From Burkholderia sp. 9120 (GTDB lineage Bacteria; Pseudomonadota; Gammaproteobacteria; Burkholderiales; Burkholderiaceae), in the NCBI RefSeq assembly GCF_000745015.1, contig NZ_JQNA01000002.1:3658001-3722000 (forward strand): a stretch of 64,000 bases of DNA, in the 5' to 3' direction. The notes under the pieces are model-generated. The model saw only the letters and a list, made by a program, of their open reading frames with translations. It was not told the DNA's origin and made no database searches. Below, piece by piece: positions 1 through 64,000 of this stretch (its first letter is position 1; each line of letters opens with the position of its first letter). A program made the position numbers and the translations under genes.

Positions 1-174
1 CGCGGCACGGTGTCGGCGCACAGCGCGAACGGCATCAATACGTTTTCGTTTTCGATCGCGGCCTCGCAGATCGACACGGCCTTGCCGACCATGCGTCAAG
101 CTACTGGCAACAGCGCCAATGTCGCGGCCGAGGCGACGGGTTATTCGTCGCTGGTGAAAGGCAAATCCGCCTGA
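1..174 (+). CDS. 3' end of an unidentified gene
   Basis: Frame 1 is open from the window edge to a TGA at 172-174 and gives 57 residues rich in Ala, Ser, Thr and Asn, ending in LVKGKSA. The gene begins outside the window. Its last 34 bases overlap the 3' end of dinB, which converges on it from the other strand. I do not recognise a family. The lack of stops and the composition fit a real gene tail, but an antisense shadow of dinB cannot be excluded over the overlap. Confidence 0.4.
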   Translation, partial: RGTVSAHSANGINTFSFSIAASQIDTALPTMRQATGNSANVAAEATGYSSLVKGKSA

Positions 175-1307
175 ACCGGCAGGCGCGGTTTGGCCGCTTG
201 CGCGTTGGCCGGCGTCAACGCGCTCACGCGTACGCCCAGCAGCCGCAGCTTGCGGTTCAATTCCACCCGCCGCAGACATTCGGTCGCCGCGCGGCGGATT
301 TCGGCGGCGTCGGCGGTGGGTTCGTCCAGCGTCAGGTCGCGCGTGACCGTGCGGAAGTCGTCGTAGCGCAGTTTGATGCCCACGGTGCGGCCCACATAAC
401 CCTTGCGCACGAGATCTTCCGCGACCCGCACGCACAGGCCCGTAAACGAACTGGATAGCGCAGGCCGGTCGTGGCGCGGGTGCAGATCGCGCTCAAAAGT
501 GGTTTCGCGGCTCATCGACTTGGGCTCGGATTCGACCACCACCGGCCGTTCGTCATGACCTTGCGCGATCTGCATCAGCCACGCCGAATAGCTGCGCCCG
601 AAGTGATCCTGCAATAGCCCCGCGTCCGCCGCGGCCAGATCGCCGACCGTCGCGAGACCCAGCCCCGTGAGTTTTTCCGCGGCCTTCGGGCCGATCCCGT
701 TGACCTTTCGCACCGGCAGCGGCCAGACGCGCAACGGCACGTCGGCCGGTGTGAGGATCGTGAGGCCGTTGGGTTTGTCGAGTTCGGAACCGATCTTGGC
801 CAGCAGCTTGTTCGGCGCGACGCAGATCGAACACGTGAGGCCAGTGGCTTCATTGACCGCGTTCTTGATGCGCGCGGCGATCTCGTGCGGCTCGCCCGGC
901 AGGTCGGTGAGATCGATATAGATTTCGTCGATGCCGCGATCTTCGATCCGATCCGTGAACGTGGCGACCGCCGTTTTGAAGACGCGTGAGTAATGGCGAT
1001 AGGAGTCGAAATCGGTGGGCAGCAGAATTGCGTCGGGCGCGAGCACGGCGGCTTTCATCATGCCCATGGCCGAGAACACGCCGAGCGCGCGCGCTTCATA
1101 CGTGGACGTGGTGACCACGCCGCGACCCGCGTAATCGCGCAGTTTCGCAAAGCGGCGAGTGCCGTCTTCAAGGAGTTGCGGCGCGGCGTTGCGGCCGCCG
1201 CCGATCACCACGGCCTGACCACGCAGTTCCGGATAGCGCAACAACTCGACGGACGCATAAAACGCGTCCATGTCGAGGTGCGCGATGCGGCGGCTTGCAG
1301 AATTCAT
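141..1307 (-). CDS. dinB: DNA polymerase IV (Y-family translesion polymerase)
   Basis: Error-prone Y-family polymerase that extends past DNA lesions. The 388-residue product has the catalytic palm motif DMDAFYASVE near the N-terminus, the YEARALGV steric-gate region, a second acidic motif GIDEIYIDLT, the helix-hairpin-helix thumb (VNGIGPKAAEKL) and a C-terminal little-finger domain. Length is close to the family norm. An upstream TTG at 1325 is in frame, but the ATG at 1307 is preferred. That ATG overlaps the stop codon of the upstream LysR remnant (ATGA), which suggests translational coupling, since no good Shine-Dalgarno is visible. No clear LexA box was seen upstream. Confidence 0.93.
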   Translation of the reverse strand: MNSASRRIAHLDMDAFYASVELLRYPELRGQAVVIGGGRNAAPQLLEDGTRRFAKLRDYAGRGVVTTSTYEARALGVFSAMGMMKAAVLAPDAILLPTDFDSYRHYSRVFKTAVATFTDRIEDRGIDEIYIDLTDLPGEPHEIAARIKNAVNEATGLTCSICVAPNKLLAKIGSELDKPNGLTILTPADVPLRVWPLPVRKVNGIGPKAAEKLTGLGLATVGDLAAADAGLLQDHFGRSYSAWLMQIAQGHDERPVVVESEPKSMSRETTFERDLHPRHDRPALSSSFTGLCVRVAEDLVRKGYVGRTVGIKLRYDDFRTVTRDLTLDEPTADAAEIRRAATECLRRVELNRKLRLLGVRVSALTPANAQAAKPRLPVQADLPFTSDE

Positions 1308-1697
1308 GACGATGGGTAATGGCAATAACGGGGATAACGGCAGCAGATGAGGCGTTTAATGCGCTTGCCGTGCTGCGTTGCGATAGCGTATGCCGCGCGG
1401 GAAGCCAAACCATCATAGTACCTTGCCATGCGGCGGAGTAGCCGCACCAGCCGGCCGCTTTCGATATGCGGCCGCACAAGGTACTCCGTCGATTGACTGA
1501 AGCCCAGGCCGGCGCACGCGACGTCGATTTCCGCCTGCATGTCGTCCGTCACGAACACGGCCGACGACGGTTGAAACTGCCGTTCGCCTCGAAATACCCA
1601 CGGCCACGGCCGGCCGCTCGCCCGATCGATCAGATTGGTCACTGGCATTGACTCCCGATCCTTCAGCGTGCGCGGTTCGCCGACCCGGTAAGTGTCC
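1304..1697 (-). pseudogene. LysR-family regulator remnant (C-terminal effector domain only)
   Basis: Reading upstream from the stop at 1304, the frame stays open to a TGA near 1697. It translates to the last third of a LysR substrate-binding domain: a Y-R-x-G-x-P-x-x-L segment, the G-R-P-W-P-W-x-F strand, then AEIDVACAGLGFSQSTEYLV and ESGRLVRLL. The winged-helix DNA-binding half and most of the effector domain are absent. No matching N-terminal part is seen further upstream. The frame runs into the dinB start codon (ATGA). It is read as a decayed gene, not a functional short protein. Confidence 0.7.
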
Positions 1698-1983
1698 GGT
1701 CACGCGCGGGTGGCCGACGGCGGCTATTCGGTTGCGTGATCAACTGAGCGCGAGCCGCGAAGCGATTCCTTCAGGAATATTCACGCTTTTTAACAGGTGG
1801 GGGCAGCGGCGAGAGGCGGCCGCTTTTCGCGGGCAGATCGCGCTTAGTAAGGCTTAAGAAGGATTTAGGGGCGTTAGCGGGAAACGGCCACTACGATGGT
1901 GTCGTTGCAATGGCGGCAGGCTCAGCATGCCGCGACAGGGCCTTTACGGTCTCTTCTCCCCGAACCTCTATCAGGAATCCATC

Positions 1984-2337
1984 ATGCGAATTTCCGCATT
2001 CGCCGCGGTAGGTATCGCGGCCGCGTTTGCCTCCCACCTCGCCATCGCTCAAACCGCCAATGACGCCGCCGCATCGCAGCCGGCAGTTGCCATGACGAAA
2101 GCGGATGCCCGTCTGCACAACCGTCAACTGTCGAAGTCCGTGCGCCACGCGCTGTATTCGACCAAGGGTCTGCAGGCCAGCAACATCGCGGTGCTGGTGA
2201 AAGGCGGTACGGTCTCGCTCGTTGGCACGGTACCCGATGCAAGCCAGATCCAGAAAGCGGGCGATGTCGCGCAACGCGTTCCGCAAGTGGCGGCCGTCGA
2301 CAATCGTCTGATCGTCGAAGAAGAAGGCGCGCAGTAA
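1984..2337 (+). CDS. BON-domain periplasmic protein
   Basis: Small exported protein of 117 residues. The start at 1984 is chosen because it follows an AGGA Shine-Dalgarno and begins a clean signal peptide (MRISAFAAVGIAAAFASHLAIAQ); an earlier in-frame ATG at 1927 would bury the signal. The mature part holds one BON domain: a helix, then SNIAVLVKGGTVSLVGTVPD and an Ala/Val-rich helix with AVDNRLIVEE. BON domains bind phospholipid membranes or stabilise envelope proteins (OsmY family). A single domain of this size is common in Burkholderia; the exact role is unknown. Confidence 0.85.
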   Translation: MRISAFAAVGIAAAFASHLAIAQTANDAAASQPAVAMTKADARLHNRQLSKSVRHALYSTKGLQASNIAVLVKGGTVSLVGTVPDASQIQKAGDVAQRVPQVAAVDNRLIVEEEGAQ

Positions 2338-2379
2338 GCGCAGTAGCGTCGCGCATTCAATCACTTCGAGGATCACAAC

Positions 2380-3258
2380 ATGGAAACAGAGTCGATCGCG
2401 ATCAGGCACCACACGATTCGTGCCAATGGTATCCGGCAACATTACCTGGATGCCGGCAGTGGCCCGGTAGTCGTGCTACTGCATGGCTTTCCCGAGACCA
2501 GCTTCGCATGGCGTTATCAGATGCCCGTGCTGGCCCGGCATTATCGGGTCATTGCGCCCGACCTGCGGGGCTACGGCGAAACCGACAAGCCCAGTTCGGG
2601 CTACGACAAGCGCAATATGGCGCTGGATATCATCAGCCTGCTCGACCAGTTGGGTATCGGCAAGGTCGCGCTCGTCGGGCACGATCGCGGCGCGCGCGTG
2701 GCGACGCGGCTGACCAAGGATCATCCCGAGCGGGTGGACCGGCTGGTGGTGATGGACAACGTGCCGACCCGCGTGGTCGCACAGAACATGAATCCGCAGA
2801 CGGCGCGCGCGTACTGGTTCTTCCTGTTCCACCTCGTGGCGGACCTGCCGGAAACGCTGATCGCGGGTAAGGAAGAGGCGTGGCTGCATCACTTCTTCGC
2901 GGACTGGTGCTACAACCCGCACACGATCGAAGGCGCGGACTTCGATACTTATGTGAAGGCCTACAAGCGGCCGGGCGCGGTGCGCGGCGCGATGTCCGAC
3001 TACCGCGCGAATGCCGACGATGTCGCGCAGGATCTGGTCGACGCCGACGTGAAGATTGCCTGTCCGACCATGGCACTGTGGGGCGAAGACTTCTACGCGG
3101 TGGGCGGCATGTTCGACATGAAGGCGGTGTGGGAAGGCATGGCGACCCATCTGCGCGCGGAGCCGATTGCGCAATGCGGGCATTTGCCCCAGGAAGAGCA
3201 ACCGGAACGGGTCAACGAACTGCTGATCGATTTCCTGCGCGGCTGGACCGGCAACTGA
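2380..3258 (+). CDS. Alpha/beta hydrolase, haloacetate dehalogenase/epoxide hydrolase-like
   Basis: Cytoplasmic alpha/beta-fold hydrolase of 292 residues. The oxyanion motif HGFPET lies near residue 36. The nucleophile elbow GHDRGAR near residue 101 has Asp instead of Ser, as in haloalkane/haloacetate dehalogenases and epoxide hydrolases. The catalytic His is in CGHLPQEEQPE near residue 268. The two Arg residues after the nucleophile match the carboxylate-binding pair of fluoroacetate dehalogenases, but the cap Trp-His-Trp halide site is only partly visible (AYWFFLF). Substrate is therefore uncertain. The ATG is preceded by GAGGAT. It stands alone 42 bases after the BON gene. Confidence 0.85.
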   Translation: METESIAIRHHTIRANGIRQHYLDAGSGPVVVLLHGFPETSFAWRYQMPVLARHYRVIAPDLRGYGETDKPSSGYDKRNMALDIISLLDQLGIGKVALVGHDRGARVATRLTKDHPERVDRLVVMDNVPTRVVAQNMNPQTARAYWFFLFHLVADLPETLIAGKEEAWLHHFFADWCYNPHTIEGADFDTYVKAYKRPGAVRGAMSDYRANADDVAQDLVDADVKIACPTMALWGEDFYAVGGMFDMKAVWEGMATHLRAEPIAQCGHLPQEEQPERVNELLIDFLRGWTGN

Positions 3259-3355
3259 TCGTCCGACGTGGAATGGCAGGCAGCGTGCCGGCGCGGCTAC
3301 CGATCTTCGGGTCAGTGGCCTCGCCGGCTATTCCGCGTGCTTGCGGACTACGCGG

Positions 3356-4297
3356 TCAAAGATAGCCCAGCAGAAAAATCGTGGCCGTCAGCGAGACGAT
3401 CGACAACACGCTAGACATGACCAGCGTCGTCCCGGCCGTGGTGTCCTGCACGCCATACGAGAGGCCGAACAGAATGCCGAACGAACCGCAGGGAATGGCC
3501 GACAGCAAAATCGCTTCACCAGCAATCTGTTTGGGCAATGCGAGCACGACGACGAGCGCGAGCGCGATCAGCGGCTGAACGATATTACTGAGCGCCACGC
3601 CCGCCCACACTTCCCGGTCGAGCCGGAACGGTTGAGACGCCAGGATCAGCCCGGTTGAAAACAAGGCGAGGCCCGCAGTCGTGCTGCCGATAATCCCGAG
3701 CGACTGAACCAGCAGCCCCGGCAATTCCCAGCCTGCCAGCGAAACAAACACACCGAGAATCGGCGCGATCACGATCGGTTTAACGAAGGTCGTGACCAGT
3801 GCCTTCGCCAGCAGGTTAGTGTGCGGGCCGCCACTGTCCCGCGTTTTCGCGCGCTCCAGCAGAATCAATCCGGCCGGCGACATCACGACCGACGCCGTCG
3901 TGATCGCGAGCGCCACCGTCAGATTGCTCTCGTCGCCGTAAACACTGTGCAGCAGCGGCAAGCCGATCGCGGCGAAGTTCGGCATGCCGATGGTGACGGC
4001 GCGAACCGCCGCATTCGACGGCGCCACGTTGAAGACGAAACGTGACAGCGCGAGCGACGCGAAATACGGCACCAGCATCACCGCGACCAGCAACAGGATC
4101 AGCATGAGATGGCTGCCGAGGCTGGCGCGCTGCATCTTCGCCGTATAGAGAAACAGCGCGAATGGCAGCGCGTAGTCGACCAGCATCGAGTTGATCGCCG
4201 ACAGCGGCATCGCGCCCCGCGCGAGTTTTCCGGCCAGATAGCCCATTGCCATCGAGAAGAAAAACGGCACGAGTGCATAACTGATTTCGTGAAGCAT
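3356..4297 (-). CDS. AEC-family (auxin efflux carrier-like) permease
   Basis: Inner-membrane permease of 313 residues, the usual AEC length, with about ten hydrophobic segments arranged as two five-helix halves. The frame is open well upstream, to 4558, but that extension is charged and non-membrane. The start at 4297 (MLHEISYALVPFFFSMAMGY) gives the canonical N-terminal helix, so it is preferred. The family exports or imports small organic acids such as malonate or malate. No metabolic partner gene is adjacent; the divergent dehydrogenase operon begins 312 bases away. Substrate unknown. Confidence 0.85.
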   Translation of the reverse strand: MLHEISYALVPFFFSMAMGYLAGKLARGAMPLSAINSMLVDYALPFALFLYTAKMQRASLGSHLMLILLLVAVMLVPYFASLALSRFVFNVAPSNAAVRAVTIGMPNFAAIGLPLLHSVYGDESNLTVALAITTASVVMSPAGLILLERAKTRDSGGPHTNLLAKALVTTFVKPIVIAPILGVFVSLAGWELPGLLVQSLGIIGSTTAGLALFSTGLILASQPFRLDREVWAGVALSNIVQPLIALALVVVLALPKQIAGEAILLSAIPCGSFGILFGLSYGVQDTTAGTTLVMSSVLSIVSLTATIFLLGYL

Positions 4298-4609
4298 GGG
4301 TGGTGGCTCGCTTGATGGTGTCGCGGTGGACTTGAGGACCTGACACGGGCGCAACCGCTCAGCGCCGCATCGATCTCGATCAACGAGTCTATTGAGCAGC
4401 GTGCATTTAGTCGTTTGATAAAAATGAAATGTTCTGAATCGCGGGGGCAGTGACTTAAGCGTTGCTTCGCGATCGCTTGATCGGCCACGCAACAGCAGGG
4501 TGGTGCGCCACATTAATAACTCTTCAGGCTCGGCTAATTTAATTAATGGCTTGCCCACGTAGGATCTCGCTCAACCACGATCCAATGCATTCCCAATCGG
4601 AGCGCTTGC
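4298..4609. promoter_or_regulatory. Divergent intergenic region with a CATTAAT inverted repeat
   Basis: This 312-base gap separates the AEC permease from the dehydrogenase operon and should hold both promoters. It is AT-richer than its surroundings. CATTAAT at 4511-4517 is mirrored by ATTAATG at 4542-4548, a perfect 7-base inverted repeat with a 24-base spacer, plausible as a regulator site for the operon starting at 4610. No regulator gene is adjacent and no gene is visible in the gap. Confidence 0.4.
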
Positions 4610-5305
4610 ATGAAACCCATTGGTATCTCTCCTGGGCGACGCGCATTCATGCGCAGTGTCGCCAGCGCGGCGCCGGCCGCCGTGGCGATCGGCGCGGGCG
4701 TTGCCGGCGTGATGGCGAATTCGACGGCGGGCAGCGCGGCTCCTTTCCAGCCTCGCTATTTCACGGCGACGGAATGGCGGCTGCTGGTCGGCCTGGTGGA
4801 TCGTCTGATCCCCGCGGACCGTGAAGGGCCCGGCGCGCTCGAAGCCGGCGTGCCGGAATTCATCGACCTGCAGATGAACACGCCGTACGGCTATGGCGCG
4901 CTCTGGTACATGCATGGACCCTTCGTCGCGGGGCCGGCAACGCTGGGCTATCAGCTCGAATACAGTCCGCGCGCGATGTACCGCGTGGCACTCGCCGGAC
5001 TCGACGAACAGTTGCGCAAGCAATTTTCCCGGCACTTCGACGAACTCGACAGCGCGACGCGCGACAGCGTGATCGGCCAACTGGAGCAGGGCAAGCTCGA
5101 TATCGGCGCGGCGCCCGCCGCGGACTTTTTCAACCAGCTACTGCAGAACACGCATGAAGGCTACTTCTGCGATCCGAAGCACGGCGGTAATCGCGATATG
5201 GCGGCCTGGAAGATGATCAATTTTCCAGGTGCACGTGCCGACTACATCGACTGGGTCGAGCAATACGGGAAACGTTATCCGCTTGGGCCGGTGTCCAGCG
5301 CCTGA
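4610..5305 (+). CDS. Membrane-bound dehydrogenase gamma subunit (gluconate 2-dehydrogenase subunit 3 family)
   Basis: Small subunit of 231 residues that chaperones and carries the flavoprotein partner to the periplasm. The N-terminus has a twin-arginine signal (GRRAFMRS) followed by an Ala/Val-rich stretch. The mature part matches the gluconate 2-dehydrogenase subunit 3 fold, with FTATEWRLLVGLVDRLIPAD and the C-terminal GYFCDPKHGGNRDMAAWKMI motif. It is the first gene of a gamma-alpha-cytochrome operon, 82 bases before the flavoprotein gene. The flavoprotein has no signal of its own, so export would depend on this subunit. Confidence 0.9.
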   Translation: MKPIGISPGRRAFMRSVASAAPAAVAIGAGVAGVMANSTAGSAAPFQPRYFTATEWRLLVGLVDRLIPADREGPGALEAGVPEFIDLQMNTPYGYGALWYMHGPFVAGPATLGYQLEYSPRAMYRVALAGLDEQLRKQFSRHFDELDSATRDSVIGQLEQGKLDIGAAPAADFFNQLLQNTHEGYFCDPKHGGNRDMAAWKMINFPGARADYIDWVEQYGKRYPLGPVSSA

Positions 5306-5387
5306 ATACGACGTTCCGATGCCGGTTTATGGCGTTTGCACCTTGGGGCAAACGGCGGAACCGGCACGTCCCCATCAGGACCATTCA

Positions 5388-7166
5388 ATGACCGATAAAA
5401 CGATGAAAGAGGTCGACGTGGTGATCGTCGGCTTCGGCTGGGCCGGCGCTATCATGGCGAAAGAGTTGACCGAGGCCGGCTTGCAGGTACTCGCGCTGGA
5501 GCGCGGACAGTACCGCGATACCTATCCGGATGGCGCGTATCCGACCACGCTGGACGAGCTCACTTATCTGCAGCGTTTCAAGCTGTTTCAGGATATGTCG
5601 CGCAGTACTTTCACGTTCCGTCACAACGTGAACGACACCGCATTGCCTTATCGGCAGATCGGTGCATTCAAACCGGGCGAGGGCGTAGGCGGCGCCGGTT
5701 TGCACTGGGCGGGCCAGCACTGGCGAATCTATCCGGAAGAATTGCGGTTGCGCTCGCATTACGTCGAGCGTTACGGCGCGAAGTTCATTCCGAAGGACAT
5801 GACGCTGCAGGATTTCGGCGTGTCTTATGAAGAACTCGAACCGTACTTCGATTTTGCCGAGAAGGTGTTTGGCACTTCGGGCCAGGCGTACCGTGTGAAC
5901 GGTACGGTGGTGGGCGACGGCAATCCGTTCGAAGCGAACCGCTCGGCGGCGTTCCCGCTACCCGCGCAGAAAGTGCCGTACGGTCCACACCTGTTCATGA
6001 AGGCGGCGCGAGAAGTCGGCTTTCATCCGTTCCGTGCGCCGTCGGCCACCGTCTCGGCCGCTTATACGAATCCGTATGGCTGCCAGATGGGACCGTGCAA
6101 CTTCTGTGGTTTCTGTTCGGGCTATGCGTGCTACAACTACTCGAAAGCCTCGCCCAACGTGAACATTCTGCCCGCGCTGCGCGGCCTGCCGAACTTCGAG
6201 CTGCGGCCTGATTGCACCGTGCTGCGCATTACGCTCGACACGGCCGGCAAAGTGGCGACCGGTGTGGAGTATGTGGATGCCGCCGGCAAAGTGGTCGCGC
6301 AACCGGCGCGGATCGTGATTGCCAGTACCTTCGCCTATAACAACGCGCATCTGTTCATGCTGTCGGGCATTGGCCGTCAATATGATCCGGTGAGCGGCGA
6401 AGGCACGGTTGGCAAGAATGTGTCGTACCAGATGCTCTCGAATATTCAGCTCTTCTTCGAGCCCGGCAAGAACAGCAATCCGTTCATTGGCGCGGGCGGC
6501 AATAGCGTCGCGTTCGACGACTTCAACGGCGATAACTTCGATCACGGTCCGCACGGTTTTGTCGGCGGCGCGGCGCTATGGTGCAATCCCGCCGGCGCCA
6601 AACCGATTTCCGGCATTGCGGTGCCGGCCGGCACGCCGCGCTGGGGCAGCACGTGGAAAAAGGCGGTCAAGGACAACTACGTGAACACCGTGTCGATCGA
6701 TTCGAACGGCGCCAACATGGTGTATCGGGATTGCTACCTCGATCTCGACCCCACGTACCGGAACAAGTTCGGGCAGCCGCTGTTGCGCTTTACGTTCGAC
6801 TGGAAAGACAACGATATCCGCATGACGCGCTTCGTGACCGACAAGCTGGTTCAGGTCGCGAAAGCCATGGGACCGAAGGACTACACGGTCACGCAAAAGA
6901 ACTTCGGCGATCACTTCGACGTACGGCCGTATCAGACGACGCATTGGGCCGGCGGCCTGATCATGGGCGAGTCGCCGCGAACCAGCGCGTTGAACCGCTA
7001 CCTGCAAAGCTGGGACGTGCACAACGTGTTCGCGATCGGCTCGAACGTGTTTCCGGTCGGGCTGGGTTACAACCCCACGGGCGCGGTCGCCGCGCTGGCT
7101 TACTGGTCGGCGAAAGCGATCCGCACGCAATATCTGAAAGACCCGCGACCGCTGGTGGATGCGTGA
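5388..7166 (+). CDS. GMC-family FAD dehydrogenase alpha subunit (gluconate/glucose dehydrogenase type)
   Basis: Catalytic flavoprotein of 592 residues oxidising a sugar or sugar acid in the periplasm. It has an N-terminal FAD site (VGFGWAG), the GMC signature region GEGVGGAGLHWAGQHWR and the C-terminal QTTHWAGG and YNPTGAV active-site motifs. A Cys cluster near residues 231-249 (GCQMGPCNFCGFCSGYAC) resembles the [3Fe-4S] site of Burkholderia FAD-glucose dehydrogenase. ATG at 5388 follows ATCAGGA at good spacing, so it is preferred to an earlier in-frame start at 5229. The gene overlaps the cytochrome gene by one base. Substrate could be glucose, gluconate, 2-ketogluconate or another polyol. 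Confidence 0.92.
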   Translation: MTDKTMKEVDVVIVGFGWAGAIMAKELTEAGLQVLALERGQYRDTYPDGAYPTTLDELTYLQRFKLFQDMSRSTFTFRHNVNDTALPYRQIGAFKPGEGVGGAGLHWAGQHWRIYPEELRLRSHYVERYGAKFIPKDMTLQDFGVSYEELEPYFDFAEKVFGTSGQAYRVNGTVVGDGNPFEANRSAAFPLPAQKVPYGPHLFMKAAREVGFHPFRAPSATVSAAYTNPYGCQMGPCNFCGFCSGYACYNYSKASPNVNILPALRGLPNFELRPDCTVLRITLDTAGKVATGVEYVDAAGKVVAQPARIVIASTFAYNNAHLFMLSGIGRQYDPVSGEGTVGKNVSYQMLSNIQLFFEPGKNSNPFIGAGGNSVAFDDFNGDNFDHGPHGFVGGAALWCNPAGAKPISGIAVPAGTPRWGSTWKKAVKDNYVNTVSIDSNGANMVYRDCYLDLDPTYRNKFGQPLLRFTFDWKDNDIRMTRFVTDKLVQVAKAMGPKDYTVTQKNFGDHFDVRPYQTTHWAGGLIMGESPRTSALNRYLQSWDVHNVFAIGSNVFPVGLGYNPTGAVAALAYWSAKAIRTQYLKDPRPLVDA

Positions 7167-8506
7167 TGACGAATCTCGAAGCTTTGCGATATCGCTTTGG
7201 CGCGGCGCTCTCCATCCTGTCGCTGTCATGGAGCGCTTACGCGGCGCCGGCAGCGGACTCCGCGCAAATTGAACGAGGCGCTTATCTGGCTAGCGCCGGC
7301 GATTGCGTGTCCTGTCACACGGCGAAGAACGGCAAGCCGTTCGCCGGTGGTCTACCGCTCGCCACACCGCTCGGCAAGGTCTATTCGACCAACATCACGC
7401 CTGATCCGGCGACGGGTATCGGCACGTGGTCTTATGAGGATTTCGCGGCGCTGATGCGGCACGGTAAAACCCGAGAGGGGCATACGGTTTATCCGGCCAT
7501 GCCGTACCCGTCGTACGCGCATATCGACGATACCGACATGCACGCGTTGTACATGTACTTCATGCATGGCGTCACGCCGGTCTCGCGGACCAACCGCGCG
7601 AGCGATATTCCCTGGCCGCTGTCCATGCGCTGGCCGCTGAGCGTGTGGAGTCGGCTCTTCGGACCGGCAACGAAGGCGTACGTGGCTCAGCCCGGCTCTT
7701 CGACACAGAGCGCGGCACAGATCGCACGCGGCGCGTATCTCGTGCAAGGTCTCGGCCATTGCGGCAGTTGCCATACGCCGCGAGGCTTCGCGCTGCAGGA
7801 GTTGTCGCTCGGCGACGACGCGAATCCGGTTTTTCTGGCCGGCGGCCAGTCGGTCGACGGCTGGATTGCGCCGTCGTTACGCAACGAACACGGCGACGGG
7901 CTCGCCGCCATGCCGGCCGCGGAGATCGTCGCGTTTCTGCGCAGCGGTCGCAATGCGCATGCGGCGTCATTCGGCGCCATGAACGACGTCGTGGCCAACT
8001 CGATGCAGCACATGAGCGAAGCGGACCTGACGAGTATCGCGGCCTATCTGAAGTCGCTGCCGCCGCACAAGCAGGACGCGCCGCCTTATCGCTACGACGC
8101 AACCGTCGCGACGCAGCTTTATCACGGGCAGGTGCCGAATGCCGGCGCGCAGATCTATCTCGATCGCTGTGCCGGCTGCCATCGCTCGGACGGGAAAGGT
8201 AACGGCAAGGCCTTCCCGGCGCTGGCAGGCAATCCGGTCCTGCAGACCAACGACCCGACCTCGGCGATTCATATCGTGCTGACGGGCGGTTCGATGCCGC
8301 CGACGCGCAGCGCGCCGTCGGCGCTCGCCATGGGGCCGTACGCGGCCCTCCTGAGCGATCGCGAGATCGCGCAGGTGGTGACCTTCGTGCAGACCAGTTG
8401 GGGCAATCGGGGCGGCGCGGCCAGCGATCGTCAGGTCGCGAAACTGCGCAAGGCATCGGCGCCGCCGGTTACGTCCAGAACGGCTTCGGCCGGCGTGCTG
8501 GAATGA
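7166..8506 (+). CDS. Triheme cytochrome c subunit of the periplasmic dehydrogenase
   Basis: Membrane-anchored cytochrome of 446 residues that passes electrons from the GMC flavoprotein to quinone. A signal peptide (ending near SWSAYAAPA) precedes three cytochrome c domains. Heme motifs CVSCH, CGSCH and CAGCH lie near residues 46, 198 and 334. The start overlaps the previous stop in TGATG, showing tight translational coupling. Length and three-heme layout match the cytochrome subunits of gluconate and FAD-glucose dehydrogenases. It is the last gene of the operon; the next gene converges from the minus strand 30 bases later. Confidence 0.93.
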   Translation: MTNLEALRYRFGAALSILSLSWSAYAAPAADSAQIERGAYLASAGDCVSCHTAKNGKPFAGGLPLATPLGKVYSTNITPDPATGIGTWSYEDFAALMRHGKTREGHTVYPAMPYPSYAHIDDTDMHALYMYFMHGVTPVSRTNRASDIPWPLSMRWPLSVWSRLFGPATKAYVAQPGSSTQSAAQIARGAYLVQGLGHCGSCHTPRGFALQELSLGDDANPVFLAGGQSVDGWIAPSLRNEHGDGLAAMPAAEIVAFLRSGRNAHAASFGAMNDVVANSMQHMSEADLTSIAAYLKSLPPHKQDAPPYRYDATVATQLYHGQVPNAGAQIYLDRCAGCHRSDGKGNGKAFPALAGNPVLQTNDPTSAIHIVLTGGSMPPTRSAPSALAMGPYAALLSDREIAQVVTFVQTSWGNRGGAASDRQVAKLRKASAPPVTSRTASAGVLE

Positions 8507-8536
8507 TCGCCCTCCAATCGCCAAAAGCGCCGCGCG

Positions 8537-9196
8537 TTAATTGAACCGATAACTCACACCGATCTGCACGACCGGATAGACCTTGTAGCGCTCCACCTTA
8601 TTGCTGATGTTCTGCTCTTCCTGGTCGATGTTGGCCTGGGTGGCGAGCATCGAATAGATCGCCGGCACGCTGTACGAGGTGCGCGGCCGTCCATAGGCGA
8701 CACCGAGATCGAACGTCACGCCGAAGCCCTTCGAAACGGGCTTATGCCCATAGCCGATGCCGAGGTAAGGCATCACGCGCGGCAGCGTGATCGTGGTGGA
8801 TGGCGCGGCGCCCACCGCCGGCACGAACGCGTCGCCGATCTTGTAGTTGCCCTGCGCGTTCGGCACGGCGTGGGCCGTGACTTCGTCGTCGTTGATCAGC
8901 GCGCCCGCGGTCACGCGAAACCCGCTCGATTTGAACGGGAACAGATCGACATAGAGGCCGCCTTGCAGAAGCTTCAGATGGCCGTCGTACTGGTTGCCGT
9001 CCACATTGAACGAACGCGACAGGCCGAAGCCTTCGAATTCCGCATGCACGCCCGCCCACGAATTCAGCGGCAGCGCCGCGCCGACACCCGCGCCGAGCGT
9101 GCCGCCGTGTGCGTAGATTTCCTGAGCCTCGGCCTGCGTGCCCGCCGTCATTACCATCACCGTTGCGGCCAGGGCCGCAAGTTTCACCTGTTTCAC
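8537..9196 (-). CDS. Outer-membrane beta-barrel protein (OmpW/OmpA-like fold)
   Basis: Exported protein of 219 residues with a signal peptide cut after TQAEAQ. The mature part is built from alternating hydrophobic strands and glycine-rich turns, and ends in VQIGVSYRFN; a terminal aromatic residue shortly before the end is typical of outer-membrane barrels. Size suggests an 8-strand barrel. No known ligand. The gene is monocistronic, with its promoter in the gap after 9197, and converges on the dehydrogenase operon. Confidence 0.75.
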   Translation of the reverse strand: MKQVKLAALAATVMVMTAGTQAEAQEIYAHGGTLGAGVGAALPLNSWAGVHAEFEGFGLSRSFNVDGNQYDGHLKLLQGGLYVDLFPFKSSGFRVTAGALINDDEVTAHAVPNAQGNYKIGDAFVPAVGAAPSTTITLPRVMPYLGIGYGHKPVSKGFGVTFDLGVAYGRPRTSYSVPAIYSMLATQANIDQEEQNISNKVERYKVYPVVQIGVSYRFN

Positions 9197-9524
9197 CCAA
9201 CGTCTCCAGACAAGGTTATTTCCGTGCTGGCGACTTTAAGGTTGAGCGGAGCAGTTCAAATGGGTGAATAGCGGGGAGATGTGGCGGCTCTTCGCGCTCA
9301 AGTTTTCTGGCGCGACGAAACCGGAACTTATGACCTGAAAAAGACGGAATACGCCTGTTTTAAAGGGGTATTCGTAGGATGAATCGCGTGCTCGACGCTG
9401 TGCCCGGCACCCGCGCTGCACTCGAAAAGCGAGCCGATTCGTCAGATAAAAAAAGCGGTCGCGGTAATACGCGGATCTGCCGACCCGCTACCGCGACCGC
9501 CTTGCTACTCAACCAGAACGGCGT
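9197..9524. other. Intergenic region: outer-membrane protein promoter and yceI operon terminator
   Basis: No gene is visible in these 328 bases. The left part should carry the promoter of the minus-strand barrel protein. The right part holds the terminator at 9448-9500, annotated separately. Short open frames here have no Shine-Dalgarno and no recognisable product. Confidence 0.5.
9448..9500 (-). terminator. Rho-independent terminator of the b561-YceI operon
   Basis: A perfect 12-base stem (9455-9466 with 9489-9500; GCGGTCGCGGTA and its complement) is followed on the minus strand by seven T residues (A run at 9448-9454 on the plus strand). It lies about 25 bases after the stop of the YceI gene ending at 9525, and so closes the minus-strand operon running from 11433. 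Confidence 0.9.
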
Positions 9525-10103
9525 TTATTGCTTGATGCCTTCAGCCTGAATGTGCAGCGTGGTTTGCATCTTGAAGCCGTAAGCCTTGCCGAAGTCGATG
9601 CCAAAGTCGTCGCGATTGAACGTGGCGGTCGATTCGGTGCCGCACACTTCACGCTTGAGCATCGGGTTCGTGAAGCACTTGAACGATTCGATCTTCAGAT
9701 TGACCGGCTTGGTGATGCCGTGCATGGTCAGCGTGCCGATCACTTCAACCGGCTTGTCGCCGTCGAAGCGGATCTGCGTGCCCTTGTACGTTGCGGTCGG
9801 GTACTTCGCGGCGTCGAAGAATTTTTCCGTGACCAGTTCCGCATCGAGCTTGTCATTGCCGATATCCACCGAGCTCATGTCGATCGTCACGTCCACCGTG
9901 CCGGTCTTCGCCGCGCGATCCAGCACGACGGTGCCGCTGCTCTTCTTGAACTTGCCGCGCCACGTCGAGATGCCGCCGAAGTGGTCGGTTTCGAAGCTCG
10001 GGTAGGTGTGGGTCGGATCGAGCTGATACGTGTCGGCCGCCATTGCGTTGAACGACAGGGCAGCGGCCAGCGCGCTGGCGGCGAGCAAAAAGGATTTCTT
10101 CAA
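9525..10103 (-). CDS. YceI-family periplasmic protein (copy 2)
   Basis: Lipocalin-like periplasmic protein of 192 residues with a signal peptide ending FNAMAA. The YceI domain fills the mature part: [16 protein letters not shown], the [13 protein letters not shown] strand, [14 protein letters not shown] and the [10 protein letters not shown] turn. YceI proteins bind isoprenoid chains such as polyprenyl pyrophosphate or quinones. It is the third gene of an operon after cytochrome b561 and another YceI paralogue, so a role with a membrane quinone/heme partner is likely. Two Cys residues (FKCF and EVCG) sit near the C-terminus. Confidence 0.9.
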
Positions 10104-10163
10104 GGTGTTCTCCAGATTTCTAAAGGGGATTTCTAAAAAGACTGCGGCGCTTCGGGTGTCGAA

Positions 10164-10763
10164 TTACTTCTTCGAAGCGACGAGGTGAAATTTGATGACG
10201 ACTTCGTCGGCCACCACCGAGGTATCTTTCCATTCGCCCGTGCCGACATCGAACTGCGAGCGTTTGATGGGCAGCGAGCCGTCGAAGGTTTGCGTGGCGC
10301 CTTGCGCCGTGACGGTGACCGGCACGACGACGGTTTGCGATTTACCCTTGATGGTCAGCTTGCCGGTGATCTTGTACTGGTTGCCGCCGGCCGGCGCGAT
10401 CGCGCTGGAAACAAAGGTCGCGGCCGGATAGGTTGCGCTGTCGAACCATTCCTTGCCTTGCGCCTGCTTGTTGTAGTCGTCTGCGCCGAGGTCGTAGCTG
10501 CCGGTGTCGATCGACACATTGGCGCTGCCGGCGGTCGGCCTGGCGGGATCGAAATTCAGTTGCGCGGAGAACTTTCTGAACTTGCCGTCGACCGGCACGT
10601 TCATCTGTTTCGTGGTGGCAATGACCGTGCTTTTGCTGGCGTCGACGTCGGCATGCGCGAGCCCGGCGCCGAACAGCGAAAGCGCCGCGATGCCGGCGAG
10701 GATCGGTCGAATCGCGGGACGAATTGCCGCGCGAACGGCGGAGTGATAAAGGTTTGATTTCAT
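10164..10763 (-). CDS. YceI-family periplasmic protein (copy 1)
   Basis: Second YceI paralogue, 199 residues from the ATG at 10763. That start is preferred over 10775 because AGGA lies about 11 bases upstream and the signal sequence follows directly, ending LAHADVDAS. Domain landmarks are GKFRKFSAQLNFDP, SIDTGSYDLGADDYN, WFDSATYPAATFVSS and LTIKGKSQTVVVPV. It shares fold and motif order with the downstream copy but is divergent in sequence, so it is an old duplication. It sits between cytochrome b561 and copy 2 in one minus-strand operon. Confidence 0.9.
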   Translation of the reverse strand: MKSNLYHSAVRAAIRPAIRPILAGIAALSLFGAGLAHADVDASKSTVIATTKQMNVPVDGKFRKFSAQLNFDPARPTAGSANVSIDTGSYDLGADDYNKQAQGKEWFDSATYPAATFVSSAIAPAGGNQYKITGKLTIKGKSQTVVVPVTVTAQGATQTFDGSLPIKRSQFDVGTGEWKDTSVVADEVVIKFHLVASKK

Positions 10764-10878
10764 AGTGGTACGCATCCTATCGAACCCGCGTGCGTTGATT
10801 GCACACCGTGGGGAATTAGATTGCCAACAGGCTGTAGCCAATCGCCGGCTACGCCTGTCACATGATGGTCAGGCGACG

Positions 10879-11433
10879 TTACTTGAGGAACGGAATCATC
10901 CTTGCAAGCAAGCCGTCGCGGTCGACGAATTGATGCTTGAGCGCCGCCAGCACATGCATGACAACCAGCGCGAGCAGCGTGTAATTGAGCAGCACATGAA
11001 CCGTGCGCAGCGTGGCCTTGAGCGCCTGATCCGGGCCGATGAAGGTAGGCAACGGCACGATGCCCAGATACACCACCTGAATACCGGCGGCGGAACTATA
11101 GAAGTAGCCGGACAGCGGAACAGCCAGCATCAGCAGATATAACAGACCATGCACCAGATGCGCCGCGGCCTTCTGCCACGTGGGCGTAGCGCTGTCGAGC
11201 GCCGGCGCGCGGTGGGTGGCGCGCCACAGCACGCGGATCACGGCGAGCGCGAAGACGGTCACGCCGATCCACTTGTGCCACGAGAAGTACTTGAGCTTGG
11301 TGGGCGTAAAGCCGTGGATATCGGTCATGATCCAGCCGATATAGAAACCGCAGATGATCAATGCAGCGATCAGCCAATGCAGCGCAATGGCGGTTCCGTG
11401 ATAGCGATCAGGATCTGAAGGACGGGTTTTCAT
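10879..11433 (-). CDS. Cytochrome b561 (YceJ-like, YceI operon)
   Basis: Four-helix di-heme inner-membrane cytochrome of 184 residues. Heme-ligand histidines are visible in YHGTAIALHWLIAAL, SWHKWIGVTVF, RTVHVLLNYTL and VMHVLAALKHQF. The start at 11433 (MKTRPSDPDRYHG) gives the usual short N-terminus. The frame stays open far upstream, but that part does not look like protein of this family. It heads an operon with two YceI genes, the same pairing as yceJ-yceI in E. coli, suggesting electron exchange with quinone bound by YceI. Confidence 0.9.
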   Translation of the reverse strand: MKTRPSDPDRYHGTAIALHWLIAALIICGFYIGWIMTDIHGFTPTKLKYFSWHKWIGVTVFALAVIRVLWRATHRAPALDSATPTWQKAAAHLVHGLLYLLMLAVPLSGYFYSSAAGIQVVYLGIVPLPTFIGPDQALKATLRTVHVLLNYTLLALVVMHVLAALKHQFVDRDGLLARMIPFLK

Positions 11434-11661
11434 TCTTGTGCTGTGGGTTGGGCATGCGGTATCGCAGGTGAATGCGGATAGTAGGCAGGCCAATGAAAAC
11501 TGAATAGACGGGTAGAAGAGAACAGATTGTTCTAGTGGTGACGCTAATGGCGCGTGGCATGAAACGCGAGGCGCTACGTAAGCCACATAAACGCGAAAAC
11601 GCCTGACCGTACCCGGCGCTGTGTTAATTTGCCGGCTGGACCGCGAGGAAGGATTGAATCG

Positions 11662-12678
11662 ATGAACAGCACTGGCAAACACAACGCGCCGCTCGGCGCG
11701 GATTTTCTGCGTCACGATTCCGCACCGGCCGCTGCCGGCGTGGAAGGTTACATGGAGCACGACGCCGCCGTCTACCGTACTTTGCTCGAATCGACGAAAG
11801 CGATTCCGTGGAAGATCGATTGGGCGACCATGGGGTTCGCCTATATCGGCCCGCAGATCGAAGCGCTGCTCGGCTGGGCGCCGTCGAGCTGGAAAACCGT
11901 GCAGGACTGGGCCGCGCGCATGCATCCGGAAGACCGTGACAAGGTGGTCGATTTCTGCGTCGCGCAGTCGAAGGCGGGCACCGATCACGAAGCGGACTAT
12001 CGCGCGTTGACGAGCCGCGGCGAATACGTGTGGTTGCGCGACGTGGTGCATGTGGTGCGCGACGCGAACGGCGAGGTCGAGGCACTGGTCGGCTTCATGT
12101 TCGACATCAGCGAGCGCAAGAAGACCGAAGAGAAACTGGCCGAACTACAGCGCGAACTCGAAGCGCTGTCGTTCAAGGACGGCCTCACGGGCGTCGGCAA
12201 TCGCCGCGAATTCGACGCCGTCTTGCAGCGCGAATGGAGCGCGGCGCAGCGGCATGCCGCGCCGCTATCGCTGATCATGGGCGACATCGATTTCTTCAAG
12301 TCGTACAACGACTACTACGGCCACGTGCAAGGCGATGCGTGCCTGAAGCGGGTGGCTGCCGTGCTGGGCGAAGCGGTGCGGCCGGGCGATTTCGTCGGCC
12401 GCTTCGGCGGCGAGGAATTCGTGCTGATTCTGCCGAATACCGGTGCGGAGGCCGCGCGGCAAGTCGTCGAACGATGCCGCGACCGGCTCTCGGCGGAGGA
12501 GATTGCGCACGAGCGTTCGCCGTTCCGGCAAACAGTGACCGCGAGTTTCGGCGTCGGCACGCTGATTCCGGCGGCCGATGCCGATCCGGTGGCGTTCGTG
12601 AATCTGGTGGACTCGCAGTTGTACCTCGCCAAAGACAATGGGCGCGACTGCATCGCGGCGGTGAACCGGGTGGGCTGA
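11662..12678 (+). CDS. PAS-GGDEF diguanylate cyclase
   Basis: Cytoplasmic c-di-GMP synthase of 338 residues. A PAS/PAC sensor domain occupies about residues 35-150 (FAYIGPQIEALLGW, then DISERKKTEEKL), a short coiled linker follows, and the GGDEF domain begins near 165. The catalytic motif GGEEF is at 249-253. A product-inhibition I-site RPGD lies exactly five residues before it, so an active, feedback-controlled enzyme is expected. ATG at 11662 follows GAGGAAGGA. It stands alone between divergent b561 and the ArsB-like gene. c-di-GMP could feed the cellulose operon in this window, but that is inference. Confidence 0.93.
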   Translation: MNSTGKHNAPLGADFLRHDSAPAAAGVEGYMEHDAAVYRTLLESTKAIPWKIDWATMGFAYIGPQIEALLGWAPSSWKTVQDWAARMHPEDRDKVVDFCVAQSKAGTDHEADYRALTSRGEYVWLRDVVHVVRDANGEVEALVGFMFDISERKKTEEKLAELQRELEALSFKDGLTGVGNRREFDAVLQREWSAAQRHAAPLSLIMGDIDFFKSYNDYYGHVQGDACLKRVAAVLGEAVRPGDFVGRFGGEEFVLILPNTGAEAARQVVERCRDRLSAEEIAHERSPFRQTVTASFGVGTLIPAADADPVAFVNLVDSQLYLAKDNGRDCIAAVNRVG

Positions 12679-12822
12679 TGGCGTGTGCCGTGGCGCCGGC
12701 GCGGCGTTGCTCTGGCACAAGCTTTGCTCCCTTAGCGCCGGCAGCGGGCGGCCCACCGGGCCTACCAGACCTGCCGCGTCCCGGACGCGCCTGTGCGCCA
12801 CTCATTCTAATCAAGGCCACCT

Positions 12823-14073
12823 TTGAATTCCGTTTTGCTGTCCTGGGGTATCGCCGCGGCCGCCACGGCCGGTGTCATCACCCGGCCGTTCAAATGGCCC
12901 GAGGCGGTCTGGGCCGTGGCCGGCGCGCTGCTGCTGGTGTCGTTGGGGCTGTTGCCGGTCGATCTGGCCATCGCGGCGGTCGGCAAAGGCACCGACGTTT
13001 ATCTGTTTCTGTTCGGCATGATGCTGCTGTCCGAAGTGGGCCGTCGCGAAGGACTGTTCGACTGGGTCGCGGTGCTCGCGGTCAATCATGCCCAGGGTTC
13101 GCCGCGCAAGCTGTTCCTGCTGGTCTATCTGGTCGGCGTGGTGATCACCGCCTTTCTTTCCAACGACGCAGCCGCCGTCGTGCTCACCCCGGCCGTATTC
13201 GCCGCCGCCAAAAAAGCGAAGACGCACCCGTTGCCGTTGCTGTTCGTCTGCGCATTCATCGCCAACGCCGCGAGCTTCGTGCTGCCGATCTCGAATCCGG
13301 CCAACATCGTGCTGTACGGCAATCACACGCCCGCGCTCGGTGCGTGGCTGATGCGCTTCACGCTGCCTTCGCTGCTGTCGATCGTCGCGACTTACCTGAT
13401 GCTGCGCTGGAGCCAACGCGACGCGCTGGCCGGCACCTGCGAGGCGAATCTGGAACCGCTCGCGCTGTCGGCGAGCGGCCGCGTCGCGCTCGCGGGTATC
13501 GCGGTGACGGCGGTCGCGTTGCTGACGGTGTCCGCGTTCGATCTGCCGCTCGGCCTGCCCACCGCGATCCTCGGCGCGCTGACGGCGCTGGTCGTGCTGA
13601 TCCAGGAGCGCAAATCGCCGCTGCCGATGATCCGCGAAATCTCATGGAGCGTGCTGCCGCTGGTCGCTGCGCTGTTCGTGCTGGTCGAGATGCTCGATCA
13701 CACCGGCGTCATCACGACGCTCGCCGGCCTGACGCAGCGCGCGGCGCTGCACAACGAAATGAGCACCGCGGGCTGGGCCGGCGCCGCCATCGCGTTCGGC
13801 AGCAACCTGATGAACAACCTGCCGGCCGGGCTGATCGCCAGTTCGACGGTGATGCAGGCGCATAGCCCGGAGCGCGTCATCGACGCGCTGCTGATCGGCG
13901 TCGACCTGGGGCCGAACCTGTCGATCACGGGGTCGCTCGCCACGATCCTCTGGCTCAACGCGATTCGCCGCGAAGGCGAAGACGTCGGCTTCCTGAAGTT
14001 TCTGAAGGTCGGCGTGGTGGTGATGGTGCCGGCGCTCGTGCTGGCGCTTGGCGCGCGGATTCTGATCCACTGA
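12823..14073 (+). CDS. ArsB/SLC13-type anion permease
   Basis: Inner-membrane transporter of 416 residues with about eleven helices. It belongs to the ion-transporter superfamily of ArsB arsenite pumps: AFLSNDAAAVVLTPAVF in the first half and its pseudo-repeat GSNLMNNLPAGLI in the second are the two conserved discontinuous-helix motifs, and SNPANIVLYG is also typical. The start is a TTG, with AAGG just upstream. No arsR or arsC gene lies nearby, so arsenite export is possible but unproven; another oxyanion or dicarboxylate is an alternative. Confidence 0.85.
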   Translation: MNSVLLSWGIAAAATAGVITRPFKWPEAVWAVAGALLLVSLGLLPVDLAIAAVGKGTDVYLFLFGMMLLSEVGRREGLFDWVAVLAVNHAQGSPRKLFLLVYLVGVVITAFLSNDAAAVVLTPAVFAAAKKAKTHPLPLLFVCAFIANAASFVLPISNPANIVLYGNHTPALGAWLMRFTLPSLLSIVATYLMLRWSQRDALAGTCEANLEPLALSASGRVALAGIAVTAVALLTVSAFDLPLGLPTAILGALTALVVLIQERKSPLPMIREISWSVLPLVAALFVLVEMLDHTGVITTLAGLTQRAALHNEMSTAGWAGAAIAFGSNLMNNLPAGLIASSTVMQAHSPERVIDALLIGVDLGPNLSITGSLATILWLNAIRREGEDVGFLKFLKVGVVVMVPALVLALGARILIH

Positions 14074-14156
14074 GCGGCGGCGCGCCGCACGCACCTCCCG
14101 TCCGCCATTCTTCAGCACAACGGGAATTCACCAGGCAATCTTGCGGACAGCATGTT

Positions 14157-14429
14157 CTATGCTGGTTCAACAGCCTTTTTTGCAATCGATACGTTATCCG
14201 CGGCTGCCTGAGGCGCCGTGGCGACGATCCACGGCGTCACGCGAACCGGCGCCAGCGGAGGCGCGGCCACGTGGACCGGATCGACCGGCACGCCGCTGTA
14301 GACCGGCCGGGGCGGCGGCGCATAGACCACGGCGGCGGGCGGCAAGGCAAGCGTGCGGGCGAATGGGGTCGACGACCAGGCGAGACCGAGGGCGGTCAAG
14401 GTGGAGACGCAAACGCGGCGAATGGTCAT
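14157..14429 (-). CDS. Small exported Pro/Ala/Val-rich protein
   Basis: A 90-residue product from an ATG preceded by AGGAG at ideal spacing, which argues for a real gene. The N-terminus MTIRRVCVSTLTALGLAW looks like a signal peptide. The mature part is rich in Pro, Ala and Val (YAPPPRPVYSGVPVDPV) with no recognised domain. It lies alone between the ArsB-like permease and an EF-hand protein. Function unknown. Confidence 0.55.
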   Translation of the reverse strand: MTIRRVCVSTLTALGLAWSSTPFARTLALPPAAVVYAPPPRPVYSGVPVDPVHVAAPPLAPVRVTPWIVATAPQAAADNVSIAKKAVEPA

Positions 14430-14873
14430 GGAGTACTCCTGAGACGGTGAACGGCGCCGTGCTTCTTGCGGTGAAAAAAGCCTGTCGCGTGGTTCGGATT
14501 GCTTGAAAGCCGGGGCGTTCCGCGGGTTGCGGCGGCGCCGCTGACGGCGCTTGCTGCGTCGCTCGAGCCGGCAGACGAAAGATACGCAAAGCGCGTTAGG
14601 AACGGCATCGCAAAGTCATTTCATTCCATGTCACGCCGACCGGCCGTGGCGGCGCGATGGCGTGTTGGGAGTGCGTGCTGTATTGCGGCAAGGAACGTGA
14701 GCCTCGTGAGCCTTCACATGGCGCGGCGTTGATCGCGGCACCCGTCGGTCATGACATAAGTCGACATGATTCTGAAATTGCGTTCGCCCGGCGCTTGCCC
14801 AAGAATTCGGCCTGTCATTGAACGGATCGCGGCACCAGCAGGCGACGCTCGATGACCCATCAAGGAGTCGGTC
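14430..14873. other. Intergenic region with no recognisable gene
   Basis: These 444 bases separate two divergent small exported proteins and should hold both promoters. I see no RNA gene, no strong hairpin with a T-run and no credible coding frame. The part near 14740-14870 is less GC-rich than the flanks, as expected for a promoter of the EF-hand gene. Confidence 0.4.
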
Positions 14874-15167
14874 ATGAAGAAGTTGTTCGCCATCGTGTTG
14901 CTGTGCTGCGCATCCACCGCTACGTTCGCTCAATCCGCCGCGCCGCAGGCCGGTAATCCCCAGCGTATGCAGCGCATGGAGCAGCAGTTGCAGACGCGTT
15001 TCTCGAATGCCAACACCACGCACGACGGCAAGCTCACCAAAGACCAGGCGGCGGCCGGCATGCCGATGGTGGCCAAGCACTTCGACGAGATCGACGCGCA
15101 GAAAGCGGGCTACATCACGTTGCCGCAGATCGAGGCATTCATGCAGCAACGCGGGGCAGCGCACTGA
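14874..15167 (+). CDS. Small exported EF-hand-like protein
   Basis: A 97-residue protein with a signal peptide (MKKLFAIVLLCCASTATFAQ). It has two helix-loop-helix units: the loop around NANTTHDGKLTKDQ and a second around DEIDAQKAGYITLPQIEAF. Loop positions normally held by Asp are partly Asn or Ala, so calcium binding may be weak or lost in both. AAGGAG lies six bases before the ATG. Such small EF-hand proteins are common in Burkholderiaceae, often near efflux genes; the RND operon begins 98 bases downstream. Confidence 0.8.
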   Translation: MKKLFAIVLLCCASTATFAQSAAPQAGNPQRMQRMEQQLQTRFSNANTTHDGKLTKDQAAAGMPMVAKHFDEIDAQKAGYITLPQIEAFMQQRGAAH

Positions 15168-15265
15168 GCCGCGCGGGTATCGGCGGGATCGTAGGGCCGT
15201 GGCGCGGCGCGCAAGCCGTTCCGCAGCCGAACCCTCAGTCGTCCTTTGACCCACCAGCCTGCGCG

Positions 15266-16773
15266 ATGAAATCCGCCCCGTCCCGCCGTTTGCGCTTTGC
15301 CTGCGCGTCGATGATCGTCTCGATGAGCGTGGCATTGAGCGCCTGCAAGAGCGTCGGCCCCGATTTCAAACAGCCGGACGTGACGCTCGAAAACCGCTGG
15401 CTCGAAACCTTGCCGGACCCGGGGCAGGCCACGCCTGCCGCGCAGGCCGCCTGGTGGACCGCGTTCAACGACCCGGTGCTGAGCGCGCTCGAAGAGCGGG
15501 CTTACCAGCGCAACCTGTCGCTGCAGGTGGCCGGTCTGCATATCTTCAAGGCGCGCGCGCAACTCGCGACCAGCGCGGAAAATCTGCTGCCGCAGTCGGG
15601 CAGCATGTCGGCGGGCGCGGACCATATCAACACCAGCGGCGTCGGACCGTTGCCGCCCACGCATTTATGGGCCGAACATTTACGCGTAAACGCCGGCTGG
15701 GAAATCGATTTCTGGGGTAAGTATCGCCGGCAGATCGAATCGGACCGCGCGCAATTGCGGGTGTCGGAAGCCGCCTATGACAACGCGCTGGTGTCGCTGT
15801 TCGGCGACCTCGCGAATGCCTATATCGACTTGCGCACGCTCGATCAGCGCATCGCGGTGGCGCAGCAGAATCTCAAGTCGGTGCAGCAGAGCCTCACGCT
15901 GACGCAGGCGCGCTACCGGCACGGCGCGGCGACGCAACTCGACGTCGAACAGGCCGCCACGCTGGTGGCCGAAACGGAAGCGCAGATTCCGCCGCTCATC
16001 AAGGCGCGTGCGCAGGACCGCGACACGCTGGCCGTGCTGCTCGCCGATCCGCCCGACGCCGTCGAGGCGCAACTCAAAGGCGGCACGGCGATTCCCGTGC
16101 CGCCCACGCAGATCGATGTCGGCATTCCCGCCGATCTGCTGCGGCGCCGTCCCGACGTGCGCCAGGCCGCGCTCAACGCGGCGGCGCAATCGGCGCTGAT
16201 CGGCGCCGCGAAGGCGAAGCTGTATCCGTCGCTGTCGCTGACGGGGCTGTTCGGGTTGTCGTCGGGCGAACAGCACGGCATTGGTTTGACGCAGTGGGGC
16301 AGCAAGACGATCGGGCTGTTTTCCGCGGGCATCACACTGCCGATCATCGATCGCGGTCAGCTGAAAAACGCGGTGCGAGTTCAGGACGCGACGTTTCAGG
16401 AGGCCGTGCTCGACTATCAGAACACCGTGCTGCAGGCGCAGAAAGAAGTGGAAGACGCGATCGCCGCGTTGCGCACGTCGCTGGATGCGCTCGCGGCGTC
16501 CGCACGCGCATCCGATGCATCGCAGCGCGCGCTGCGGCTCGCGAACGCGCAGTATCGCGCGGGCTCGGTGACCTACGATCCGGTTCTGGACGCGTCGCGT
16601 TCGGCGCTGCGCGACGGCGATGCGCTTGCGCAAAACCAGGGCTGGCGGCGCTCGCGGCGGTGTCGCTGTATCGGGCGCTCGGCGGCGGATGGGAGGTCGC
16701 CCAAGGGCAGCAGGTGGTGAGCGAACAGATTGCCACGCAGATGGCGCAGCGCACGGATTGGGGCGTTTGTTGA
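15266..16773 (+). CDS. NodT-family outer-membrane efflux lipoprotein, frameshifted near its 3' end
   Basis: TolC-like channel of a tripartite RND pump. A signal with lipobox LSAC (Cys27) is followed by two outer-membrane efflux repeats, with the linker DVGIPADLLRRRPDVRQA between them. The uninterrupted frame ends at 16720 with an aberrant Arg-rich tail after DALAQNQG. In the -1 frame, from 16639, the sequence continues as GLAALAAVSLYRALGGGWE and stops at 16773, which is the expected family ending. One base appears lost near 16639-16643. Either the gene is recently mutated or the sequence has an error. Full length would be about 502 residues. It heads the five-gene pump operon. Confidence 0.85.
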
Positions 16774-16839
16774 ATCCGCCCGCCGGTTCCGCTTTGGCGC
16801 GTGCGAGCGTGGCGCAGCCTGAGAACGGGAAATAAGAAC

Positions 16840-18006
16840 ATGGCGAATCGATGCGTGAACAACGAGCGGGGCGGCGCTGAGCGTTGTGTGAAAAGCCGGA
16901 CCCCATCCGCAATCGCCTTTGGCATTACTCCACCAGCAGTCATCACCCAGCTCGTACTCGCCGCGCTGATCCTCACGCTGACGGCTTGCCACGACAACAC
17001 CACCCAGGCCGCGCAGAATGCACCGCTACCGCAAGTCAGCGTCAGCCGGCCGGTGCCTCGCGAAGTGCGCGAACAGCTCGACCTGAGCGGCACCGTCGCG
17101 CCTTCCGCCACGGTCACGCTGGTGGCGCGCGTGCAGGGCGTGCTGCAGCAGATCGGTTTCGCCGACGGCGCGTACGTCAAGCAAGGGCAGTTGCTGTTCC
17201 GCATCGAGCCGGATTCGTATCGCGCGCAACTCACTTACGACCAGGCCGCGCTCGTCAACGCGGATCAGGAACTGACGCGCCAGAAACAGCTCACGTCCGA
17301 CAACGCGACCTCGGAATCGTCGTTGCAGAAAGCGCAGACCACGCGCGACCAGGCGCTCGCCAAACGCGACATGTCGCGCATCAATCTCGGCTATACGGAA
17401 ATCCGCGCGCCGTTCGCGGGCCGCATCGGCGCGCGTTCATTCGACGTCGGCAATCTGGTCGGCGCATCCGACTCCAGCAAGCTCGCCACGTTGGACCGCA
17501 TTCAACCGGTGTACGTGAATTTCACGCTGAACGAGCGCGACGCGAATCGTATCGGGCTGTTCACCCAACCGCCGCGCACCGTGCGCGTGAACGTGCTCGG
17601 CGCGCCGGCCGCGCAGGGTGAAGACGCCGCGCTCGAATTCGTCGATACCCGCGTGGATTCGGGCAGCGGTGCGCTCAAACTGCGCGCCGATATCGCCAAT
17701 CAGGACGCGCATCTGATTCCCGGCATGTCGGTCGAGGTGCATATCCCCGCCGGCGCGCCGCACAACGTCATGCTGATTCCCGATACCGCCTTGCTGCGCG
17801 AGCAGGCCGGCACCTTCGTGCTGATCGTGAACGGCGCGGGTGTGATCGAGAAGCGCGCGGTGCAAACCGGCGGCCTGTACGGCGCCTTGCGAGCCGTTAC
17901 CGTGGGCCTGAACGCAAACGATCAGGTGGTGACCGGCGGCGCGCTGGCCATCGCGCCCGGCACCAAAGTGCAGGTGGTCGCGGCCGCGGCGCAGGCTCAG
18001 TCATGA
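16840..18006 (+). CDS. RND efflux periplasmic adaptor (membrane fusion) lipoprotein
   Basis: Adaptor of 388 residues linking the inner-membrane pump to the outer-membrane channel. A long basic N-terminus leads to a lipobox (LTAC, Cys50). Then come the barrel-sandwich lipoyl half (LSGTVAPSATVTLVARVQG), a coiled-coil hairpin rich in Gln, Ala and Asp, the second lipoyl half (YTEIRAPFAGRIGARSFDVG), the beta-barrel and the membrane-proximal domain. ATG at 16840 is preferred to a GTG at 16801. Its stop overlaps the pump start (ATGA). Closest to the MexA/AcrA type. Confidence 0.93.
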   Translation: MANRCVNNERGGAERCVKSRTPSAIAFGITPPAVITQLVLAALILTLTACHDNTTQAAQNAPLPQVSVSRPVPREVREQLDLSGTVAPSATVTLVARVQGVLQQIGFADGAYVKQGQLLFRIEPDSYRAQLTYDQAALVNADQELTRQKQLTSDNATSESSLQKAQTTRDQALAKRDMSRINLGYTEIRAPFAGRIGARSFDVGNLVGASDSSKLATLDRIQPVYVNFTLNERDANRIGLFTQPPRTVRVNVLGAPAAQGEDAALEFVDTRVDSGSGALKLRADIANQDAHLIPGMSVEVHIPAGAPHNVMLIPDTALLREQAGTFVLIVNGAGVIEKRAVQTGGLYGALRAVTVGLNANDQVVTGGALAIAPGTKVQVVAAAAQAQS

Positions 18007-21000
18007 TCCGCTTCTTTGTCGAGCGGCCGGTTTTTGCCAATGTGATCGCGCTGATCGTGATGCTGCTGGGCGGCGTGGCGCTGATCAATCTGCCGATCGC
18101 GCAGTATCCGCCGATCACGCCGCCGACCGTGCAGGTGGTCGCGCGTTTTCCCGGCGCGAGTGCGGCGACGGTGATCGATCGCGTGGCGCTGCCGATCGAA
18201 ACGCAGGTCAACGGCGTGGAAAACGCACTGTATATGCAATCGACCAGCACCAACGACGGCACCTACACGCTGACCGTGACCTTCGCCGTCGGCACCGATG
18301 TCGACAAGGCGCAGGTGCTGGTGCAAAACCGCGTTTCCGCCGCCACCGCGCAATTGCCGCAAGCGGTGCAGCAGCAGGGCGTCACCGTGCGCAAGCGCTC
18401 CACCGCGATCCTGCAGTTGTACACGCTGCAATCGCCCGATCCGAAATACGATTCGCTGTTCCTCAGCAACTACGCGGTGATTTCGCTGCGCGACACGCTC
18501 GCGCGTTTGCCGGGTGTCGGCGACGTCACCGTGTTCGGCACCGGTCAATACAGCATGCGCGTGTGGCTCGATCCGCAGAAACTCAGCGAGCGCGGTTTGA
18601 CCGCCGCCGACGTGGTACAGGCGATCCAGAGCCAGAGCAAAGACGTGAGCGCGGGCCAGCTCGGCTCGGAACCGAACGCGGGCGGCTCCGCGTTTCAACT
18701 GACGCTGACAATGCAAGGCGCGCTCACCGATCCGCACGAATTCGACGACATCATCGTCAAAGCCGATCCGAACGACGGCGGCCATTTCGTGCGTATTCGC
18801 GACGTCGGGCACACCGAACTCGGTTCATCCAGCTACGGGCAGTTCTTTAACCTCGACGGCAAACCCGCGGCCGGTATCGCGATCTATCAGTTGCCCGAGG
18901 CGAATGCATTGGAGGTCGGCAATGCGGTGAAGGCCACCATGGCGCGTCTCGCGAAAGACATGCCGAAAGGCATCAGCTATCAATTGCCATTCGACACGAC
19001 GACCTTCGTACGGCAATCGGTGCTCGACGTCTACAAGACGCTGTTCGAAGCGGCCCTGCTGGTGCTCGCGGTGATCCTGCTGTTTCTGCAGAACTGGCGC
19101 GCGATGCTGGTGCCCGCCACGACGATTCCGGTAACGATCATCGGCACGTTCGGCGCGATCTATCTGCTCGGCTTTTCGATCAACCTGCTGACGCTATTCG
19201 CGATCGTGCTGGCTATCGGGATCGTGGTGGACGACGCGATCGTCGTGGTGGAAGGGATCACGCAACACATCGAGCTAGGCAAGACGCCAAAACAGGCGGC
19301 CATCGACGCGATGCACGAATTGCTGGGGCCGATTATCGGCATCACGCTCGTGCTGATCTCCGTGTTTCTGCCGTCGGCGTTTCTCGGCGGCGTGACGGGA
19401 CAGATGTATCGGCAATTCGCGCTAGTGGTGGTCGCTACCACGGTGATCAGCGCGATCAACGCGGTGACGCTCAAGCCGGTGCAAAGCGCAAGGTGGTTGC
19501 GACCCGCGCGGCCGGGCAAGCCGAACGTGGTGTATCGCGTGTTCGACAAGGGCTACGCGCGTGTGGAAAGCGGCTACGTGCGGGTGGTCGCATGGTTCGT
19601 GGCGCGTTGCCGTCTCGCGCTCGTGATCGCGCTGGCGCTCGGCGCGGCGTCCGCGTTTCTGCTCACGCGTATTCCCACCAGCTTCATTCCGCTCGAAGAC
19701 CAGGGCTACATGCTGATCGCCGCGCAACTCGCGGACGCCGCGTCGCTCGGGCGCACTCGCGAGGCGAGCACGCAGATCGAAAAACTGATCGGCGCGATTC
19801 CCGGTGTGAGCCATGTGGTGTCGATCGGCGGCATCTCGCCACTCGACAATAACGCCTCGCTGCCGAACTCCGCGCTGATCTACGTGACGCTCGACGACTG
19901 GAGCAAGCGCGGCAAAGGCGAAGACCTGCGCTCGCTGTATCTGCGCATGAACCGCGAACTCGCGAAACTGCCCGACGTGCGCTCCGTGGTGATCGTGCCG
20001 CCGCCGATCCAGGGCCTGGGCAATAGCGGTGGTGTGCAGATGCAGGTGATGCTGACCGACGGCTCGCAAAACTATCAGCGGCTGCAGGACGCTACCGACG
20101 CGTTGATTGCAGGCGTCTCGAAGCGCCCCGAATTGCAGCGCGTGTTCAGCCCGTTTCGCGCGTCGGTGCCGACCGTCGAACTGACGCTGGATCGCGCCAA
20201 GGCCGAATCGTTGCAAGTGCCGGTCGGCAATGTGTTCGATCTGCTGGAGGACTATGTCGGTTCCAGCTACGTGAACCAGTTCACGACCTTCAACCATACG
20301 TTCCCCGTGTTCGTGCAGGCCGACGGCGCGTTCCGTCGCGACACCGACGACATTCGCCGTTTGCAGATTCGCAGCAATAGCGGCCATATGGTCGAACTGG
20401 GCACGTTCATCGACGCGCACACGAGCGTCGGCCCGGCTGTCGCGACGCTCTACAACCTCGCGCCGGCCGCGGCGATCAACGGCAATCCGGCGAACGGCTA
20501 CAGCACCGGCGACGCGATCGCGGCGTTCGAACAGGAAGCCGCGCGGATTCTGCCGGCCGGCGTCGGCTACGAATGGACCGCCATGTCGTATCAGGAGAAG
20601 CTGGTCGGCAACTCGGCCTACTGGGTGTTCGCCGTGGGCGTGTTGCTGGTGTTCTGCGTGCTGGCCGCGCAGTACGAAAGCTGGCTGCTGCCGGTCGCGG
20701 TGGTGCTGGCCGTGCCGCTCGCATTGCTCGGCACGGCGGGCACGCTGGCGTTGCTCGGCGCCGCCAACAACCTGTACACGCAGATCGGCCTCGTGCTGCT
20801 GATCGCGTTGTCGGCGAAGAACGCGATTCTGATCGTGGAGTTCGCGCGGCATTTGCGCGCGCAGGGCGTGGGCATTGCGGAGGCCGCGGTGGAAGCGGCG
20901 CGTTTGCGGTTCCGGCCGATCATGATGACCTCGTTCGCCTTCATTCTCGGCGTGGTGCCGCTCGTGATCGCCACCGGCGCGAGTGCGAGCGCGCGCCGTT

Positions 21001-21134
21001 CGCTCGGGATTGCGGTATTTTCGGGGATGCTCGCCTCCACCTGTATCGCCGTGCTGTTCATCCCGTCGTTCTACGTGCTGTTGCAGCGCCTGGCCGAACG
21101 GCACGCGGCGCGTCAAACGCCGCCCGACGCTTAA
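18003..21134 (+). CDS. RND multidrug efflux transporter (HAE1 family)
   Basis: Inner-membrane proton-driven pump of 1043 residues, the typical AcrB/MexB size. It starts MIRFFVERPVFANVIA. The layout is TM1, a large periplasmic loop, TM2-6, a central loop, TM7, a second large loop and TM8-12. The proton-relay pair Asp-Asp lies in GIVVDDAIVVVEG near residues 409-410, and the TM10 Lys region is ALSAKNAILIVEFA. Substrates are likely hydrophobic or amphiphilic drugs. It overlaps the adaptor gene by four bases and is followed 16 bases later by its own two-component system. Confidence 0.95.
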   Translation: MIRFFVERPVFANVIALIVMLLGGVALINLPIAQYPPITPPTVQVVARFPGASAATVIDRVALPIETQVNGVENALYMQSTSTNDGTYTLTVTFAVGTDVDKAQVLVQNRVSAATAQLPQAVQQQGVTVRKRSTAILQLYTLQSPDPKYDSLFLSNYAVISLRDTLARLPGVGDVTVFGTGQYSMRVWLDPQKLSERGLTAADVVQAIQSQSKDVSAGQLGSEPNAGGSAFQLTLTMQGALTDPHEFDDIIVKADPNDGGHFVRIRDVGHTELGSSSYGQFFNLDGKPAAGIAIYQLPEANALEVGNAVKATMARLAKDMPKGISYQLPFDTTTFVRQSVLDVYKTLFEAALLVLAVILLFLQNWRAMLVPATTIPVTIIGTFGAIYLLGFSINLLTLFAIVLAIGIVVDDAIVVVEGITQHIELGKTPKQAAIDAMHELLGPIIGITLVLISVFLPSAFLGGVTGQMYRQFALVVVATTVISAINAVTLKPVQSARWLRPARPGKPNVVYRVFDKGYARVESGYVRVVAWFVARCRLALVIALALGAASAFLLTRIPTSFIPLEDQGYMLIAAQLADAASLGRTREASTQIEKLIGAIPGVSHVVSIGGISPLDNNASLPNSALIYVTLDDWSKRGKGEDLRSLYLRMNRELAKLPDVRSVVIVPPPIQGLGNSGGVQMQVMLTDGSQNYQRLQDATDALIAGVSKRPELQRVFSPFRASVPTVELTLDRAKAESLQVPVGNVFDLLEDYVGSSYVNQFTTFNHTFPVFVQADGAFRRDTDDIRRLQIRSNSGHMVELGTFIDAHTSVGPAVATLYNLAPAAAINGNPANGYSTGDAIAAFEQEAARILPAGVGYEWTAMSYQEKLVGNSAYWVFAVGVLLVFCVLAAQYESWLLPVAVVLAVPLALLGTAGTLALLGAANNLYTQIGLVLLIALSAKNAILIVEFARHLRAQGVGIAEAAVEAARLRFRPIMMTSFAFILGVVPLVIATGASASARRSLGIAVFSGMLASTCIAVLFIPSFYVLLQRLAERHAARQTPPDA

Positions 21135-21150
21135 ATCAAGGAGCTTTCGC

Positions 21151-21864
21151 ATGGATCGCCCCGCCAAAATCATCGTGCTCGACGACGAAGTCGAATTGCG
21201 CAACATGCTGCAGCGCTTTCTGCGCGGCCACGGTTTCGACGTGCGCGTCGCGGAAGACGGCAAGCGGCTCGATCGTTATCTGGAGCGTGAGCCGTTCGAC
21301 CTGCTCGTGCTCGATCTGATGATCGGCGACGAAAACGGCCTCGAAATCTGCGCGCGTCTGCGTGAACAGGGGCAGACCTTGCCGATCCTGATGCTGACCG
21401 CGAAGGGCGATCCGCTCGACCGCGTGGTCGGCCTCGAAACCGGCGCCGACGACTACCTCGCCAAACCGTTCCTGCCGCGCGAACTGGTGGCGCGTATCAA
21501 TGCGCTGTTGAGGCGCCAGAAGATGGCGTCCGGCGAAGTCACCGTGACCTCGCAGTCCGTGCGTTTCGGCGATTTCACGCTCGACGTCGGCAAGCAGCAA
21601 CTGTCGCGCGCGGGCGCGCTGCTGGAGATTCATTCGGCGCAGATGCTGTTGCTGGTTGCGCTGGCGTCGTCGCCGAACCGGCCGGTGAGCCGTGACAATC
21701 TGCTGGCGCGCGCACGCGGCCGCGAGCACGACGCGCTCGACCGCAGCATCGACGTGCAGGTGCTGCGGCTGCGGCAGATCGTCGAGGACGATCCGTCCAA
21801 ACCGCGCTTCATCAAGACGGTGTGGGGCATCGGCTACATGCTGGCCGCGGACGTCGACTCATGA
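21151..21864 (+). CDS. OmpR-family response regulator
   Basis: DNA-binding regulator of 237 residues. The receiver domain has the acidic pair in VLDDEVE, the phospho-acceptor Asp near residue 55 (LLVLDLMIGDENG) and the Lys of DDYLAKPF. A winged-helix output domain follows, ending FIKTVWGIGYMLAAD. ATG at 21151 follows AAGGAG. It is co-transcribed with the RND genes and overlaps the histidine kinase gene by ATGA. This arrangement predicts that the pair controls its own pump operon. Confidence 0.94.
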   Translation: MDRPAKIIVLDDEVELRNMLQRFLRGHGFDVRVAEDGKRLDRYLEREPFDLLVLDLMIGDENGLEICARLREQGQTLPILMLTAKGDPLDRVVGLETGADDYLAKPFLPRELVARINALLRRQKMASGEVTVTSQSVRFGDFTLDVGKQQLSRAGALLEIHSAQMLLLVALASSPNRPVSRDNLLARARGREHDALDRSIDVQVLRLRQIVEDDPSKPRFIKTVWGIGYMLAADVDS

Positions 21865-23312
21865 CGCGCCCGGAGCCGGACGGGACGCAAAAACACGCTG
21901 TGCAAGGCGGCGTGGAAGTAGGGGGGCAAGCCGCGCCAGGCGGCGTGCTACGAGCGCTACTGCCCAGAACGCTGCTTGCGCGCAACATCGTGTTGCTGAT
22001 CGTGCTGGTGATGCTGAGCCAGGCCTGCGCGCTCGGCGTGTTGCTGCATTACGTGCAGCGGCCGCGGGTCGAACGCGCGGCCGCCGTTTTCGCGACCTAT
22101 GTGACGACGCTCGACAACCTGCTCGCCGCCACGCCGCCCAGCGCGCGCGCCACGCTGACCGCGCGGCTCGACGCTCGTACGCAACTGCCCGACGACGCCA
22201 CTGAGGCGCAGCCAACCAATCTGCTACGCGCCTATCGCATCTATCAGCGCGACGTGTTTCTCGACAGCTTGCGCGCGCATTTACCTGCCGACATGCCGGC
22301 GCGCTGGCAGTCGGTCGGCGGTCAGCGCCTGTGGATTCGCATGCATGCGCCGGCCGATGCGCCGCAAACGCCGTACTGGATCGCCCTGCCGATTCCCGAA
22401 GACGCGCAGGGCAACGGACTCGACGCCGCGATCCTGCTGTCGCTCGGTCTGGGCGCGTTGGCGGCGTTGACGGGCTACCTGATCCAGCGCCACCTCAACC
22501 AGCCGCTCCAGCAACTAACGCGGGCGGCGCGCCGCGTGAGCGCCGGCGAGACACCCGCGCCGCTGCCCACCGACGGCCCGACCGAAATCGCCACGGTGAG
22601 TCATGCTTTCAATCAGATGACGCAGGCGTTGCAGCAGGCCGAGGCAACCCGCGCGCTGATGCTGGCCGGTATCTCGCACGACATCCGCACGCCGCTGACC
22701 AAACTGCGCCTCGCGATGGCCATGGCGATGCCGCACGGCAGCGACAGCAGTTTCGTGGTCGCCGCCGAGTCGTACCTCGACCAGATCGAAACGATCCTGC
22801 AGCAGTTCATGGATTACGCGGGCAGCGGCGAACGCGAGGCCGCGGAGCCCGGCGATCTGAACGCGCTGATCGAACGCCTCGCGGGCGATTTCGCGGGGCT
22901 GGGGCATGAGTTCGCGTTGTCGCTCGCGGTGCTACCGGCTCTCGCATACCGGCCGATCAGCATGATGCGGCTGCTGATGAACCTGATGCAGAACGCGATC
23001 GTATATGGGGGAACGGGGCTCGCGGTGCGCAGCTGGACGACGCCGGAGGCGGTGTATGTCGCGGTCGGCGATCGCGGCAAAGGCTTGTCGGCGCAGGAAC
23101 TGGAGCAACTTAAGGCGCCGTTTCAGCGCGGCAGCAATGCGCGCGCGCATAGTGGCGGCACGGGGCTGGGACTGGCGATCGTCGAGCGGATCGCGCGGCT
23201 GCATCACGGCAGCCTGCAGTTTCATGCGCGCGAGGGCGGTGGGCTGGAGGTGTGGGTGGTGTTGCCCGTTGTGTTGGCCGCCGGGTTGCCCGTCGTGCCG
23301 CCGCTCGCGTAG
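21861..23312 (+). CDS. EnvZ-like sensor histidine kinase
   Basis: Inner-membrane kinase of 483 residues. TM1 lies near residues 38-58 and TM2 near 188-210, enclosing a periplasmic domain of about 130 residues. A HAMP domain follows (HLNQPLQQLTRAARRVSAG), then the phospho-acceptor His in GISHDIRTPLTKLRLAM near residue 271, an N box (LLMNLMQNAIVYG), a G1 box (VGDRGKGL) and a G2 box (GGTGLGLAIVERIARLH). It pairs with the upstream regulator. The signal sensed is unknown; an efflux-related ligand is plausible from context. Confidence 0.94.
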   Translation: MTRPEPDGTQKHAVQGGVEVGGQAAPGGVLRALLPRTLLARNIVLLIVLVMLSQACALGVLLHYVQRPRVERAAAVFATYVTTLDNLLAATPPSARATLTARLDARTQLPDDATEAQPTNLLRAYRIYQRDVFLDSLRAHLPADMPARWQSVGGQRLWIRMHAPADAPQTPYWIALPIPEDAQGNGLDAAILLSLGLGALAALTGYLIQRHLNQPLQQLTRAARRVSAGETPAPLPTDGPTEIATVSHAFNQMTQALQQAEATRALMLAGISHDIRTPLTKLRLAMAMAMPHGSDSSFVVAAESYLDQIETILQQFMDYAGSGEREAAEPGDLNALIERLAGDFAGLGHEFALSLAVLPALAYRPISMMRLLMNLMQNAIVYGGTGLAVRSWTTPEAVYVAVGDRGKGLSAQELEQLKAPFQRGSNARAHSGGTGLGLAIVERIARLHHGSLQFHAREGGGLEVWVVLPVVLAAGLPVVPPLA

Positions 23313-23322
23313 TGGATTGTGC

Positions 23323-23589
23323 TTAGACCCGATCCAGCCAGGCATCCAGCCCGACCCGGAACGCCACGCCCGCGATAACCGGCACGGTGAGCATGAGGAT
23401 GATGCCGAAGTTCGGAATCTCGTCGCCATACGTAATGGGACCGTAAAGAACGACACCCGCGACGATCGCGAACACCACGACGCCGACGGCGACCATCAGA
23501 AGATTGCGCGCCGGCACCGGCAGCGCCTTGCGTTTCGCCTTGCCCGGCGTGGCGTGGGCGGTGGGAGCTTCGTCGTGTTGGGCAGGCAT
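23323..23589 (-). CDS. Small membrane protein, function unknown
   Basis: An 88-residue protein from the ATG at 23589. The N-terminus is polar and basic (MPAQHDEAPTAHATPGKAKRK), followed by two hydrophobic helices (NLLMVAVGVVVFAIVAGVVL and FGIILMLTVPVIAGVAF). A longer in-frame start exists but adds residues of unlikely composition. It converges on the histidine kinase gene, ten bases away. No domain recognised. Confidence 0.6.
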   Translation of the reverse strand: MPAQHDEAPTAHATPGKAKRKALPVPARNLLMVAVGVVVFAIVAGVVLYGPITYGDEIPNFGIILMLTVPVIAGVAFRVGLDAWLDRV

Positions 23590-23878
23590 GATGATTCTCG
23601 TGGCTGGAAAAGGCGACGTGAGGAGCGGCGGCGAACCGGACTCCGCTAAGAGTGCGACCGGCATCATACCCGGGCGCGTGCGTGCCGCGCATGTCACGCC
23701 GAAACGTCGGGCGTGTGGATGCGGCAACACCTCTAACATCAATATAAGCCGCATTCACGCAAGGAGGATAAAAAGCGCAATACCGGCGGTTACGGCAGAT
23801 AACCCGGCGGGCGCCGGAGCGGCGCTGCAACAGCGATAGCGCGCGCTTGTGGCATGGCGCCGCCCGCGTCGGGCGGAC

Positions 23879-24655
23879 TCAGGCGCGCTCGCGTTTGCGC
23901 AGCAGATACGTGTCCATGATCCAGCCATGCGTGCGGCGCGCCTCTGCCCTGACGCGTTCGATTTCGTCCATCACGTCGCGCAGTTTTCCGGCGATCAGAA
24001 TTTCGTCGGGCGTGCCGACATAGGCGCCCCAGTAAATGTCGAGATCGTCATTCGCGAGATGCCGGTAGGCGTTCTGCGAGTCGAGCATGACGACGACGCT
24101 GTCCACGTTGTCCGGGAAGCCTTCGGCGATCGAGCGGCCGTTGGTGATCGTGATCGAGCGGCCGATCAGGTTCAGCGGAACCTTGTGCCGCGCCGCCAGC
24201 GCCTGGACGCTGCTGATGCCGGGAATCACTTCGTAGTCGAGCGCCTCGCCGCCGCCTTCTACGATCGACCTGGCGATTGCTTCGACGATGCGAATCGTGC
24301 TGTCGTACAGTGATGGATCGCCCCACACCAGAAACGCACCGACCTCGCCGTCGTTCAGTTCCTCCGCGATCAGGCGTTCGAAGATGCGTTGCTTGTCGCG
24401 GTTCAACTCGTCCACTGCGGAGCGATAGTCGCCTTCGTCGGGCCGGCGTTCGGGGCTGCTCGCCTCGACGATCCGGTAACGCTCGCCGTCCACGAAACGC
24501 TCGATGATCTGCTTGCGCAGCGCGATCAGCTTCTCTTTCGCGACGCCTTTATCCATCACGAAGAACACGTCGGCCTGGTTGAGCGCGTTGATCGCCTGAA
24601 CGGTCAGGTAGTCCGGATCGCCCGCGCCGATCCCTATGATCAGGATTTTTTTCAT
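23879..24655 (-). CDS. cobF: Precorrin-6A synthase (deacetylating)
   Basis: SAM-dependent methyltransferase of the aerobic cobalamin pathway; it methylates C-1 of precorrin-5 with loss of the acetyl side chain. The 258-residue product has the tetrapyrrole methylase opening IGIGAGDPDYLTVQA, the FLVWGDPSLYDST loop, VIPGISSVQALAARH and RSITITNGRSIAEGFP, all fitting CobF. ATG at 24655 is preferred to a TTG one codon earlier. Other cob genes are not adjacent. It is only 14 bases downstream of metR on the same strand and so may be co-transcribed with it. Confidence 0.92.
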   Translation of the reverse strand: MKKILIIGIGAGDPDYLTVQAINALNQADVFFVMDKGVAKEKLIALRKQIIERFVDGERYRIVEASSPERRPDEGDYRSAVDELNRDKQRIFERLIAEELNDGEVGAFLVWGDPSLYDSTIRIVEAIARSIVEGGGEALDYEVIPGISSVQALAARHKVPLNLIGRSITITNGRSIAEGFPDNVDSVVVMLDSQNAYRHLANDDLDIYWGAYVGTPDEILIAGKLRDVMDEIERVRAEARRTHGWIMDTYLLRKRERA

Positions 24656-24669
24656 CAAGAGATTTTCAG

Positions 24670-25596
24670 TTAATGAGGATGAGTGGAGATCAGCTCGATG
24701 CTGTCGAGCTGCGCCGCGCAGATGTCGCGAACGATCCTCGCGAAATCGTCGAAGTAGGGTCGCCCCGCAATGTCTTTAGGTGCGACCGCATACAGTTCGC
24801 TCCACAGCCCTGCGGCGCCGACCCGTTTCGCGAGCACGTAGTCGTGATCGACGTAATTCTTCACGCCCCAGTTCGGCAGCGCCGCGATGCCGCGCCGGCT
24901 CGCCACGAGTTGCATGATCGCGATGGTCAGTTCGGCGGTGCGCCGTTCGAGCTTGATGCCGGCCGGTTCGAGCACCTCGCGGATCAGGTCGATACGCGCC
25001 TCCGGCACCGGGTAGGTAATCAGCGTCTCGCCTTGCAGGTCTTCGGGGCCGACACGCCGCTTGTTGCGCAGGCGGTGTTCATTGGCGATCACCACCTGGA
25101 TCTCGAAGCGGAACAACGGCGCGACGTGCAGGCCGCGTTTGGCAGTGGGCTTCGAACCGATCACCACGTCGGCTTTGCGTTCATTCAGCAGCTTCATCGG
25201 GTCCGCGTGAAAACCCGCGACCAGATCCACTTCGACCTCAGGCCAGCGGCGCCGGAATTCGTCCATGACCGGCATCAGCCAGTCGAAACAGGTGTGGCAT
25301 TCCAGCACGATCCGCAACTCGCCGCGCACGTCGCCCTTCAGGCGAACCAGATCGCGTTCGGCGGTGGCCACGGCGGCCAGCGTGTCGCGCGCGAGCGCGA
25401 GCAGCCGCTCGCCGGCGGCGGTGAAACGCAGGCCGTGGCGAGTCCGCTCGAACAGCGAGACCTCGTAATGGGCTTCCATGTCGCGGATCTGGTGCGATAA
25501 CGCGGACTGGCTCAGATTGACGCGTTCGGCGGCGGCGACCAGCTTGTCGGACTCGGAGATCGCGATCAGCGAGCGAAGATGGCGCAGTTCAAGCAT
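24670..25596 (-). CDS. metR: LysR-type methionine regulator MetR
   Basis: Transcription factor of 308 residues with an N-terminal winged helix (AERVNLSQSALSHQIRDME) and a LysR effector domain including LECHTCFDWLMPVMDEFR and VASRRGIAALPNWGVKNYV, both typical of MetR. In E. coli MetR activates metE with homocysteine as coeffector. Here it is divergent from metE, with a 122-base gap holding a palindrome. cobF follows 14 bases downstream, which could place a B12 gene under the metR promoter. Confidence 0.94.
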   Translation of the reverse strand: MLELRHLRSLIAISESDKLVAAAERVNLSQSALSHQIRDMEAHYEVSLFERTRHGLRFTAAGERLLALARDTLAAVATAERDLVRLKGDVRGELRIVLECHTCFDWLMPVMDEFRRRWPEVEVDLVAGFHADPMKLLNERKADVVIGSKPTAKRGLHVAPLFRFEIQVVIANEHRLRNKRRVGPEDLQGETLITYPVPEARIDLIREVLEPAGIKLERRTAELTIAIMQLVASRRGIAALPNWGVKNYVDHDYVLAKRVGAAGLWSELYAVAPKDIAGRPYFDDFARIVRDICAAQLDSIELISTHPH

Positions 25597-25625
25597 GGCG
25601 ATACACCGAAACGGGAAAAGTCTTG

Positions 25626-25644
25626 ATATGAATGTGGCTCATAT
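25626..25644. promoter_or_regulatory. Candidate MetR operator between metR and metE
   Basis: ATATGA at 25626-25631 and TCATAT at 25639-25644 form a perfect inverted repeat with a 7-base spacer, fitting the T-N11-A plan of LysR-type sites. It lies about 75 bases before metE and 30 bases before metR. A second weaker dyad (TGAT-GA-ATCA) lies at about 25665-25674. Assignment to MetR rests on position, not on an exact match to the E. coli consensus. Confidence 0.55.
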
Positions 25645-25718
25645 GATGATGAAAACATGTCGCTTGATGAATCATAGCGCGACTCGCACACTGCGCGGCA
25701 TTCACTCAAGGATTCCGC

Positions 25719-28019
25719 ATGGCCCGCACCCATATTTCCGGTTTTCCGCGCATCGGCGCGCAACGTGAACTGAAGTTCGCGCAGGAGTCGTTCTGGCGCG
25801 GCGAGTCCGACGACGCCTATCTGCGCGGTGTCGGCAAGGCGCTGCGCGCGCGTCACTGGGCGTTGCAGCGGGACGCGAAGCTGGATTTCGTCGCGGTCGG
25901 CGATTTCGCGTGGTACGACCCGATGCTGAACCTGACCGCGTTGCTCGGTGCGCTGCCGGCGCGCTTCGGCTTCGAACCGGCCACGCTGTCGCTCGCGCAG
26001 TATCACGAACTGGCGCGCGGCAACAAGGCGCAGCCGGCGATGGAAATGACCAAGTGGTTCGACACCAACTATCACTACCTCGTGCCGGAACTCGGTCCCG
26101 ATACGACGTTCAATGGCGGCGTCGACTGGTTCTTCGACGAAGTCGACGAAGCGCTAGCACTGGACTTCGCGGTCAAGCCGGTGCTGATCGGGCCGATCAC
26201 TTACCTGTGGCTCTCGAAGAGTCGCGTGGCGGGCTTCGACCGGTTGTCGCTGCTGCCCGGACTGGTGATCCGCTATATCCGCATCCTCGACCAGTTGAAG
26301 GCGCGCGGGATCGAATGGGTTCAGCTGGACGAACCCGCGCTGTGCCTCGACCTCGAAGCGGACTGGCTCGAAGCGTTCGCCGCCGTCTATAACGTGCTGG
26401 GCGACGGCGGCGTCAAGGTACTGTTGGCCACGTACTTCGACACCGCCGCCAACCATGCGCCGCTGGTTGCCGGGCTGCCGGTTCACGGCGTGCATATCGA
26501 TCTGGTTCGCGCGCCGCAACAACTGGACGCATGGCGTTCGGCGCTGCCGGCGGACAAGGTGCTGTCGGTCGGCGTGATCGACGGGCGCAACGTCTGGCGC
26601 GCCGATCTGGGCGAGATCGCGGCTTCGCTGGAAAGCGTTGATGCCGAGCGCGGCGAACGGCTGTGGATCGCGCCGTCGTGCTCGCTGGCGCATGTGCCCG
26701 TCACGCTCGCGTCCGAAAAGAAGCTCGACGCCGAACTCCGCTCGTGGCTCGCTTTCGCTACCGAAAAGCTCGACGAGATCGGCACGCTGGCCCTGGCGCT
26801 GCGCGATCCGGCGGCGGCCGAACCGGCGCTCGCGGCAGCGGACGCCGCACTCGATTCGCGCCGCAGTTCCGGCGGCGTGTTCAACGTGCTGGTGCAACGG
26901 CGCGTCGCCACCATTACCGACGCGATGGCGGACCGCAAGAGTCCGTTCGCCGACCGTAGCCGCGTGCAGCGTCACGCGTTGAAATTGCCGTTGCTGCCCA
27001 CCACGACGATCGGCTCGTTCCCGCAGACGCCGGCGATCCGGCAAGCACGCGCGGCGTACCGGCGCGGCGAACTCCGCGCGCTCGACTACCTCGAGCGGAT
27101 GCGCGCGGAAACGGCGAGCGTCGTACGCAAACAGGAAGAACTCGGGCTCGACGTGCTGGTGCATGGCGAAGTGGAACGCAACGACATGGTCGAGCATTTC
27201 GCCGACAAGCTGTGGGGCTACGCGCTCACCGAAAGCGGCTGGGTGCAGAACTACGGCTCGCAATGCGTCAAGCCGCCGATCATTTACGGCGACGTGTACC
27301 GGCCCGAACCGATGATCGTGGATAACGCCTGTCATGCGCAGTCGTTGACCGACAGGTTGGTGAAAGGCGTGCTGACCGGCCCGGTCACACTGCTCGAATG
27401 GTCGTTCGTGCGCGACGACCAGCCGCGCTCGACCACGGCGCTGCAATTGGCGCTGGTGATTCGCGATGAAGTGGTGGACCTCGAGAAAGCCGGCATCCGC
27501 ATCATCCAGATCGACGAGCCGGCTTTCCGTGAAGGGCTGCCGCTGCGTCAGGCGGACTGGCCCGCGTATCTCGACTGGGCGACCCGCGCATTCCGCATCG
27601 CGGCGGGCGGGGTGTCGGACGCGACGCAGATTCACACCCATATGTGCTATTCGGAGTTCAACGACATTTTGCCGTCGATCGCCGCGCTGGATGCGGACGT
27701 GATCACGATCGAGACGTCGCGCTCGTCGATGGAACTGCTCGACGGTTTCGGCGAGTTCGCCTATCCGAACGGAATCGGCCCGGGCGTGTACGACACGCAT
27801 TCGTCGCGCGTGCCGAGCGTTGAAGCGATGCAGCGTCTGCTGGAACGTGCCTGTGAGGTGATTCCCGCCGAGCGCTTGTGGGTCAACCCGGACTGCGGCC
27901 TGAAAACCCGTGGCTGGCCCGAGACGGAAGCCGCGTTGACCAATATGGTGCAGGCCGCGAAGGCCTTGCGGCAGAAACTTGTTGCGCCCGAGGTGACGTC
28001 CGATATCACGAATAATTGA
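25719..28019 (+). CDS. metE: Cobalamin-independent methionine synthase
   Basis: Transfers a methyl group from methyltetrahydrofolate polyglutamate to homocysteine, in the cytoplasm, without B12. The 766-residue product has both MetE domains: the N-terminal one opens [18 protein letters not shown], and the C-terminal catalytic one begins [15 protein letters not shown]. Zinc-ligand motifs HTHMCYSEF and [10 protein letters not shown] are intact. AAGGA lies before the ATG. It is divergent from metR, its likely activator. No terminator is seen after the stop; the cobalamin riboswitch begins about 30 bases later. Confidence 0.97.
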
Positions 28020-28049
28020 CGGACGGCACTACCAGTCGTTACGCTTGCG

Positions 28050-28222
28050 CCCTGATGGTTCCCCTGACCGGGATCAAAAGGGAACGCAGTGAGGCGCAGC
28101 AATGCGCCGAGTCTGCGGCTGCCCCCGCAACTGTAAGCGACGAGTTCGCGCCACTCATGACCACTGGGACACCGGGAAGGTCGGCGCAGAACGGCGACTC
28201 GCGAGCCAGGAGACCTGCCATC
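28050..28222 (+). ncRNA. Cobalamin riboswitch upstream of btuB
   Basis: Clear class-I cobalamin element. The P2-side pair is GGTTCCCC (28057-28064) with GGGAAC at 28079-28084. The diagnostic B12-box region GCTGCCCCCGCAACTGTAAGCG spans 28118-28139. CCACTGGGACACCGGGAAGG lies at 28161-28180, and the closing GAGCCAGGAGACCTGCC at 28203-28219. It lies in the leader of the TonB receptor gene. B12 binding would repress btuB, probably by blocking ribosome access or through the downstream hairpin. Confidence 0.96.
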
Positions 28223-28344
28223 GACCGAGGTCTGCGCAGCCGTATCGGGCGGGGTGTCCCGATGCGCCAGCACCGCTCCATGCGGTCGCTCGTTGCAAAG
28301 ACAGCCTAACCTCAGGACCTGTCATGTCCACCAGCATGTTTCAA

Positions 28345-28367
28345 AACGCTCCACTCGCGGGGGCGTT
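28345..28367 (+). promoter_or_regulatory. Hairpin between riboswitch and btuB start (possible expression platform)
   Basis: AACGCTCC (28345-28352) pairs with GGGGCGTT (28360-28367), an 8-base stem with one G-U pair and a 7-base loop. There is no strong T-run: GTGCCTTCGCTTTT follows. A terminator or ribosome-masking role is possible, but the choice cannot be made from sequence alone. Confidence 0.4.
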
Positions 28368-28403
28368 GTGCCTTCGCTTTTCCGCATCAGGCATTGGCTC
28401 ACT

Positions 28404-30344
28404 ATGAAGTTCCGTCATCTCCTCATTACGTCCGCGCTGACGGTTTCCTCAGTTTCCGCATGGCAAACGGCTCACGCCGCGGACGACGCGTCGCTATCGC
28501 CCGACGCACAACAGCCGGCTCAAACCACGCTGCCGAACATTCTCGTGACCGGCGATACGCAGCATCTGCCGCAATCGTTCGACCAACGCTATGCGTCGAC
28601 GCAGGTGTTGAGCAAGGCGGATCTCGACCGTCTGTCGCCGGCTGATCCGAGCATCACGCAAGCGCTGGCGACGTTGCCCGGCGTGACCGTGTCGCAAAAC
28701 GGCGGACCGGGCGCGACGGCGGCCGTCAGCATTCGCGGGTCGAGCGGCAGCCAGGTGGCGGTGTTCATCGACGGCATCCGGGTGGGTTCCGCGACGACGG
28801 GCCAGGCCTCGTGGGCCGATCTGCCGACCTCCGCGTTCGACCGCGTCGAAGTGATCTCGGGACCGGCCGCCGCGTCATTCGGCGCGGACGCGGTGGGCGG
28901 TGTCGTGCAACTCTTCACGAACCATGCGGCGAATCAGCCTAACCGGACCACGGTCTCGGTGGGCGGCGGTTCGAACAAGACGTTCGACACGCAAATCCGC
29001 ACCTCGGGCAGCATTCCGTCCACGGGGCCGCTTTCGGCCTTGTCCGGGTTGACGTACTCGCTCGGTCTGCACGACTACAACACCGCAGGGATCGACGCCA
29101 CCAAACCGTTCGCCTACGGGCACGAGGACGGCCGCAATCCGTACCACGCGCAAGACGTGGACGCGCGGCTCGGCTATGCGCGCGACAACTGGTCGATCTC
29201 GACCTTCGCGCTTTATCACAAGTCCACGTTTTCCTACGACAACGCCGGCGGCGACAACCAGCAGCTCGATCATCAACTGACGACAGGTATCGCGCTGCAC
29301 GTCGATATCACGCCGTACACGCAGTTCGACCAGTCGGTCGGCTACGCGAACGACCGCCAGTTCCTCTACGCGAACGACCCGACCCTCGCCTCCGATGAAA
29401 TCGACTCGACGCGTTTCAGCACGTCGACTTCGCTGACGCACCAGGAGCATGGGCATACGCTGTTCGGTTTGCCGTTGTCCGGCGAGACGAAGCTCGCTTA
29501 TGACTTCTCGCGCGAGCAGGCCTTCCTGCCGATCGATATTCCGTCGGGCGTGCCGGCTCGCAACGATTCGGCGGTTTCGCTGCATCAGTCGGCCGTGCTC
29601 GGGGCGTTCACGCTGTTCCTCGCGGGCCGCCACGAGATCGTGCAAGGGCAGTCGGTCAATACCGGCAATGTCGCGCTCGCTTATGCGATCACGCCGGTTT
29701 ATACCGCGCGTGTTTCGTATGGCAACGCGTTCCGTCTGCCGACGTTCAACGATCTGTATTACCCGGGTTTCTCGAACCCGAACCTGTCGCCCGAACGCAG
29801 TGATACGGTCGAAGCGGCGCTCGATGCTACGACGTCGATCGGTACGTTCACGGCCGCGTTGTACGACACGCGGGTGCATGACCTCATCACGTACGACCCG
29901 GTGACGTTTGCGCCGGTAAACGTGGGGCGCGCGCATATTCAGGGCATCGATCTGTCGTACCGTGGCACGCTCGGCCGCTCGACGCCGGTGAGCCTCGCGA
30001 TCGGTCTGCTGAATCCGCAGGATGTTACCGACCGCACGTGGCTCAATCGTCGGCCGCGTCAGACGCTTAGCCTGAGCGTCGATCACACGTGGGACGAGTT
30101 TCATCTGCACGCGTTGAGCACCGGCGTGACGCTGCAGTACGGCGGCTCGACTTACGACGATCCGGCGAATACGACGTATCTGCCGTCGTACGCGACGGTC
30201 GGTCTGCGTGCCGCTTACACGGTCAATTCGCATCTGACGTTGTCCGCGTCGCTGTCGAATCTGTTCAATCATCAGTACTCGACCGCGTATGGCTATAACA
30301 CGTTGGGTCGGACGGCATTCGGCAAGCTGGCGTATACGTTCTGA
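28404..30344 (+). CDS. btuB: TonB-dependent vitamin B12 receptor (BtuB-type)
   Basis: Outer-membrane cobalamin transporter of 646 residues. A signal peptide ends AWQTAHA. A TonB-box-like stretch (NILVTGD) is followed by the plug domain (LATLPGVTVSQNGGPGATAAVSIRGSS, split by typical turns) and a 22-strand barrel ending in LGRTAFGKLAYTF with a terminal Phe. The upstream cobalamin riboswitch fixes the substrate class. ATG at 28404 is the one that gives a signal peptide; the longer frame from 28254 does not. It would supply B12 alongside the cobF product. Confidence 0.95.
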   Translation: MKFRHLLITSALTVSSVSAWQTAHAADDASLSPDAQQPAQTTLPNILVTGDTQHLPQSFDQRYASTQVLSKADLDRLSPADPSITQALATLPGVTVSQNGGPGATAAVSIRGSSGSQVAVFIDGIRVGSATTGQASWADLPTSAFDRVEVISGPAAASFGADAVGGVVQLFTNHAANQPNRTTVSVGGGSNKTFDTQIRTSGSIPSTGPLSALSGLTYSLGLHDYNTAGIDATKPFAYGHEDGRNPYHAQDVDARLGYARDNWSISTFALYHKSTFSYDNAGGDNQQLDHQLTTGIALHVDITPYTQFDQSVGYANDRQFLYANDPTLASDEIDSTRFSTSTSLTHQEHGHTLFGLPLSGETKLAYDFSREQAFLPIDIPSGVPARNDSAVSLHQSAVLGAFTLFLAGRHEIVQGQSVNTGNVALAYAITPVYTARVSYGNAFRLPTFNDLYYPGFSNPNLSPERSDTVEAALDATTSIGTFTAALYDTRVHDLITYDPVTFAPVNVGRAHIQGIDLSYRGTLGRSTPVSLAIGLLNPQDVTDRTWLNRRPRQTLSLSVDHTWDEFHLHALSTGVTLQYGGSTYDDPANTTYLPSYATVGLRAAYTVNSHLTLSASLSNLFNHQYSTAYGYNTLGRTAFGKLAYTF

Positions 30345-30393
30345 TGTTTTTTGGCGGTGTGCTGAACTGACGAATCGCTGAACCGTACGCCGC

Positions 30394-30430
30394 AAAAAAA
30401 CGTCTGCTACGCGCTCGCGTAGCAGACGTT
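30394..30430. terminator. Bidirectional terminator between btuB and plc
   Basis: An almost uninterrupted palindrome at 30399-30430 (AACGTCTGCTACGCG and its complement) forms a stem of about 14 bases. On the minus strand it is followed by a T-run (A7 at 30394-30400 of the plus strand), ending plc transcripts. On the plus strand it is followed by CTAATTT and should also stop btuB transcripts. Confidence 0.92.
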
Positions 30431-30466
30431 CTAATTTGAAACTCAAACAGCGGCTTACCGCCTGAA

Positions 30467-32581
30467 TCAGATCGCCGTCGTCACCGGCGCAACCGCGGCC
30501 GGGTCCGTAATGCTCGGCTTGCCGGTTTCGACGTGGCCGGCAATGCGCCGCACCCAGCTCGCGTTCCCCGCCACCGTGAACTGAAAGTCATACCACTGGC
30601 TGTTGCACGACAGGTCCCAGTGCGCCTCGGCCGTTTTTCCCGCCGGCACGGTCAGCGTTTGCGGCGGCGTGCCGTATGCGACGTCGGTGGCGGTGACGGT
30701 CAGCGGCGTGGTCCCCGCGTTGGCGAGCGTGACGTAGACGTTGCCGTTCGCCACGTCGTAGCAGGTCACCACATCCGGCTTCGCCGCGGCATCCGCGACC
30801 GCCGTCCCGCCAAAACGCCGGAAATAGCCGTTCGGACCGTACACGTTCACCATGTAGTTGCCGTTCGCATCCAGCGTCCACGTGTCGGTCAACTGCTTGC
30901 CGGCTTCGACGGTATAACGGCGCGGCATCGCGGTCGGGTCGCCCGTATAGACCCAGAAATGCGCGCCCTGCGTGCCGGTGTTGGCGAACGTCAACGCGTA
31001 GCCTTGCGCCTGCAACTGGCCGTTCACGTGCAATTCGTACGGCAGCGCGCGCGCTGGCCGCGTGCCGGGTTCCTGTGCGCTCACCAGTTGTTGCGCGGTG
31101 CTGGCGGGGGCGGCTTGCGCCGTCGGCCGCGCGCACTGCATGTCGGCTTGCGAGACGTAGGTCGTCGTGTTCGGCAGGGACGGCACGGTCGAGTCCGACT
31201 TCGAGAAGTCGAGCGCGGTGGTCAGGTCGCCGCAGATCGCGCGACGCCATGGCGAGATATTGGTTTCCATCACGCCGAAACGCTTCTCGATGAATTGCAG
31301 CACGGACGTGTGATCGAACACCTGCGAACAGACGAAGCCGCCTTTCGACCACGGCGACACGACCGTCATCGGCACGCGCGGGCCGAGGCCGTAGGGTAGG
31401 TTGTCGGCGGTGTAGGTGCTGGCCTGGGTCGCGGTCACGACGTTGTGACGTTCGAGCGAAATGTCCACCGTGCTCATGCCCGAGCCCGGCACCGTCGGCG
31501 CTTGCGGCGGCACGACGTGATCGAACAGGCCGTCGTTCTCGTCGTACATGATGAACAGGACGGTCTTGCTCCACACGTCGGGATTCGACGTCAGCGCGTC
31601 GAGGATCGTCGAGATGTAGTTCGCGCCGTACAGCGGCGTGAATTTCGGATGCTCCGAATAGGCCGCCGGCGGCAGCAGCCACGACACTTGCGGCAACGCG
31701 TTCGCCTGCACGTCGGCCTTCAACTGCGTCAGCGAGCGCGTGCTCATGCCGCGATTCGCCAGCGACGAACCCGCCGGCGCGTTCACGAAGTTCTGGAACG
31801 CGGCCAGCATGTTGGTGCCGTAATTGCCGGTGAAATTGTCGAAGCCCGTGCCTTGCTGATAGACCTGCCACGAGACGCCGGCCGTTTCGAGCCGCTCGGG
31901 GTAGGTGGTCCAGTTGAACGGCGCCAATTGAATGGCATCGAACTGGTTGTCGATGTAATCGGTATTGTCGAGCAACGGGCCGCCGCCGGTGGCCAGCGGA
32001 TCGACCATGCCCGTCATCAGATACATGCGGTTCGGGTGCGTGTTGCCGGGGATCGAGCAGAAGTAGTTGTCGCACACGGTGAACGCATCGGCGAGCGCGT
32101 AGTGGAACGGAATGTCCGCGCGCTCGTGATAGCCCATCGTCATATTGGTCTTCTGCACCGCCCATTTGTCGGCGCGGCCGCTGTCGATCGCACCGTGCGT
32201 CGTGGCCCACGTATGCGGCAGGCCGCCGATACATTGCGCGTTGATGCCCGGATTCGTGGTGTCGTAGCGGAACGGCGCGATCACCTTGGTCTGATCTTCC
32301 TGGCGCGGCTGGAACCACACCGGCTGACCGTTCGGCAGCGTCACGGGAAAGCGGTCGTTATAGCCGCGCACGCCGCTCAGGTGACCGAGATAGTGGTCGA
32401 ACGAACGGTTCTCCTGCATGAAGACGACGATATGCTGCACGTCCTGAATCGTGCCGGTGACCGAATTCGGCTCGATGGCCAGCGCCTTGCGAATCGACTC
32501 GGGAAACAGCGTGCTGGCGGCTGTCGCGCCGGCGAGGCCGGCGGACAGCTTCAAAAAATCTCGACGGGTTTTGGGGGCCAT
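30467..32581 (-). CDS. plcN: Phosphocholine-specific phospholipase C
   Basis: Secreted phospholipase C of 704 residues in the PlcH/PlcN/acid-phosphatase AcpA family; it cleaves phosphatidylcholine and related lipids. A Tat signal (TRRDFLKLSAG) opens the protein. The phosphoesterase domain carries MQENRSFDHYLGHLSG, SIPGNTHPNRMY and MYDENDGLFDHVVPP. Two C-terminal beta-sandwich repeats follow (DUF756 type; ELHVNGQLQAQGYALTFANTG and the block after AKPDVVTCYDV). A small lipoprotein gene ends 27 bases upstream on the same strand. The exact paralogue (PlcN or another) is uncertain. Confidence 0.93.
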   Translation of the reverse strand: MAPKTRRDFLKLSAGLAGATAASTLFPESIRKALAIEPNSVTGTIQDVQHIVVFMQENRSFDHYLGHLSGVRGYNDRFPVTLPNGQPVWFQPRQEDQTKVIAPFRYDTTNPGINAQCIGGLPHTWATTHGAIDSGRADKWAVQKTNMTMGYHERADIPFHYALADAFTVCDNYFCSIPGNTHPNRMYLMTGMVDPLATGGGPLLDNTDYIDNQFDAIQLAPFNWTTYPERLETAGVSWQVYQQGTGFDNFTGNYGTNMLAAFQNFVNAPAGSSLANRGMSTRSLTQLKADVQANALPQVSWLLPPAAYSEHPKFTPLYGANYISTILDALTSNPDVWSKTVLFIMYDENDGLFDHVVPPQAPTVPGSGMSTVDISLERHNVVTATQASTYTADNLPYGLGPRVPMTVVSPWSKGGFVCSQVFDHTSVLQFIEKRFGVMETNISPWRRAICGDLTTALDFSKSDSTVPSLPNTTTYVSQADMQCARPTAQAAPASTAQQLVSAQEPGTRPARALPYELHVNGQLQAQGYALTFANTGTQGAHFWVYTGDPTAMPRRYTVEAGKQLTDTWTLDANGNYMVNVYGPNGYFRRFGGTAVADAAAKPDVVTCYDVANGNVYVTLANAGTTPLTVTATDVAYGTPPQTLTVPAGKTAEAHWDLSCNSQWYDFQFTVAGNASWVRRIAGHVETGKPSITDPAAVAPVTTAI

Positions 32582-32608
32582 GCGAAGGACCTAATTGGAA
32601 TTCTGATG

Positions 32609-32794
32609 TCAGGAGGCGGGCGAGACGGTGCCCGGAGGACAGCTCATATGCGTATTGGCGACGGGCGTATTGCCGCACGCGGATTTCGCCACGGGTGCCG
32701 CCGATGGCGACACGTTATCGCCGCAAGCGCCGAGCAGCGCGGTGGCGGCAATCAGGCCAGCGAGCGCGAGTGGACGGAATGCCAAACCCGGCAT
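32609..32794 (-). CDS. Small lipoprotein in the phospholipase C operon
   Basis: A 61-residue lipoprotein. The signal has a clear lipobox (ATALLGAC), and the mature part is about 40 residues with two further Cys (KSACGNTP and MSCPPG) and several Ser/Pro. The ATG at 32794 is chosen because GGAG lies five bases before it; another in-frame ATG at 32806 has no Shine-Dalgarno. Just 27 bases separate it from plc, so co-transcription is likely. The family is not recognised. It might aid secretion, retention or folding of the enzyme, by context only. Confidence 0.7.
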   Translation of the reverse strand: MPGLAFRPLALAGLIAATALLGACGDNVSPSAAPVAKSACGNTPVANTHMSCPPGTVSPAS

Positions 32795-32875
32795 GAGTGT
32801 CTCCATGAAAGTGACTGAGGGGACGCGAGCGCGCGCCGGCGAGCGCGGCTCATTGGCGTCCGCGATGCCGAGAAG

Positions 32876-32890
32876 ATAATTTCGAATTAT
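32876..32890. promoter_or_regulatory. Perfect 6-3-6 AT-rich dyad upstream of the plc operon
   Basis: ATAATT (32876-32881) and AATTAT (32885-32890) flank TCG. It lies about 80 bases upstream of the lipoprotein start, in an AT-rich island of otherwise GC-rich DNA. Operator or promoter element is plausible; no regulator is adjacent. Confidence 0.4.
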
Positions 32891-32946
32891 TACGTGCGAG
32901 TGTCTCGTGGATAGAGAGATGTCGCTTTTTGACTTCGCGATTGATG

Positions 32947-32981
32947 AACTGAACTACTGATCCGTTAAGATCAATTCAGTT
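32947..32981. promoter_or_regulatory. Long imperfect inverted repeat before the ABM-domain gene
   Basis: AACTGAA (32947-32953) and TTCAGTT (32975-32981) flank an inner GATC pair (32959-32962 and 32969-32972). It is centred about 65 bases upstream of the ATG at 33030. Could be an operator or a leader hairpin. No T-run follows it. Confidence 0.4.
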
Positions 32982-33029
32982 GCGCGAGCAATGTTCTTCA
33001 AAAACTATTCGAATGCCGAGGAGAAGTTG

Positions 33030-33332
33030 ATGGCCGATGAAGTCATGCTGATGATTCTGATTCAAACGAAACCCGGACGAGGCGCGGAACAACTGGCGGC
33101 GTACCGTCAATTGGCGCCGATCGTTCGCGCGGAGGAGGGGTGTGTTCAATATGACTTACACCCCGTCGCGGGCGACGAGGACCGTTTCGTCCTGCTCGAA
33201 AAGTGGTCGTCAAAAGAAGCACTGGCGGTGCATGATGTCACCGCTCATATGATCGCGGCGGATGCGCATAGCCCTACGTTCAGGGCTGGACCCGCGACGG
33301 TGTTGCAGCTTGGAGCGACGAGCGTCGCGTAG
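33030..33332 (+). CDS. Antibiotic biosynthesis monooxygenase-fold (YgiN-like) protein
   Basis: Small cytoplasmic protein of 100 residues with one ferredoxin-like ABM domain: MLMILIQTKPGRGAEQLAAYR, then ARAEEGCVQYDLHPV-type residues, FVLLEKWSSKEALAVHDVTAH and a C-terminal strand. YgiN-type members act on quinols or as dimeric monooxygenases without cofactor. ATG at 33030 follows GAGGAGAAG at suitable spacing; an earlier in-frame ATG at 32991 lacks this. It lies alone, with a dyad in its promoter region. Confidence 0.85.
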   Translation: MADEVMLMILIQTKPGRGAEQLAAYRQLAPIVRAEEGCVQYDLHPVAGDEDRFVLLEKWSSKEALAVHDVTAHMIAADAHSPTFRAGPATVLQLGATSVA

Positions 33333-33367
33333 GTTTATATCGAAGACTGATGGGTCACTTGAGTCGC

Positions 33368-33823
33368 TTACTGACCCGACGCATGCGTCCGGAGAAACGC
33401 CGCATAGCCATTCTGGGCGTTGATGATTTTCTCGGCGCACTCGTCATAGTCCGAACCTTGCTCGTTGTCCGGTCCGTACATGTTGCGGCACTGCGCGAAC
33501 AGGGTGAGCGTCGCGCCCGCGCCCTTCGCGTCGCGGGTCGCCGAGAGCGCGGCCTTGCCTGAACGGGACGGCACGTCGGTCTCGATCGCGACGGCGTCGG
33601 CGCGCGTCACGGACGTGTCGGAATGTTGCTCGATATAACGCTTCGTCAGCGCCCACGCGGCGTCGCAGTTTGCCGGGGTGCAATTGACCGTGGCATTGCG
33701 TTGGGCAGCGGTCAGGCTTGCCTCGTCGTGGACGAATTGCTGGGCTTGCTGAGCCTGCTTTTCAGCAGACGAGCAAGCCGTGAGAGCGAGCGCAACGAGC
33801 GCAACGGTAGCGATCTTTTTCAC
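33368..33823 (-). CDS. Lipoprotein of unknown function
   Basis: A 151-residue lipoprotein with a lipobox (ALTAC at about residue 17). The mature part starts Ser/Ala/Gln-rich (SSAEKQAQQAQQF) and contains a Cys pair spaced as VNCTPANCDAAW, plus later Cys in QCRNMYG and ECAEKI. The four Cys suggest two disulfides in the periplasm. No domain is recognised. It is monocistronic and convergent with the ABM gene. Confidence 0.7.
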   Translation of the reverse strand: MKKIATVALVALALTACSSAEKQAQQAQQFVHDEASLTAAQRNATVNCTPANCDAAWALTKRYIEQHSDTSVTRADAVAIETDVPSRSGKAALSATRDAKGAGATLTLFAQCRNMYGPDNEQGSDYDECAEKIINAQNGYAAFLRTHASGQ

Positions 33824-34050
33824 GAGCGAGACTTCCCTGGCGATGGTCGAGCGCGATTATAGCCGTGCGCCGCCAGCAATCGCAGAATCGGACAGGGAGC
33901 CTGGTAACGCGGCAGGCGGGGCACGGCCGCATCGACATGGCGTCGAAAGGCGGTGAGCGGCAGTGAATGAGCGCGGTCCGCGGATCGATGGCACTATGGT
34001 CGCCAGCTTGCCGGACTTTCACCCAGCCGAATCCAGATCGGGAGAGATCG

Positions 34051-35112
34051 ATGGCCGACAGACCGACTTCCAGCGCGTCCCCCGTTCGTTCGCTGGTACT
34101 GATTGCAGTCGTGGTGGCCGCGTTGGTCGCGGCCTTCGCCTTTACGGCCGGCTGGCTCTCGCCGGGCCGCCTGACGCCGACGAAGATCGTCAACAGCCTG
34201 GCGCCACCCGGCGGCCCGACGCTCGGCTTCCGCCGAAATCATGCGAAGGGCATCTGTTTTACCGGCAGCTTCGAATCGAACGGCGCGGCCGCGGCCCTGT
34301 CGACGGCGCCGATGCTGGCGCCCGGCTCGTACCCGGTCACCGGACGTTTCAACCTCGCCACGCCGGACCCCAAAGCGCCTGACGCCGCCGTTCGGGTGCG
34401 CGGCCTCAGCTTGCGCATCGTCGCGCCGGACGGGCGCGAATGGCGCACGGCGATGATCGATGCGCCGTTCTTTGCGGTCTCCACACCGCAGGCGTTCTAC
34501 GGTCTGCTGCAGGCTTCGGCCAACAAGCAGGACCCGGACGCCATGAAGAATTTCATCGGCGCGCATCCGGAGTTCGGCGCGTTCGTCGCGTGGGCGGGGA
34601 GCGCGCCCTGGACGGCTTCGTACGCGGAGGAACGGTACAACAGCCTGAATAGCTTCATCTTCACGAATGCAGCCGGACAGGACCAGGCGGTGCGCTGGTC
34701 CTTCGTCCCCGCCGCGCAGCCCGAGGCCGTCCCGCACGATCAGTTGAAGGCGCGCGACGCCGACTTCCTCGCCGCGGACATCACGCAGCGGGTCCACAGT
34801 GCGCCGCAACACTGGACGTTGGTCTTCACGCTCGCCAATCCCGGCGACCCGACCGCGGACCCCACCAAAGCCTGGCCCGACGACCGACGCAAAGTGGAGG
34901 CGGGTACGCTGGTGGTCAATGCCATCGAACCGGAAGCCGACGGGCCGTGTCGGGATATCAACTTCGATCCGACCGTGCTGCCGCCCGGCATGCACGTCTC
35001 GGACGATCCGTTTCCCGCCGCGCGCTCGGCCGCCTATGCCGTCTCGTTCGACCGGCGGACCGCTGAAGACAAGGACTATCCGCACCATCCGGCGGGAGGA
35101 GCCACGCCATGA
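34051..35112 (+). CDS. Membrane-anchored catalase-family peroxidase (SrpA-like)
   Basis: Heme peroxidase of 353 residues related to catalase but lacking the large catalase N- and C-terminal arms. An N-terminal helix (about residues 18-38) anchors it to the inner membrane facing the periplasm. Catalase-core marks are the distal His region GFRRNHAKGICFTG, the strand AAVRVRGLSLRIVAPDG, and ARSAAYAVSFDRR, where the Tyr is the likely heme ligand. ATG at 34051 follows GGGAGAGA. It overlaps a cytochrome b561 gene by ATGA, so the two likely act together. Confidence 0.9.
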   Translation: MADRPTSSASPVRSLVLIAVVVAALVAAFAFTAGWLSPGRLTPTKIVNSLAPPGGPTLGFRRNHAKGICFTGSFESNGAAAALSTAPMLAPGSYPVTGRFNLATPDPKAPDAAVRVRGLSLRIVAPDGREWRTAMIDAPFFAVSTPQAFYGLLQASANKQDPDAMKNFIGAHPEFGAFVAWAGSAPWTASYAEERYNSLNSFIFTNAAGQDQAVRWSFVPAAQPEAVPHDQLKARDADFLAADITQRVHSAPQHWTLVFTLANPGDPTADPTKAWPDDRRKVEAGTLVVNAIEPEADGPCRDINFDPTVLPPGMHVSDDPFPAARSAAYAVSFDRRTAEDKDYPHHPAGGATP

Positions 35113-35642
35113 ACCCGATCCACGATCGCTTCACACCGCTGCAGCGCGCGCTTCACTGGCTAATGGCGGTTTGCATTCTGGCGATGCTGTTCATCGGTGT
35201 CGGGATGGTGTCCACCGTGCGCCCGGATTATCTGTCGCTGGTGTCGATCCACAAACCGCTGGGCATGGTGATTCTCGTGCTGGCGCTCATTCGCCTGGTG
35301 GTGCGATTGACGCGCGGCGCACCGCCGTTGCCGACCTCGATGCCGGAGCCGATGAAGCTGGCCGCTCATCTGTCGCATCTCGCGTTTTACGTGCTGATGA
35401 TTGCGTTGCCGCTACTGGGCTGGGGCATGTTGTCGGCCGCGGATTATCCGGTTGTGGTGTTCGGTGTTCAGTTGCCGTCTATCCTGCCGCATAGCAATGG
35501 GCTGCACACGCTGCTGTGGAATGCGCACCGAGTGCTCGCGCTATGCTTCTTCGCGCTGATCGTGCTTCATCTGGCGGCGGCGCTGTTGCATGCGCTGGTC
35601 CGGCGCGATGGTGTGTTTGAGACGATGGCGCGCTGGCGATGA
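35109..35642 (+). CDS. Cytochrome b561 paired with the catalase-like protein
   Basis: Four-helix di-heme membrane cytochrome of 177 residues. Heme-ligand His residues appear in QRALHWLMAVC, VSIHKPLGMVIL, LLWNAHRVLAL and VLHLAAALLHAL. It is translationally coupled to the catalase-family gene (ATGA). It would pass electrons from quinol to the periplasmic peroxidase. It is clearly distinct in sequence from the b561 at 10879-11433. Confidence 0.92.
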   Translation: MNPIHDRFTPLQRALHWLMAVCILAMLFIGVGMVSTVRPDYLSLVSIHKPLGMVILVLALIRLVVRLTRGAPPLPTSMPEPMKLAAHLSHLAFYVLMIALPLLGWGMLSAADYPVVVFGVQLPSILPHSNGLHTLLWNAHRVLALCFFALIVLHLAAALLHALVRRDGVFETMARWR

Positions 35643-35676
35643 GGGGCGCGTAGCGGTTTCATATTGGGAGTGATGC

Positions 35677-36510
35677 ATGGGTGTGGTTTCACCGACCGAG
35701 CTTTACCTTCAGGATTTTCACCAGCGCGTCACGGGCGCGACGGGCGCTGCGTTCAACCACCTTCGCGCCCGCTATCGTCAGCGCGAGTATCCGTCGTCAT
35801 ATTACGTGCTGGCCTCGTTGGTACCCGATTCGGACGAGGCGCAAACGGTGCTCGACCTTGCCTGCGGCGACGGTCAATTACTGAAGCTGCTGGCTGAGCG
35901 TCGGCGGTCTTCGCTTCGACTGATGGGCGTGGACATGAGCCAGGGCGAACTGGACGCCGCGCGGGCCTGTCTGCCGGCGCACGTCGTGTTGCTGAAAGAG
36001 CGCGCGCAGCAACTATCGATAGAAACGGGCTCCGTGGATTGCGTGTTGTCCCACATGGCCATGATGCTCATGGACCACATCGACCAGGTGCTCGGTGAAA
36101 TTCGGCGCGTTCTCCGTTCCGAAGGACATTTCGCCGCCGTCGTCGGGCGCACGTTCCTGCTCGGCGAGGCGAACGAGGTCTTCATGGACGTGTTCCGGCC
36201 AATCGCCAGGGAAGATCTGCCGCATTTGCCGTTTGGGGACAGTCGAACCCGAACCGAAGCCGGTTGGACCGAACTGCTCGAGCCGCATTTCAAAGAGATT
36301 CTGATCGAAGACGTCGACGTTGGCTGGGAGCCCACGCCGGAAGAGCTATGGCAATCGCTGACGGAAACGTATGACATCGACCGGCTCTCCGCGAATGCGC
36401 GAGAGCGCTTGCGTAGTAAATTACTGCAGGCGGTGTCCGCTCTGCGGCACGGTGACGGCAAAATCAGAACGGGTTGGGGCTTGCGACTGGTTCGCGCGCA
36501 GGCGGCATAA
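35677..36510 (+). CDS. Class I SAM-dependent methyltransferase
   Basis: Cytoplasmic methyltransferase of 277 residues. The SAM site is VLDLACGDGQLLKLL near residue 60, followed by the acidic strand MGVDMSQGELDAAR and a motif IV-like region SVDCVLSHMAMMLMDH, then RVLRSEGHFAAVVG. The acceptor cannot be told. GGGAG lies six bases before the ATG. A terminator follows at 36538. Confidence 0.88.
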   Translation: MGVVSPTELYLQDFHQRVTGATGAAFNHLRARYRQREYPSSYYVLASLVPDSDEAQTVLDLACGDGQLLKLLAERRRSSLRLMGVDMSQGELDAARACLPAHVVLLKERAQQLSIETGSVDCVLSHMAMMLMDHIDQVLGEIRRVLRSEGHFAAVVGRTFLLGEANEVFMDVFRPIAREDLPHLPFGDSRTRTEAGWTELLEPHFKEILIEDVDVGWEPTPEELWQSLTETYDIDRLSANARERLRSKLLQAVSALRHGDGKIRTGWGLRLVRAQAA

Positions 36511-36537
36511 AACCATCATCAGATGAATCAAATGACG

Positions 36538-36559
36538 ATCGCCCGTTTCGACGGGCGAT
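36538..36559 (+). terminator. Terminator hairpin after the methyltransferase gene
   Basis: ATCGCCCGT (36538-36546) pairs perfectly with ACGGGCGAT (36551-36559) around a TTCG tetraloop, followed by TTGCGTTT. Stable stem with a modest T-rich tail, 28 bases after the stop codon. Confidence 0.75.
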
Positions 36560-36721
36560 TTGCGTTTATGGCGACCGTGAGGTTTTGAATTCGGCGCGGG
36601 AACTCGACGTGGCGTTGCACGGCACGCAACGCTGCCTTGCGCAGCGAACGGATTCTCTAAAAGGCGGCGCCCCCCTATCGTTGAGTCCATCGACAACCCA
36701 CCTTCCCGATGGAACAACACA

Positions 36722-37834
36722 ATGACCGCCCACCTTTTCAGCCCCCTCAAGCTCGGCCGCTTCTCGCTCGATCATCGCGTGGCCATGGCGCCGCTGACCC
36801 GCTCGCGGGCCGGCCAGCCCGGCAATGTGCCGACGTCGATGAACGTGGAGTATTACCGGCAACGTGCCGGCGCCGCGCTGATCATCACCGAAGCCACGCA
36901 GATCTCGCAGCAAGGGCAGGGCTATGCATGGACGCCTGGCATTTACACGCCGGAACAGGTCGACGCATGGCGCGCGGTCAGCGGCGCTGTGCATGCCGAA
37001 GGCGGCCGGATGTTTCTGCAACTGTGGCACGTCGGCCGCGTTTCGCATCCGGTGTTTCAGCCTGACGGCGGATTGCCGGTCGCGCCGAGCGCGATGCCCG
37101 TGCCCGGCAAAACCTTCATCGTCGACGCTGAAGGCAACGGCGTCTGGGGCGACATTCCCGTGTCGCAGGAACTGAGCGTCGCGGGCATCCGCGAGATCGT
37201 GGACGACTATCGCCGTGCCGCGCGCAATGCGATGTCGGCGGGCATGGACGGCGTGGAAATTCACGCGGGCAACGGCTATCTGCTCGATCAATTCATCAAT
37301 AGCGCGAGCAACCATCGCGACGATGAATACGGCGGCAGTATCGAGAACCGCGCGCGCCTGCTGCTCGACGTCGTCGCAGCGGTGTGCGATGAAGTCGGCG
37401 CGCAAAACGTAGCGGTGCGCCTCACGCCGATGGGCCGCTTCATGGGCATGGGCGACGAGACGCCGGAAGCCACGTTCGGTTACATCGTGCGCCGTCTCGA
37501 CGCATTGAACCTGGCGTATCTGCATCTCGTGGAACCGGCGATGGTCGGCACGGTCAAGGACCACGACGTGGATCCGCGCTGGGACGCGATCATCAAGCAA
37601 CTGCGCAGCGAGTTTCGCGGCGTGCTGATGCTCGCGGGTGGCTACGACGCCGCGACCGCGGAAGCAGCGCTCGCGTCCGGCCGCGCCGACATCATTGCGT
37701 TTGGCCGGCCGTTCATCGCGAATCCCGATCTGCCGATCAGGTTGCGTGATCAACTACCGCTCAACGTGGCCGACAGCAGCACGTTCTTCGGTGGCGCTGA
37801 AGCGGGCTACATCGATTATCCGGCGCTGGTCTGA
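36722..37834 (+). CDS. nemA: Old Yellow Enzyme-family alkene reductase
   Basis: FMN-dependent ene-reductase of 370 residues reducing activated C=C bonds or nitro groups such as N-ethylmaleimide. It has the TIM-barrel opening LFSPLKLGRFSLDHRVAMAP, the substrate-binding pair in VEIHAGNGYLLDQF (His180 and Asn183), the NHRDDEYGGSIENRAR motif and the phosphate site VLMLAGGYDAATAE with FGRPFIANPDLP. The gene sits alone just before the TetR/SDR scar; in many bacteria nemA neighbours a TetR regulator, so the broken TetR downstream may once have been relevant. Confidence 0.93.
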   Translation: MTAHLFSPLKLGRFSLDHRVAMAPLTRSRAGQPGNVPTSMNVEYYRQRAGAALIITEATQISQQGQGYAWTPGIYTPEQVDAWRAVSGAVHAEGGRMFLQLWHVGRVSHPVFQPDGGLPVAPSAMPVPGKTFIVDAEGNGVWGDIPVSQELSVAGIREIVDDYRRAARNAMSAGMDGVEIHAGNGYLLDQFINSASNHRDDEYGGSIENRARLLLDVVAAVCDEVGAQNVAVRLTPMGRFMGMGDETPEATFGYIVRRLDALNLAYLHLVEPAMVGTVKDHDVDPRWDAIIKQLRSEFRGVLMLAGGYDAATAEAALASGRADIIAFGRPFIANPDLPIRLRDQLPLNVADSSTFFGGAEAGYIDYPALV

Positions 37835-37961
37835 GGCTCGTCTGACGTGAGTGCCTGCGGTCACCGACGTTTCGGAGCCGCAGGTTGGTGGCGTCGCTGA
37901 TCGAGGGCGTAGTTTGAGGGCGCGTTTCGCAACGTCGCAAAGATCACAGCGATTTCCATGA

Positions 37962-37985
37962 CCATCGAGCCATCGGGCCATCGGG
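37962..37985 (+). repeat. Three 8-bp tandem repeats
   Basis: CCATCGAG, CCATCGGG and CCATCGGG follow each other directly, with a partial fourth CCA. They sit just upstream of the TetR-like start. Slippage product or regulatory iteron; no further evidence. Confidence 0.6.
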
Positions 37986-37997
37986 CCAAAATGCTAT

Positions 37998-38008
37998 ATG
38001 ACGGTCAT
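37998..38008. promoter_or_regulatory. Perfect dyad at the start of the broken TetR gene
   Basis: ATGAC-G-GTCAT is an 11-base perfect palindrome directly before the ATG at 38010. The position and the short central spacer are typical of autoregulatory TetR operators. With the TetR body lost, its own regulator would be gone unless a paralogue uses it. Confidence 0.5.
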
Positions 38009-38009
38009 C

Positions 38010-38474
38010 ATGAAAAAGCCATCCCTTCAGCCAAAACCCGCTAGCCGGAAGGAACTCACGCACGAGCGCATCGTGGAGGTCGCCGCGCGCGCGATCCGGC
38101 GTAGTGGCTATGACGGCACGGGCGTGGCCGACATCATGAAAACCAGCATAGCGCTCGTGACGGGCGCGTCGTCAGGAATCGGCGAAGCCACGGCAAAACG
38201 GCTGGCCCGAGCCGGCTACACGGTCTACGGCACCAGCCGCCATGGTACGCAAGGCGGCGAGCGCCCCGTCCAGATGCTGCCACTCGACGTGACCGACGAA
38301 GAATCGGTCGAAGCCGCGGTCAACGAGGTGCTGCGCTTGCACGGCCGAATCGACCTGCTGGTGAACCACGCGGGATCTGGCTTACGTCCAAACCGGACGG
38401 ACCAAGGGAAAGGTCGTCATCAAGATCCGCTAGAAGGGGCGATAGCTTCTACCCCGCACCAGTCAACCCAATAA
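38010..38474 (+). pseudogene. Chimeric scar ORF: TetR N-terminus, SDR N-terminus, medium-chain dehydrogenase tail
   Basis: One open frame is stitched from pieces of three families. Residues 1-45 match the TetR DNA-binding helices (THERIVEVAARAIRRSGYDGTGVADIMK) and stop just where the turn-recognition helix should continue. Then an SDR Rossmann start appears in frame (SIALVTGASSGIGEATAKRLA to GRIDLLVNHAG, with His for the usual Asn). From 38374, in another frame, DLAYVQTGRTKGKVVIKI and a stop at 38431-38433 form the C-terminus of a quinone-oxidoreductase-type dehydrogenase. The remaining residues to 38474 are out of frame. Two large deletions explain it. Confidence 0.75.
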
Positions 38475-39363
38475 TGAAATCAAGAAACACCCGCGTCTTA
38501 GCCGGCGTGTGGTGCCGCGACGGGTGATACGCGTAAAGCGGGAAACGCTCGTCCGGCCAGTCCGCGAAAAGCTGGACCAGCCGTCCCTCCTGAATCAGAT
38601 GCTCGGATCCCAGCAGCAGCATCTGCGCAATGCCGGAGCCGGCCAGGCAGGCGTTGATGAGCGCGCTCGGATCATTGACCGTCAGCCGGCCATTCGTCTT
38701 GACAATCAGCTTCTTACGCTTGCGATGAAACTCCCACGGAAACGGCTTCCCGGTTTCCGGATTGCGGAACTCCAGGCATCGGTGCGCGCCGCTTTCCAGT
38801 TCCTGCGGCTCGGTAGGGCGCCCACGACGCGCCAGGTACGAGGGCGCCGCGACCGTCACAACCGGCGTGTCCAGAAGCTTCCGTGCCACCAGCGTGGATG
38901 AACGCGGTTCGCCGAATCGCAAGGCCAGATCGAAACCATCCACGATCAGATCGCCAAGCTGATCGCGCGCCATGAACTCGAGTTCGAGTTCGGGGTGCGC
39001 GTCCATGAAGGCATCGAGCCGCGTGCCCAGAATGACTCGCGACGAGACGGGATCGAGATTGATGCGCAGTTTCCCCCGCACGGTCGTGGCGCCGCCGGTG
39101 GCGGAGGCGGCCGCTTCCTCGATCCCTCTCAAGTGCGGCATGACCTGTTCGTAGAAACGCCGGCCTTCTTCGGTCAGCGAAACGGAGCGGGTCGTTCGAT
39201 CGAAGAGCCGTATTTTCAGCCGCTTTTCGAGTCGCGCGATCGCCCGGCTCACGCCAGGCGGCGACATACCCATCAAATCGGCCGCGGCGGCGAACGTGCC
39301 CGCGTCGACCACCGCGGCGAACACGCCGATCCCGCTGGAGAGGTTTTCACTGGACGATCTCAT
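38449..39363 (-). CDS. LysR-family transcriptional regulator
   Basis: Regulator of 304 residues with an N-terminal winged helix (AAADLMGMSPPGVSRAIARLEKR split by the usual turn) and a complete effector domain ending DFIIGLTGAG. The family resembles the DsdC/CrgA-like group that controls neighbouring oxidoreductases. It is divergent from the NmrA-type gene at 39573 with 209 bases between them, a classic LysR-target pair. Its last bases overlap the scar ORF at 38449-38474. Confidence 0.92.
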   Translation of the reverse strand: MRSSSENLSSGIGVFAAVVDAGTFAAAADLMGMSPPGVSRAIARLEKRLKIRLFDRTTRSVSLTEEGRRFYEQVMPHLRGIEEAAASATGGATTVRGKLRINLDPVSSRVILGTRLDAFMDAHPELELEFMARDQLGDLIVDGFDLALRFGEPRSSTLVARKLLDTPVVTVAAPSYLARRGRPTEPQELESGAHRCLEFRNPETGKPFPWEFHRKRKKLIVKTNGRLTVNDPSALINACLAGSGIAQMLLLGSEHLIQEGRLVQLFADWPDERFPLYAYHPSRHHTPAKTRVFLDFIIGLTGAG

Positions 39364-39572
39364 CGGCGCTCCATTCCGGTCATTGACGCGATCTACGGTG
39401 GATTAGTAACTGTGTGTCACCTCACAAGTGTAATTCATGTCATTTAGTTTCTCTTCGCGTTTACCGACAATGCAGTTCAGCAACACGTCGCAGCGCGGGT
39501 CGCCTCAGTGGGACGGGCCTTCTGAGCGGACTACCCCTGCGCCGGCATTCAATCAGACAAGGAAACCAGATC

Positions 39573-40439
39573 ATGTACGCAATCACTGGCATTACCGGCA
39601 AAGTCGGCGGCGCGCTGGCACACACGCTGCTCTCGGCCAATCTCCCCGTGCGCGCCGTCGTGCGCGATCCGGCGCGCGCGCAGGCATGGGCCGAGCGCGG
39701 CTGCGAACTGGCGGGCGCCCATATGGACGACGCCGCGTCGCTCACTGCGGCATTCGAAAGGGCCAGCGGCGTGTTTATCCTGCCGCCGTCCGAATTCGAT
39801 CCGTCACCGGGCTTTCCCGAGGCACGCGTTTTCATCGACGCCGTGAAGACGGCACTCGTCGCGGCGCGTCCCGGCAAGGTGGTCTGTCTTTCGACGATCG
39901 GCGCACAAGCCGTCCAAGAGAATCTGCTGACCCAGCGCACGCTAATGGAAGAGGCACTCAACGAACTGCCGATGCCGGTGACGTTTCTACGTCCCGGCTG
40001 GTTCCTGGAAAACGCGGCATGGGACGTCGCCCCGGCGCGTGACGAAGGCGTGCTGCACAGTTTTCTGCAACCGCTCGACAAACCGGTCCCCATGGTCGCG
40101 ACGGCGGATGTGGGCCGCGTCGCCGCGCAACTGCTGCAGGAGAGCTGGAGCGGCAAGCGCGTGGTGGAACTGGAAGGACCGCATCGCGTGAGTCCGAACG
40201 ATCTTGCAGCGGCGTTCGCCGCGATTCTCGAACGCCCGGTTCGCGCCGAGATCGTTGCACGCGACACGTGGGAGTCGTTGTTTAGAGGGCAGGGCATGAA
40301 AGAGCCGATGCCGCGCATCCGGATGCTCGATGGTTTTAACGAAGGCTGGATCGACTTCGAAGGCGATGAGGCCAGCGTCATCAAGGGCCGTGTGACGCTG
40401 GAGACGGTATTGCGGGAACTGGTGTCGCAAGCCGGCTAA
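39573..40439 (+). CDS. NmrA-type NAD(P)-binding oxidoreductase
   Basis: Atypical short-chain dehydrogenase of 288 residues. It opens with YAITGITGKVGGALAHTLL, an NAD(P) glycine motif, and continues with VRAVVRDPARAQAW for cofactor ribose binding and FLRPGWFLENAAWDV. There is no YxxxK catalytic pair in place, as in quinone reductase QorB and NmrA sensors. ATG at 39573 follows AAGGAAA; the longer open frame from 39414 is unsupported. Likely regulated by the divergent LysR gene. A terminator follows. Confidence 0.88.
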   Translation: MYAITGITGKVGGALAHTLLSANLPVRAVVRDPARAQAWAERGCELAGAHMDDAASLTAAFERASGVFILPPSEFDPSPGFPEARVFIDAVKTALVAARPGKVVCLSTIGAQAVQENLLTQRTLMEEALNELPMPVTFLRPGWFLENAAWDVAPARDEGVLHSFLQPLDKPVPMVATADVGRVAAQLLQESWSGKRVVELEGPHRVSPNDLAAAFAAILERPVRAEIVARDTWESLFRGQGMKEPMPRIRMLDGFNEGWIDFEGDEASVIKGRVTLETVLRELVSQAG

Positions 40440-40459
40440 GGCGGCGCGCTTCGACTGAG

Positions 40460-40481
40460 GGGGGCTGGCATGCCAGCCCCC
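40460..40481 (+). terminator. GC-rich palindrome after the NmrA-type gene
   Basis: A perfect 22-base palindrome (GGGGGCTGGCA and its complement) lies 21 bases after the stop codon, followed by a GT-rich tail CGCGTGCGTTT. It should act as a terminator, though the T-run is weak. Confidence 0.65.
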
Positions 40482-40524
40482 GCGTGCGTTTGGATCACAT
40501 GCGTTTCTGATCAATGAGGTAGAG

Positions 40525-40812
40525 ATGGAATACAGAACCTTGGGCCGCTCGGGCCTTCGCATCTCGCGCCTTTCGCTAGGCGCCATGACGTTTGGCACAG
40601 GCACTGGACTCGAACGGCTCGGCCGCGATCACATCGACCTGTTCCAGTTGCACGACCGCGACGCGCTGGTGCCGATCGAGGAGACGTTGCGCGCGGCTGA
40701 ACTTCCCGCCGATCAATTCGGAAAAGGCCGACCCGATCGCGTGTCGCAACCCGAGGTAACCTATCCGCACTGGATGCAGCATTTCCACGACAGGGATCGC
40801 GTCCTGTCGTGA
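40525..40812 (+). pseudogene. Aldo/keto reductase remnant with internal deletions
   Basis: A 95-residue frame against a family length of about 330. It opens with a typical AKR N-terminus (MEYRTLGRSGLRISRLSLGAMTFG), then jumps directly to LERLGRDHIDLFQLHDRDALVPIEETL, a segment normally about 80 residues further on. It then ends in a C-terminal AKR-like block (VTYPHWMQHFHDRDRV). The catalytic Tyr/Lys region and the NADPH-binding barrel are missing. The reading frame is preserved across both gaps, so the deletions were in frame or selected. Confidence 0.8.
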
Positions 40813-40833
40813 TTCGACTTGACGGAGCCCACC

Positions 40834-42501
40834 ATGAGCAAAGATTCTTCAGCCCCTTCGGGGGATTTGTCGTTAGGCGGCAGCCGACACCATCAGGTGT
40901 ATCCCACGCTCGACGACAGACAACTGGCGATCCTGGAGCGATATGGTGAGCGACGCAAGCTGAAAGCGAACGACATTCTCTACGCCGAAGGCGAGCGGCA
41001 CACGGCCATGTTCGTCATCCTGTCCGGCACGATCGAGGCAAGCCGAACTTCCGTTCGGGGCACTCAGGTCCTGGGCACGCATGGCCCCGGCAATTTCACG
41101 GGCGAGGTCGGCACGCTCGCCGGTCGCGCGGCCGCAGCCAATGCGCGCGCCATTTCCGATTGCGAGGTCCTCGTGATCGACGAGGAATCGCTGCGCACGC
41201 TGGTGGTGGCCGAAGCGGAGTTGAGCGAAACCATCATGCGTGCGTATATCCTGCGCCGGGTCGCTTTCATTCAGGGCATGCATGCCGGCGTGATGGTGAT
41301 CGGCAGCACCGCCTCGGCCGCTACGCATCATGTGCGTCACTTTCTGAGCCGCAACGGTCAGCCGTCGGCGTACTTCGATATCGTCGAGCATGTCGAGACG
41401 AAAGACCTGCTGGCGCGTTATGACGTCACGGTCGCCGACATTCCCGTTGTGGTCACGTCGCAAGGCACGGTGCTGAGGCAGCCCAGCAACCGGGCCGTCG
41501 CCGATGCGATCGGTCTGAGTCCGGACCGGTTGAATGGCGAGTCCTTCGATCTCGTCGTGGTGGGCGCCGGGCCGGCCGGACTCGCGGCCGCGGTTTATGC
41601 CGCGTCGGAGGGATTGAAGGTCGCGGTGCTGGATGTCAAGGCACCAGGCGGCCAGGCCGGCACCAGTTCGAAGATCGAAAACTATTTCGGTTTTCCGACC
41701 GGCATATCGGGGCAGGCGCTGGCCGGCCGCGGCCTGTCGCAATGCCGCAAGTTCGGGGCTGAAGTCGGCGTGCCGATCGAGGCGTTGACGATCGACTGCG
41801 ACGACGGCCGGGCCTTTCACATCGGGCTCAACTATGACGAGACGGTTCACGCGCGGGCTGTCGTCATCGCGACCGGCGCACGTTACCGGAAGCCGGAGAT
41901 CAACCGGCTGGAGGAATTCGAAGGGCGCGGCATTTACTACAGCGCCACCTTCATGGAGGCGGCGCTCTGCAACAACCACGAGGTGATCGTGGTGGGCGGC
42001 GGGAATTCGGCCGGACAGGCCGCCGTCTTTCTCGCGAAGTTTGCCAGGCATGTGCATGTCGTGATTCGCGGCGAAGGACTCAGTGCGAGCATGTCGGATT
42101 ACCTGATCCGACGCATCAACGTCGCGTCCAACATCACGATTCATGCGAAGACCACGATCGTCGAGTTGTGCGGCGAGTCGCAACTCGAAGCGATCAAGTG
42201 GGATCGGCAGGGCAAAATCGAACACCAGGCCGTGCGGCACGTGTTTCTTTTTCTGGGCGCGCAGCCCAGTACCAAGTGGCTCGGCAGTTGCGTCGCGCTG
42301 GACAAGGCGGGGTTCGTCTTGACGGGCGCGGCGACCGGCGGCGAATGGAAAGCGGAGCGGCCGCCGCATGATCTCGAGACCAGCACACCCGGCGTCTTTG
42401 CGGCCGGCGACGTGCGTAGCGGCTCCGTCAAGCGGGTGGCGGCGGCGGTGGGCGAGGGCGCAGCCGCTATTCAGGCAGTTCATCAATATCTCGCAAGCTG
42501 A
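40834..42501 (+). CDS. Cyclic-nucleotide-binding domain fused to a thioredoxin-reductase-like flavoprotein
   Basis: A 555-residue fusion. Residues about 30-150 form a cNMP-binding domain (ILYAEGERHTAMFVILSG and the GNFTGEVGTLAGRAAAANA phosphate cassette). A thioredoxin-like spacer follows (residues 150-240). Then comes an FAD/NADPH reductase module with VVVGAGPAGLAAAVYA, GGQAGTSSKIENYFGFP, VIVVGGGNSAGQAAVFLAKF and AAGDVRSGSVKRVAAAVGEG. The active-site CxxC of true thioredoxin reductase is replaced by SATFMEAALC, so disulfide reduction by the usual route is unlikely. ATG at 40834 follows GGAG. Ligand and electron acceptor unknown. Confidence 0.9.
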   Translation: MSKDSSAPSGDLSLGGSRHHQVYPTLDDRQLAILERYGERRKLKANDILYAEGERHTAMFVILSGTIEASRTSVRGTQVLGTHGPGNFTGEVGTLAGRAAAANARAISDCEVLVIDEESLRTLVVAEAELSETIMRAYILRRVAFIQGMHAGVMVIGSTASAATHHVRHFLSRNGQPSAYFDIVEHVETKDLLARYDVTVADIPVVVTSQGTVLRQPSNRAVADAIGLSPDRLNGESFDLVVVGAGPAGLAAAVYAASEGLKVAVLDVKAPGGQAGTSSKIENYFGFPTGISGQALAGRGLSQCRKFGAEVGVPIEALTIDCDDGRAFHIGLNYDETVHARAVVIATGARYRKPEINRLEEFEGRGIYYSATFMEAALCNNHEVIVVGGGNSAGQAAVFLAKFARHVHVVIRGEGLSASMSDYLIRRINVASNITIHAKTTIVELCGESQLEAIKWDRQGKIEHQAVRHVFLFLGAQPSTKWLGSCVALDKAGFVLTGAATGGEWKAERPPHDLETSTPGVFAAGDVRSGSVKRVAAAVGEGAAAIQAVHQYLAS

Positions 42502-42641
42502 GCGCGGTGGCCAGAGGTGGAGGGCGGTCGCCGCGTCGACGCCCTGGCCTAGCGAAACGCGGTACAACTGTGTCTGTCCTGGCGATGACGCATGGCGATA
42601 ATGGGAAGATCGAAAAAACCGACCCATGAACCGAGGATGCC

Positions 42642-43556
42642 ATGAATCGCCGCTATGTCACCGCCGATGTATTCACCGACGAGAAGTTCAAAGGCAATCC
42701 CGTCGCCATCGTGCTCGATGCTGCCGGCTTGTCGACTCGCCAGATGCAGGCCATCGCGAGCGAGTTCGGGTATAGCGAAACAACCTTTGTGTTGCCGCCG
42801 CGCGATGCTGCGAATACCGCGTGGGTGAGAATATTCACGCCGACTCGCGAGATTCCTTTTGCGGGACATCCCAACATCGGCACGGCGTTTGTGCTTGCCA
42901 TGCAAGCTGTGTCGAACGGAAATCGACTGCCGGACCGGCTCGTCTTCGAGGAGCTGGCCGGCCTGGTTCCGGTCACTCAGTTGAAAGACGGGGAGACGGT
43001 GGTCGGTGCTGAACTGATTGCGCCCGAACCGTTGGCGAGGCTTTCGCAAGTCTCGGCGGAACGGGTGGCGGCGTGCCTCTCACTCAGCGCGCAGGACATT
43101 CGGATTGACGCTCACACGCCTCAGGTCGCGTCGGTGGGTCTCCCGTTTCTGGTCGTGGAACTGGCTTCCCGCGATGCGTTGAGGCGATGCGTTCCCGATC
43201 TCGTCGCGTATAAGAGTTTGCTTCCCCTCGATGGCGCCCTGTCCATCTACGCCTATACGCGCGAGATCGATCGCGCCGACGCAGAACAGGGCTGTGATCT
43301 GGCGGCGCGCATGTTCACGTCGCGCATGACGGAAGACCCGGCCACGGGTAGCGCGACAGCCGCCGCTACGGCGCTCATTGCTGATACGCGGGGCGTGTCG
43401 GCGCTGTCGCTATGCGTCGCTCAAGGCGTGGACATGGGGCGACCCAGCACGCTCTTTGCCAGCATCGACTCGCACGGTGGAAGTCCACTGATCCGCGTCG
43501 GTGGGAAATGCGTCACCGCTATGGAGGGATCGTTTGAACTTGAGGGTGAAGGCTGA
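42642..43556 (+). CDS. PhzF-family isomerase/epimerase
   Basis: Diaminopimelate-epimerase-fold protein of 304 residues. The catalytic Glu is Glu46 in YSETTFVLPP, and the second-half motif DPATGSATAAATA is intact. The opening RYVTADVFTDEKFKGNPVAIV and PFAGHPNIGTAFVL are family hallmarks. Apart from PhzF itself, most members have unknown substrates, and no phenazine genes are nearby. GAGGAT lies before the ATG. It converges on the serine hydrolase gene with seven bases between the stops. Confidence 0.92.
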   Translation: MNRRYVTADVFTDEKFKGNPVAIVLDAAGLSTRQMQAIASEFGYSETTFVLPPRDAANTAWVRIFTPTREIPFAGHPNIGTAFVLAMQAVSNGNRLPDRLVFEELAGLVPVTQLKDGETVVGAELIAPEPLARLSQVSAERVAACLSLSAQDIRIDAHTPQVASVGLPFLVVELASRDALRRCVPDLVAYKSLLPLDGALSIYAYTREIDRADAEQGCDLAARMFTSRMTEDPATGSATAAATALIADTRGVSALSLCVAQGVDMGRPSTLFASIDSHGGSPLIRVGGKCVTAMEGSFELEGEG

Positions 43557-43563
43557 CCGTGCG

Positions 43564-44595
43564 TCAGCAATGGCTCTCTACCGCGTCACCGATTACACGC
43601 TCGACGATCGATACGAGTTCCGGCCGAGCGCTGCGAACGGTGGTGAATCCCGATACGGCAATGGCAAGCTGAGGCGCGTAATAGACCACCGTTCCCCAGA
43701 AGCCGGCATGTGAATAACATACGGTGCCCGCGATCTCATTGACGGCGATGCCTAGCCGATAGGTATCGGCGCCTTCATGTTCGCCTTGCCGAAGCATCTC
43801 GACCAGCGTTTGCGGCTTGTCGAATACGCGGCCTTCAAACAGATCTTGTGTCAACGCGGCAAGATCGCGCGCGGACGTGACCAGTCCTCCGCCACCATAG
43901 AGGTCCATGCTGGCATCGACGTCGGTAACGTCTATGTCGTCGAAGAATTGCCGTGCGCGAGGCTCAATCCCGGACGGCAGCTGTTCGAGTACTTCCCACC
44001 ATGTCGAACGCAGTCCCCGTTGTTCAAAGCGCAACGCTTTTCGAACTGCTGCTGCAAGCGTTTGGCCCGTTGTCCGCTCAACGATATCGCCCAGCAGGAT
44101 ATAGCCCGTGTCGGAGTACTGAAACCGGGTGCCGGGTTCGCTTTGAGGCCCGGCGTATCGAGTCGATAAACGGACCTGCTCTTCGCGCGTCCATTGGTGG
44201 TGCGGCTCGGCAAGCACGGTCTGCATGAAACGCGGATCGTCGCCGTGATCGTAGAGTCCGGCGCTATGTGCCATGAGATGACGCACCATGATCCGCTCAG
44301 TGCGATAGCCGCCAGCTTGCAGCAGCGAGATCAGGCCCGGCGTTGCAACAGAAGCAATCGATGCATCAAGGTCGATCTCGCCTTGCTCCCACAACCTCAG
44401 CATGGCCGCCGCGACGAACGTCTTCGTATTGCTGGCGATCCGCAGCGGCGTGTCGACGGTCAACGGCCGGTTGATCGATGCGTCGGCCATGCCGGCCGCC
44501 GCACCAAACGGCGCCGGTATACCGTTGCCCGTGACGAACAGCGCCATGGGCGCACTCGCTGCGCTCAAGTCCGCGACAATTTTTTCTGATTTCAA
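43564..44595 (-). CDS. Class C beta-lactamase-fold serine hydrolase
   Basis: Serine hydrolase of 343 residues in the AmpC/esterase/DD-peptidase fold. The nucleophile motif SNTK lies near residues 54-57, the YSD motif (normally YxN; here YSDTGY) near 160, and the third motif HAG in YSHAGFWG near 294. No signal peptide is evident, so a cytoplasmic esterase or peptidase role is more likely than antibiotic resistance. It is downstream of the S9 peptidase gene on the same strand, 137 bases apart. Confidence 0.85.
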   Translation of the reverse strand: MKSEKIVADLSAASAPMALFVTGNGIPAPFGAAAGMADASINRPLTVDTPLRIASNTKTFVAAAMLRLWEQGEIDLDASIASVATPGLISLLQAGGYRTERIMVRHLMAHSAGLYDHGDDPRFMQTVLAEPHHQWTREEQVRLSTRYAGPQSEPGTRFQYSDTGYILLGDIVERTTGQTLAAAVRKALRFEQRGLRSTWWEVLEQLPSGIEPRARQFFDDIDVTDVDASMDLYGGGGLVTSARDLAALTQDLFEGRVFDKPQTLVEMLRQGEHEGADTYRLGIAVNEIAGTVCYSHAGFWGTVVYYAPQLAIAVSGFTTVRSARPELVSIVERVIGDAVESHC

Positions 44596-44732
44596 ATCCG
44601 TCTCCGCGATGAAAGCATGACGGGCGGCAGGCGCTTGTTCAAATGCGCCGGTAGACAGAGTCTTGCCGTGTCATCAGCTGGTCGCCGATCAACGCTCTGC
44701 GCGGCCTCGGATCGCGACCGGCATCCACCGCC

Positions 44733-46637
44733 TCAATGCTTCGGCACGCCACCGAGATGCTCGGCCAGAAACGCCTCCATAACCTCATAGAACTCGTACT
44801 GGTTCTCTTCGTTGTGGAAGCCGTGCCCTTCGTTTTCCTTGAGCATGTACCTGACGTCTACACCGCGCGCTCGCAAAGCGTCGACGATCTGATCGCTCTC
44901 GGCCTGTTTGACGCGCGGATCGTTCGCGCCTTGCGCGACCAGCAGCGGCGTCACGATCCGGTCCGCGAAGAACAGCGGCGACGCATCGTGCAAGGCCTTC
45001 TTGCCTTCTTCGGTGCGCGGATCGCCGATCATCTCGTACATCATTTCGATCATCGGCTTCCAGTATGGCGGCAGCGAGTCGAGCAACGTGAAGAGGTTCG
45101 ATACGCCGACGTAGTCGACTGCCGCCGCGTAGCGATCCGGCGTGAACGCCACGCCCGCCAGCGTCGCGTAACCACCGTAACTCGCCCCGTAAATACCCAC
45201 GCGCGCCGGATCGACAATGCCTTGCGACACGAGCCAGTCGACGCCGTCGTCGATATCGTTCTGCATCGTGAGGCCCCATTGCCCGAAGCTCGCTTCCCAG
45301 AAAGCGCGGCCATAGCCGACCGAGCCGCGGAAATTGAGCTGCACGACCGCATAGCCACGATTCGCCAGCAGTTGCGCTTCGACGTTGAAGCCCCACGTGT
45401 CTCTTGCCCACGGTCCGCCGTGCGGATTGACGATCAGCGGCAACGGCTTGGCGACAGGTTGCCCGAGCTCGTATCCCGCCGGCAAGGTCAGGTAGCCGTT
45501 GATCTGCAAGCCGTCGCGTGAGGTGAAATGAATTGGCGACATCGGCACCATATCGGCCGGGTCGAGCCAGGGTTTCAAGTCCGCCAGCTTGACGAGATGC
45601 TGGCGTTCGACGTCATAGAGCCAGGTCGAGCCGGCCGAGCGGTCGCTCGCGGCGTGCACGATCACGCGCGACTCGTCGCGCGTCAAACTGGTGATGTGGA
45701 CTTCCTGGCCCGGCAACTGATGCTCGAGATCGGCGATCACGTCGCGCGCCCAGTCGTCGAAGAAATGACGATGAGTCCGGTCGTCCACGTAGGACGCCGC
45801 GATCAGCACGCGGCGATGTTCCGAATACGTGAAACTGGTCACATCGACATGCCCGGTTTCGAACAGCAACGCGCCTTCCTGGCCCGTTTGCGGATCGAAC
45901 TCGAAAACGGCGACCTTGTCGCGGCCACGATTCGACATGACGTAGAGCGCTTTATTGTCGAACGTGAAAAACACCGGAGAGACGGTCTCGCGGAAGTCGG
46001 TCGTGACAATGGGCCGGAAAGGCTCGGTCTCGACGTCCCGATAGTGCAGGGTCTGGTTGACGCCGTCCGACGCGATCGCGACGCGCAAGCGTCCATCGTG
46101 ATCGGTCATCCAGCCCATGATGTTGCCGGGGTTCTCGGCGATCTGCGTCAACTCGCCGGTTCGGACATCAGCGCGAAACACGTCGAAGACCTGCGGATCG
46201 CGACGATTCATCTGGATCAACACATGGCGGTCGTCTTCGCGCAGATCGTCGACAATGCCGGCGCGCACGCCGTCGAACGGCGTCAGGTCACGTGGTTCGC
46301 CGCCGTCGATCGGCACCGACAGCACATGAAAGTTCTCGTCGCCGCCGAAGTCCTTGACGAACAGAATCTGGTCGTTGCCTTTCCATGAATGGCCGGGCAC
46401 GTCGCGCTCGGTTTCATTGGTCAAGGGACGCGGTTCGCCGACGAGCGCGCCGTGAGCATCGATTTCCTGCACGAAGATGTTCTGGCGGCCGGAGCGCCGT
46501 GCGAGAAAGGACAGGTGCCGTCCGTCAGGAGCGATGGTGAACGAGTGCTGATCGGGTCGGCGGAAAAAGTCTCGCACGGGGTACTGCCTGACCGCGCCGT
46601 CGTGGCCCTTAACGTTGTCTTGACCTTCTGCGACCAT
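44733..46637 (-). CDS. S9-family prolyl oligopeptidase-like serine peptidase
   Basis: Peptidase of 634 residues. The N-terminal part is a beta-propeller with repeats such as FTIAPDGRHLSFLARR, ILFVKDFGGDENFHV and YVMSNRGRDKVAVFEFD. The C-terminal alpha/beta hydrolase domain has the nucleophile in YGASYGGYATLAG near residue 485, the Asp in QGANDPRVKQAESDQ near 572 and the His in NEGHGFHNEEN near 607. No signal peptide is seen. The upstream gene is an unknown protein 45 bases away. Likely an intracellular oligopeptidase or acyl-aminoacyl peptidase. Confidence 0.93.
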   Translation of the reverse strand: MVAEGQDNVKGHDGAVRQYPVRDFFRRPDQHSFTIAPDGRHLSFLARRSGRQNIFVQEIDAHGALVGEPRPLTNETERDVPGHSWKGNDQILFVKDFGGDENFHVLSVPIDGGEPRDLTPFDGVRAGIVDDLREDDRHVLIQMNRRDPQVFDVFRADVRTGELTQIAENPGNIMGWMTDHDGRLRVAIASDGVNQTLHYRDVETEPFRPIVTTDFRETVSPVFFTFDNKALYVMSNRGRDKVAVFEFDPQTGQEGALLFETGHVDVTSFTYSEHRRVLIAASYVDDRTHRHFFDDWARDVIADLEHQLPGQEVHITSLTRDESRVIVHAASDRSAGSTWLYDVERQHLVKLADLKPWLDPADMVPMSPIHFTSRDGLQINGYLTLPAGYELGQPVAKPLPLIVNPHGGPWARDTWGFNVEAQLLANRGYAVVQLNFRGSVGYGRAFWEASFGQWGLTMQNDIDDGVDWLVSQGIVDPARVGIYGASYGGYATLAGVAFTPDRYAAAVDYVGVSNLFTLLDSLPPYWKPMIEMMYEMIGDPRTEEGKKALHDASPLFFADRIVTPLLVAQGANDPRVKQAESDQIVDALRARGVDVRYMLKENEGHGFHNEENQYEFYEVMEAFLAEHLGGVPKH

Positions 46638-46682
46638 GCCTGCCTCCGTGAGTAAAAGTGCATTTGAACACGAGCGGCGGCG

Positions 46683-47462
46683 TTATGTCGCGAGTCGAGG
46701 CAAAGCGGCTTTGCACGCAGTGAGTTGATCGTCGGTCGTGGCCACGAGCCACAAGCGCGCGTGCTCGGTGATCTGGCGGTTGTGATCTTTCAGCGGACCC
46801 ATTGCGGCGGCCGCTTTCCAGACCACCGGCGCGGCGCGGCTTTTTCTGCCCGACGCGGCACCTACCAGCAGGCAGTAAGGGCCCAGAGGCAACGACACGA
46901 ACGGCAGGGCGGGACTGGTGCGCACGCGCCAGTCGATGAAAGGCGCGTCACTGATCAGCAGCGGCGTGGGCAGCCCGTAAAGCACGCTGAAGTCGTAGAG
47001 CGCCAGCTGTTCCCGTGCATCGCTGTAGAGCCGCCGTATATCGTCGACCACCGCCGCGCGGATTTCGTCGTCGAACATGGCTTCCTGCGCGTAACGCGCC
47101 AGCGCCTCGCGAGCGCCGCTCTGGTAGGCGGAGAACAGGCCGAGTTCGAGGCAGTCTTCCACCGCGCGTGAGACCTCGGCCGCGGAGCCGGCTTCTTCCG
47201 GCTTGCCCAATTGCGCGGCTTTCAGGAATCGCGCCAGTCCTGCTTCCTGGATCGCGGGTCCGTGTGCGGCGGGATCGTCGGCGGCCTGCCTGTCGAGCGG
47301 CACGTAAATATATTCTTCAGACGCGAAGTGCGATTTCTTGCCTTCGTCGAACTTGATCTCGCCGTCGGCGAAGTCCAGATAGCGGGTGCCGATCCGGCCA
47401 TGCTCCCAGATCCAGTTCTTCAGTAGCGGACGTAGCGGATGCAACCTGTCTTGACCAGCCAT
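46683..47462 (-). CDS. Hypothetical protein in the S9 peptidase operon
   Basis: A 259-residue soluble protein with AGGAG six bases before its ATG, so a real gene. Visible features are a charged N-terminal third (WIWEHGRIGTRYLDFADGEI), a helical middle rich in Ala/Glu (AEVSRAVEDCLELGLFSAYQ) and a beta-like segment TPLLISDAPFIDWRVRTSPALP. The last is faintly like DUF4238 proteins, but the match is too weak to name. Between an HD phosphohydrolase (26 bases upstream) and the S9 peptidase (45 bases downstream). Confidence 0.75.
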   Translation of the reverse strand: MAGQDRLHPLRPLLKNWIWEHGRIGTRYLDFADGEIKFDEGKKSHFASEEYIYVPLDRQAADDPAAHGPAIQEAGLARFLKAAQLGKPEEAGSAAEVSRAVEDCLELGLFSAYQSGAREALARYAQEAMFDDEIRAAVVDDIRRLYSDAREQLALYDFSVLYGLPTPLLISDAPFIDWRVRTSPALPFVSLPLGPYCLLVGAASGRKSRAAPVVWKAAAAMGPLKDHNRQITEHARLWLVATTDDQLTACKAALPRLAT

Positions 47463-47488
47463 TGAAGTCTCCTAGTGCCACCGTTCAG

Positions 47489-48091
47489 TTAGCTGCTCCC
47501 ACTCGCGGCAAAATATTCGCCGACGCGCTCGCTTGCCGCTTCCCACAGGGCCGGTGAGCCGCGCGCGATCACGGGGCCGTACCTTTCCATGACCTGCTGC
47601 TGCGTGACCCCGTTCTCAGTCCATGTCCCACCGTTCGATAGGGTATTGATCAACAGGGGCTGCAATCGATCCAGCGCTTTCGCAAAGATCGCCTCGGGGG
47701 TTTGCGCGGCCTCGAACTCGAGCCAGAGTTCGAGCAGTTCGCGCCCCTGGGGTTCGGGCAGTAGCCCAAAAATTCGCTCGGCGGCGTGTTGCTCCGCCTC
47801 GGCAATCTGTGCGGCCTGACCGCTGGATGAATGCATCGGATGGTCGCCGGCGTCGATCTCGACAACGTCGTGCACGAGCAGCAGTTTGACGACGTGGAGG
47901 GTGTCGACCGCTTCCTTTGCGTGCGCCGAGAGGACGAGCGCGAACAGGCTCAGGTGCCAGGAATGCTCCGCCGAGTTTTCCTTGCGGCTCTGATCGATCA
48001 GTGGAGATTGCCGCAGTATCGACTTCAGTTTGTCCAACTCCACGAGAAAGGCAAGCTGCTGCGCGATTTGATCAGTGGGTCGGGAAGTCAT
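47489..48091 (-). CDS. HD-domain phosphohydrolase (YfbR/HDDC2-like nucleotidase)
   Basis: Metal-dependent phosphohydrolase of 200 residues. HD-domain metal ligands are in AEHSWHLSLFALVLS (near residue 42) and LLLVHDVVEIDAGDHP (near 77), with the second Asp in FAKALDRLQPL. Layout and length match the 5'-deoxynucleotidase YfbR/HDDC2 group. The ATG at 48091 is preferred over a GTG three codons upstream, though neither has a clear Shine-Dalgarno. First gene of a likely operon with the hypothetical protein and the S9 peptidase. Confidence 0.85.
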   Translation of the reverse strand: MTSRPTDQIAQQLAFLVELDKLKSILRQSPLIDQSRKENSAEHSWHLSLFALVLSAHAKEAVDTLHVVKLLLVHDVVEIDAGDHPMHSSSGQAAQIAEAEQHAAERIFGLLPEPQGRELLELWLEFEAAQTPEAIFAKALDRLQPLLINTLSNGGTWTENGVTQQQVMERYGPVIARGSPALWEAASERVGEYFAASGSS

Positions 48092-48174
48092 AGACGGCAC
48101 ATTGATGGGTGTAGATGGAGAGAGCTTACCGATCTTCTTCGTGGAGCGCTGCGATTCGGGTGACGGCTGATGGT

Positions 48175-49542
48175 TCAGGGCTGGCGTTTGCCTCGGCCGC
48201 TAGCGGGTTTGCTAGCCGGTTTATGTGAACCCGCAACGGGTTTGCTGCGTGGCGCCGCAGGCTTGCGTTTGTTTTCGCCACCTTGCGGGCGCGGTTTTTT
48301 GCTGGGCGCCGGCATGGCGCGCGGCGCCGCTTGCGGCACTTTCGGCTTCTTGGGCTTTTTGGGTTTCTTGATGATCTCGCCCGTCGCGCTGGTTTGCGGC
48401 ACGCGGTGTTCGGCTTCGAAACCCGGCTCTTCTTCACGGCGCAGCGTTTGCCGGATCAGCGCTTCGATCGCGGCCAGTTGCGGCGCTTCATCGGCACACA
48501 CGAGGGACACCGCCACGCCGCTCGCGCCCGCGCGGCCGGTACGGCCGATACGGTGCACATAGTCTTGCGCCACGATCGGCAGATCGACGTTGATCACCAG
48601 CGGCAGATCGTCGATATCCAGTCCGCGCGCGGCCACGTCGGTGGCGACCAGCATCGATACTTCGCCCGTCTTGAAGCGCTCCAGCGCACGCAGGCGCGCG
48701 GGTTGCGGTTTGTCGCCGTGGATGGTGTCGACCGCATAGCCCGCTTCATCCAGCATGGCCGCCAGGTAATCCACGCCATTGCGGGTTTTGACGAACACCA
48801 GCGCGTGCGTCCAGTTGTTCTCCGCCACCAGGTGCATGAAAAGGTCGGGCTTGTTCTTTTTATCCACCAGCACCACCCACTGCTTGATCCTGCTGGCCGT
48901 GGCATTGGGCGGGCTGACGCTGATATCGACCGGGCCGCGCAGAATGCTCGCCGCCATGGCGCGGATGTCGTCGGTAAACGTGGCGGAGAACAGCAGGGTC
49001 TGGCGCTGAGCGGGCAACGCGGCAAAGACCGCGTTGAGTTCGCGCTCAAAGCCCAGATCCAGCATGCGGTCGGCTTCATCCAGCACCAGCGTTTGCACCT
49101 GATCGAACTGCACGGCGTTCTGGCGATGGAGATCCAGCAAACGGCCCGGCGTGGCAACGAGGACATCCACGCCTTTGCGCAACTTCATCATCTGCGGGTT
49201 GATGCTCACGCCGTCGTAGGCCGCCAGAAATCGTAAGTCGAGGCCTTTGCCGTAATCGATAAAGCTTTGCAGCAATTGTTCGGCCAGTTCACGCGTGGGC
49301 ACCAGCACCAGAACCCGCGCGCGGTTGCTGGACACCGCCGGGCCGTGTTGCACCAGGCGTTGCAACAGCGGCAGCGCAAAACCCGCCGTTTTGCCGGTGC
49401 CGGTCTGTGCCGCGGCCATGACGTCCTTGCCACTGAGCACAGCGGGAATCGCCTTGGCCTGCACCGGCGTAGGTGTCCGGTAATTGAGGTCCTGCAGATT
49501 ACGCAGCAAGGGATCGATCAGGCCAAGCGAGGCAAAAGACAT
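48175..49542 (-). CDS. rhlE: DEAD-box ATP-dependent RNA helicase
   Basis: RNA helicase of 455 residues. Motif order is intact: Q-motif (YRTPTPVQAKAIP), Walker A (AAQTGTGKTAGF), PTRELAEQ, TPGRL, DEAD (LVLDEADRMLDLGF), SAT, and then ATDVAARGLDIDDLP and HRIGRTGRAG in the second RecA domain. The last 80 residues are a basic Lys/Pro/Arg tail (KKPKKPKKPK), which matches RhlE-type RNA-binding tails. It probably acts in ribosome biogenesis or RNA decay. It stands alone. Confidence 0.95.
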   Translation of the reverse strand: MSFASLGLIDPLLRNLQDLNYRTPTPVQAKAIPAVLSGKDVMAAAQTGTGKTAGFALPLLQRLVQHGPAVSSNRARVLVLVPTRELAEQLLQSFIDYGKGLDLRFLAAYDGVSINPQMMKLRKGVDVLVATPGRLLDLHRQNAVQFDQVQTLVLDEADRMLDLGFERELNAVFAALPAQRQTLLFSATFTDDIRAMAASILRGPVDISVSPPNATASRIKQWVVLVDKKNKPDLFMHLVAENNWTHALVFVKTRNGVDYLAAMLDEAGYAVDTIHGDKPQPARLRALERFKTGEVSMLVATDVAARGLDIDDLPLVINVDLPIVAQDYVHRIGRTGRAGASGVAVSLVCADEAPQLAAIEALIRQTLRREEEPGFEAEHRVPQTSATGEIIKKPKKPKKPKVPQAAPRAMPAPSKKPRPQGGENKRKPAAPRSKPVAGSHKPASKPASGRGKRQP

Positions 49543-49734
49543 TGGCGGTATTCCGGGCTAAAGGCGCAATTCTAGCGGTTACCGCCCGTGATTGCGCCGC
49601 GCAACCGGTTCCTGTCGAGGTTCACGCAGAATTGTGCCTTGTCCATGGCGGATTTTTGACACCCTGGAGGTACTATGGAGCGTTGCATGGGTCAACGACA
49701 GGAGCGTTGGGAGGGGCGGTGCGCAGGTCGTTAA

Positions 49735-49758
49735 CGTCACGCCGTCACGCCGTCACGG
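49735..49758 (+). repeat. Three 8-bp tandem repeats before the MscS gene
   Basis: CGTCACGC, CGTCACGC and CGTCACGG follow each other 41 bases upstream of the MscS ATG at 49800. They could be slippage or regulator iterons. No further evidence. Confidence 0.5.
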
Positions 49759-49799
49759 GAGCCGGCATACTGATCCCTACTAGCATATCGGGTGTGTGA

Positions 49800-52268
49800 A
49801 TGAGTCAACACGCAGTTTGCAACGTCATTCGTCGTTGTGCACTCGCAGCGGGTTTGATTGCCGCCACCTCCGTTGCGGGTCAGGCACTTCCCACCCCACA
49901 CGACATAGTTGCATCACCAACGAACGCCTCGGCACAGATAGCGTCCCCGTTGATCGATCCCGCGTTCATTTTGGCTCAGGCCGATGCTGACGAGCTATTC
50001 GCCACAACGACGATTGAACAGGCTCAGGCAGCGGACGTGACGTTGAGGCTCCAGCCAGGCCTGGACAAGATTGCGCATTCGGTCGACGACCGCTTGCGGG
50101 ACCTTACCCCGACGCAGTTGATGCAGCTCTCAGTGATGCGGCTGGAAAGCCTGGAGCGGCACTGGCATTTCGACGCACGCCTCTATGAACGCTGGCACGA
50201 CAGCTTGCGACTGGCGACAACACCTTATGTCGCCGACGCTGCCGAGCTGGCTCGTCGGCGTGCCGTCTGGCAAGCGACAGCCGACCACGACGCTAACCTG
50301 CCCGGCGTTCTTAAGTTGCGCGTTGAAGCAGTCATCGCACTTCTCGATCGCGCCGAGCAGGAGATCTCCGTGCCACTGGCGCGCCAGATCGCGCTTGGCA
50401 CCCGCGCCAACGCGATAGAAGCCCGTATTCAGGTTGCGCAGGCATCGATTACCCAGGCCATCGCCTTGATCGACCGCCGTTTGATGATCTGGGATGTGAG
50501 TCCGCTGTGGCGCGCGGATGCGTGGCTTGTGAGCGCAGCGGGGGACGCCCGCAGCATACCGGAAGGCCTGAAGATCGAAACCGACTTCGCCCAGGCCTAC
50601 AGCGACGCGAACTTTGGAAATCAGATTGCTTTGGAAGTGCTAGCGTGGGGGCTGTTGCCATTGCTGCTATGGATCAAACGCTACACCCGACCGGCACGCG
50701 CGTCCGGCATGCTGGATCCCAGTGCCTCCCGCGTCCTGTCGCGCCCATGGTCAACGTGGCTGCTCCTGTGGATGGTAGGTTCATTGGGCCTTGAGCCCAA
50801 TGCACCGATATTGACGACTCAAGCCTCGATGATCATCACGCTGATCCCGGTTCTGCGTCTGTTGCCGCACGACAGCAAGTCTTTGCTCGAGCGTTGGCCC
50901 TACCTCGCATCCGTACTTTATGCACTGTCGGGCGTCGGCCTGGTGTTTGCCGTCAACGGGTTAGGGTTTCGATTGTTTTCGCTGGGGTTGACGCTATTGG
51001 GTGCGCTGGGAACGGCGTGGCTGCTCTGGCGCGTCTACCGGCGCGACCATCCGAAACGGACCGGCACGCCAGGAAAAGTGCTGCGTGCGATTGCCTGGTT
51101 CGCGCTGGGCGTGTTCTGCGCGGCGGTGCTCATCAACGTGACGGGCAACGTGTCGTTAGCGGACATGCTGACCACCGCCGTGATAAGTAGCGCTTACCTG
51201 GCGCTGACGCTCTACGTGAGCGCAACGGTTGCTCTGACTTTTCTCCATCTGTTGCTGACTGGTACGAGCATCAACAACCTCAGCTTGGCGCGCCGGCATG
51301 TACCGCACCTGGTTCAGCTTCTTAAACGCCTCATTCTCATTGGCGCGGTGATCGGTTGGGTCATCTTCACGGTGGATTCGTTCCGGGTGCTGCGGCCGGT
51401 GTACGCTTTCCTGAGTCTGGCGCTTGGCTACGAATTCACGATTGGCGAGTTCTCCATCACCATGGGGCACATTCTGGCCTTTATCGCGACGGTCGCCATC
51501 GCGTTCTGGATATCGCACGTCACGCGCCTGCTTTTGCGGGACCTCATGAGCGGTTATTCGACGCCGTCGCGCGGCATCGGAAACAGCGTAGCGTCGCTCG
51601 TCTCCTATGCCATATTGTTGCTCGGCATAGTCATCGCGCTGTCGGCCGCCGGCTTCAAGGGGAGCCAGTTGGCGCTGGTCTTTGGCGCCCTCGGCGTTGG
51701 CGTGGGATTCGGTTTGCAGAACGTCGTACACAACTTTGTCTCGGGTCTGATCCTGATGTTCGAGCGGCCGATTCAGGCCGGCGATGTTGTCGAGATCGGA
51801 TCGACCAGCGGCAGGGTCAGCGACATCGGGATGCGTGCCACGCGGATCAAAACCTTCGATGGCGCTGACGTGATTGTCCCGAATGGCTCGTTGCTTTCCG
51901 AGCGACTGACTAACTGGACGCTTCGGGATCGGCATCGCCGCCTGGAAATATCGGTAGGCGTCGCCTATGGTAGCGACCCACAATGCGTCATGACGTTATT
52001 GTCCAACTGCGCGTTGCAAACCCCGGGCGTCGCCAGCGAACCGAAATTGTCGGTGTTCTTCATGGGGGCCGGCGCGAGCGCTTTAGATTTTGTCATGCAC
52101 GCGTGGATCCACGATCTCGATCGCTCCACCGCCATTCGCAGCGAGCTTCTCACTCGTGTCCATGTCGCGTTGAAGCAGGCTGGTATCGAGGTGCCTATCC
52201 CACAACGCGACGTGCATATACGAAGCATGCCTGATGATAGGCGTGAGCGGCCAGGTGTGGACGAATGA
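49800..52268 (+). CDS. Large MscS-family mechanosensitive channel with DUF3772 domain
   Basis: Inner-membrane channel of 822 residues. A signal peptide (to about residue 30) is followed by a periplasmic helical DUF3772 domain (about 60-270). About ten membrane helices follow, from LALEVLAWGLLPLLLW-type segments through residue 640. The pore helix and MscS core come next (LGVGVGFGLQNVVHNFVSGL and MFERPIQAGDVVEIGS), then a cytoplasmic cage domain ending near IPQRDVHIRS. Members protect against hypo-osmotic shock. ATG at 49800 lacks a strong Shine-Dalgarno. Confidence 0.92.
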   Translation: MSQHAVCNVIRRCALAAGLIAATSVAGQALPTPHDIVASPTNASAQIASPLIDPAFILAQADADELFATTTIEQAQAADVTLRLQPGLDKIAHSVDDRLRDLTPTQLMQLSVMRLESLERHWHFDARLYERWHDSLRLATTPYVADAAELARRRAVWQATADHDANLPGVLKLRVEAVIALLDRAEQEISVPLARQIALGTRANAIEARIQVAQASITQAIALIDRRLMIWDVSPLWRADAWLVSAAGDARSIPEGLKIETDFAQAYSDANFGNQIALEVLAWGLLPLLLWIKRYTRPARASGMLDPSASRVLSRPWSTWLLLWMVGSLGLEPNAPILTTQASMIITLIPVLRLLPHDSKSLLERWPYLASVLYALSGVGLVFAVNGLGFRLFSLGLTLLGALGTAWLLWRVYRRDHPKRTGTPGKVLRAIAWFALGVFCAAVLINVTGNVSLADMLTTAVISSAYLALTLYVSATVALTFLHLLLTGTSINNLSLARRHVPHLVQLLKRLILIGAVIGWVIFTVDSFRVLRPVYAFLSLALGYEFTIGEFSITMGHILAFIATVAIAFWISHVTRLLLRDLMSGYSTPSRGIGNSVASLVSYAILLLGIVIALSAAGFKGSQLALVFGALGVGVGFGLQNVVHNFVSGLILMFERPIQAGDVVEIGSTSGRVSDIGMRATRIKTFDGADVIVPNGSLLSERLTNWTLRDRHRRLEISVGVAYGSDPQCVMTLLSNCALQTPGVASEPKLSVFFMGAGASALDFVMHAWIHDLDRSTAIRSELLTRVHVALKQAGIEVPIPQRDVHIRSMPDDRRERPGVDE

Positions 52269-52479
52269 ACCCATTGTTCCGGTTCCATCCGGTCACATTA
52301 TTCTGAAGTGGCACGGCTTCTTCCCGACCTGTTCGAGTTTGAATCCCTTCTGGGTCGTGCAGGAAGAGATCTCGTCCGGTAACCGGCCGTCGACTTTCTC
52401 CAAAGCGATCAATCGACGCGGTCACCGACGTGACGACCCAATGTCCTCATCCAAACACTCGAACGGGTTTCCCACTATG

Positions 52480-52980
52480 TCAGTCGCAAAAGGAGGAACT
52501 CTCGTCAAAGCCTCGTTTCCAGTTTCTTATTTTGAGGCTGCTCTCGGGGACGTCGGCGGTCGTCTCGTCGGCATTGATCTGCTTGAGCTTGATCAGGCAC
52601 ACGTCGTGGCCGGTGACCAGTTCCGCCGCATACGACGCGCCATTTTTTGGGGCGAACGTCACGGTCGCATTGCATCCGCGAACCACAAACCCGATTGGCA
52701 AAGGGATGATTGCGCGGTCGACACTCATTGTGATGGATAGCGGCTCGCTGGCCTTGACGGCAACGGTGGTTTTTTTGGAATCCGACCTCATCAACGCAAT
52801 GCTATGTCTTGAGGAACACGTCTCGGCATTGTCATAAGTTTGAATGCTGGTCGTTGAGTCCTTATATTTACTGAATGTAATGTGGGCCGTGTCGCCCGAT
52901 GTCGGCGGCGCGTAGGTGCTTGCGCATCCCGCAATGCTCGCTGCCGTCACCAGCACAGTACCGATATACCGAATTCCCAT
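52480..52980 (-). CDS. Orphan lipoprotein in an AT-richer patch
   Basis: A 166-residue lipoprotein with lipobox SIAGC (Cys19). The mature part is Ser/Thr/Lys-rich, with a mainly beta-like pattern (TTVAVKASEPLSITMSVDR) and four further Cys (TCSS, GCNA, VCLI and the terminal FCD). Base composition and codon use are less GC-biased than in neighbours, as in the next gene. No family recognised. Probably acquired. Confidence 0.65.
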   Translation of the reverse strand: MGIRYIGTVLVTAASIAGCASTYAPPTSGDTAHITFSKYKDSTTSIQTYDNAETCSSRHSIALMRSDSKKTTVAVKASEPLSITMSVDRAIIPLPIGFVVRGCNATVTFAPKNGASYAAELVTGHDVCLIKLKQINADETTADVPESSLKIRNWKRGFDESSSFCD

Positions 52981-53347
52981 ATTCGCAACCCTCGTCGTTA
53001 TGCTGCCGATTTGAAATCTCGTGTTCGACGCCTGTTAACGGCAACGTCCGGCAAGTCTTGAGCTCGGGGGCAGTTTTATGGCTGATCTTGTTGGGATCGG
53101 CAGCGTGGCGGGGAGTTATTTTCATTCGTGGAATTCGGTGTTCCGGCGTCTGGCTTGAAGTTGAACTACGACGTGACCTATAACGCGCCATCCAGGGCGA
53201 CCATTCTCGCTCTATAAAGCTTTCACTCACGGAGCATAGAAAAAACTCGCGCTTCGCGACCACCTGTTTCTTGCTGGAAAAAGCTTTGAGACAGCACTAT
53301 GATCGATCAACCGAGTAGCGCTAATTTTTTAATTTGCGGAGATTCCT
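52981..53347. other. AT-richer intergenic gap with no recognisable gene
   Basis: These 367 bases separate two orphan genes. Short frames on both strands have no Shine-Dalgarno, no motif and biased composition only. The region is visibly less GC-rich than the rest of the window, consistent with acquired DNA. No hairpin with a T-run and no RNA gene was found. Confidence 0.4.
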
Positions 53348-53782
53348 TTGAGAGTGGAAACCAGATTCATCTTTTTCCCGGGCAACAATGCGCCAAGCCT
53401 GGTTCGAGCCGCAGCCGCAGTTTATTGGGTCGTGTTTTTGGTATTTTCAGTTCGTATCGTTGTTGGAGTGGGCGTTCCGCCTTTCAGCACACCTCGGGAA
53501 GTGGAAGCGGCGCTCACGGTGTTCGGGCTGCTCTCCGCGATTACAATTTTCTATGCATTCACTATCATGCGGCTTTCGGCTGGAAAGCTTTGGGCAAGAA
53601 ATGTTGCACTCCTTTTGACGGGATTCCTGATCATGGTAGCCCTCTATCATTTGTTTTCGGACGGGTTATCCTCCGAGAAAAATAACGTTGTGGGCTTGCT
53701 AATCATTGTCGCCGAAACGGTTGCCGGGTTATTTTTGCTGACTTCCGAAAGTAGCCGTTGGTTTAAGTCAATGGCCCGCTAA
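53348..53782 (+). CDS. Small four-helix membrane protein, function unknown
   Basis: A 144-residue membrane protein with four hydrophobic segments (AAAVYWVVFLVFSVRIVV, VFGLLSAITIFYAFTI, VALLLTGFLIMVALYHLF and VVGLLIIVAETVAGLFLL). The start is a TTG, preceded by GGAG at about seven bases. Composition is less GC-biased than typical genes here. No recognisable domain. Neighbours give no functional clue. Confidence 0.65.
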   Translation: MRVETRFIFFPGNNAPSLVRAAAAVYWVVFLVFSVRIVVGVGVPPFSTPREVEAALTVFGLLSAITIFYAFTIMRLSAGKLWARNVALLLTGFLIMVALYHLFSDGLSSEKNNVVGLLIIVAETVAGLFLLTSESSRWFKSMAR

Positions 53783-53849
53783 ACCGGCATACTCAAAACG
53801 GACGGGGATTGCGCTTTGTAGCGACGGGTAGCTGATAGCCGCACGAAAT

Positions 53850-54775
53850 TTATAATTCTGGAGCAACAGCGCTGCCCTCCAGAATCCCTATCAACGTCTG
53901 CGCATTCCGCTGCCCCTGATCCTCAAAGCAGTTATTAAAAATAACATGCGTTCTTCCGGCCTTCGTCGCGATCGCGCGAATCGGCGTCGCCAGCTCACGC
54001 AACTCATCATCGTCATAATCGTAATCAAAACGATCCGCGGCACTGGCCGCACCTGTCGCGCTCCACGTCTGGGTATTCCGGCCGTGCAAACGCACCATCG
54101 CAAGCTGGGGATTCGTCGCTTCCCACACGGTATGCACGCGGTTCGTCACGTCAGGCGTGCGTCGACGATCACGTGTACGAGGCTGCGTTCACGCAGAAAA
54201 TCGAGCGACCACGGCGCGTGCTGTTCATCGAACCACGACTGATTGCGAAACTCCGCCGCCATCAGATAACCCGCCATCCGAGCCCGGCATTCATCGACGA
54301 GCGCGAGGCCGTCCGGCGCGCGCGTGATCCACGGCGCGAACTGGAATAGCACCGCACCGAGGCGGCCAGTCACGCGCAAGGGTTCGAGCGCTTCCAGATA
54401 GCGGCGCCACAATTCGTCGAGGATATCGGCGGGCATGTCGCGGTAATACACGTTCTTTTTGCGCGGACCGGTGATCCCTTCCGGCAGCGCCATCGCGATG
54501 TCTTTGGGCAGCGCGTCGGGCGAGGTCTGATGCCCGGTGAACAGGCGGAACGCCTTGAAATTGAACGTGAAGCCTTCGGGCGTGCGCTCGGTCCACAGTT
54601 GCGCATTGCTTGCCGACGGCATGGCGTAGTAAGCCGAATCGACTTCGACCAGCGGGAATTGCGACGCGTAAAAGCGCAGGCGCGCTTCAGCGCTGCTGCT
54701 GCCGCGCGGATAGAAGCGCTTGCAGGCAATCAACGTCTTGTCGGTCCAGCCAGCGGTGCCGCATTGGATGTCCAT
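53850..54775 (-). pseudogene. DUF72 (YecE-like) TIM-barrel protein split by a frameshift
   Basis: The first frame (54146-54775, 209 residues) matches the DUF72 start: IQCGTAGWTDKTLIACKRFYP, VEVDSAYYAMPSA, GFTFNFKAFRLFTGH and AEFRNQSWFDEQ. It breaks off at VHVIVDARLT. The second frame (53850-54149, 99 residues, GTG start) carries the expected remainder: VWEATNPQLAMVRLHGRNTQTW and VIFNNCFEDQGQRNAQTL. Together they give the normal length of about 300. One base seems missing near 54150-54160. It may be a real inactivation or a sequencing error; a GTGA overlap could allow some coupled translation. Confidence 0.75.
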
Positions 54776-54989
54776 GAGCGAAGTCGTGTGAATTGCGCCG
54801 TCCGCGCCATCGCGCGGCTTCGCGGCTCAAATCATTGTAGGTCACCAGTTCGCGACCTTGGCGCAGCCGGCCGACTGCCAGACCTTAGGCCCGATTCGTG
54901 CTCCCGCTACTTGTTCGCGCGCGCCAATGAGCGCAAGGTGCAACTGGACAGCACGCCGAATTCGAACATCAATAAACGCGGACCCTACC

Positions 54990-56222
54990 ATGTCGAAGAA
55001 AAACCCCACACGCGCCAGACTGCCGAAAGCCGACGCCCGCCAGGCACTTTTGATCACGCGCCGCAACGCCAGAATGGCGCGATCCGCGCACGCGTATGTG
55101 CGCGGCAACACCAGCAAATTCTACGAATGGCTCGAGGGTATGGAGAGCCACACGTTGCCCGAAGGCCCGGCGATCTGGATCTGCGGCGATTGCCACACCG
55201 GCAACCTCGGGCCGGTGGCCGACGCGCAAGGCCGCGTCGAAATCCAGATACGCGATCTCGACCAGACCGTGATCGGCAATCCGGCGCACGACCTGATTCG
55301 CCTTGGCCTGTCGCTAGCCACCGCCGCTCGCGGTTCCGACCTGCCGGGCGTGACGACGGTGCGCATGATGGAAGCACTCGCGGACGGCTACGAGCGCGCC
55401 TTCGACGAAGCCGCGGGTGACGCCGACATTCACGCCGAAAAGCCCGAGGCGGTGCGCGTGGTGATGAAGGAAGCGGTGCGCCGTTCGTGGCGTCATCTGG
55501 CGGAAGAACGGATCGAGGATATCGAGCCGACCATTCCGCTTGGGCCTCGCTTCTGGCCATTGGCCAAGAGCGAGCGGCGCGAGATCGACGCGTTGTTCGA
55601 GAAGGGCACGCTGGCGCGATTGGCGACCGTGCTGCGCGGCGCCGGCGACGAAGCCGATGTGGAAGTGCTCGACGCCGCGTACTGGGTCAAGGGATGCAGT
55701 TCGCTGGGCCGATTGCGCTATGCGGTGCTGCTCGATATCGACGGCGCTGCATTGGACGGCGACGATCTGTGTCTGATCGATATCAAGGAGGCCGCGCAGG
55801 CGGCCGCGCCACGTTATCCGCGCGTGCGGATGCCGCGCGACAACGCCGAGCGGGTGGTGGAGGGCGCGCGGCATCTGTCGCCGTCGCTGGGCGAGCGGAT
55901 GCGCGCGGCGCGTCTTGCAGACCGCGCGGTCGTGATCCGTGAGCTGTTGCCGCAGGACATGAAACTGACGATCGAACAACTGACCCGCGACGAGGCCATG
56001 AAAGCAGCACGCTTTCTTGCGCTGGTAGTGGGCAAGGCGCACGCGCGGCAGATGGATAGCGGCGAGCGCAAGGCGTGGCTCACCGAATTGCGCCGCAACC
56101 GCTCGAAGACGCTCGACGCGCCGGGCTGGCTTTGGACAAGCATCGTGGAGCTGGTGAGTAGCCATGCGGCCGGCTATCTGGAGCACTGCCGCCGCTACGC
56201 GACCGAACGCCGGGACGACTGA
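54990..56222 (+). CDS. DUF2252-family protein
   Basis: A 410-residue cytoplasmic protein of the DUF2252 family, distantly similar to aminoglycoside phosphotransferase/kinase folds. Typical blocks are ARSAHAYVRGNTSKFYEWLEG, IWICGDCHTGNLGPVAD (a catalytic-loop-like HxGN), IRDLDQTVIGNPAHDLIRL and VKGCSSLGRLRY with LCLIDIKEA. Those D/N-containing motifs suggest phosphotransfer, but no substrate is known. ATG at 54990 is preferred over an open frame from 54858 that reads as non-protein. It is divergent from the DUF72 gene, 214 bases away. Confidence 0.88.
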   Translation: MSKKNPTRARLPKADARQALLITRRNARMARSAHAYVRGNTSKFYEWLEGMESHTLPEGPAIWICGDCHTGNLGPVADAQGRVEIQIRDLDQTVIGNPAHDLIRLGLSLATAARGSDLPGVTTVRMMEALADGYERAFDEAAGDADIHAEKPEAVRVVMKEAVRRSWRHLAEERIEDIEPTIPLGPRFWPLAKSERREIDALFEKGTLARLATVLRGAGDEADVEVLDAAYWVKGCSSLGRLRYAVLLDIDGAALDGDDLCLIDIKEAAQAAAPRYPRVRMPRDNAERVVEGARHLSPSLGERMRAARLADRAVVIRELLPQDMKLTIEQLTRDEAMKAARFLALVVGKAHARQMDSGERKAWLTELRRNRSKTLDAPGWLWTSIVELVSSHAAGYLEHCRRYATERRDD

Positions 56223-56320
56223 CAGCGCATCCCGGCTGCCTGCAACGGCGACGGCGACGGCGACAGTGGCCCGAAAGAACTCACCGTCGCAGCAACCCGC
56301 AAAACCCGCAAACTCCTACA

Positions 56321-59300
56321 TCAGTTCGACAGCGACACGTACGGCGAACTGAGCGGCGTCGGCGGGAACGGTTGCAGGCCGGTCTGCTTGCTGAAGCTGT
56401 AGCGCACATAAACCGACGCGAGCCATTCGCGGTATTCATACGCATTGCCGAGCGACGCCGTGGCGCCGAACGCCAGTTGCGGCGCGAGTTGATATTCGCC
56501 GACAGCGCTAAGCGAATACGACACCCCGGTCTTGCTCTGGCCAGGATAAACGGCGTTGCTGTCGAGCCCACCGCCGAGGGAATTGGCCTGTCCTGCCGCG
56601 TTGGCTTGACGACTGGAGCCGTCGTTGAGCGGGAAGTAGTTCGACGCATCCTGCCGGTAATGCTGCACGCCGATCGAGCCCTTCACGTCGTACGTGAACG
56701 CGCCGTTGCGGCCCATCCACTCGATCGGAAGATTCAGGATCATGTACTGCTGCGGGCTGAAATAGCCGCCCTGGCCATACGTGAAGTACGACAGGTTGTT
56801 GTTATAGGTCATCAGCGTGGTGTTCACGCCGACCGTGAGCGTCTGGTCGGCGTCTTTCAGCAGACGCGTATAAACACCGCCGCCGCCCTTGTACGCGTTG
56901 TTGCTCGCGACGTGGTAGCCCATATAGTGCTGATACGAAGCGTTCACGTACAGGCCGCTCGTGCCGTCGTCCCACGCGAGGCTGCCGAGGCCGCCATTGG
57001 ACGTGACGCCGCCCCATTCGAGGCCCGAGCCCGAATCGCGCGCGCCGGCATACGAGAGCAGGCTGTCGGTCACCGCGCGCCGTGCGACGGCGAGCGAGTA
57101 GGTCACCTTGTCGGTGATCGCGCCGTTGTACTGCGCGCCGCCCACGATGTTTTTCTCGGGGAAGCCGAGCGGCGTCACGCCGATATCGGCGCTGATGCTG
57201 CGGCCTTCGTAACCGAGCGACAGGCCCACGCCATTCGCGGTCTGGCTGCCGTACGTGTTGTTGCCGGCCACCGCCGAGATCGCGGACTGCGGGTTGGACA
57301 GACCGGCGCCGAAGCGGGCCAGCGTCGACGTCGTGCCGGCGGCGGTGCCTGCGTCGAGCGTCACCGGCGTGGCCGTGATGACGATGTGGCCGTTGCCCGC
57401 CTTGATGCGTCCCTGAACCGGCGCTTCGATATCGGTGAGGGTGGACAGGCCGTCCTCGCCGGTGCGGTTGCGGAACACGATGCCGCCCGTCACGCTGCTC
57501 GATTGTTCGCGATTGACCTGCGCGAGTTCTTCCGCGACGCCGAGCGTTTGCGTGTTGGCGACGTTCGACGGCGCGTAGTTCGCGCCGTTGCCGTTCGCTC
57601 CCGGCTGCTGCGGGTAATAGGCCTGTGCATAGCCGGTCGGCGGCTGCGGAATGTATGGCTGCTGCTGTTGCGCGTAATAGCCCTGATTCGGATAAGCCTG
57701 CGGCGGCACCGGTTGATACGGCTGCTGGCCATACCCTTGCTGCTGCGGCGGATACGGTTGATAGGGCTGCTGCGCGTAACCCTGTTGTTGCTGCGGATAC
57801 GGCTGCTGGCCGTAATAGCCCTGTTGTTGCGGATAGCCTTGCTGTTGTCCATAGGGCGCTCGCGCGTAGGTCGGCGCACTGCGCTTGCTCTTCGACGCGG
57901 TCTGCTTTTTAGCAGTCGGCCGTTTCGCGTTGGCGTTATAAGGCGCATACGGTTGCGCTTGCATCGAACCGGCGTTGGCCTGCGCTTCGCGCGCGGCCGG
58001 CGACATGGGCCACGGCGTCGCGGCGTAACCATCCGGCGCGCCGTATTGCGCCTGCTGCGGATACCCCGGGTTATACGGCTGTTGCTGCGCATACCCCGGG
58101 TTATACGACTGCTGCGGCGCCTGCATCGGCTGTTGCCCTTGCCCCGGATAAGGCTGCAACGGCGCGCCCGACTGGCTCGACCCATAAGTTTCCTGCCCAT
58201 AGCCACCGGAATTCACGGCGGGGCGAGGCGTGTTGTACGGCAAGGCAGCGGGCGCACCGTTCGGCGTATAAGGCTGCGCGGGCGCCGTATAAGGCGCGAC
58301 GTACGGCGCGGGCTGCGTAGGCGGCGGATAGTTCGGCACGGTCTGTGTCGGCAAGGAGGGCTGCGAGTACGGAAGCGCGGCGCGCGCGGCGGTGTAATTG
58401 CCGCCGCCCAGCGCGGCGTTGTCGGCGTCGGACGGTGTGACGGTAGCGGTTTTGCCTTCGAACGGATTGGTGCCGGGCAGCGGCGTCGCGCCGATCCGGC
58501 GCATGGCCACTTCCCAGCCGCGTGGCACGTTGCTCGCCGGGGTGCGCGGCGCGTTGGCCATCAGCGGCGTATTGGCGGCGACCAGCGAGCGCTGCAGATA
58601 CGTCGACGCGAGCGACAGCTTGCCTTCCGCGCGATACATGCGGCCGACGGTGGCGAGCACGCCCGGATCGCCGGGCGCTGCGCGCAACGCCTGATTCGCG
58701 AGCGATTCGGCGTAGCTGAACTGTTTCGCGCCGACCGCGGCGGGAATCGTGGCCTGCAACAGGTTCAGGTCGTCGGGCTTGCGTTGCAGCGCGACGCGAT
58801 AGCTGGCGAGCGCATTGCGGTCGTCGCCCGCGCTCGAATAAAGACGGCCGAGCGCGGCCTGCAGATCGGGGTTGTCCGGCATGGCCGCGAGCCACGGCGC
58901 GATCACGTCGTAGGCGCTAGCCAGATCGCCGCGCTGGCGCACCGCGTCGCATTGCTTGATGACGATGCCCAGATTCAGATTGCCGAAGTCCGTGCGTTGC
59001 TGCGGCGTCAACTGCATCGCGGCGAGCCGGCGCATCACCATGCCGAGTTCGTTTTCCTGCTGCGTGGCCGACAGAATGCCCGCGTATTGCAGTAGCAGAT
59101 CGGTGTTGCCGGGCGCCGCGTTCATCGCGCTGCGCACGAGGCCCAACGCGCGGTTCGGGTCGCCCGCCTGCTGATAACCGGCGGCGATCACGCCGATCAG
59201 TTCGGGGCTGTTGCCGGCGACCGGTTCGGCCGCATGCAGCGTGGCGAGCGCCTGCTGGTTCTGACCGTTGCGCGCCATCCGCGTCGCGAGATCGGCCTGT

Positions 59301-61069
59301 TGATGCACCCACAGGCGGTGCTGCAAGGTCGTCATCGCGTCGGTGCGCTGCGCGGCGGGAATCCGCTCCAGTTGCGCGAGCCCCGCCGCCCAGTCCTGCG
59401 TTTCCGCCGACAGCAACGCGCTCGCATAGAGCGCGTCGGTCATGTCGGGATGCGCGGCCAGCAGGCCGTCCATCATGCTGCGGGCGTTGGCGACCGCGCC
59501 TTGCCGCACGTAAATGCGCGCGAGGTCGAGCCGCAGCCACGGGTCGTCCGGCGTGTTCAGCAGCGCGTCTTCGAACAGGCTGCGGGCGCTGCCGAGATCG
59601 CCGCGCGCTTCGGCGGCGCGTGCCTGAGCGGCTTGCGCTTCGCCGCGCAGACGGTTGATGCCGCCGGCCTTGGTCTGCTGTTCGGCGTTCAACTGATTGG
59701 CGAACTGCAGCGCCTCGTCGCCGCGGCCTTGCGCGGCGAGCGCGCCGACCAGTCCGCGCACTGCGTCGGGATTGTCGGCCTGGCGGCGCAGCGCCATCCG
59801 GTACGCCTGTTCCGCGCCGACCGGGTCGTTGTTGGCGAGCAGCATTTCGCCGAGCAGCACCTGCGCGGTGACGTCGGACGGATTCAGCGCGATCGCGCGT
59901 TCGAACAGCGACTTCGCTTTCGCGAATTCGCCGTTGCTGCGCGCGCCGATTGCGTCGCTGGTGTAGGTCCAGTAGGTCGCGCTGTCGAGCGCGGTTTTCC
60001 AGCGCGCCGGATTGCCGCTGCGCGACGCGCGTTCCAGATAATTGCGCGCCTCGGCGAAGCGTTCCTGCTTCAGCGCGGCGATCCCCATGCCGCCGAGCGC
60101 GTCGGTGTCGTTCGGGCTGTTGGCCAGCACCGAGGAAAACTTTGAGCGTGCGGTCGCGATGTCGTCTTTATCGAGCGCGGTGAAACCGTCGGCGACGGTA
60201 CGGCCGCGTGCATCCGTCGCGGCGTTCTCTTGCGAGCGGTCGCGCGCCGCCTTGTCCTGCTGCACCATCGAATCGAAGCGCGCCTTGACCGCGGCGTCGT
60301 CGCCGGCGCTTTGCAGATACGACTCGTACAACGCGGAATCGGAGGGCCGCGCGTCGAGCCACAACAGCGCCTGACGCCAGCTCTTTTTCGCCGCCGCGCC
60401 GACCGTGTTGTCGGCGGAGAGTTTTTGCAGACGCGCGATACCGTCGCGCCGCGTGACGTCGCGATACGTTAGATGCTGCGCGTAGGCGAGGGCGTAGCGC
60501 GGGTCGTCGGGGTTGTCGCGCGCGAGCTGTTCGAGGCCGCGGCGCGCCTGGTCCCAGCCTTGCGGCGTGGCCGACAGCGCCTGGTAATACTCGAGCTGCA
60601 ATTCGGGCGTGGCCGGCTTGCCGTTCAGCGCGCGCTGGTATTGCTCCACCGCGCTCGCGCTCTGGCCGCTTTGCGCGAGCCGCCGCGCGTCGTTCACGGT
60701 CTGGTCGCGCACGCTCGATTCGCCCAGACGCCGGCCGAGTTCATCCATATTCGGGTAGTTCGGCGCGACCGCTTTCAGGCGCGCCAGATATTGCTGCGCG
60801 CCCGCGCCGTCCTTGCGGTCGGCGAGCACCATGCCCATGCCGTAGAGCGCGTCGGGCTGCTTCGGATCGAGCCGCAGCACCTTCAGCCAGGCCTGCTCGG
60901 CGAGATCGCCGCGCTGATGCGACTGCCAGTACTTGCCCTGATCGATCAGCACGTTCAGCGGATCTTTCGACGCCTGCGCCAGCACGTCGGGCGCGGCGGT
61001 CGCCACATAGCAGACCGCCGTGACGCTCAGTGCGAAGCGCAATGACAACGCGAGGGCGCTCAATCGCAT
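56321..61069 (-). CDS. bcsC: Cellulose synthase operon protein C (TPR plus outer-membrane barrel)
   Basis: Exports bacterial cellulose through the outer membrane. The 1582-residue product starts at the ATG at 61069 with a signal peptide (ending APDVLAQA). About 850 residues of tandem TPRs follow in the periplasm, for example LDPKQPDALYGMGMVLADRKDG and NPDAVRGLVGALAAQGRGDEAL. Then come a long low-complexity linker (about 905-1170) and a C-terminal BCSC domain forming the barrel, with TLTDIEAPVQGRIKAGNGHIV, DIGVTPLGFPEKNIVG and a final VYVRYSFSKQ. The start overlaps the bcsZ stop by ten bases. The frame stays open to 61585 but only in the antisense of bcsZ reading, so that is rejected. Confidence 0.95.
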   Translation of the reverse strand: MRLSALALSLRFALSVTAVCYVATAAPDVLAQASKDPLNVLIDQGKYWQSHQRGDLAEQAWLKVLRLDPKQPDALYGMGMVLADRKDGAGAQQYLARLKAVAPNYPNMDELGRRLGESSVRDQTVNDARRLAQSGQSASAVEQYQRALNGKPATPELQLEYYQALSATPQGWDQARRGLEQLARDNPDDPRYALAYAQHLTYRDVTRRDGIARLQKLSADNTVGAAAKKSWRQALLWLDARPSDSALYESYLQSAGDDAAVKARFDSMVQQDKAARDRSQENAATDARGRTVADGFTALDKDDIATARSKFSSVLANSPNDTDALGGMGIAALKQERFAEARNYLERASRSGNPARWKTALDSATYWTYTSDAIGARSNGEFAKAKSLFERAIALNPSDVTAQVLLGEMLLANNDPVGAEQAYRMALRRQADNPDAVRGLVGALAAQGRGDEALQFANQLNAEQQTKAGGINRLRGEAQAAQARAAEARGDLGSARSLFEDALLNTPDDPWLRLDLARIYVRQGAVANARSMMDGLLAAHPDMTDALYASALLSAETQDWAAGLAQLERIPAAQRTDAMTTLQHRLWVHQQADLATRMARNGQNQQALATLHAAEPVAGNSPELIGVIAAGYQQAGDPNRALGLVRSAMNAAPGNTDLLLQYAGILSATQQENELGMVMRRLAAMQLTPQQRTDFGNLNLGIVIKQCDAVRQRGDLASAYDVIAPWLAAMPDNPDLQAALGRLYSSAGDDRNALASYRVALQRKPDDLNLLQATIPAAVGAKQFSYAESLANQALRAAPGDPGVLATVGRMYRAEGKLSLASTYLQRSLVAANTPLMANAPRTPASNVPRGWEVAMRRIGATPLPGTNPFEGKTATVTPSDADNAALGGGNYTAARAALPYSQPSLPTQTVPNYPPPTQPAPYVAPYTAPAQPYTPNGAPAALPYNTPRPAVNSGGYGQETYGSSQSGAPLQPYPGQGQQPMQAPQQSYNPGYAQQQPYNPGYPQQAQYGAPDGYAATPWPMSPAAREAQANAGSMQAQPYAPYNANAKRPTAKKQTASKSKRSAPTYARAPYGQQQGYPQQQGYYGQQPYPQQQQGYAQQPYQPYPPQQQGYGQQPYQPVPPQAYPNQGYYAQQQQPYIPQPPTGYAQAYYPQQPGANGNGANYAPSNVANTQTLGVAEELAQVNREQSSSVTGGIVFRNRTGEDGLSTLTDIEAPVQGRIKAGNGHIVITATPVTLDAGTAAGTTSTLARFGAGLSNPQSAISAVAGNNTYGSQTANGVGLSLGYEGRSISADIGVTPLGFPEKNIVGGAQYNGAITDKVTYSLAVARRAVTDSLLSYAGARDSGSGLEWGGVTSNGGLGSLAWDDGTSGLYVNASYQHYMGYHVASNNAYKGGGGVYTRLLKDADQTLTVGVNTTLMTYNNNLSYFTYGQGGYFSPQQYMILNLPIEWMGRNGAFTYDVKGSIGVQHYRQDASNYFPLNDGSSRQANAAGQANSLGGGLDSNAVYPGQSKTGVSYSLSAVGEYQLAPQLAFGATASLGNAYEYREWLASVYVRYSFSKQTGLQPFPPTPLSSPYVSLSN
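57540..58350 (-). repeat. Gln/Tyr/Pro-rich low-complexity region inside bcsC
   Basis: DNA for a linker of about 265 residues between TPRs and barrel. Repeating units are variants of YNPGYAQQ, QQPYPPQQQGY and GYGQQPYQP. The DNA repeats are visible, for example ATACCCCGGGTTATACG twice near 58063-58110. A basic patch (ANAKRPTAKKQTASKSKRSA) sits in the middle and divides it into a Pro/Tyr half and a Gln/Tyr half. Composition resembles prion-like domains. Confidence 0.85.
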
Positions 61070-62250
61070 GCATTTCTCCAGCCAGGCACGAGACGGCCGG
61101 CTTCGTCGAAGCGATAGCGGCCGTCGATAAACCCCGTGCCGAACAAACCCAGCACACGATCGTAGTAAACCGGCTCGCGGCCGGGCACATTGGCGTCGAG
61201 CGCCGCGAGATGGGTGCGCGCGAGGCCGAGGCCGCGCTCGTCGCCGAGCGACTTGAAATACGGCGCGAGCGCGCCCCAGTAACTGAGCGGACCTTCGCCG
61301 CTGGCCGTGCCGCTGGTCGACGAGACTTTCTCCGGCGGAATGCCGGTTTGCGCGACCTTCGCGCGCATGCCGCCGAGCGCCGCGAGCCAGGGTTTGGCGA
61401 GCGGATCGGCGGGCGAAGTCAGACCGGCCCACAGATAGACGCGGATCGCGTCGTAGCTGCCGGTGTCGCCGTTTTTCGGATCCACCACGAACTGGCCGTT
61501 CTGCCACGCCGCCCAGTCGGGCGAGAAGCCTTGCGGCGCGGTGGTCTTGATCAGCTTGTAGGCGCTCTCGGCGAGCTTGGCCCACGGACCGTTCGGCTGT
61601 TCATGGGCGAGCGCGCGCAACACCGGCAAGGGCAGATAGCTCGGATTCAGACGCGTCACGCCGCCCACCTTGAAGCCTTGCGGTCCCGGCAGCAGCATCG
61701 GGCCGACGCCCGGCAAGGTAGTCATTTCCTGGCGCGCGATCTGCGTGGCCAGCGCCTGGCCGAGTTGCGTGTAGGTGGGGTCTTTCCACAGACGGCCGGC
61801 TTGCAGCAGGTCGTAGGCGATCCACAGATCGGAGTCGGAGGCGGAATTCGGATCGAGTACGCCGAACGAGCCGTCCGGTTTTCTGCCCCATTGCCACGAC
61901 GGCAGCCGCATGTTTTGCGCGTCGAACTGATTGTCCGCGAGGTTGGTGCGGGTCCACGCGAGCAGCCGGTCGAAGGTCGCGCGGTCGTTCGCGACCAGCG
62001 CGAAGAACAGACCGTACGACTGACCTTCGGAGGTGGTTTGCTGGGTCGGCGTGGAGTAGTCGATCACGCGGCCGTCCGCCTGCACGAAACGTTCGACGAA
62101 GCGCCGGTAGCCGGTCCACTCACCGCACGCCCCGGACGCCGCGGCTGCGGGATTCACCTGCGCCACCTTCACGAGATTGGCAAAACTCGCCGACGCGGCG
62201 AGGCCGAGCGTCAATGCGAGGCATGCCTTCCGGTTGATTCGAACCTGCAT
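61060..62250 (-). CDS. bcsZ: Periplasmic cellulase of the cellulose operon (GH8)
   Basis: Endo-beta-1,4-glucanase that trims or releases cellulose in the periplasm. The 396-residue product has a signal peptide (ending SFANLVKVA). The GH8 catalytic acid is in TTSEGQSYGLFFALV near residue 75, and the base region is GDTGSYDAIRVYLWAGL near 260. An (alpha/alpha)6 fold is expected. GAGGAC lies before the ATG. It follows bcsB by nine bases and overlaps bcsC by ten, so translation of the three is coupled. Confidence 0.95.
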   Translation of the reverse strand: MQVRINRKACLALTLGLAASASFANLVKVAQVNPAAAASGACGEWTGYRRFVERFVQADGRVIDYSTPTQQTTSEGQSYGLFFALVANDRATFDRLLAWTRTNLADNQFDAQNMRLPSWQWGRKPDGSFGVLDPNSASDSDLWIAYDLLQAGRLWKDPTYTQLGQALATQIARQEMTTLPGVGPMLLPGPQGFKVGGVTRLNPSYLPLPVLRALAHEQPNGPWAKLAESAYKLIKTTAPQGFSPDWAAWQNGQFVVDPKNGDTGSYDAIRVYLWAGLTSPADPLAKPWLAALGGMRAKVAQTGIPPEKVSSTSGTASGEGPLSYWGALAPYFKSLGDERGLGLARTHLAALDANVPGREPVYYDRVLGLFGTGFIDGRYRFDEAGRLVPGWRNACD

Positions 62251-62259
62251 AAACAGTCC

Positions 62260-64000
62260 TCAGTCCTTCAGGCGGCGCGCGGCGACCGAGCGCAGCGTCC
62301 GGTAGAACAGGCCCGCGATGATCAGCGCGGCGAGCACGCCGCCCAGCATCAACAGCAGCGGATGCGACGACAGCGCCCAGCGCAGATACTCCTGCGGCGA
62401 CAGATGGCCGATGTAATACGCTTCGCCGTTCGACGTGATGGTCACGTTGCGGCCGTGAATCACGGCCATCGCGCCTTGAATTTCCGGCAGCACGTCGGCA
62501 TCGAGCAGCGCGGTTGACAGATCCGCGTCCGACTGGCCGGCCGCGCTCACCAGCGCGACCGCGCTGCGGTTCTTCTGCAACGGCGACTCGAAACCGGTCA
62601 GCAGCGCGTCGCCGTTCGAGCTCACCAGCGTCAGGTCGGCGCGCGCCGGCGTGCGTTCGACACCGCGCTCGCCGTGCCACCAGTCCTCGAGTTTGAAGAC
62701 GATGTCGGAGAGCTGGAAGGTGCGCGAATCGCCGTCGCTGGAGAACGGCATCGACTTGGCCCAGCGTTGCAGCAGCGGCTGCTTGCCCGGCGCGCCGAAA
62801 ATCAGCAGGTCTTTATTGGCGTACTTGTCGACGTCGTCCGCGGTGCCGACGCTCACGCCGTTCACCGGATAACCGGTCGACGCGCCCATGCGGCCCATGG
62901 TCAGCAAAAACAGGCTGTAGTCGCTCGAATCGGCGTCGTTCGGCAGGATCGCGGCGGTCTCGGAGAGGTCCGCCATGCGCGTGAACGGGAAGCCGCTATT
63001 GGCGAACGCGGCCAGATCGGGCAGTGCCATGTAATGCGGGAACGACGACAGATCGATCGTCGAATTCGGATCGATTGCGCCGACCACGTTGTCGAGCAGA
63101 CGGCCGTGGCATTCGCCGGTATCGGGAATGTCGTAGTAGAAGTGCAGGCGCACCTGCGCGCGCGGCGTCAGCAGCAGCGGCGGAATGTAGACGGTGCGGC
63201 GCGCCTCGGCGGTCCTGTCCGGCAACACGCGCGCGAAGTAATGGCTCAGATCGAACACGGAGGCGGACTCCGCCGGAATCGGCAGGGCCTGCACGAAGCC
63301 GTTGTTCACGCTCACGTTCAACGACGACCGGTCGACGTGCGGGCGCACCGTGTAGCGGTAGCGCAGATCGATCGGCGCGCCCTTGGTGTGCCACATGAAC
63401 AGATCGGGCGGCACGCGCAGATTCACGCGCACCGCGTCGGCGTCGTAGCCTGACACGGTCAGATCGCGCGCGTCGGCGAGTTCGCCGAAGCGCACCGGAC
63501 GATGGGTCGGCAACCAGTTCGGCGCGTCGTACGGCGCGCGCGGCCCGAGTTCGTTCAACTGCGTGATGGTTGCGCTCGCACCCGTCAGCGTGTTCTGGCC
63601 GATGCCGAGCGCCTTGGCGGCGGTCTTCAGTTCGGCTTCGGTGCGCCCGAGCACGAGCAGCAGCTTGCCGCGCGCCGGCGCTTCGCGATCCACCACCGCG
63701 ATGGTCGGACCGGAGATCGCCGGAATCTCGATGCCGGCCGGGCGCTGGTCGGAAGTGGCGAACACCACGGCGTTGCCCGACAACGGCGCGTTGTCCAGTT
63801 GCGCCGGAAACACCGCGCCGCGATAACCGGCCAGCGCGCCGAACCACGAGGCGACGATGCCGCCCGCTTCGAGCGTTGCGGCGCCCGGCTTTTGCGGGAA
63901 CACGAACGGCAGTTCGAGCCGACGCACGTCGCGGCGGTCGAAGAACGGCTGCGGCAGCGCCGCCAGATCCGGCTTGCTGGCGAGCGAAGCGTAGGTCAGA
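62260..64000 (-). CDS. bcsB: Cellulose synthase regulatory subunit B (partial, 5' end outside the window)
   Basis: Periplasmic, membrane-anchored partner of the BcsA synthase. 579 residues are visible; the frame is open through the window edge at 64000, so the N-terminus is missing. Landmarks are RRLELPFVFPQKPGA, the VVFATSDQRPAGIEIP flavodoxin-like block, PIDLRYRYTVRPHVDRSSL, FYYDIPDTGECHGRLLD and the C-terminal anchor LLLMLGGVLAALIIAGLFY followed by a basic tail. The first Met of the shorter frame (63927) is a GTG inside the gene, not its start. bcsA should lie upstream, beyond the window. Confidence 0.95.
   Translation of the reverse strand, partial: LTYASLASKPDLAALPQPFFDRRDVRRLELPFVFPQKPGAATLEAGGIVASWFGALAGYRGAVFPAQLDNAPLSGNAVVFATSDQRPAGIEIPAISGPTIAVVDREAPARGKLLLVLGRTEAELKTAAKALGIGQNTLTGASATITQLNELGPRAPYDAPNWLPTHRPVRFGELADARDLTVSGYDADAVRVNLRVPPDLFMWHTKGAPIDLRYRYTVRPHVDRSSLNVSVNNGFVQALPIPAESASVFDLSHYFARVLPDRTAEARRTVYIPPLLLTPRAQVRLHFYYDIPDTGECHGRLLDNVVGAIDPNSTIDLSSFPHYMALPDLAAFANSGFPFTRMADLSETAAILPNDADSSDYSLFLLTMGRMGASTGYPVNGVSVGTADDVDKYANKDLLIFGAPGKQPLLQRWAKSMPFSSDGDSRTFQLSDIVFKLEDWWHGERGVERTPARADLTLVSSNGDALLTGFESPLQKNRSAVALVSAAGQSDADLSTALLDADVLPEIQGAMAVIHGRNVTITSNGEAYYIGHLSPQEYLRWALSSHPLLLMLGGVLAALIIAGLFYRTLRSVAARRLKD

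Follow-up and report, generated by a model that had tools for sequence, protein, structure and literature searches.

In E. coli, the N-terminus of BcsC binds BcsB, the TPR solenoid is flexibly attached to the outer-membrane barrel, and a putative cello-oligosaccharide is reported at the last TPRs (PMC11379886). In type I cellulose synthesis systems, BcsD together with the proline-rich BcsP or BcsH is reported to form intracellular cytoskeletal assemblies with the synthases (PMC11470070), and two older papers placed BcsD in the periplasm (PMC7811197, PMC5638805). No account of the linker described here was found in searches of open-licence papers, including the available parts of PMC11379886, PMC11470070, PMC5638805, PMC7112194, PMC7811197, PMC4606120 and PMC10133297, and a mention elsewhere is possible. 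Here, we describe a BcsC encoded in a 64,000-nucleotide stretch of Burkholderia sp. 9120 DNA (the window), whose TPR solenoid and barrel are joined in frame by a long tether that is predicted to be disordered.

The bcsC locus and its linker

The genes bcsB, bcsZ and bcsC are listed with their features in Table 1; bcsA, bcsQ, bcsP and bcsD lie on the same strand as bcsC, farther upstream and beyond the window (locus L250). The most likely start of bcsC is the ATG at 61069 (MRLSALAL..., signal-peptide-like by eye), which overlaps the bcsZ stop. The BCSC_C barrel domain scores 379 bits against a cut-off of 23.5, and this, as well as the N-terminal TPR solenoid and the adjoining bcsZ and bcsB, places the protein among BcsC as defined by PF05420. 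Its score of 433 bits falls short of the cut-off of 858 for the E. coli-type equivalog NF008520/PRK11447. As bcsD is present (Cellsynth_D, E = 8e-26 in L250), the operon is a type I Bcs operon, and it also encodes the type I partner BcsP (NF040718, 86.8 bits; cut-off 55). The nearest named proteins to BcsC, among the best 120 of 493, are from Paraburkholderia at 98% identity; none of these was put into an alignment. An open frame of 907 codons also runs antisense to bcsC (window 56372-59095, forward strand) and is probably a by-product of codon usage.

At an E-value of 0.001 or below, Pfam reports only TPR/ARM families and BCSC_C on this protein, the latter located after the linker, and the linker itself carries no carbohydrate- or peptidoglycan-binding Pfam domain. 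The original prediction, which had described a long linker between TPRs and barrel, was right about its existence within a single open bcsC gene. The extent given then, 57540..58350, captures the core but stops about 90-140 bases short of the TPR end, so that a conserved NPF island falls outside it. Over the whole linker, P (58), Q (56), A (49), Y (37) and G (31) are the common residues, and in the core described earlier (approximately residues 907-1177) Q, Y, P, G and A make up 76%. The linker DNA contains tandem units with lengths of 45, 30 and 18 bp, present in about 2.2-2.3 copies each. A prion-like, Q/N-rich region has at least 30 Q+N in 80 residues. The best 80-residue stretch of the linker holds 31, compared with 17 in the runner-up among 163 six-frame stretches of at least 150 codons in the window; the claims of a repeat-containing linker and of prion-like composition are borne out, and the central basic patch, also claimed, could be located. 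A search of the own genome with residues 955-1160 returned the own locus as the sole match at E <= 1, although the bias correction of HMMER may mask matches based on composition only.

To model the structure, AlphaFold2 was run on residues 710-1582 with 61 sequences (alignment A1: 60 of 81 prepared references plus the window protein), giving a mean pLDDT of 66.5. The TPRs and most of the barrel are predicted with pLDDT of about 80-95, and the best solved structural matches of the model are the E. coli BcsC structures 6tzk, 9b8a and 9b8h. The NPF island is the sole part of the linker with middling model confidence; no order is predicted at the other islands, and a predicted helix leads into the barrel.

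Table 1. Features of the bcsC locus in window coordinates, with residue numbers of BcsC
Feature	Residues	Coordinates	Strand	Evidence and remarks
bcsC	1-1582	56321..61069	-	Outer-membrane protein for cellulose export, 1582 aa, built of TPR solenoid, linker and barrel; BCSC_C E 2.3e-113
TPR solenoid	~36-834	58568..60964	-	TPR families, TPR-HMM; start by eye; last TPRs pLDDT ~90
Whole linker	861-1186 (326 residues)	57512..58489	-	Composition, alignment, AlphaFold2
Predicted disordered part	878-1175	57545..58438	-	AlphaFold2 pLDDT < 50, model residues 169-466
Island 1, VPRGWEVAMRRIGATPLPGTNPFEGKTA, NPF motif	848-875	58445..58528	-	Linker alignment; residues 860-879 pLDDT ~66
Island 2, QTVPNYPPPTQPAPYVAPY	909-927	58289..58345	-	Alignment; PY[VTS]xPY in 97/125 linkers
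Island 3, GGYGQETYGSSQSGAPLQPYPGQ	955-977	58139..58207	-	Linker alignment
Island 4, YAATPWPMSPAAREAQA	1015-1031	57977..58027	-	Alignment; PWP in 125/125, WPMSP in 115/125
Basic patch, KRPTAKKQTASKSKR	1049-1063	57881..57925	-	Positive net charge in the span separating islands 4 and 5, in 99/99 linkers with both ends found (of 125)
Densest Q/Y/P repeats	1076-1155	57605..57844	-	31 Q+N per 80 residues; composition scan, DNA repeats
Island 5, PYIPQPPTGYAQ, within repeats	1138-1149	57623..57658	-	[YF][IV]PxPP in 120/125
Helix ahead of barrel	1171-1189	57503..57559	-	AlphaFold2, model helix 462-480
Outer-membrane barrel	~1192-1558	56396..57496	-	BCSC_C, AlphaFold2; Foldseek best match 6tzk E 5.5e-32
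bcsZ		61060..62250	-	GH8 endoglucanase, same operon as bcsC; Glyco_hydro_8 E 3.3e-61
bcsB		62260..64000	-	Runs past window end; BcsB E 3.1e-161

Conservation of the linker in close relatives

In a genus sample, 102 of 117 genomes contained a BCSC_C match, and 247 barrel-bearing loci gave 192 distinct barrels. All 124 of these barrels that are at least 50% identical to our own are preceded by a linker of at least 250 residues (counted from the last TPR-HMM match to the barrel) with NPF and PWP. This count used barrel identity alone, whereas the 125 linkers of the motif set were chosen by length (at least 270 residues), so that linker presence in that set is true by definition. One locus search is tilted towards linker-bearing loci, as two of its six patterns were taken from the linker; the other locus searches used the barrel family. 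As every close barrel carries a long linker, the feature is ordinary for the clade and no oddity of this strain. The original prediction had set it apart from known BcsC, a view that was to be given up if most BcsC of the family had the same linker; among close relatives they do. The accompanying statement that known BcsC proteins have short linkers applies to the E. coli type and fails for BcsC generally.

Linker length, measured from the last TPR-HMM match to the barrel, ranges from 290 to 552 residues in 116 relatives, a measure that takes in about 50 residues of barrel entry and fails where TPRs go undetected (e.g. L206, L213, L214, L221, L222, L227, L240-L242, L244 and L247-L249). Near strains differ by this measure, as had been anticipated, with 380, 384, 385 and 386 residues in L001, L074, L162 and L138. 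MAFFT alignment of 70 linkers, retained from 180 after redundancy filtering, resolved islands 1 to 5 and a sixth at the pre-barrel helix (Table 1), separated by variable repeats. In shuffled versions of the 125 linkers, NPF arises at a rate of 0.02 and WPMSP at 0, compared with 0.31 for PW alone.

Between our own gene and 16 chosen relatives, dN/dS was 0.07-0.21 in the linker, 0.03-0.23 in the barrel and 0.04-0.16 in the TPRs, values possibly biased by alignment near indels. The same pairs show 3-13 indel events in the linker and 0-2 in the TPRs or barrel. The TPRs of L037 (dN/dS 0.54; 21 indel events) failed to align properly and are excluded from these ranges. Because dN/dS is barrel-like while the linker takes nearly all indels, its length is free and its residues and short islands are kept. 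Judged from these comparisons, the linker is under purifying selection with free length throughout the clade.

The islands are more conserved than the Q/Y richness, since L197 and L200 retain them with only 3% Q and 3% Y; the Q/Y repeats are thus dispensable in at least one lineage.

We reject a pseudogene or an assembly artefact, both for the window and for the relatives that were fetched, as the frames are open through the linker, dN/dS is low and the linker is present clade-wide; the out-of-frame outcome named in the original prediction is therefore not seen in general. The fetched copies were limited to open frames of at least 400 residues, and a few damaged or cut copies exist outside this set, with a stop inside the barrel match in G008 and short open frames in G041 and G090. 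The open frame of L037 (G101) starts about 150 residues further in than that of L036 (717 vs 869 residues ahead of the linker), and this gene may be altered upstream.

Association with bcsD across BcsC lineages

To relate linker class to operon type, we located bcsD around 123 Burkholderiaceae BcsC genes, a set that excludes the named loci L112-L189 and loci from L223 on. A bcsD gene lies within 20 kb of 81/83 long-linker and 5/7 mid-linker genes, compared with 0/31 short-linker genes and 0/2 with undetected TPRs. In the two long-linker exceptions bcsD is on another contig, and in the two mid-linker exceptions (L221, L222) the model apparently missed TPRs, by eye. Several genomes hold BcsC of different kinds, in which the barrel follows the last TPR detected at a distance of 379 and 54 residues in G114, 377 and 53 in G013, 391 and 53 in G035, 340 and 116 in G217 (TPRs missed in the latter), 333 and 63 in G238, and 504 and 187 in G132.

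In a second comparison, 61 BcsC with more context were selected to span classes rather than at random, and the 560 residues ahead of the barrel were scanned for NPF. The motif is present in 30/30 with bcsD nearby and 6/31 without, where "without" means none by our own BcsD model in the stretch examined (usually 20 kb and at most about 28 kb); L304, L306 and L312, on short contigs, were left out. The six comprise five Pseudomonas-like BcsC (L284, L285, L288, L295, L300) and L303. A disorder measure based on composition only pointed in the expected direction, with a median of 160.5 (n = 30) with bcsD vs 63 (n = 31) without, but it picked TPR pieces in several rows (e.g. L276m, L286, L270 and many rows without bcsD) and is given no weight here. 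By eye, linkers from outside Burkholderiaceae have a shorter length and lack the Q/Y richness.

A tree built from 71 barrel rows, 68 of them different, has two deep clades. All 28 rows of the first are without bcsD, with NPF in 0 of its 23 rows counted, and bcsD accompanies 35 of the 43 rows of the second. L305 and L308 belong to the second clade and lack NPF, and in the clade without NPF, L299, L301 and L309 apparently have linkers of their own, by eye. The bcsD label requires at least four changes on this tree, and 0/500 shuffles were as low, although near-copies alone would cluster a label; since only four changes are needed, few independent events back the tie. Long tethers appear to go mostly, not strictly, with bcsD, an association that favours a linker role tied to scaffolded synthases. 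We also considered the linker as a substitute for missing TPRs and rejected this as a full account: the median TPR span is 763 (n = 14) vs 802.5 in the short class (n = 6, two with missed TPRs), and the linkers differ by more than 300.

Some loci deserve separate mention. L259 and L260 (G233, G226) are linker-class operons with bcsD in which no bcsZ was found in 20 kb; their islands are kept with little Q/Y. Each of these two genomes has a single GH8 match, a few kb from the other bcsC, and because of this GH8 gene elsewhere a tie between Q/Y content and bcsZ stays a weak lead. A second bcsD-linked BcsC class, L215 and L217 (G131, G166), has Ser/Thr/Ala-rich linkers, and neither genome has a GH8 match. 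L276 (G1149) offers an internal control for linker function, in that a type I and a type II bcsC stand tail to tail there, their barrels separated by about 2.4 kb. Insertion sequences adjoin type I bcs operons on plasmids of Enterobacter kobei (L270; bcsO, Q, A, B, C, D and GH8) and E. coli (L272; bcsO, A, C, D and GH8 in the gene table), and 135/180 plasmid records with a BcsC-like match are from Escherichia.

Possible roles of the linker and comparison with known systems

Our preferred reading, tentative at a probability of about 0.42, is that the linker is a conserved disordered tether of type I (bcsD-linked) BcsC, which would free the barrel from the solenoid held by scaffolded synthases, with the Q/Y/P repeats as weak stickers. 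The solenoid would be held at its N-terminus by BcsB as in E. coli (PMC11379886), and the synthases would be assembled by BcsD and BcsP into cytoskeletal arrays, as described for type I systems (PMC11470070). A long tether could then uncouple each barrel from its own synthase, leaving it free to move and to pack with neighbouring barrels, and as a consequence of such packing, we propose, cellulose chains would exit close together. The repeats might act as length-insensitive stickers that contact each other or the glucan as it emerges, while docking would fall to the islands (NPF, PWP, YIPxPP and the basic patch). If BcsD is periplasmic (PMC7811197, PMC5638805), the mechanism would change.

Cellulose binding, a peptidoglycan tether and clustering, the roles offered by the original prediction, are possible, and specific forms of each can be weighed. 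Tyr and Trp of the linker could form a sleeve, stacking on the glucan chain as it passes from solenoid to barrel. This would suit the 37 Tyr in 326 residues, the PWP of every class linker, the PWQ in 8/8 Enterobacterales type I BcsC and the putative cello-oligosaccharide of E. coli BcsC (PMC11379886), but L197 and L200 have so little Tyr, several bcsD-linked BcsC (class A', L291, L292, L294, L296) have no PW in the linker, and no carbohydrate-binding Pfam domain is present; we regard such guidance as unlikely. In a strong form of the sticker idea, the Q/Y/P repeats would self-associate and gather the export pores into periplasmic clusters, for which the CsgF condensate (PMC10133297) and the prion-like regions of secretins (PMC4606120) are precedents. 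The Q+N threshold is reached here and in 50/116 unique full-length relatives; however, 66/116 fall below 30 (median 29) and Q/Y is nearly lost in L197 and L200, and we regard this strong form as quite unlikely. The unfolded stretch and basic patch could instead thread or grip the cell wall, as the linker is proline-rich, periplasmic by position and positive at the patch wherever this could be delimited. Against this decidedly improbable option, a peptidoglycan-binding Pfam domain is lacking, and where one genome holds both kinds, the BcsC with a short linker passes through the same wall.

Two further alternatives fare worse. Tandem DNA units, many indels and the wide range of lengths would fit low-complexity drift by replication slippage, tolerated but useless; the low, barrel-like dN/dS (with its possible bias near indels) and islands far above shuffled rates render this very unlikely. 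Were the older placement of BcsD right (PMC7811197, PMC5638805), periplasmic BcsD could dock directly on the linker, and the two do co-occur. BcsD is treated as an intracellular scaffold in PMC11470070, however, and the linkers of different bcsD-linked lineages share little besides NPF, so that we consider direct docking extremely improbable.

A selected disordered tether bears on how the intracellular arrangement of synthases is matched to the export pores of the outer membrane. Marked by NPF and found mostly beside bcsD, it is a definite element that can be removed, shortened or exchanged, and genomes with both tethered and untethered BcsC provide natural controls. A wider and distinctly doubtful proposal is that there are two ancient exporter architectures, one rigid and one NPF-tethered, the latter having evolved with BcsD scaffolds, and that in Burkholderiaceae the tether is a periplasmic prion-like sticker clustering pores to match the BcsP/BcsD rows; if so, fibre order would be set on both sides of the envelope.

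E. coli BcsC (9b8a, 9b8h, 6tzk), from a type II Bcs system, shares the TPR solenoid and barrel with the BcsC described here, but in its E. coli-type relatives NPF is missing and the linker, judged by eye, is short. The operon, with bcsD, bcsP, bcsQ, bcsA, bcsB, bcsZ and bcsC, resembles type I systems with BcsD and BcsP or BcsH scaffolds, for which the available parts of PMC11470070 and PMC7811197 deal with scaffolds and the cortical belt rather than a BcsC linker. All eight Enterobacterales type I BcsC (L270, L272, L276 minus, L278, L283, L286, L287, L298) have NPF, PWQ and a disordered-looking pre-barrel stretch; unlike our own, their linkers are about 70 residues by eye and not Q/Y-rich, and their [ML]PWQ motif may correspond to the PWP island. 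The CsgF condensate at the curli pore is another case of prion-like composition at a fibre exporter of the outer membrane, although CsgF is a separate surface protein whose phase separation was shown experimentally (PMC10133297). Finally, the secretins, a family unrelated to BcsC in which prion-like regions are a prediction only, carry such a stretch between a periplasmic and an outer-membrane domain (PMC4606120), the same position that it takes in this BcsC.
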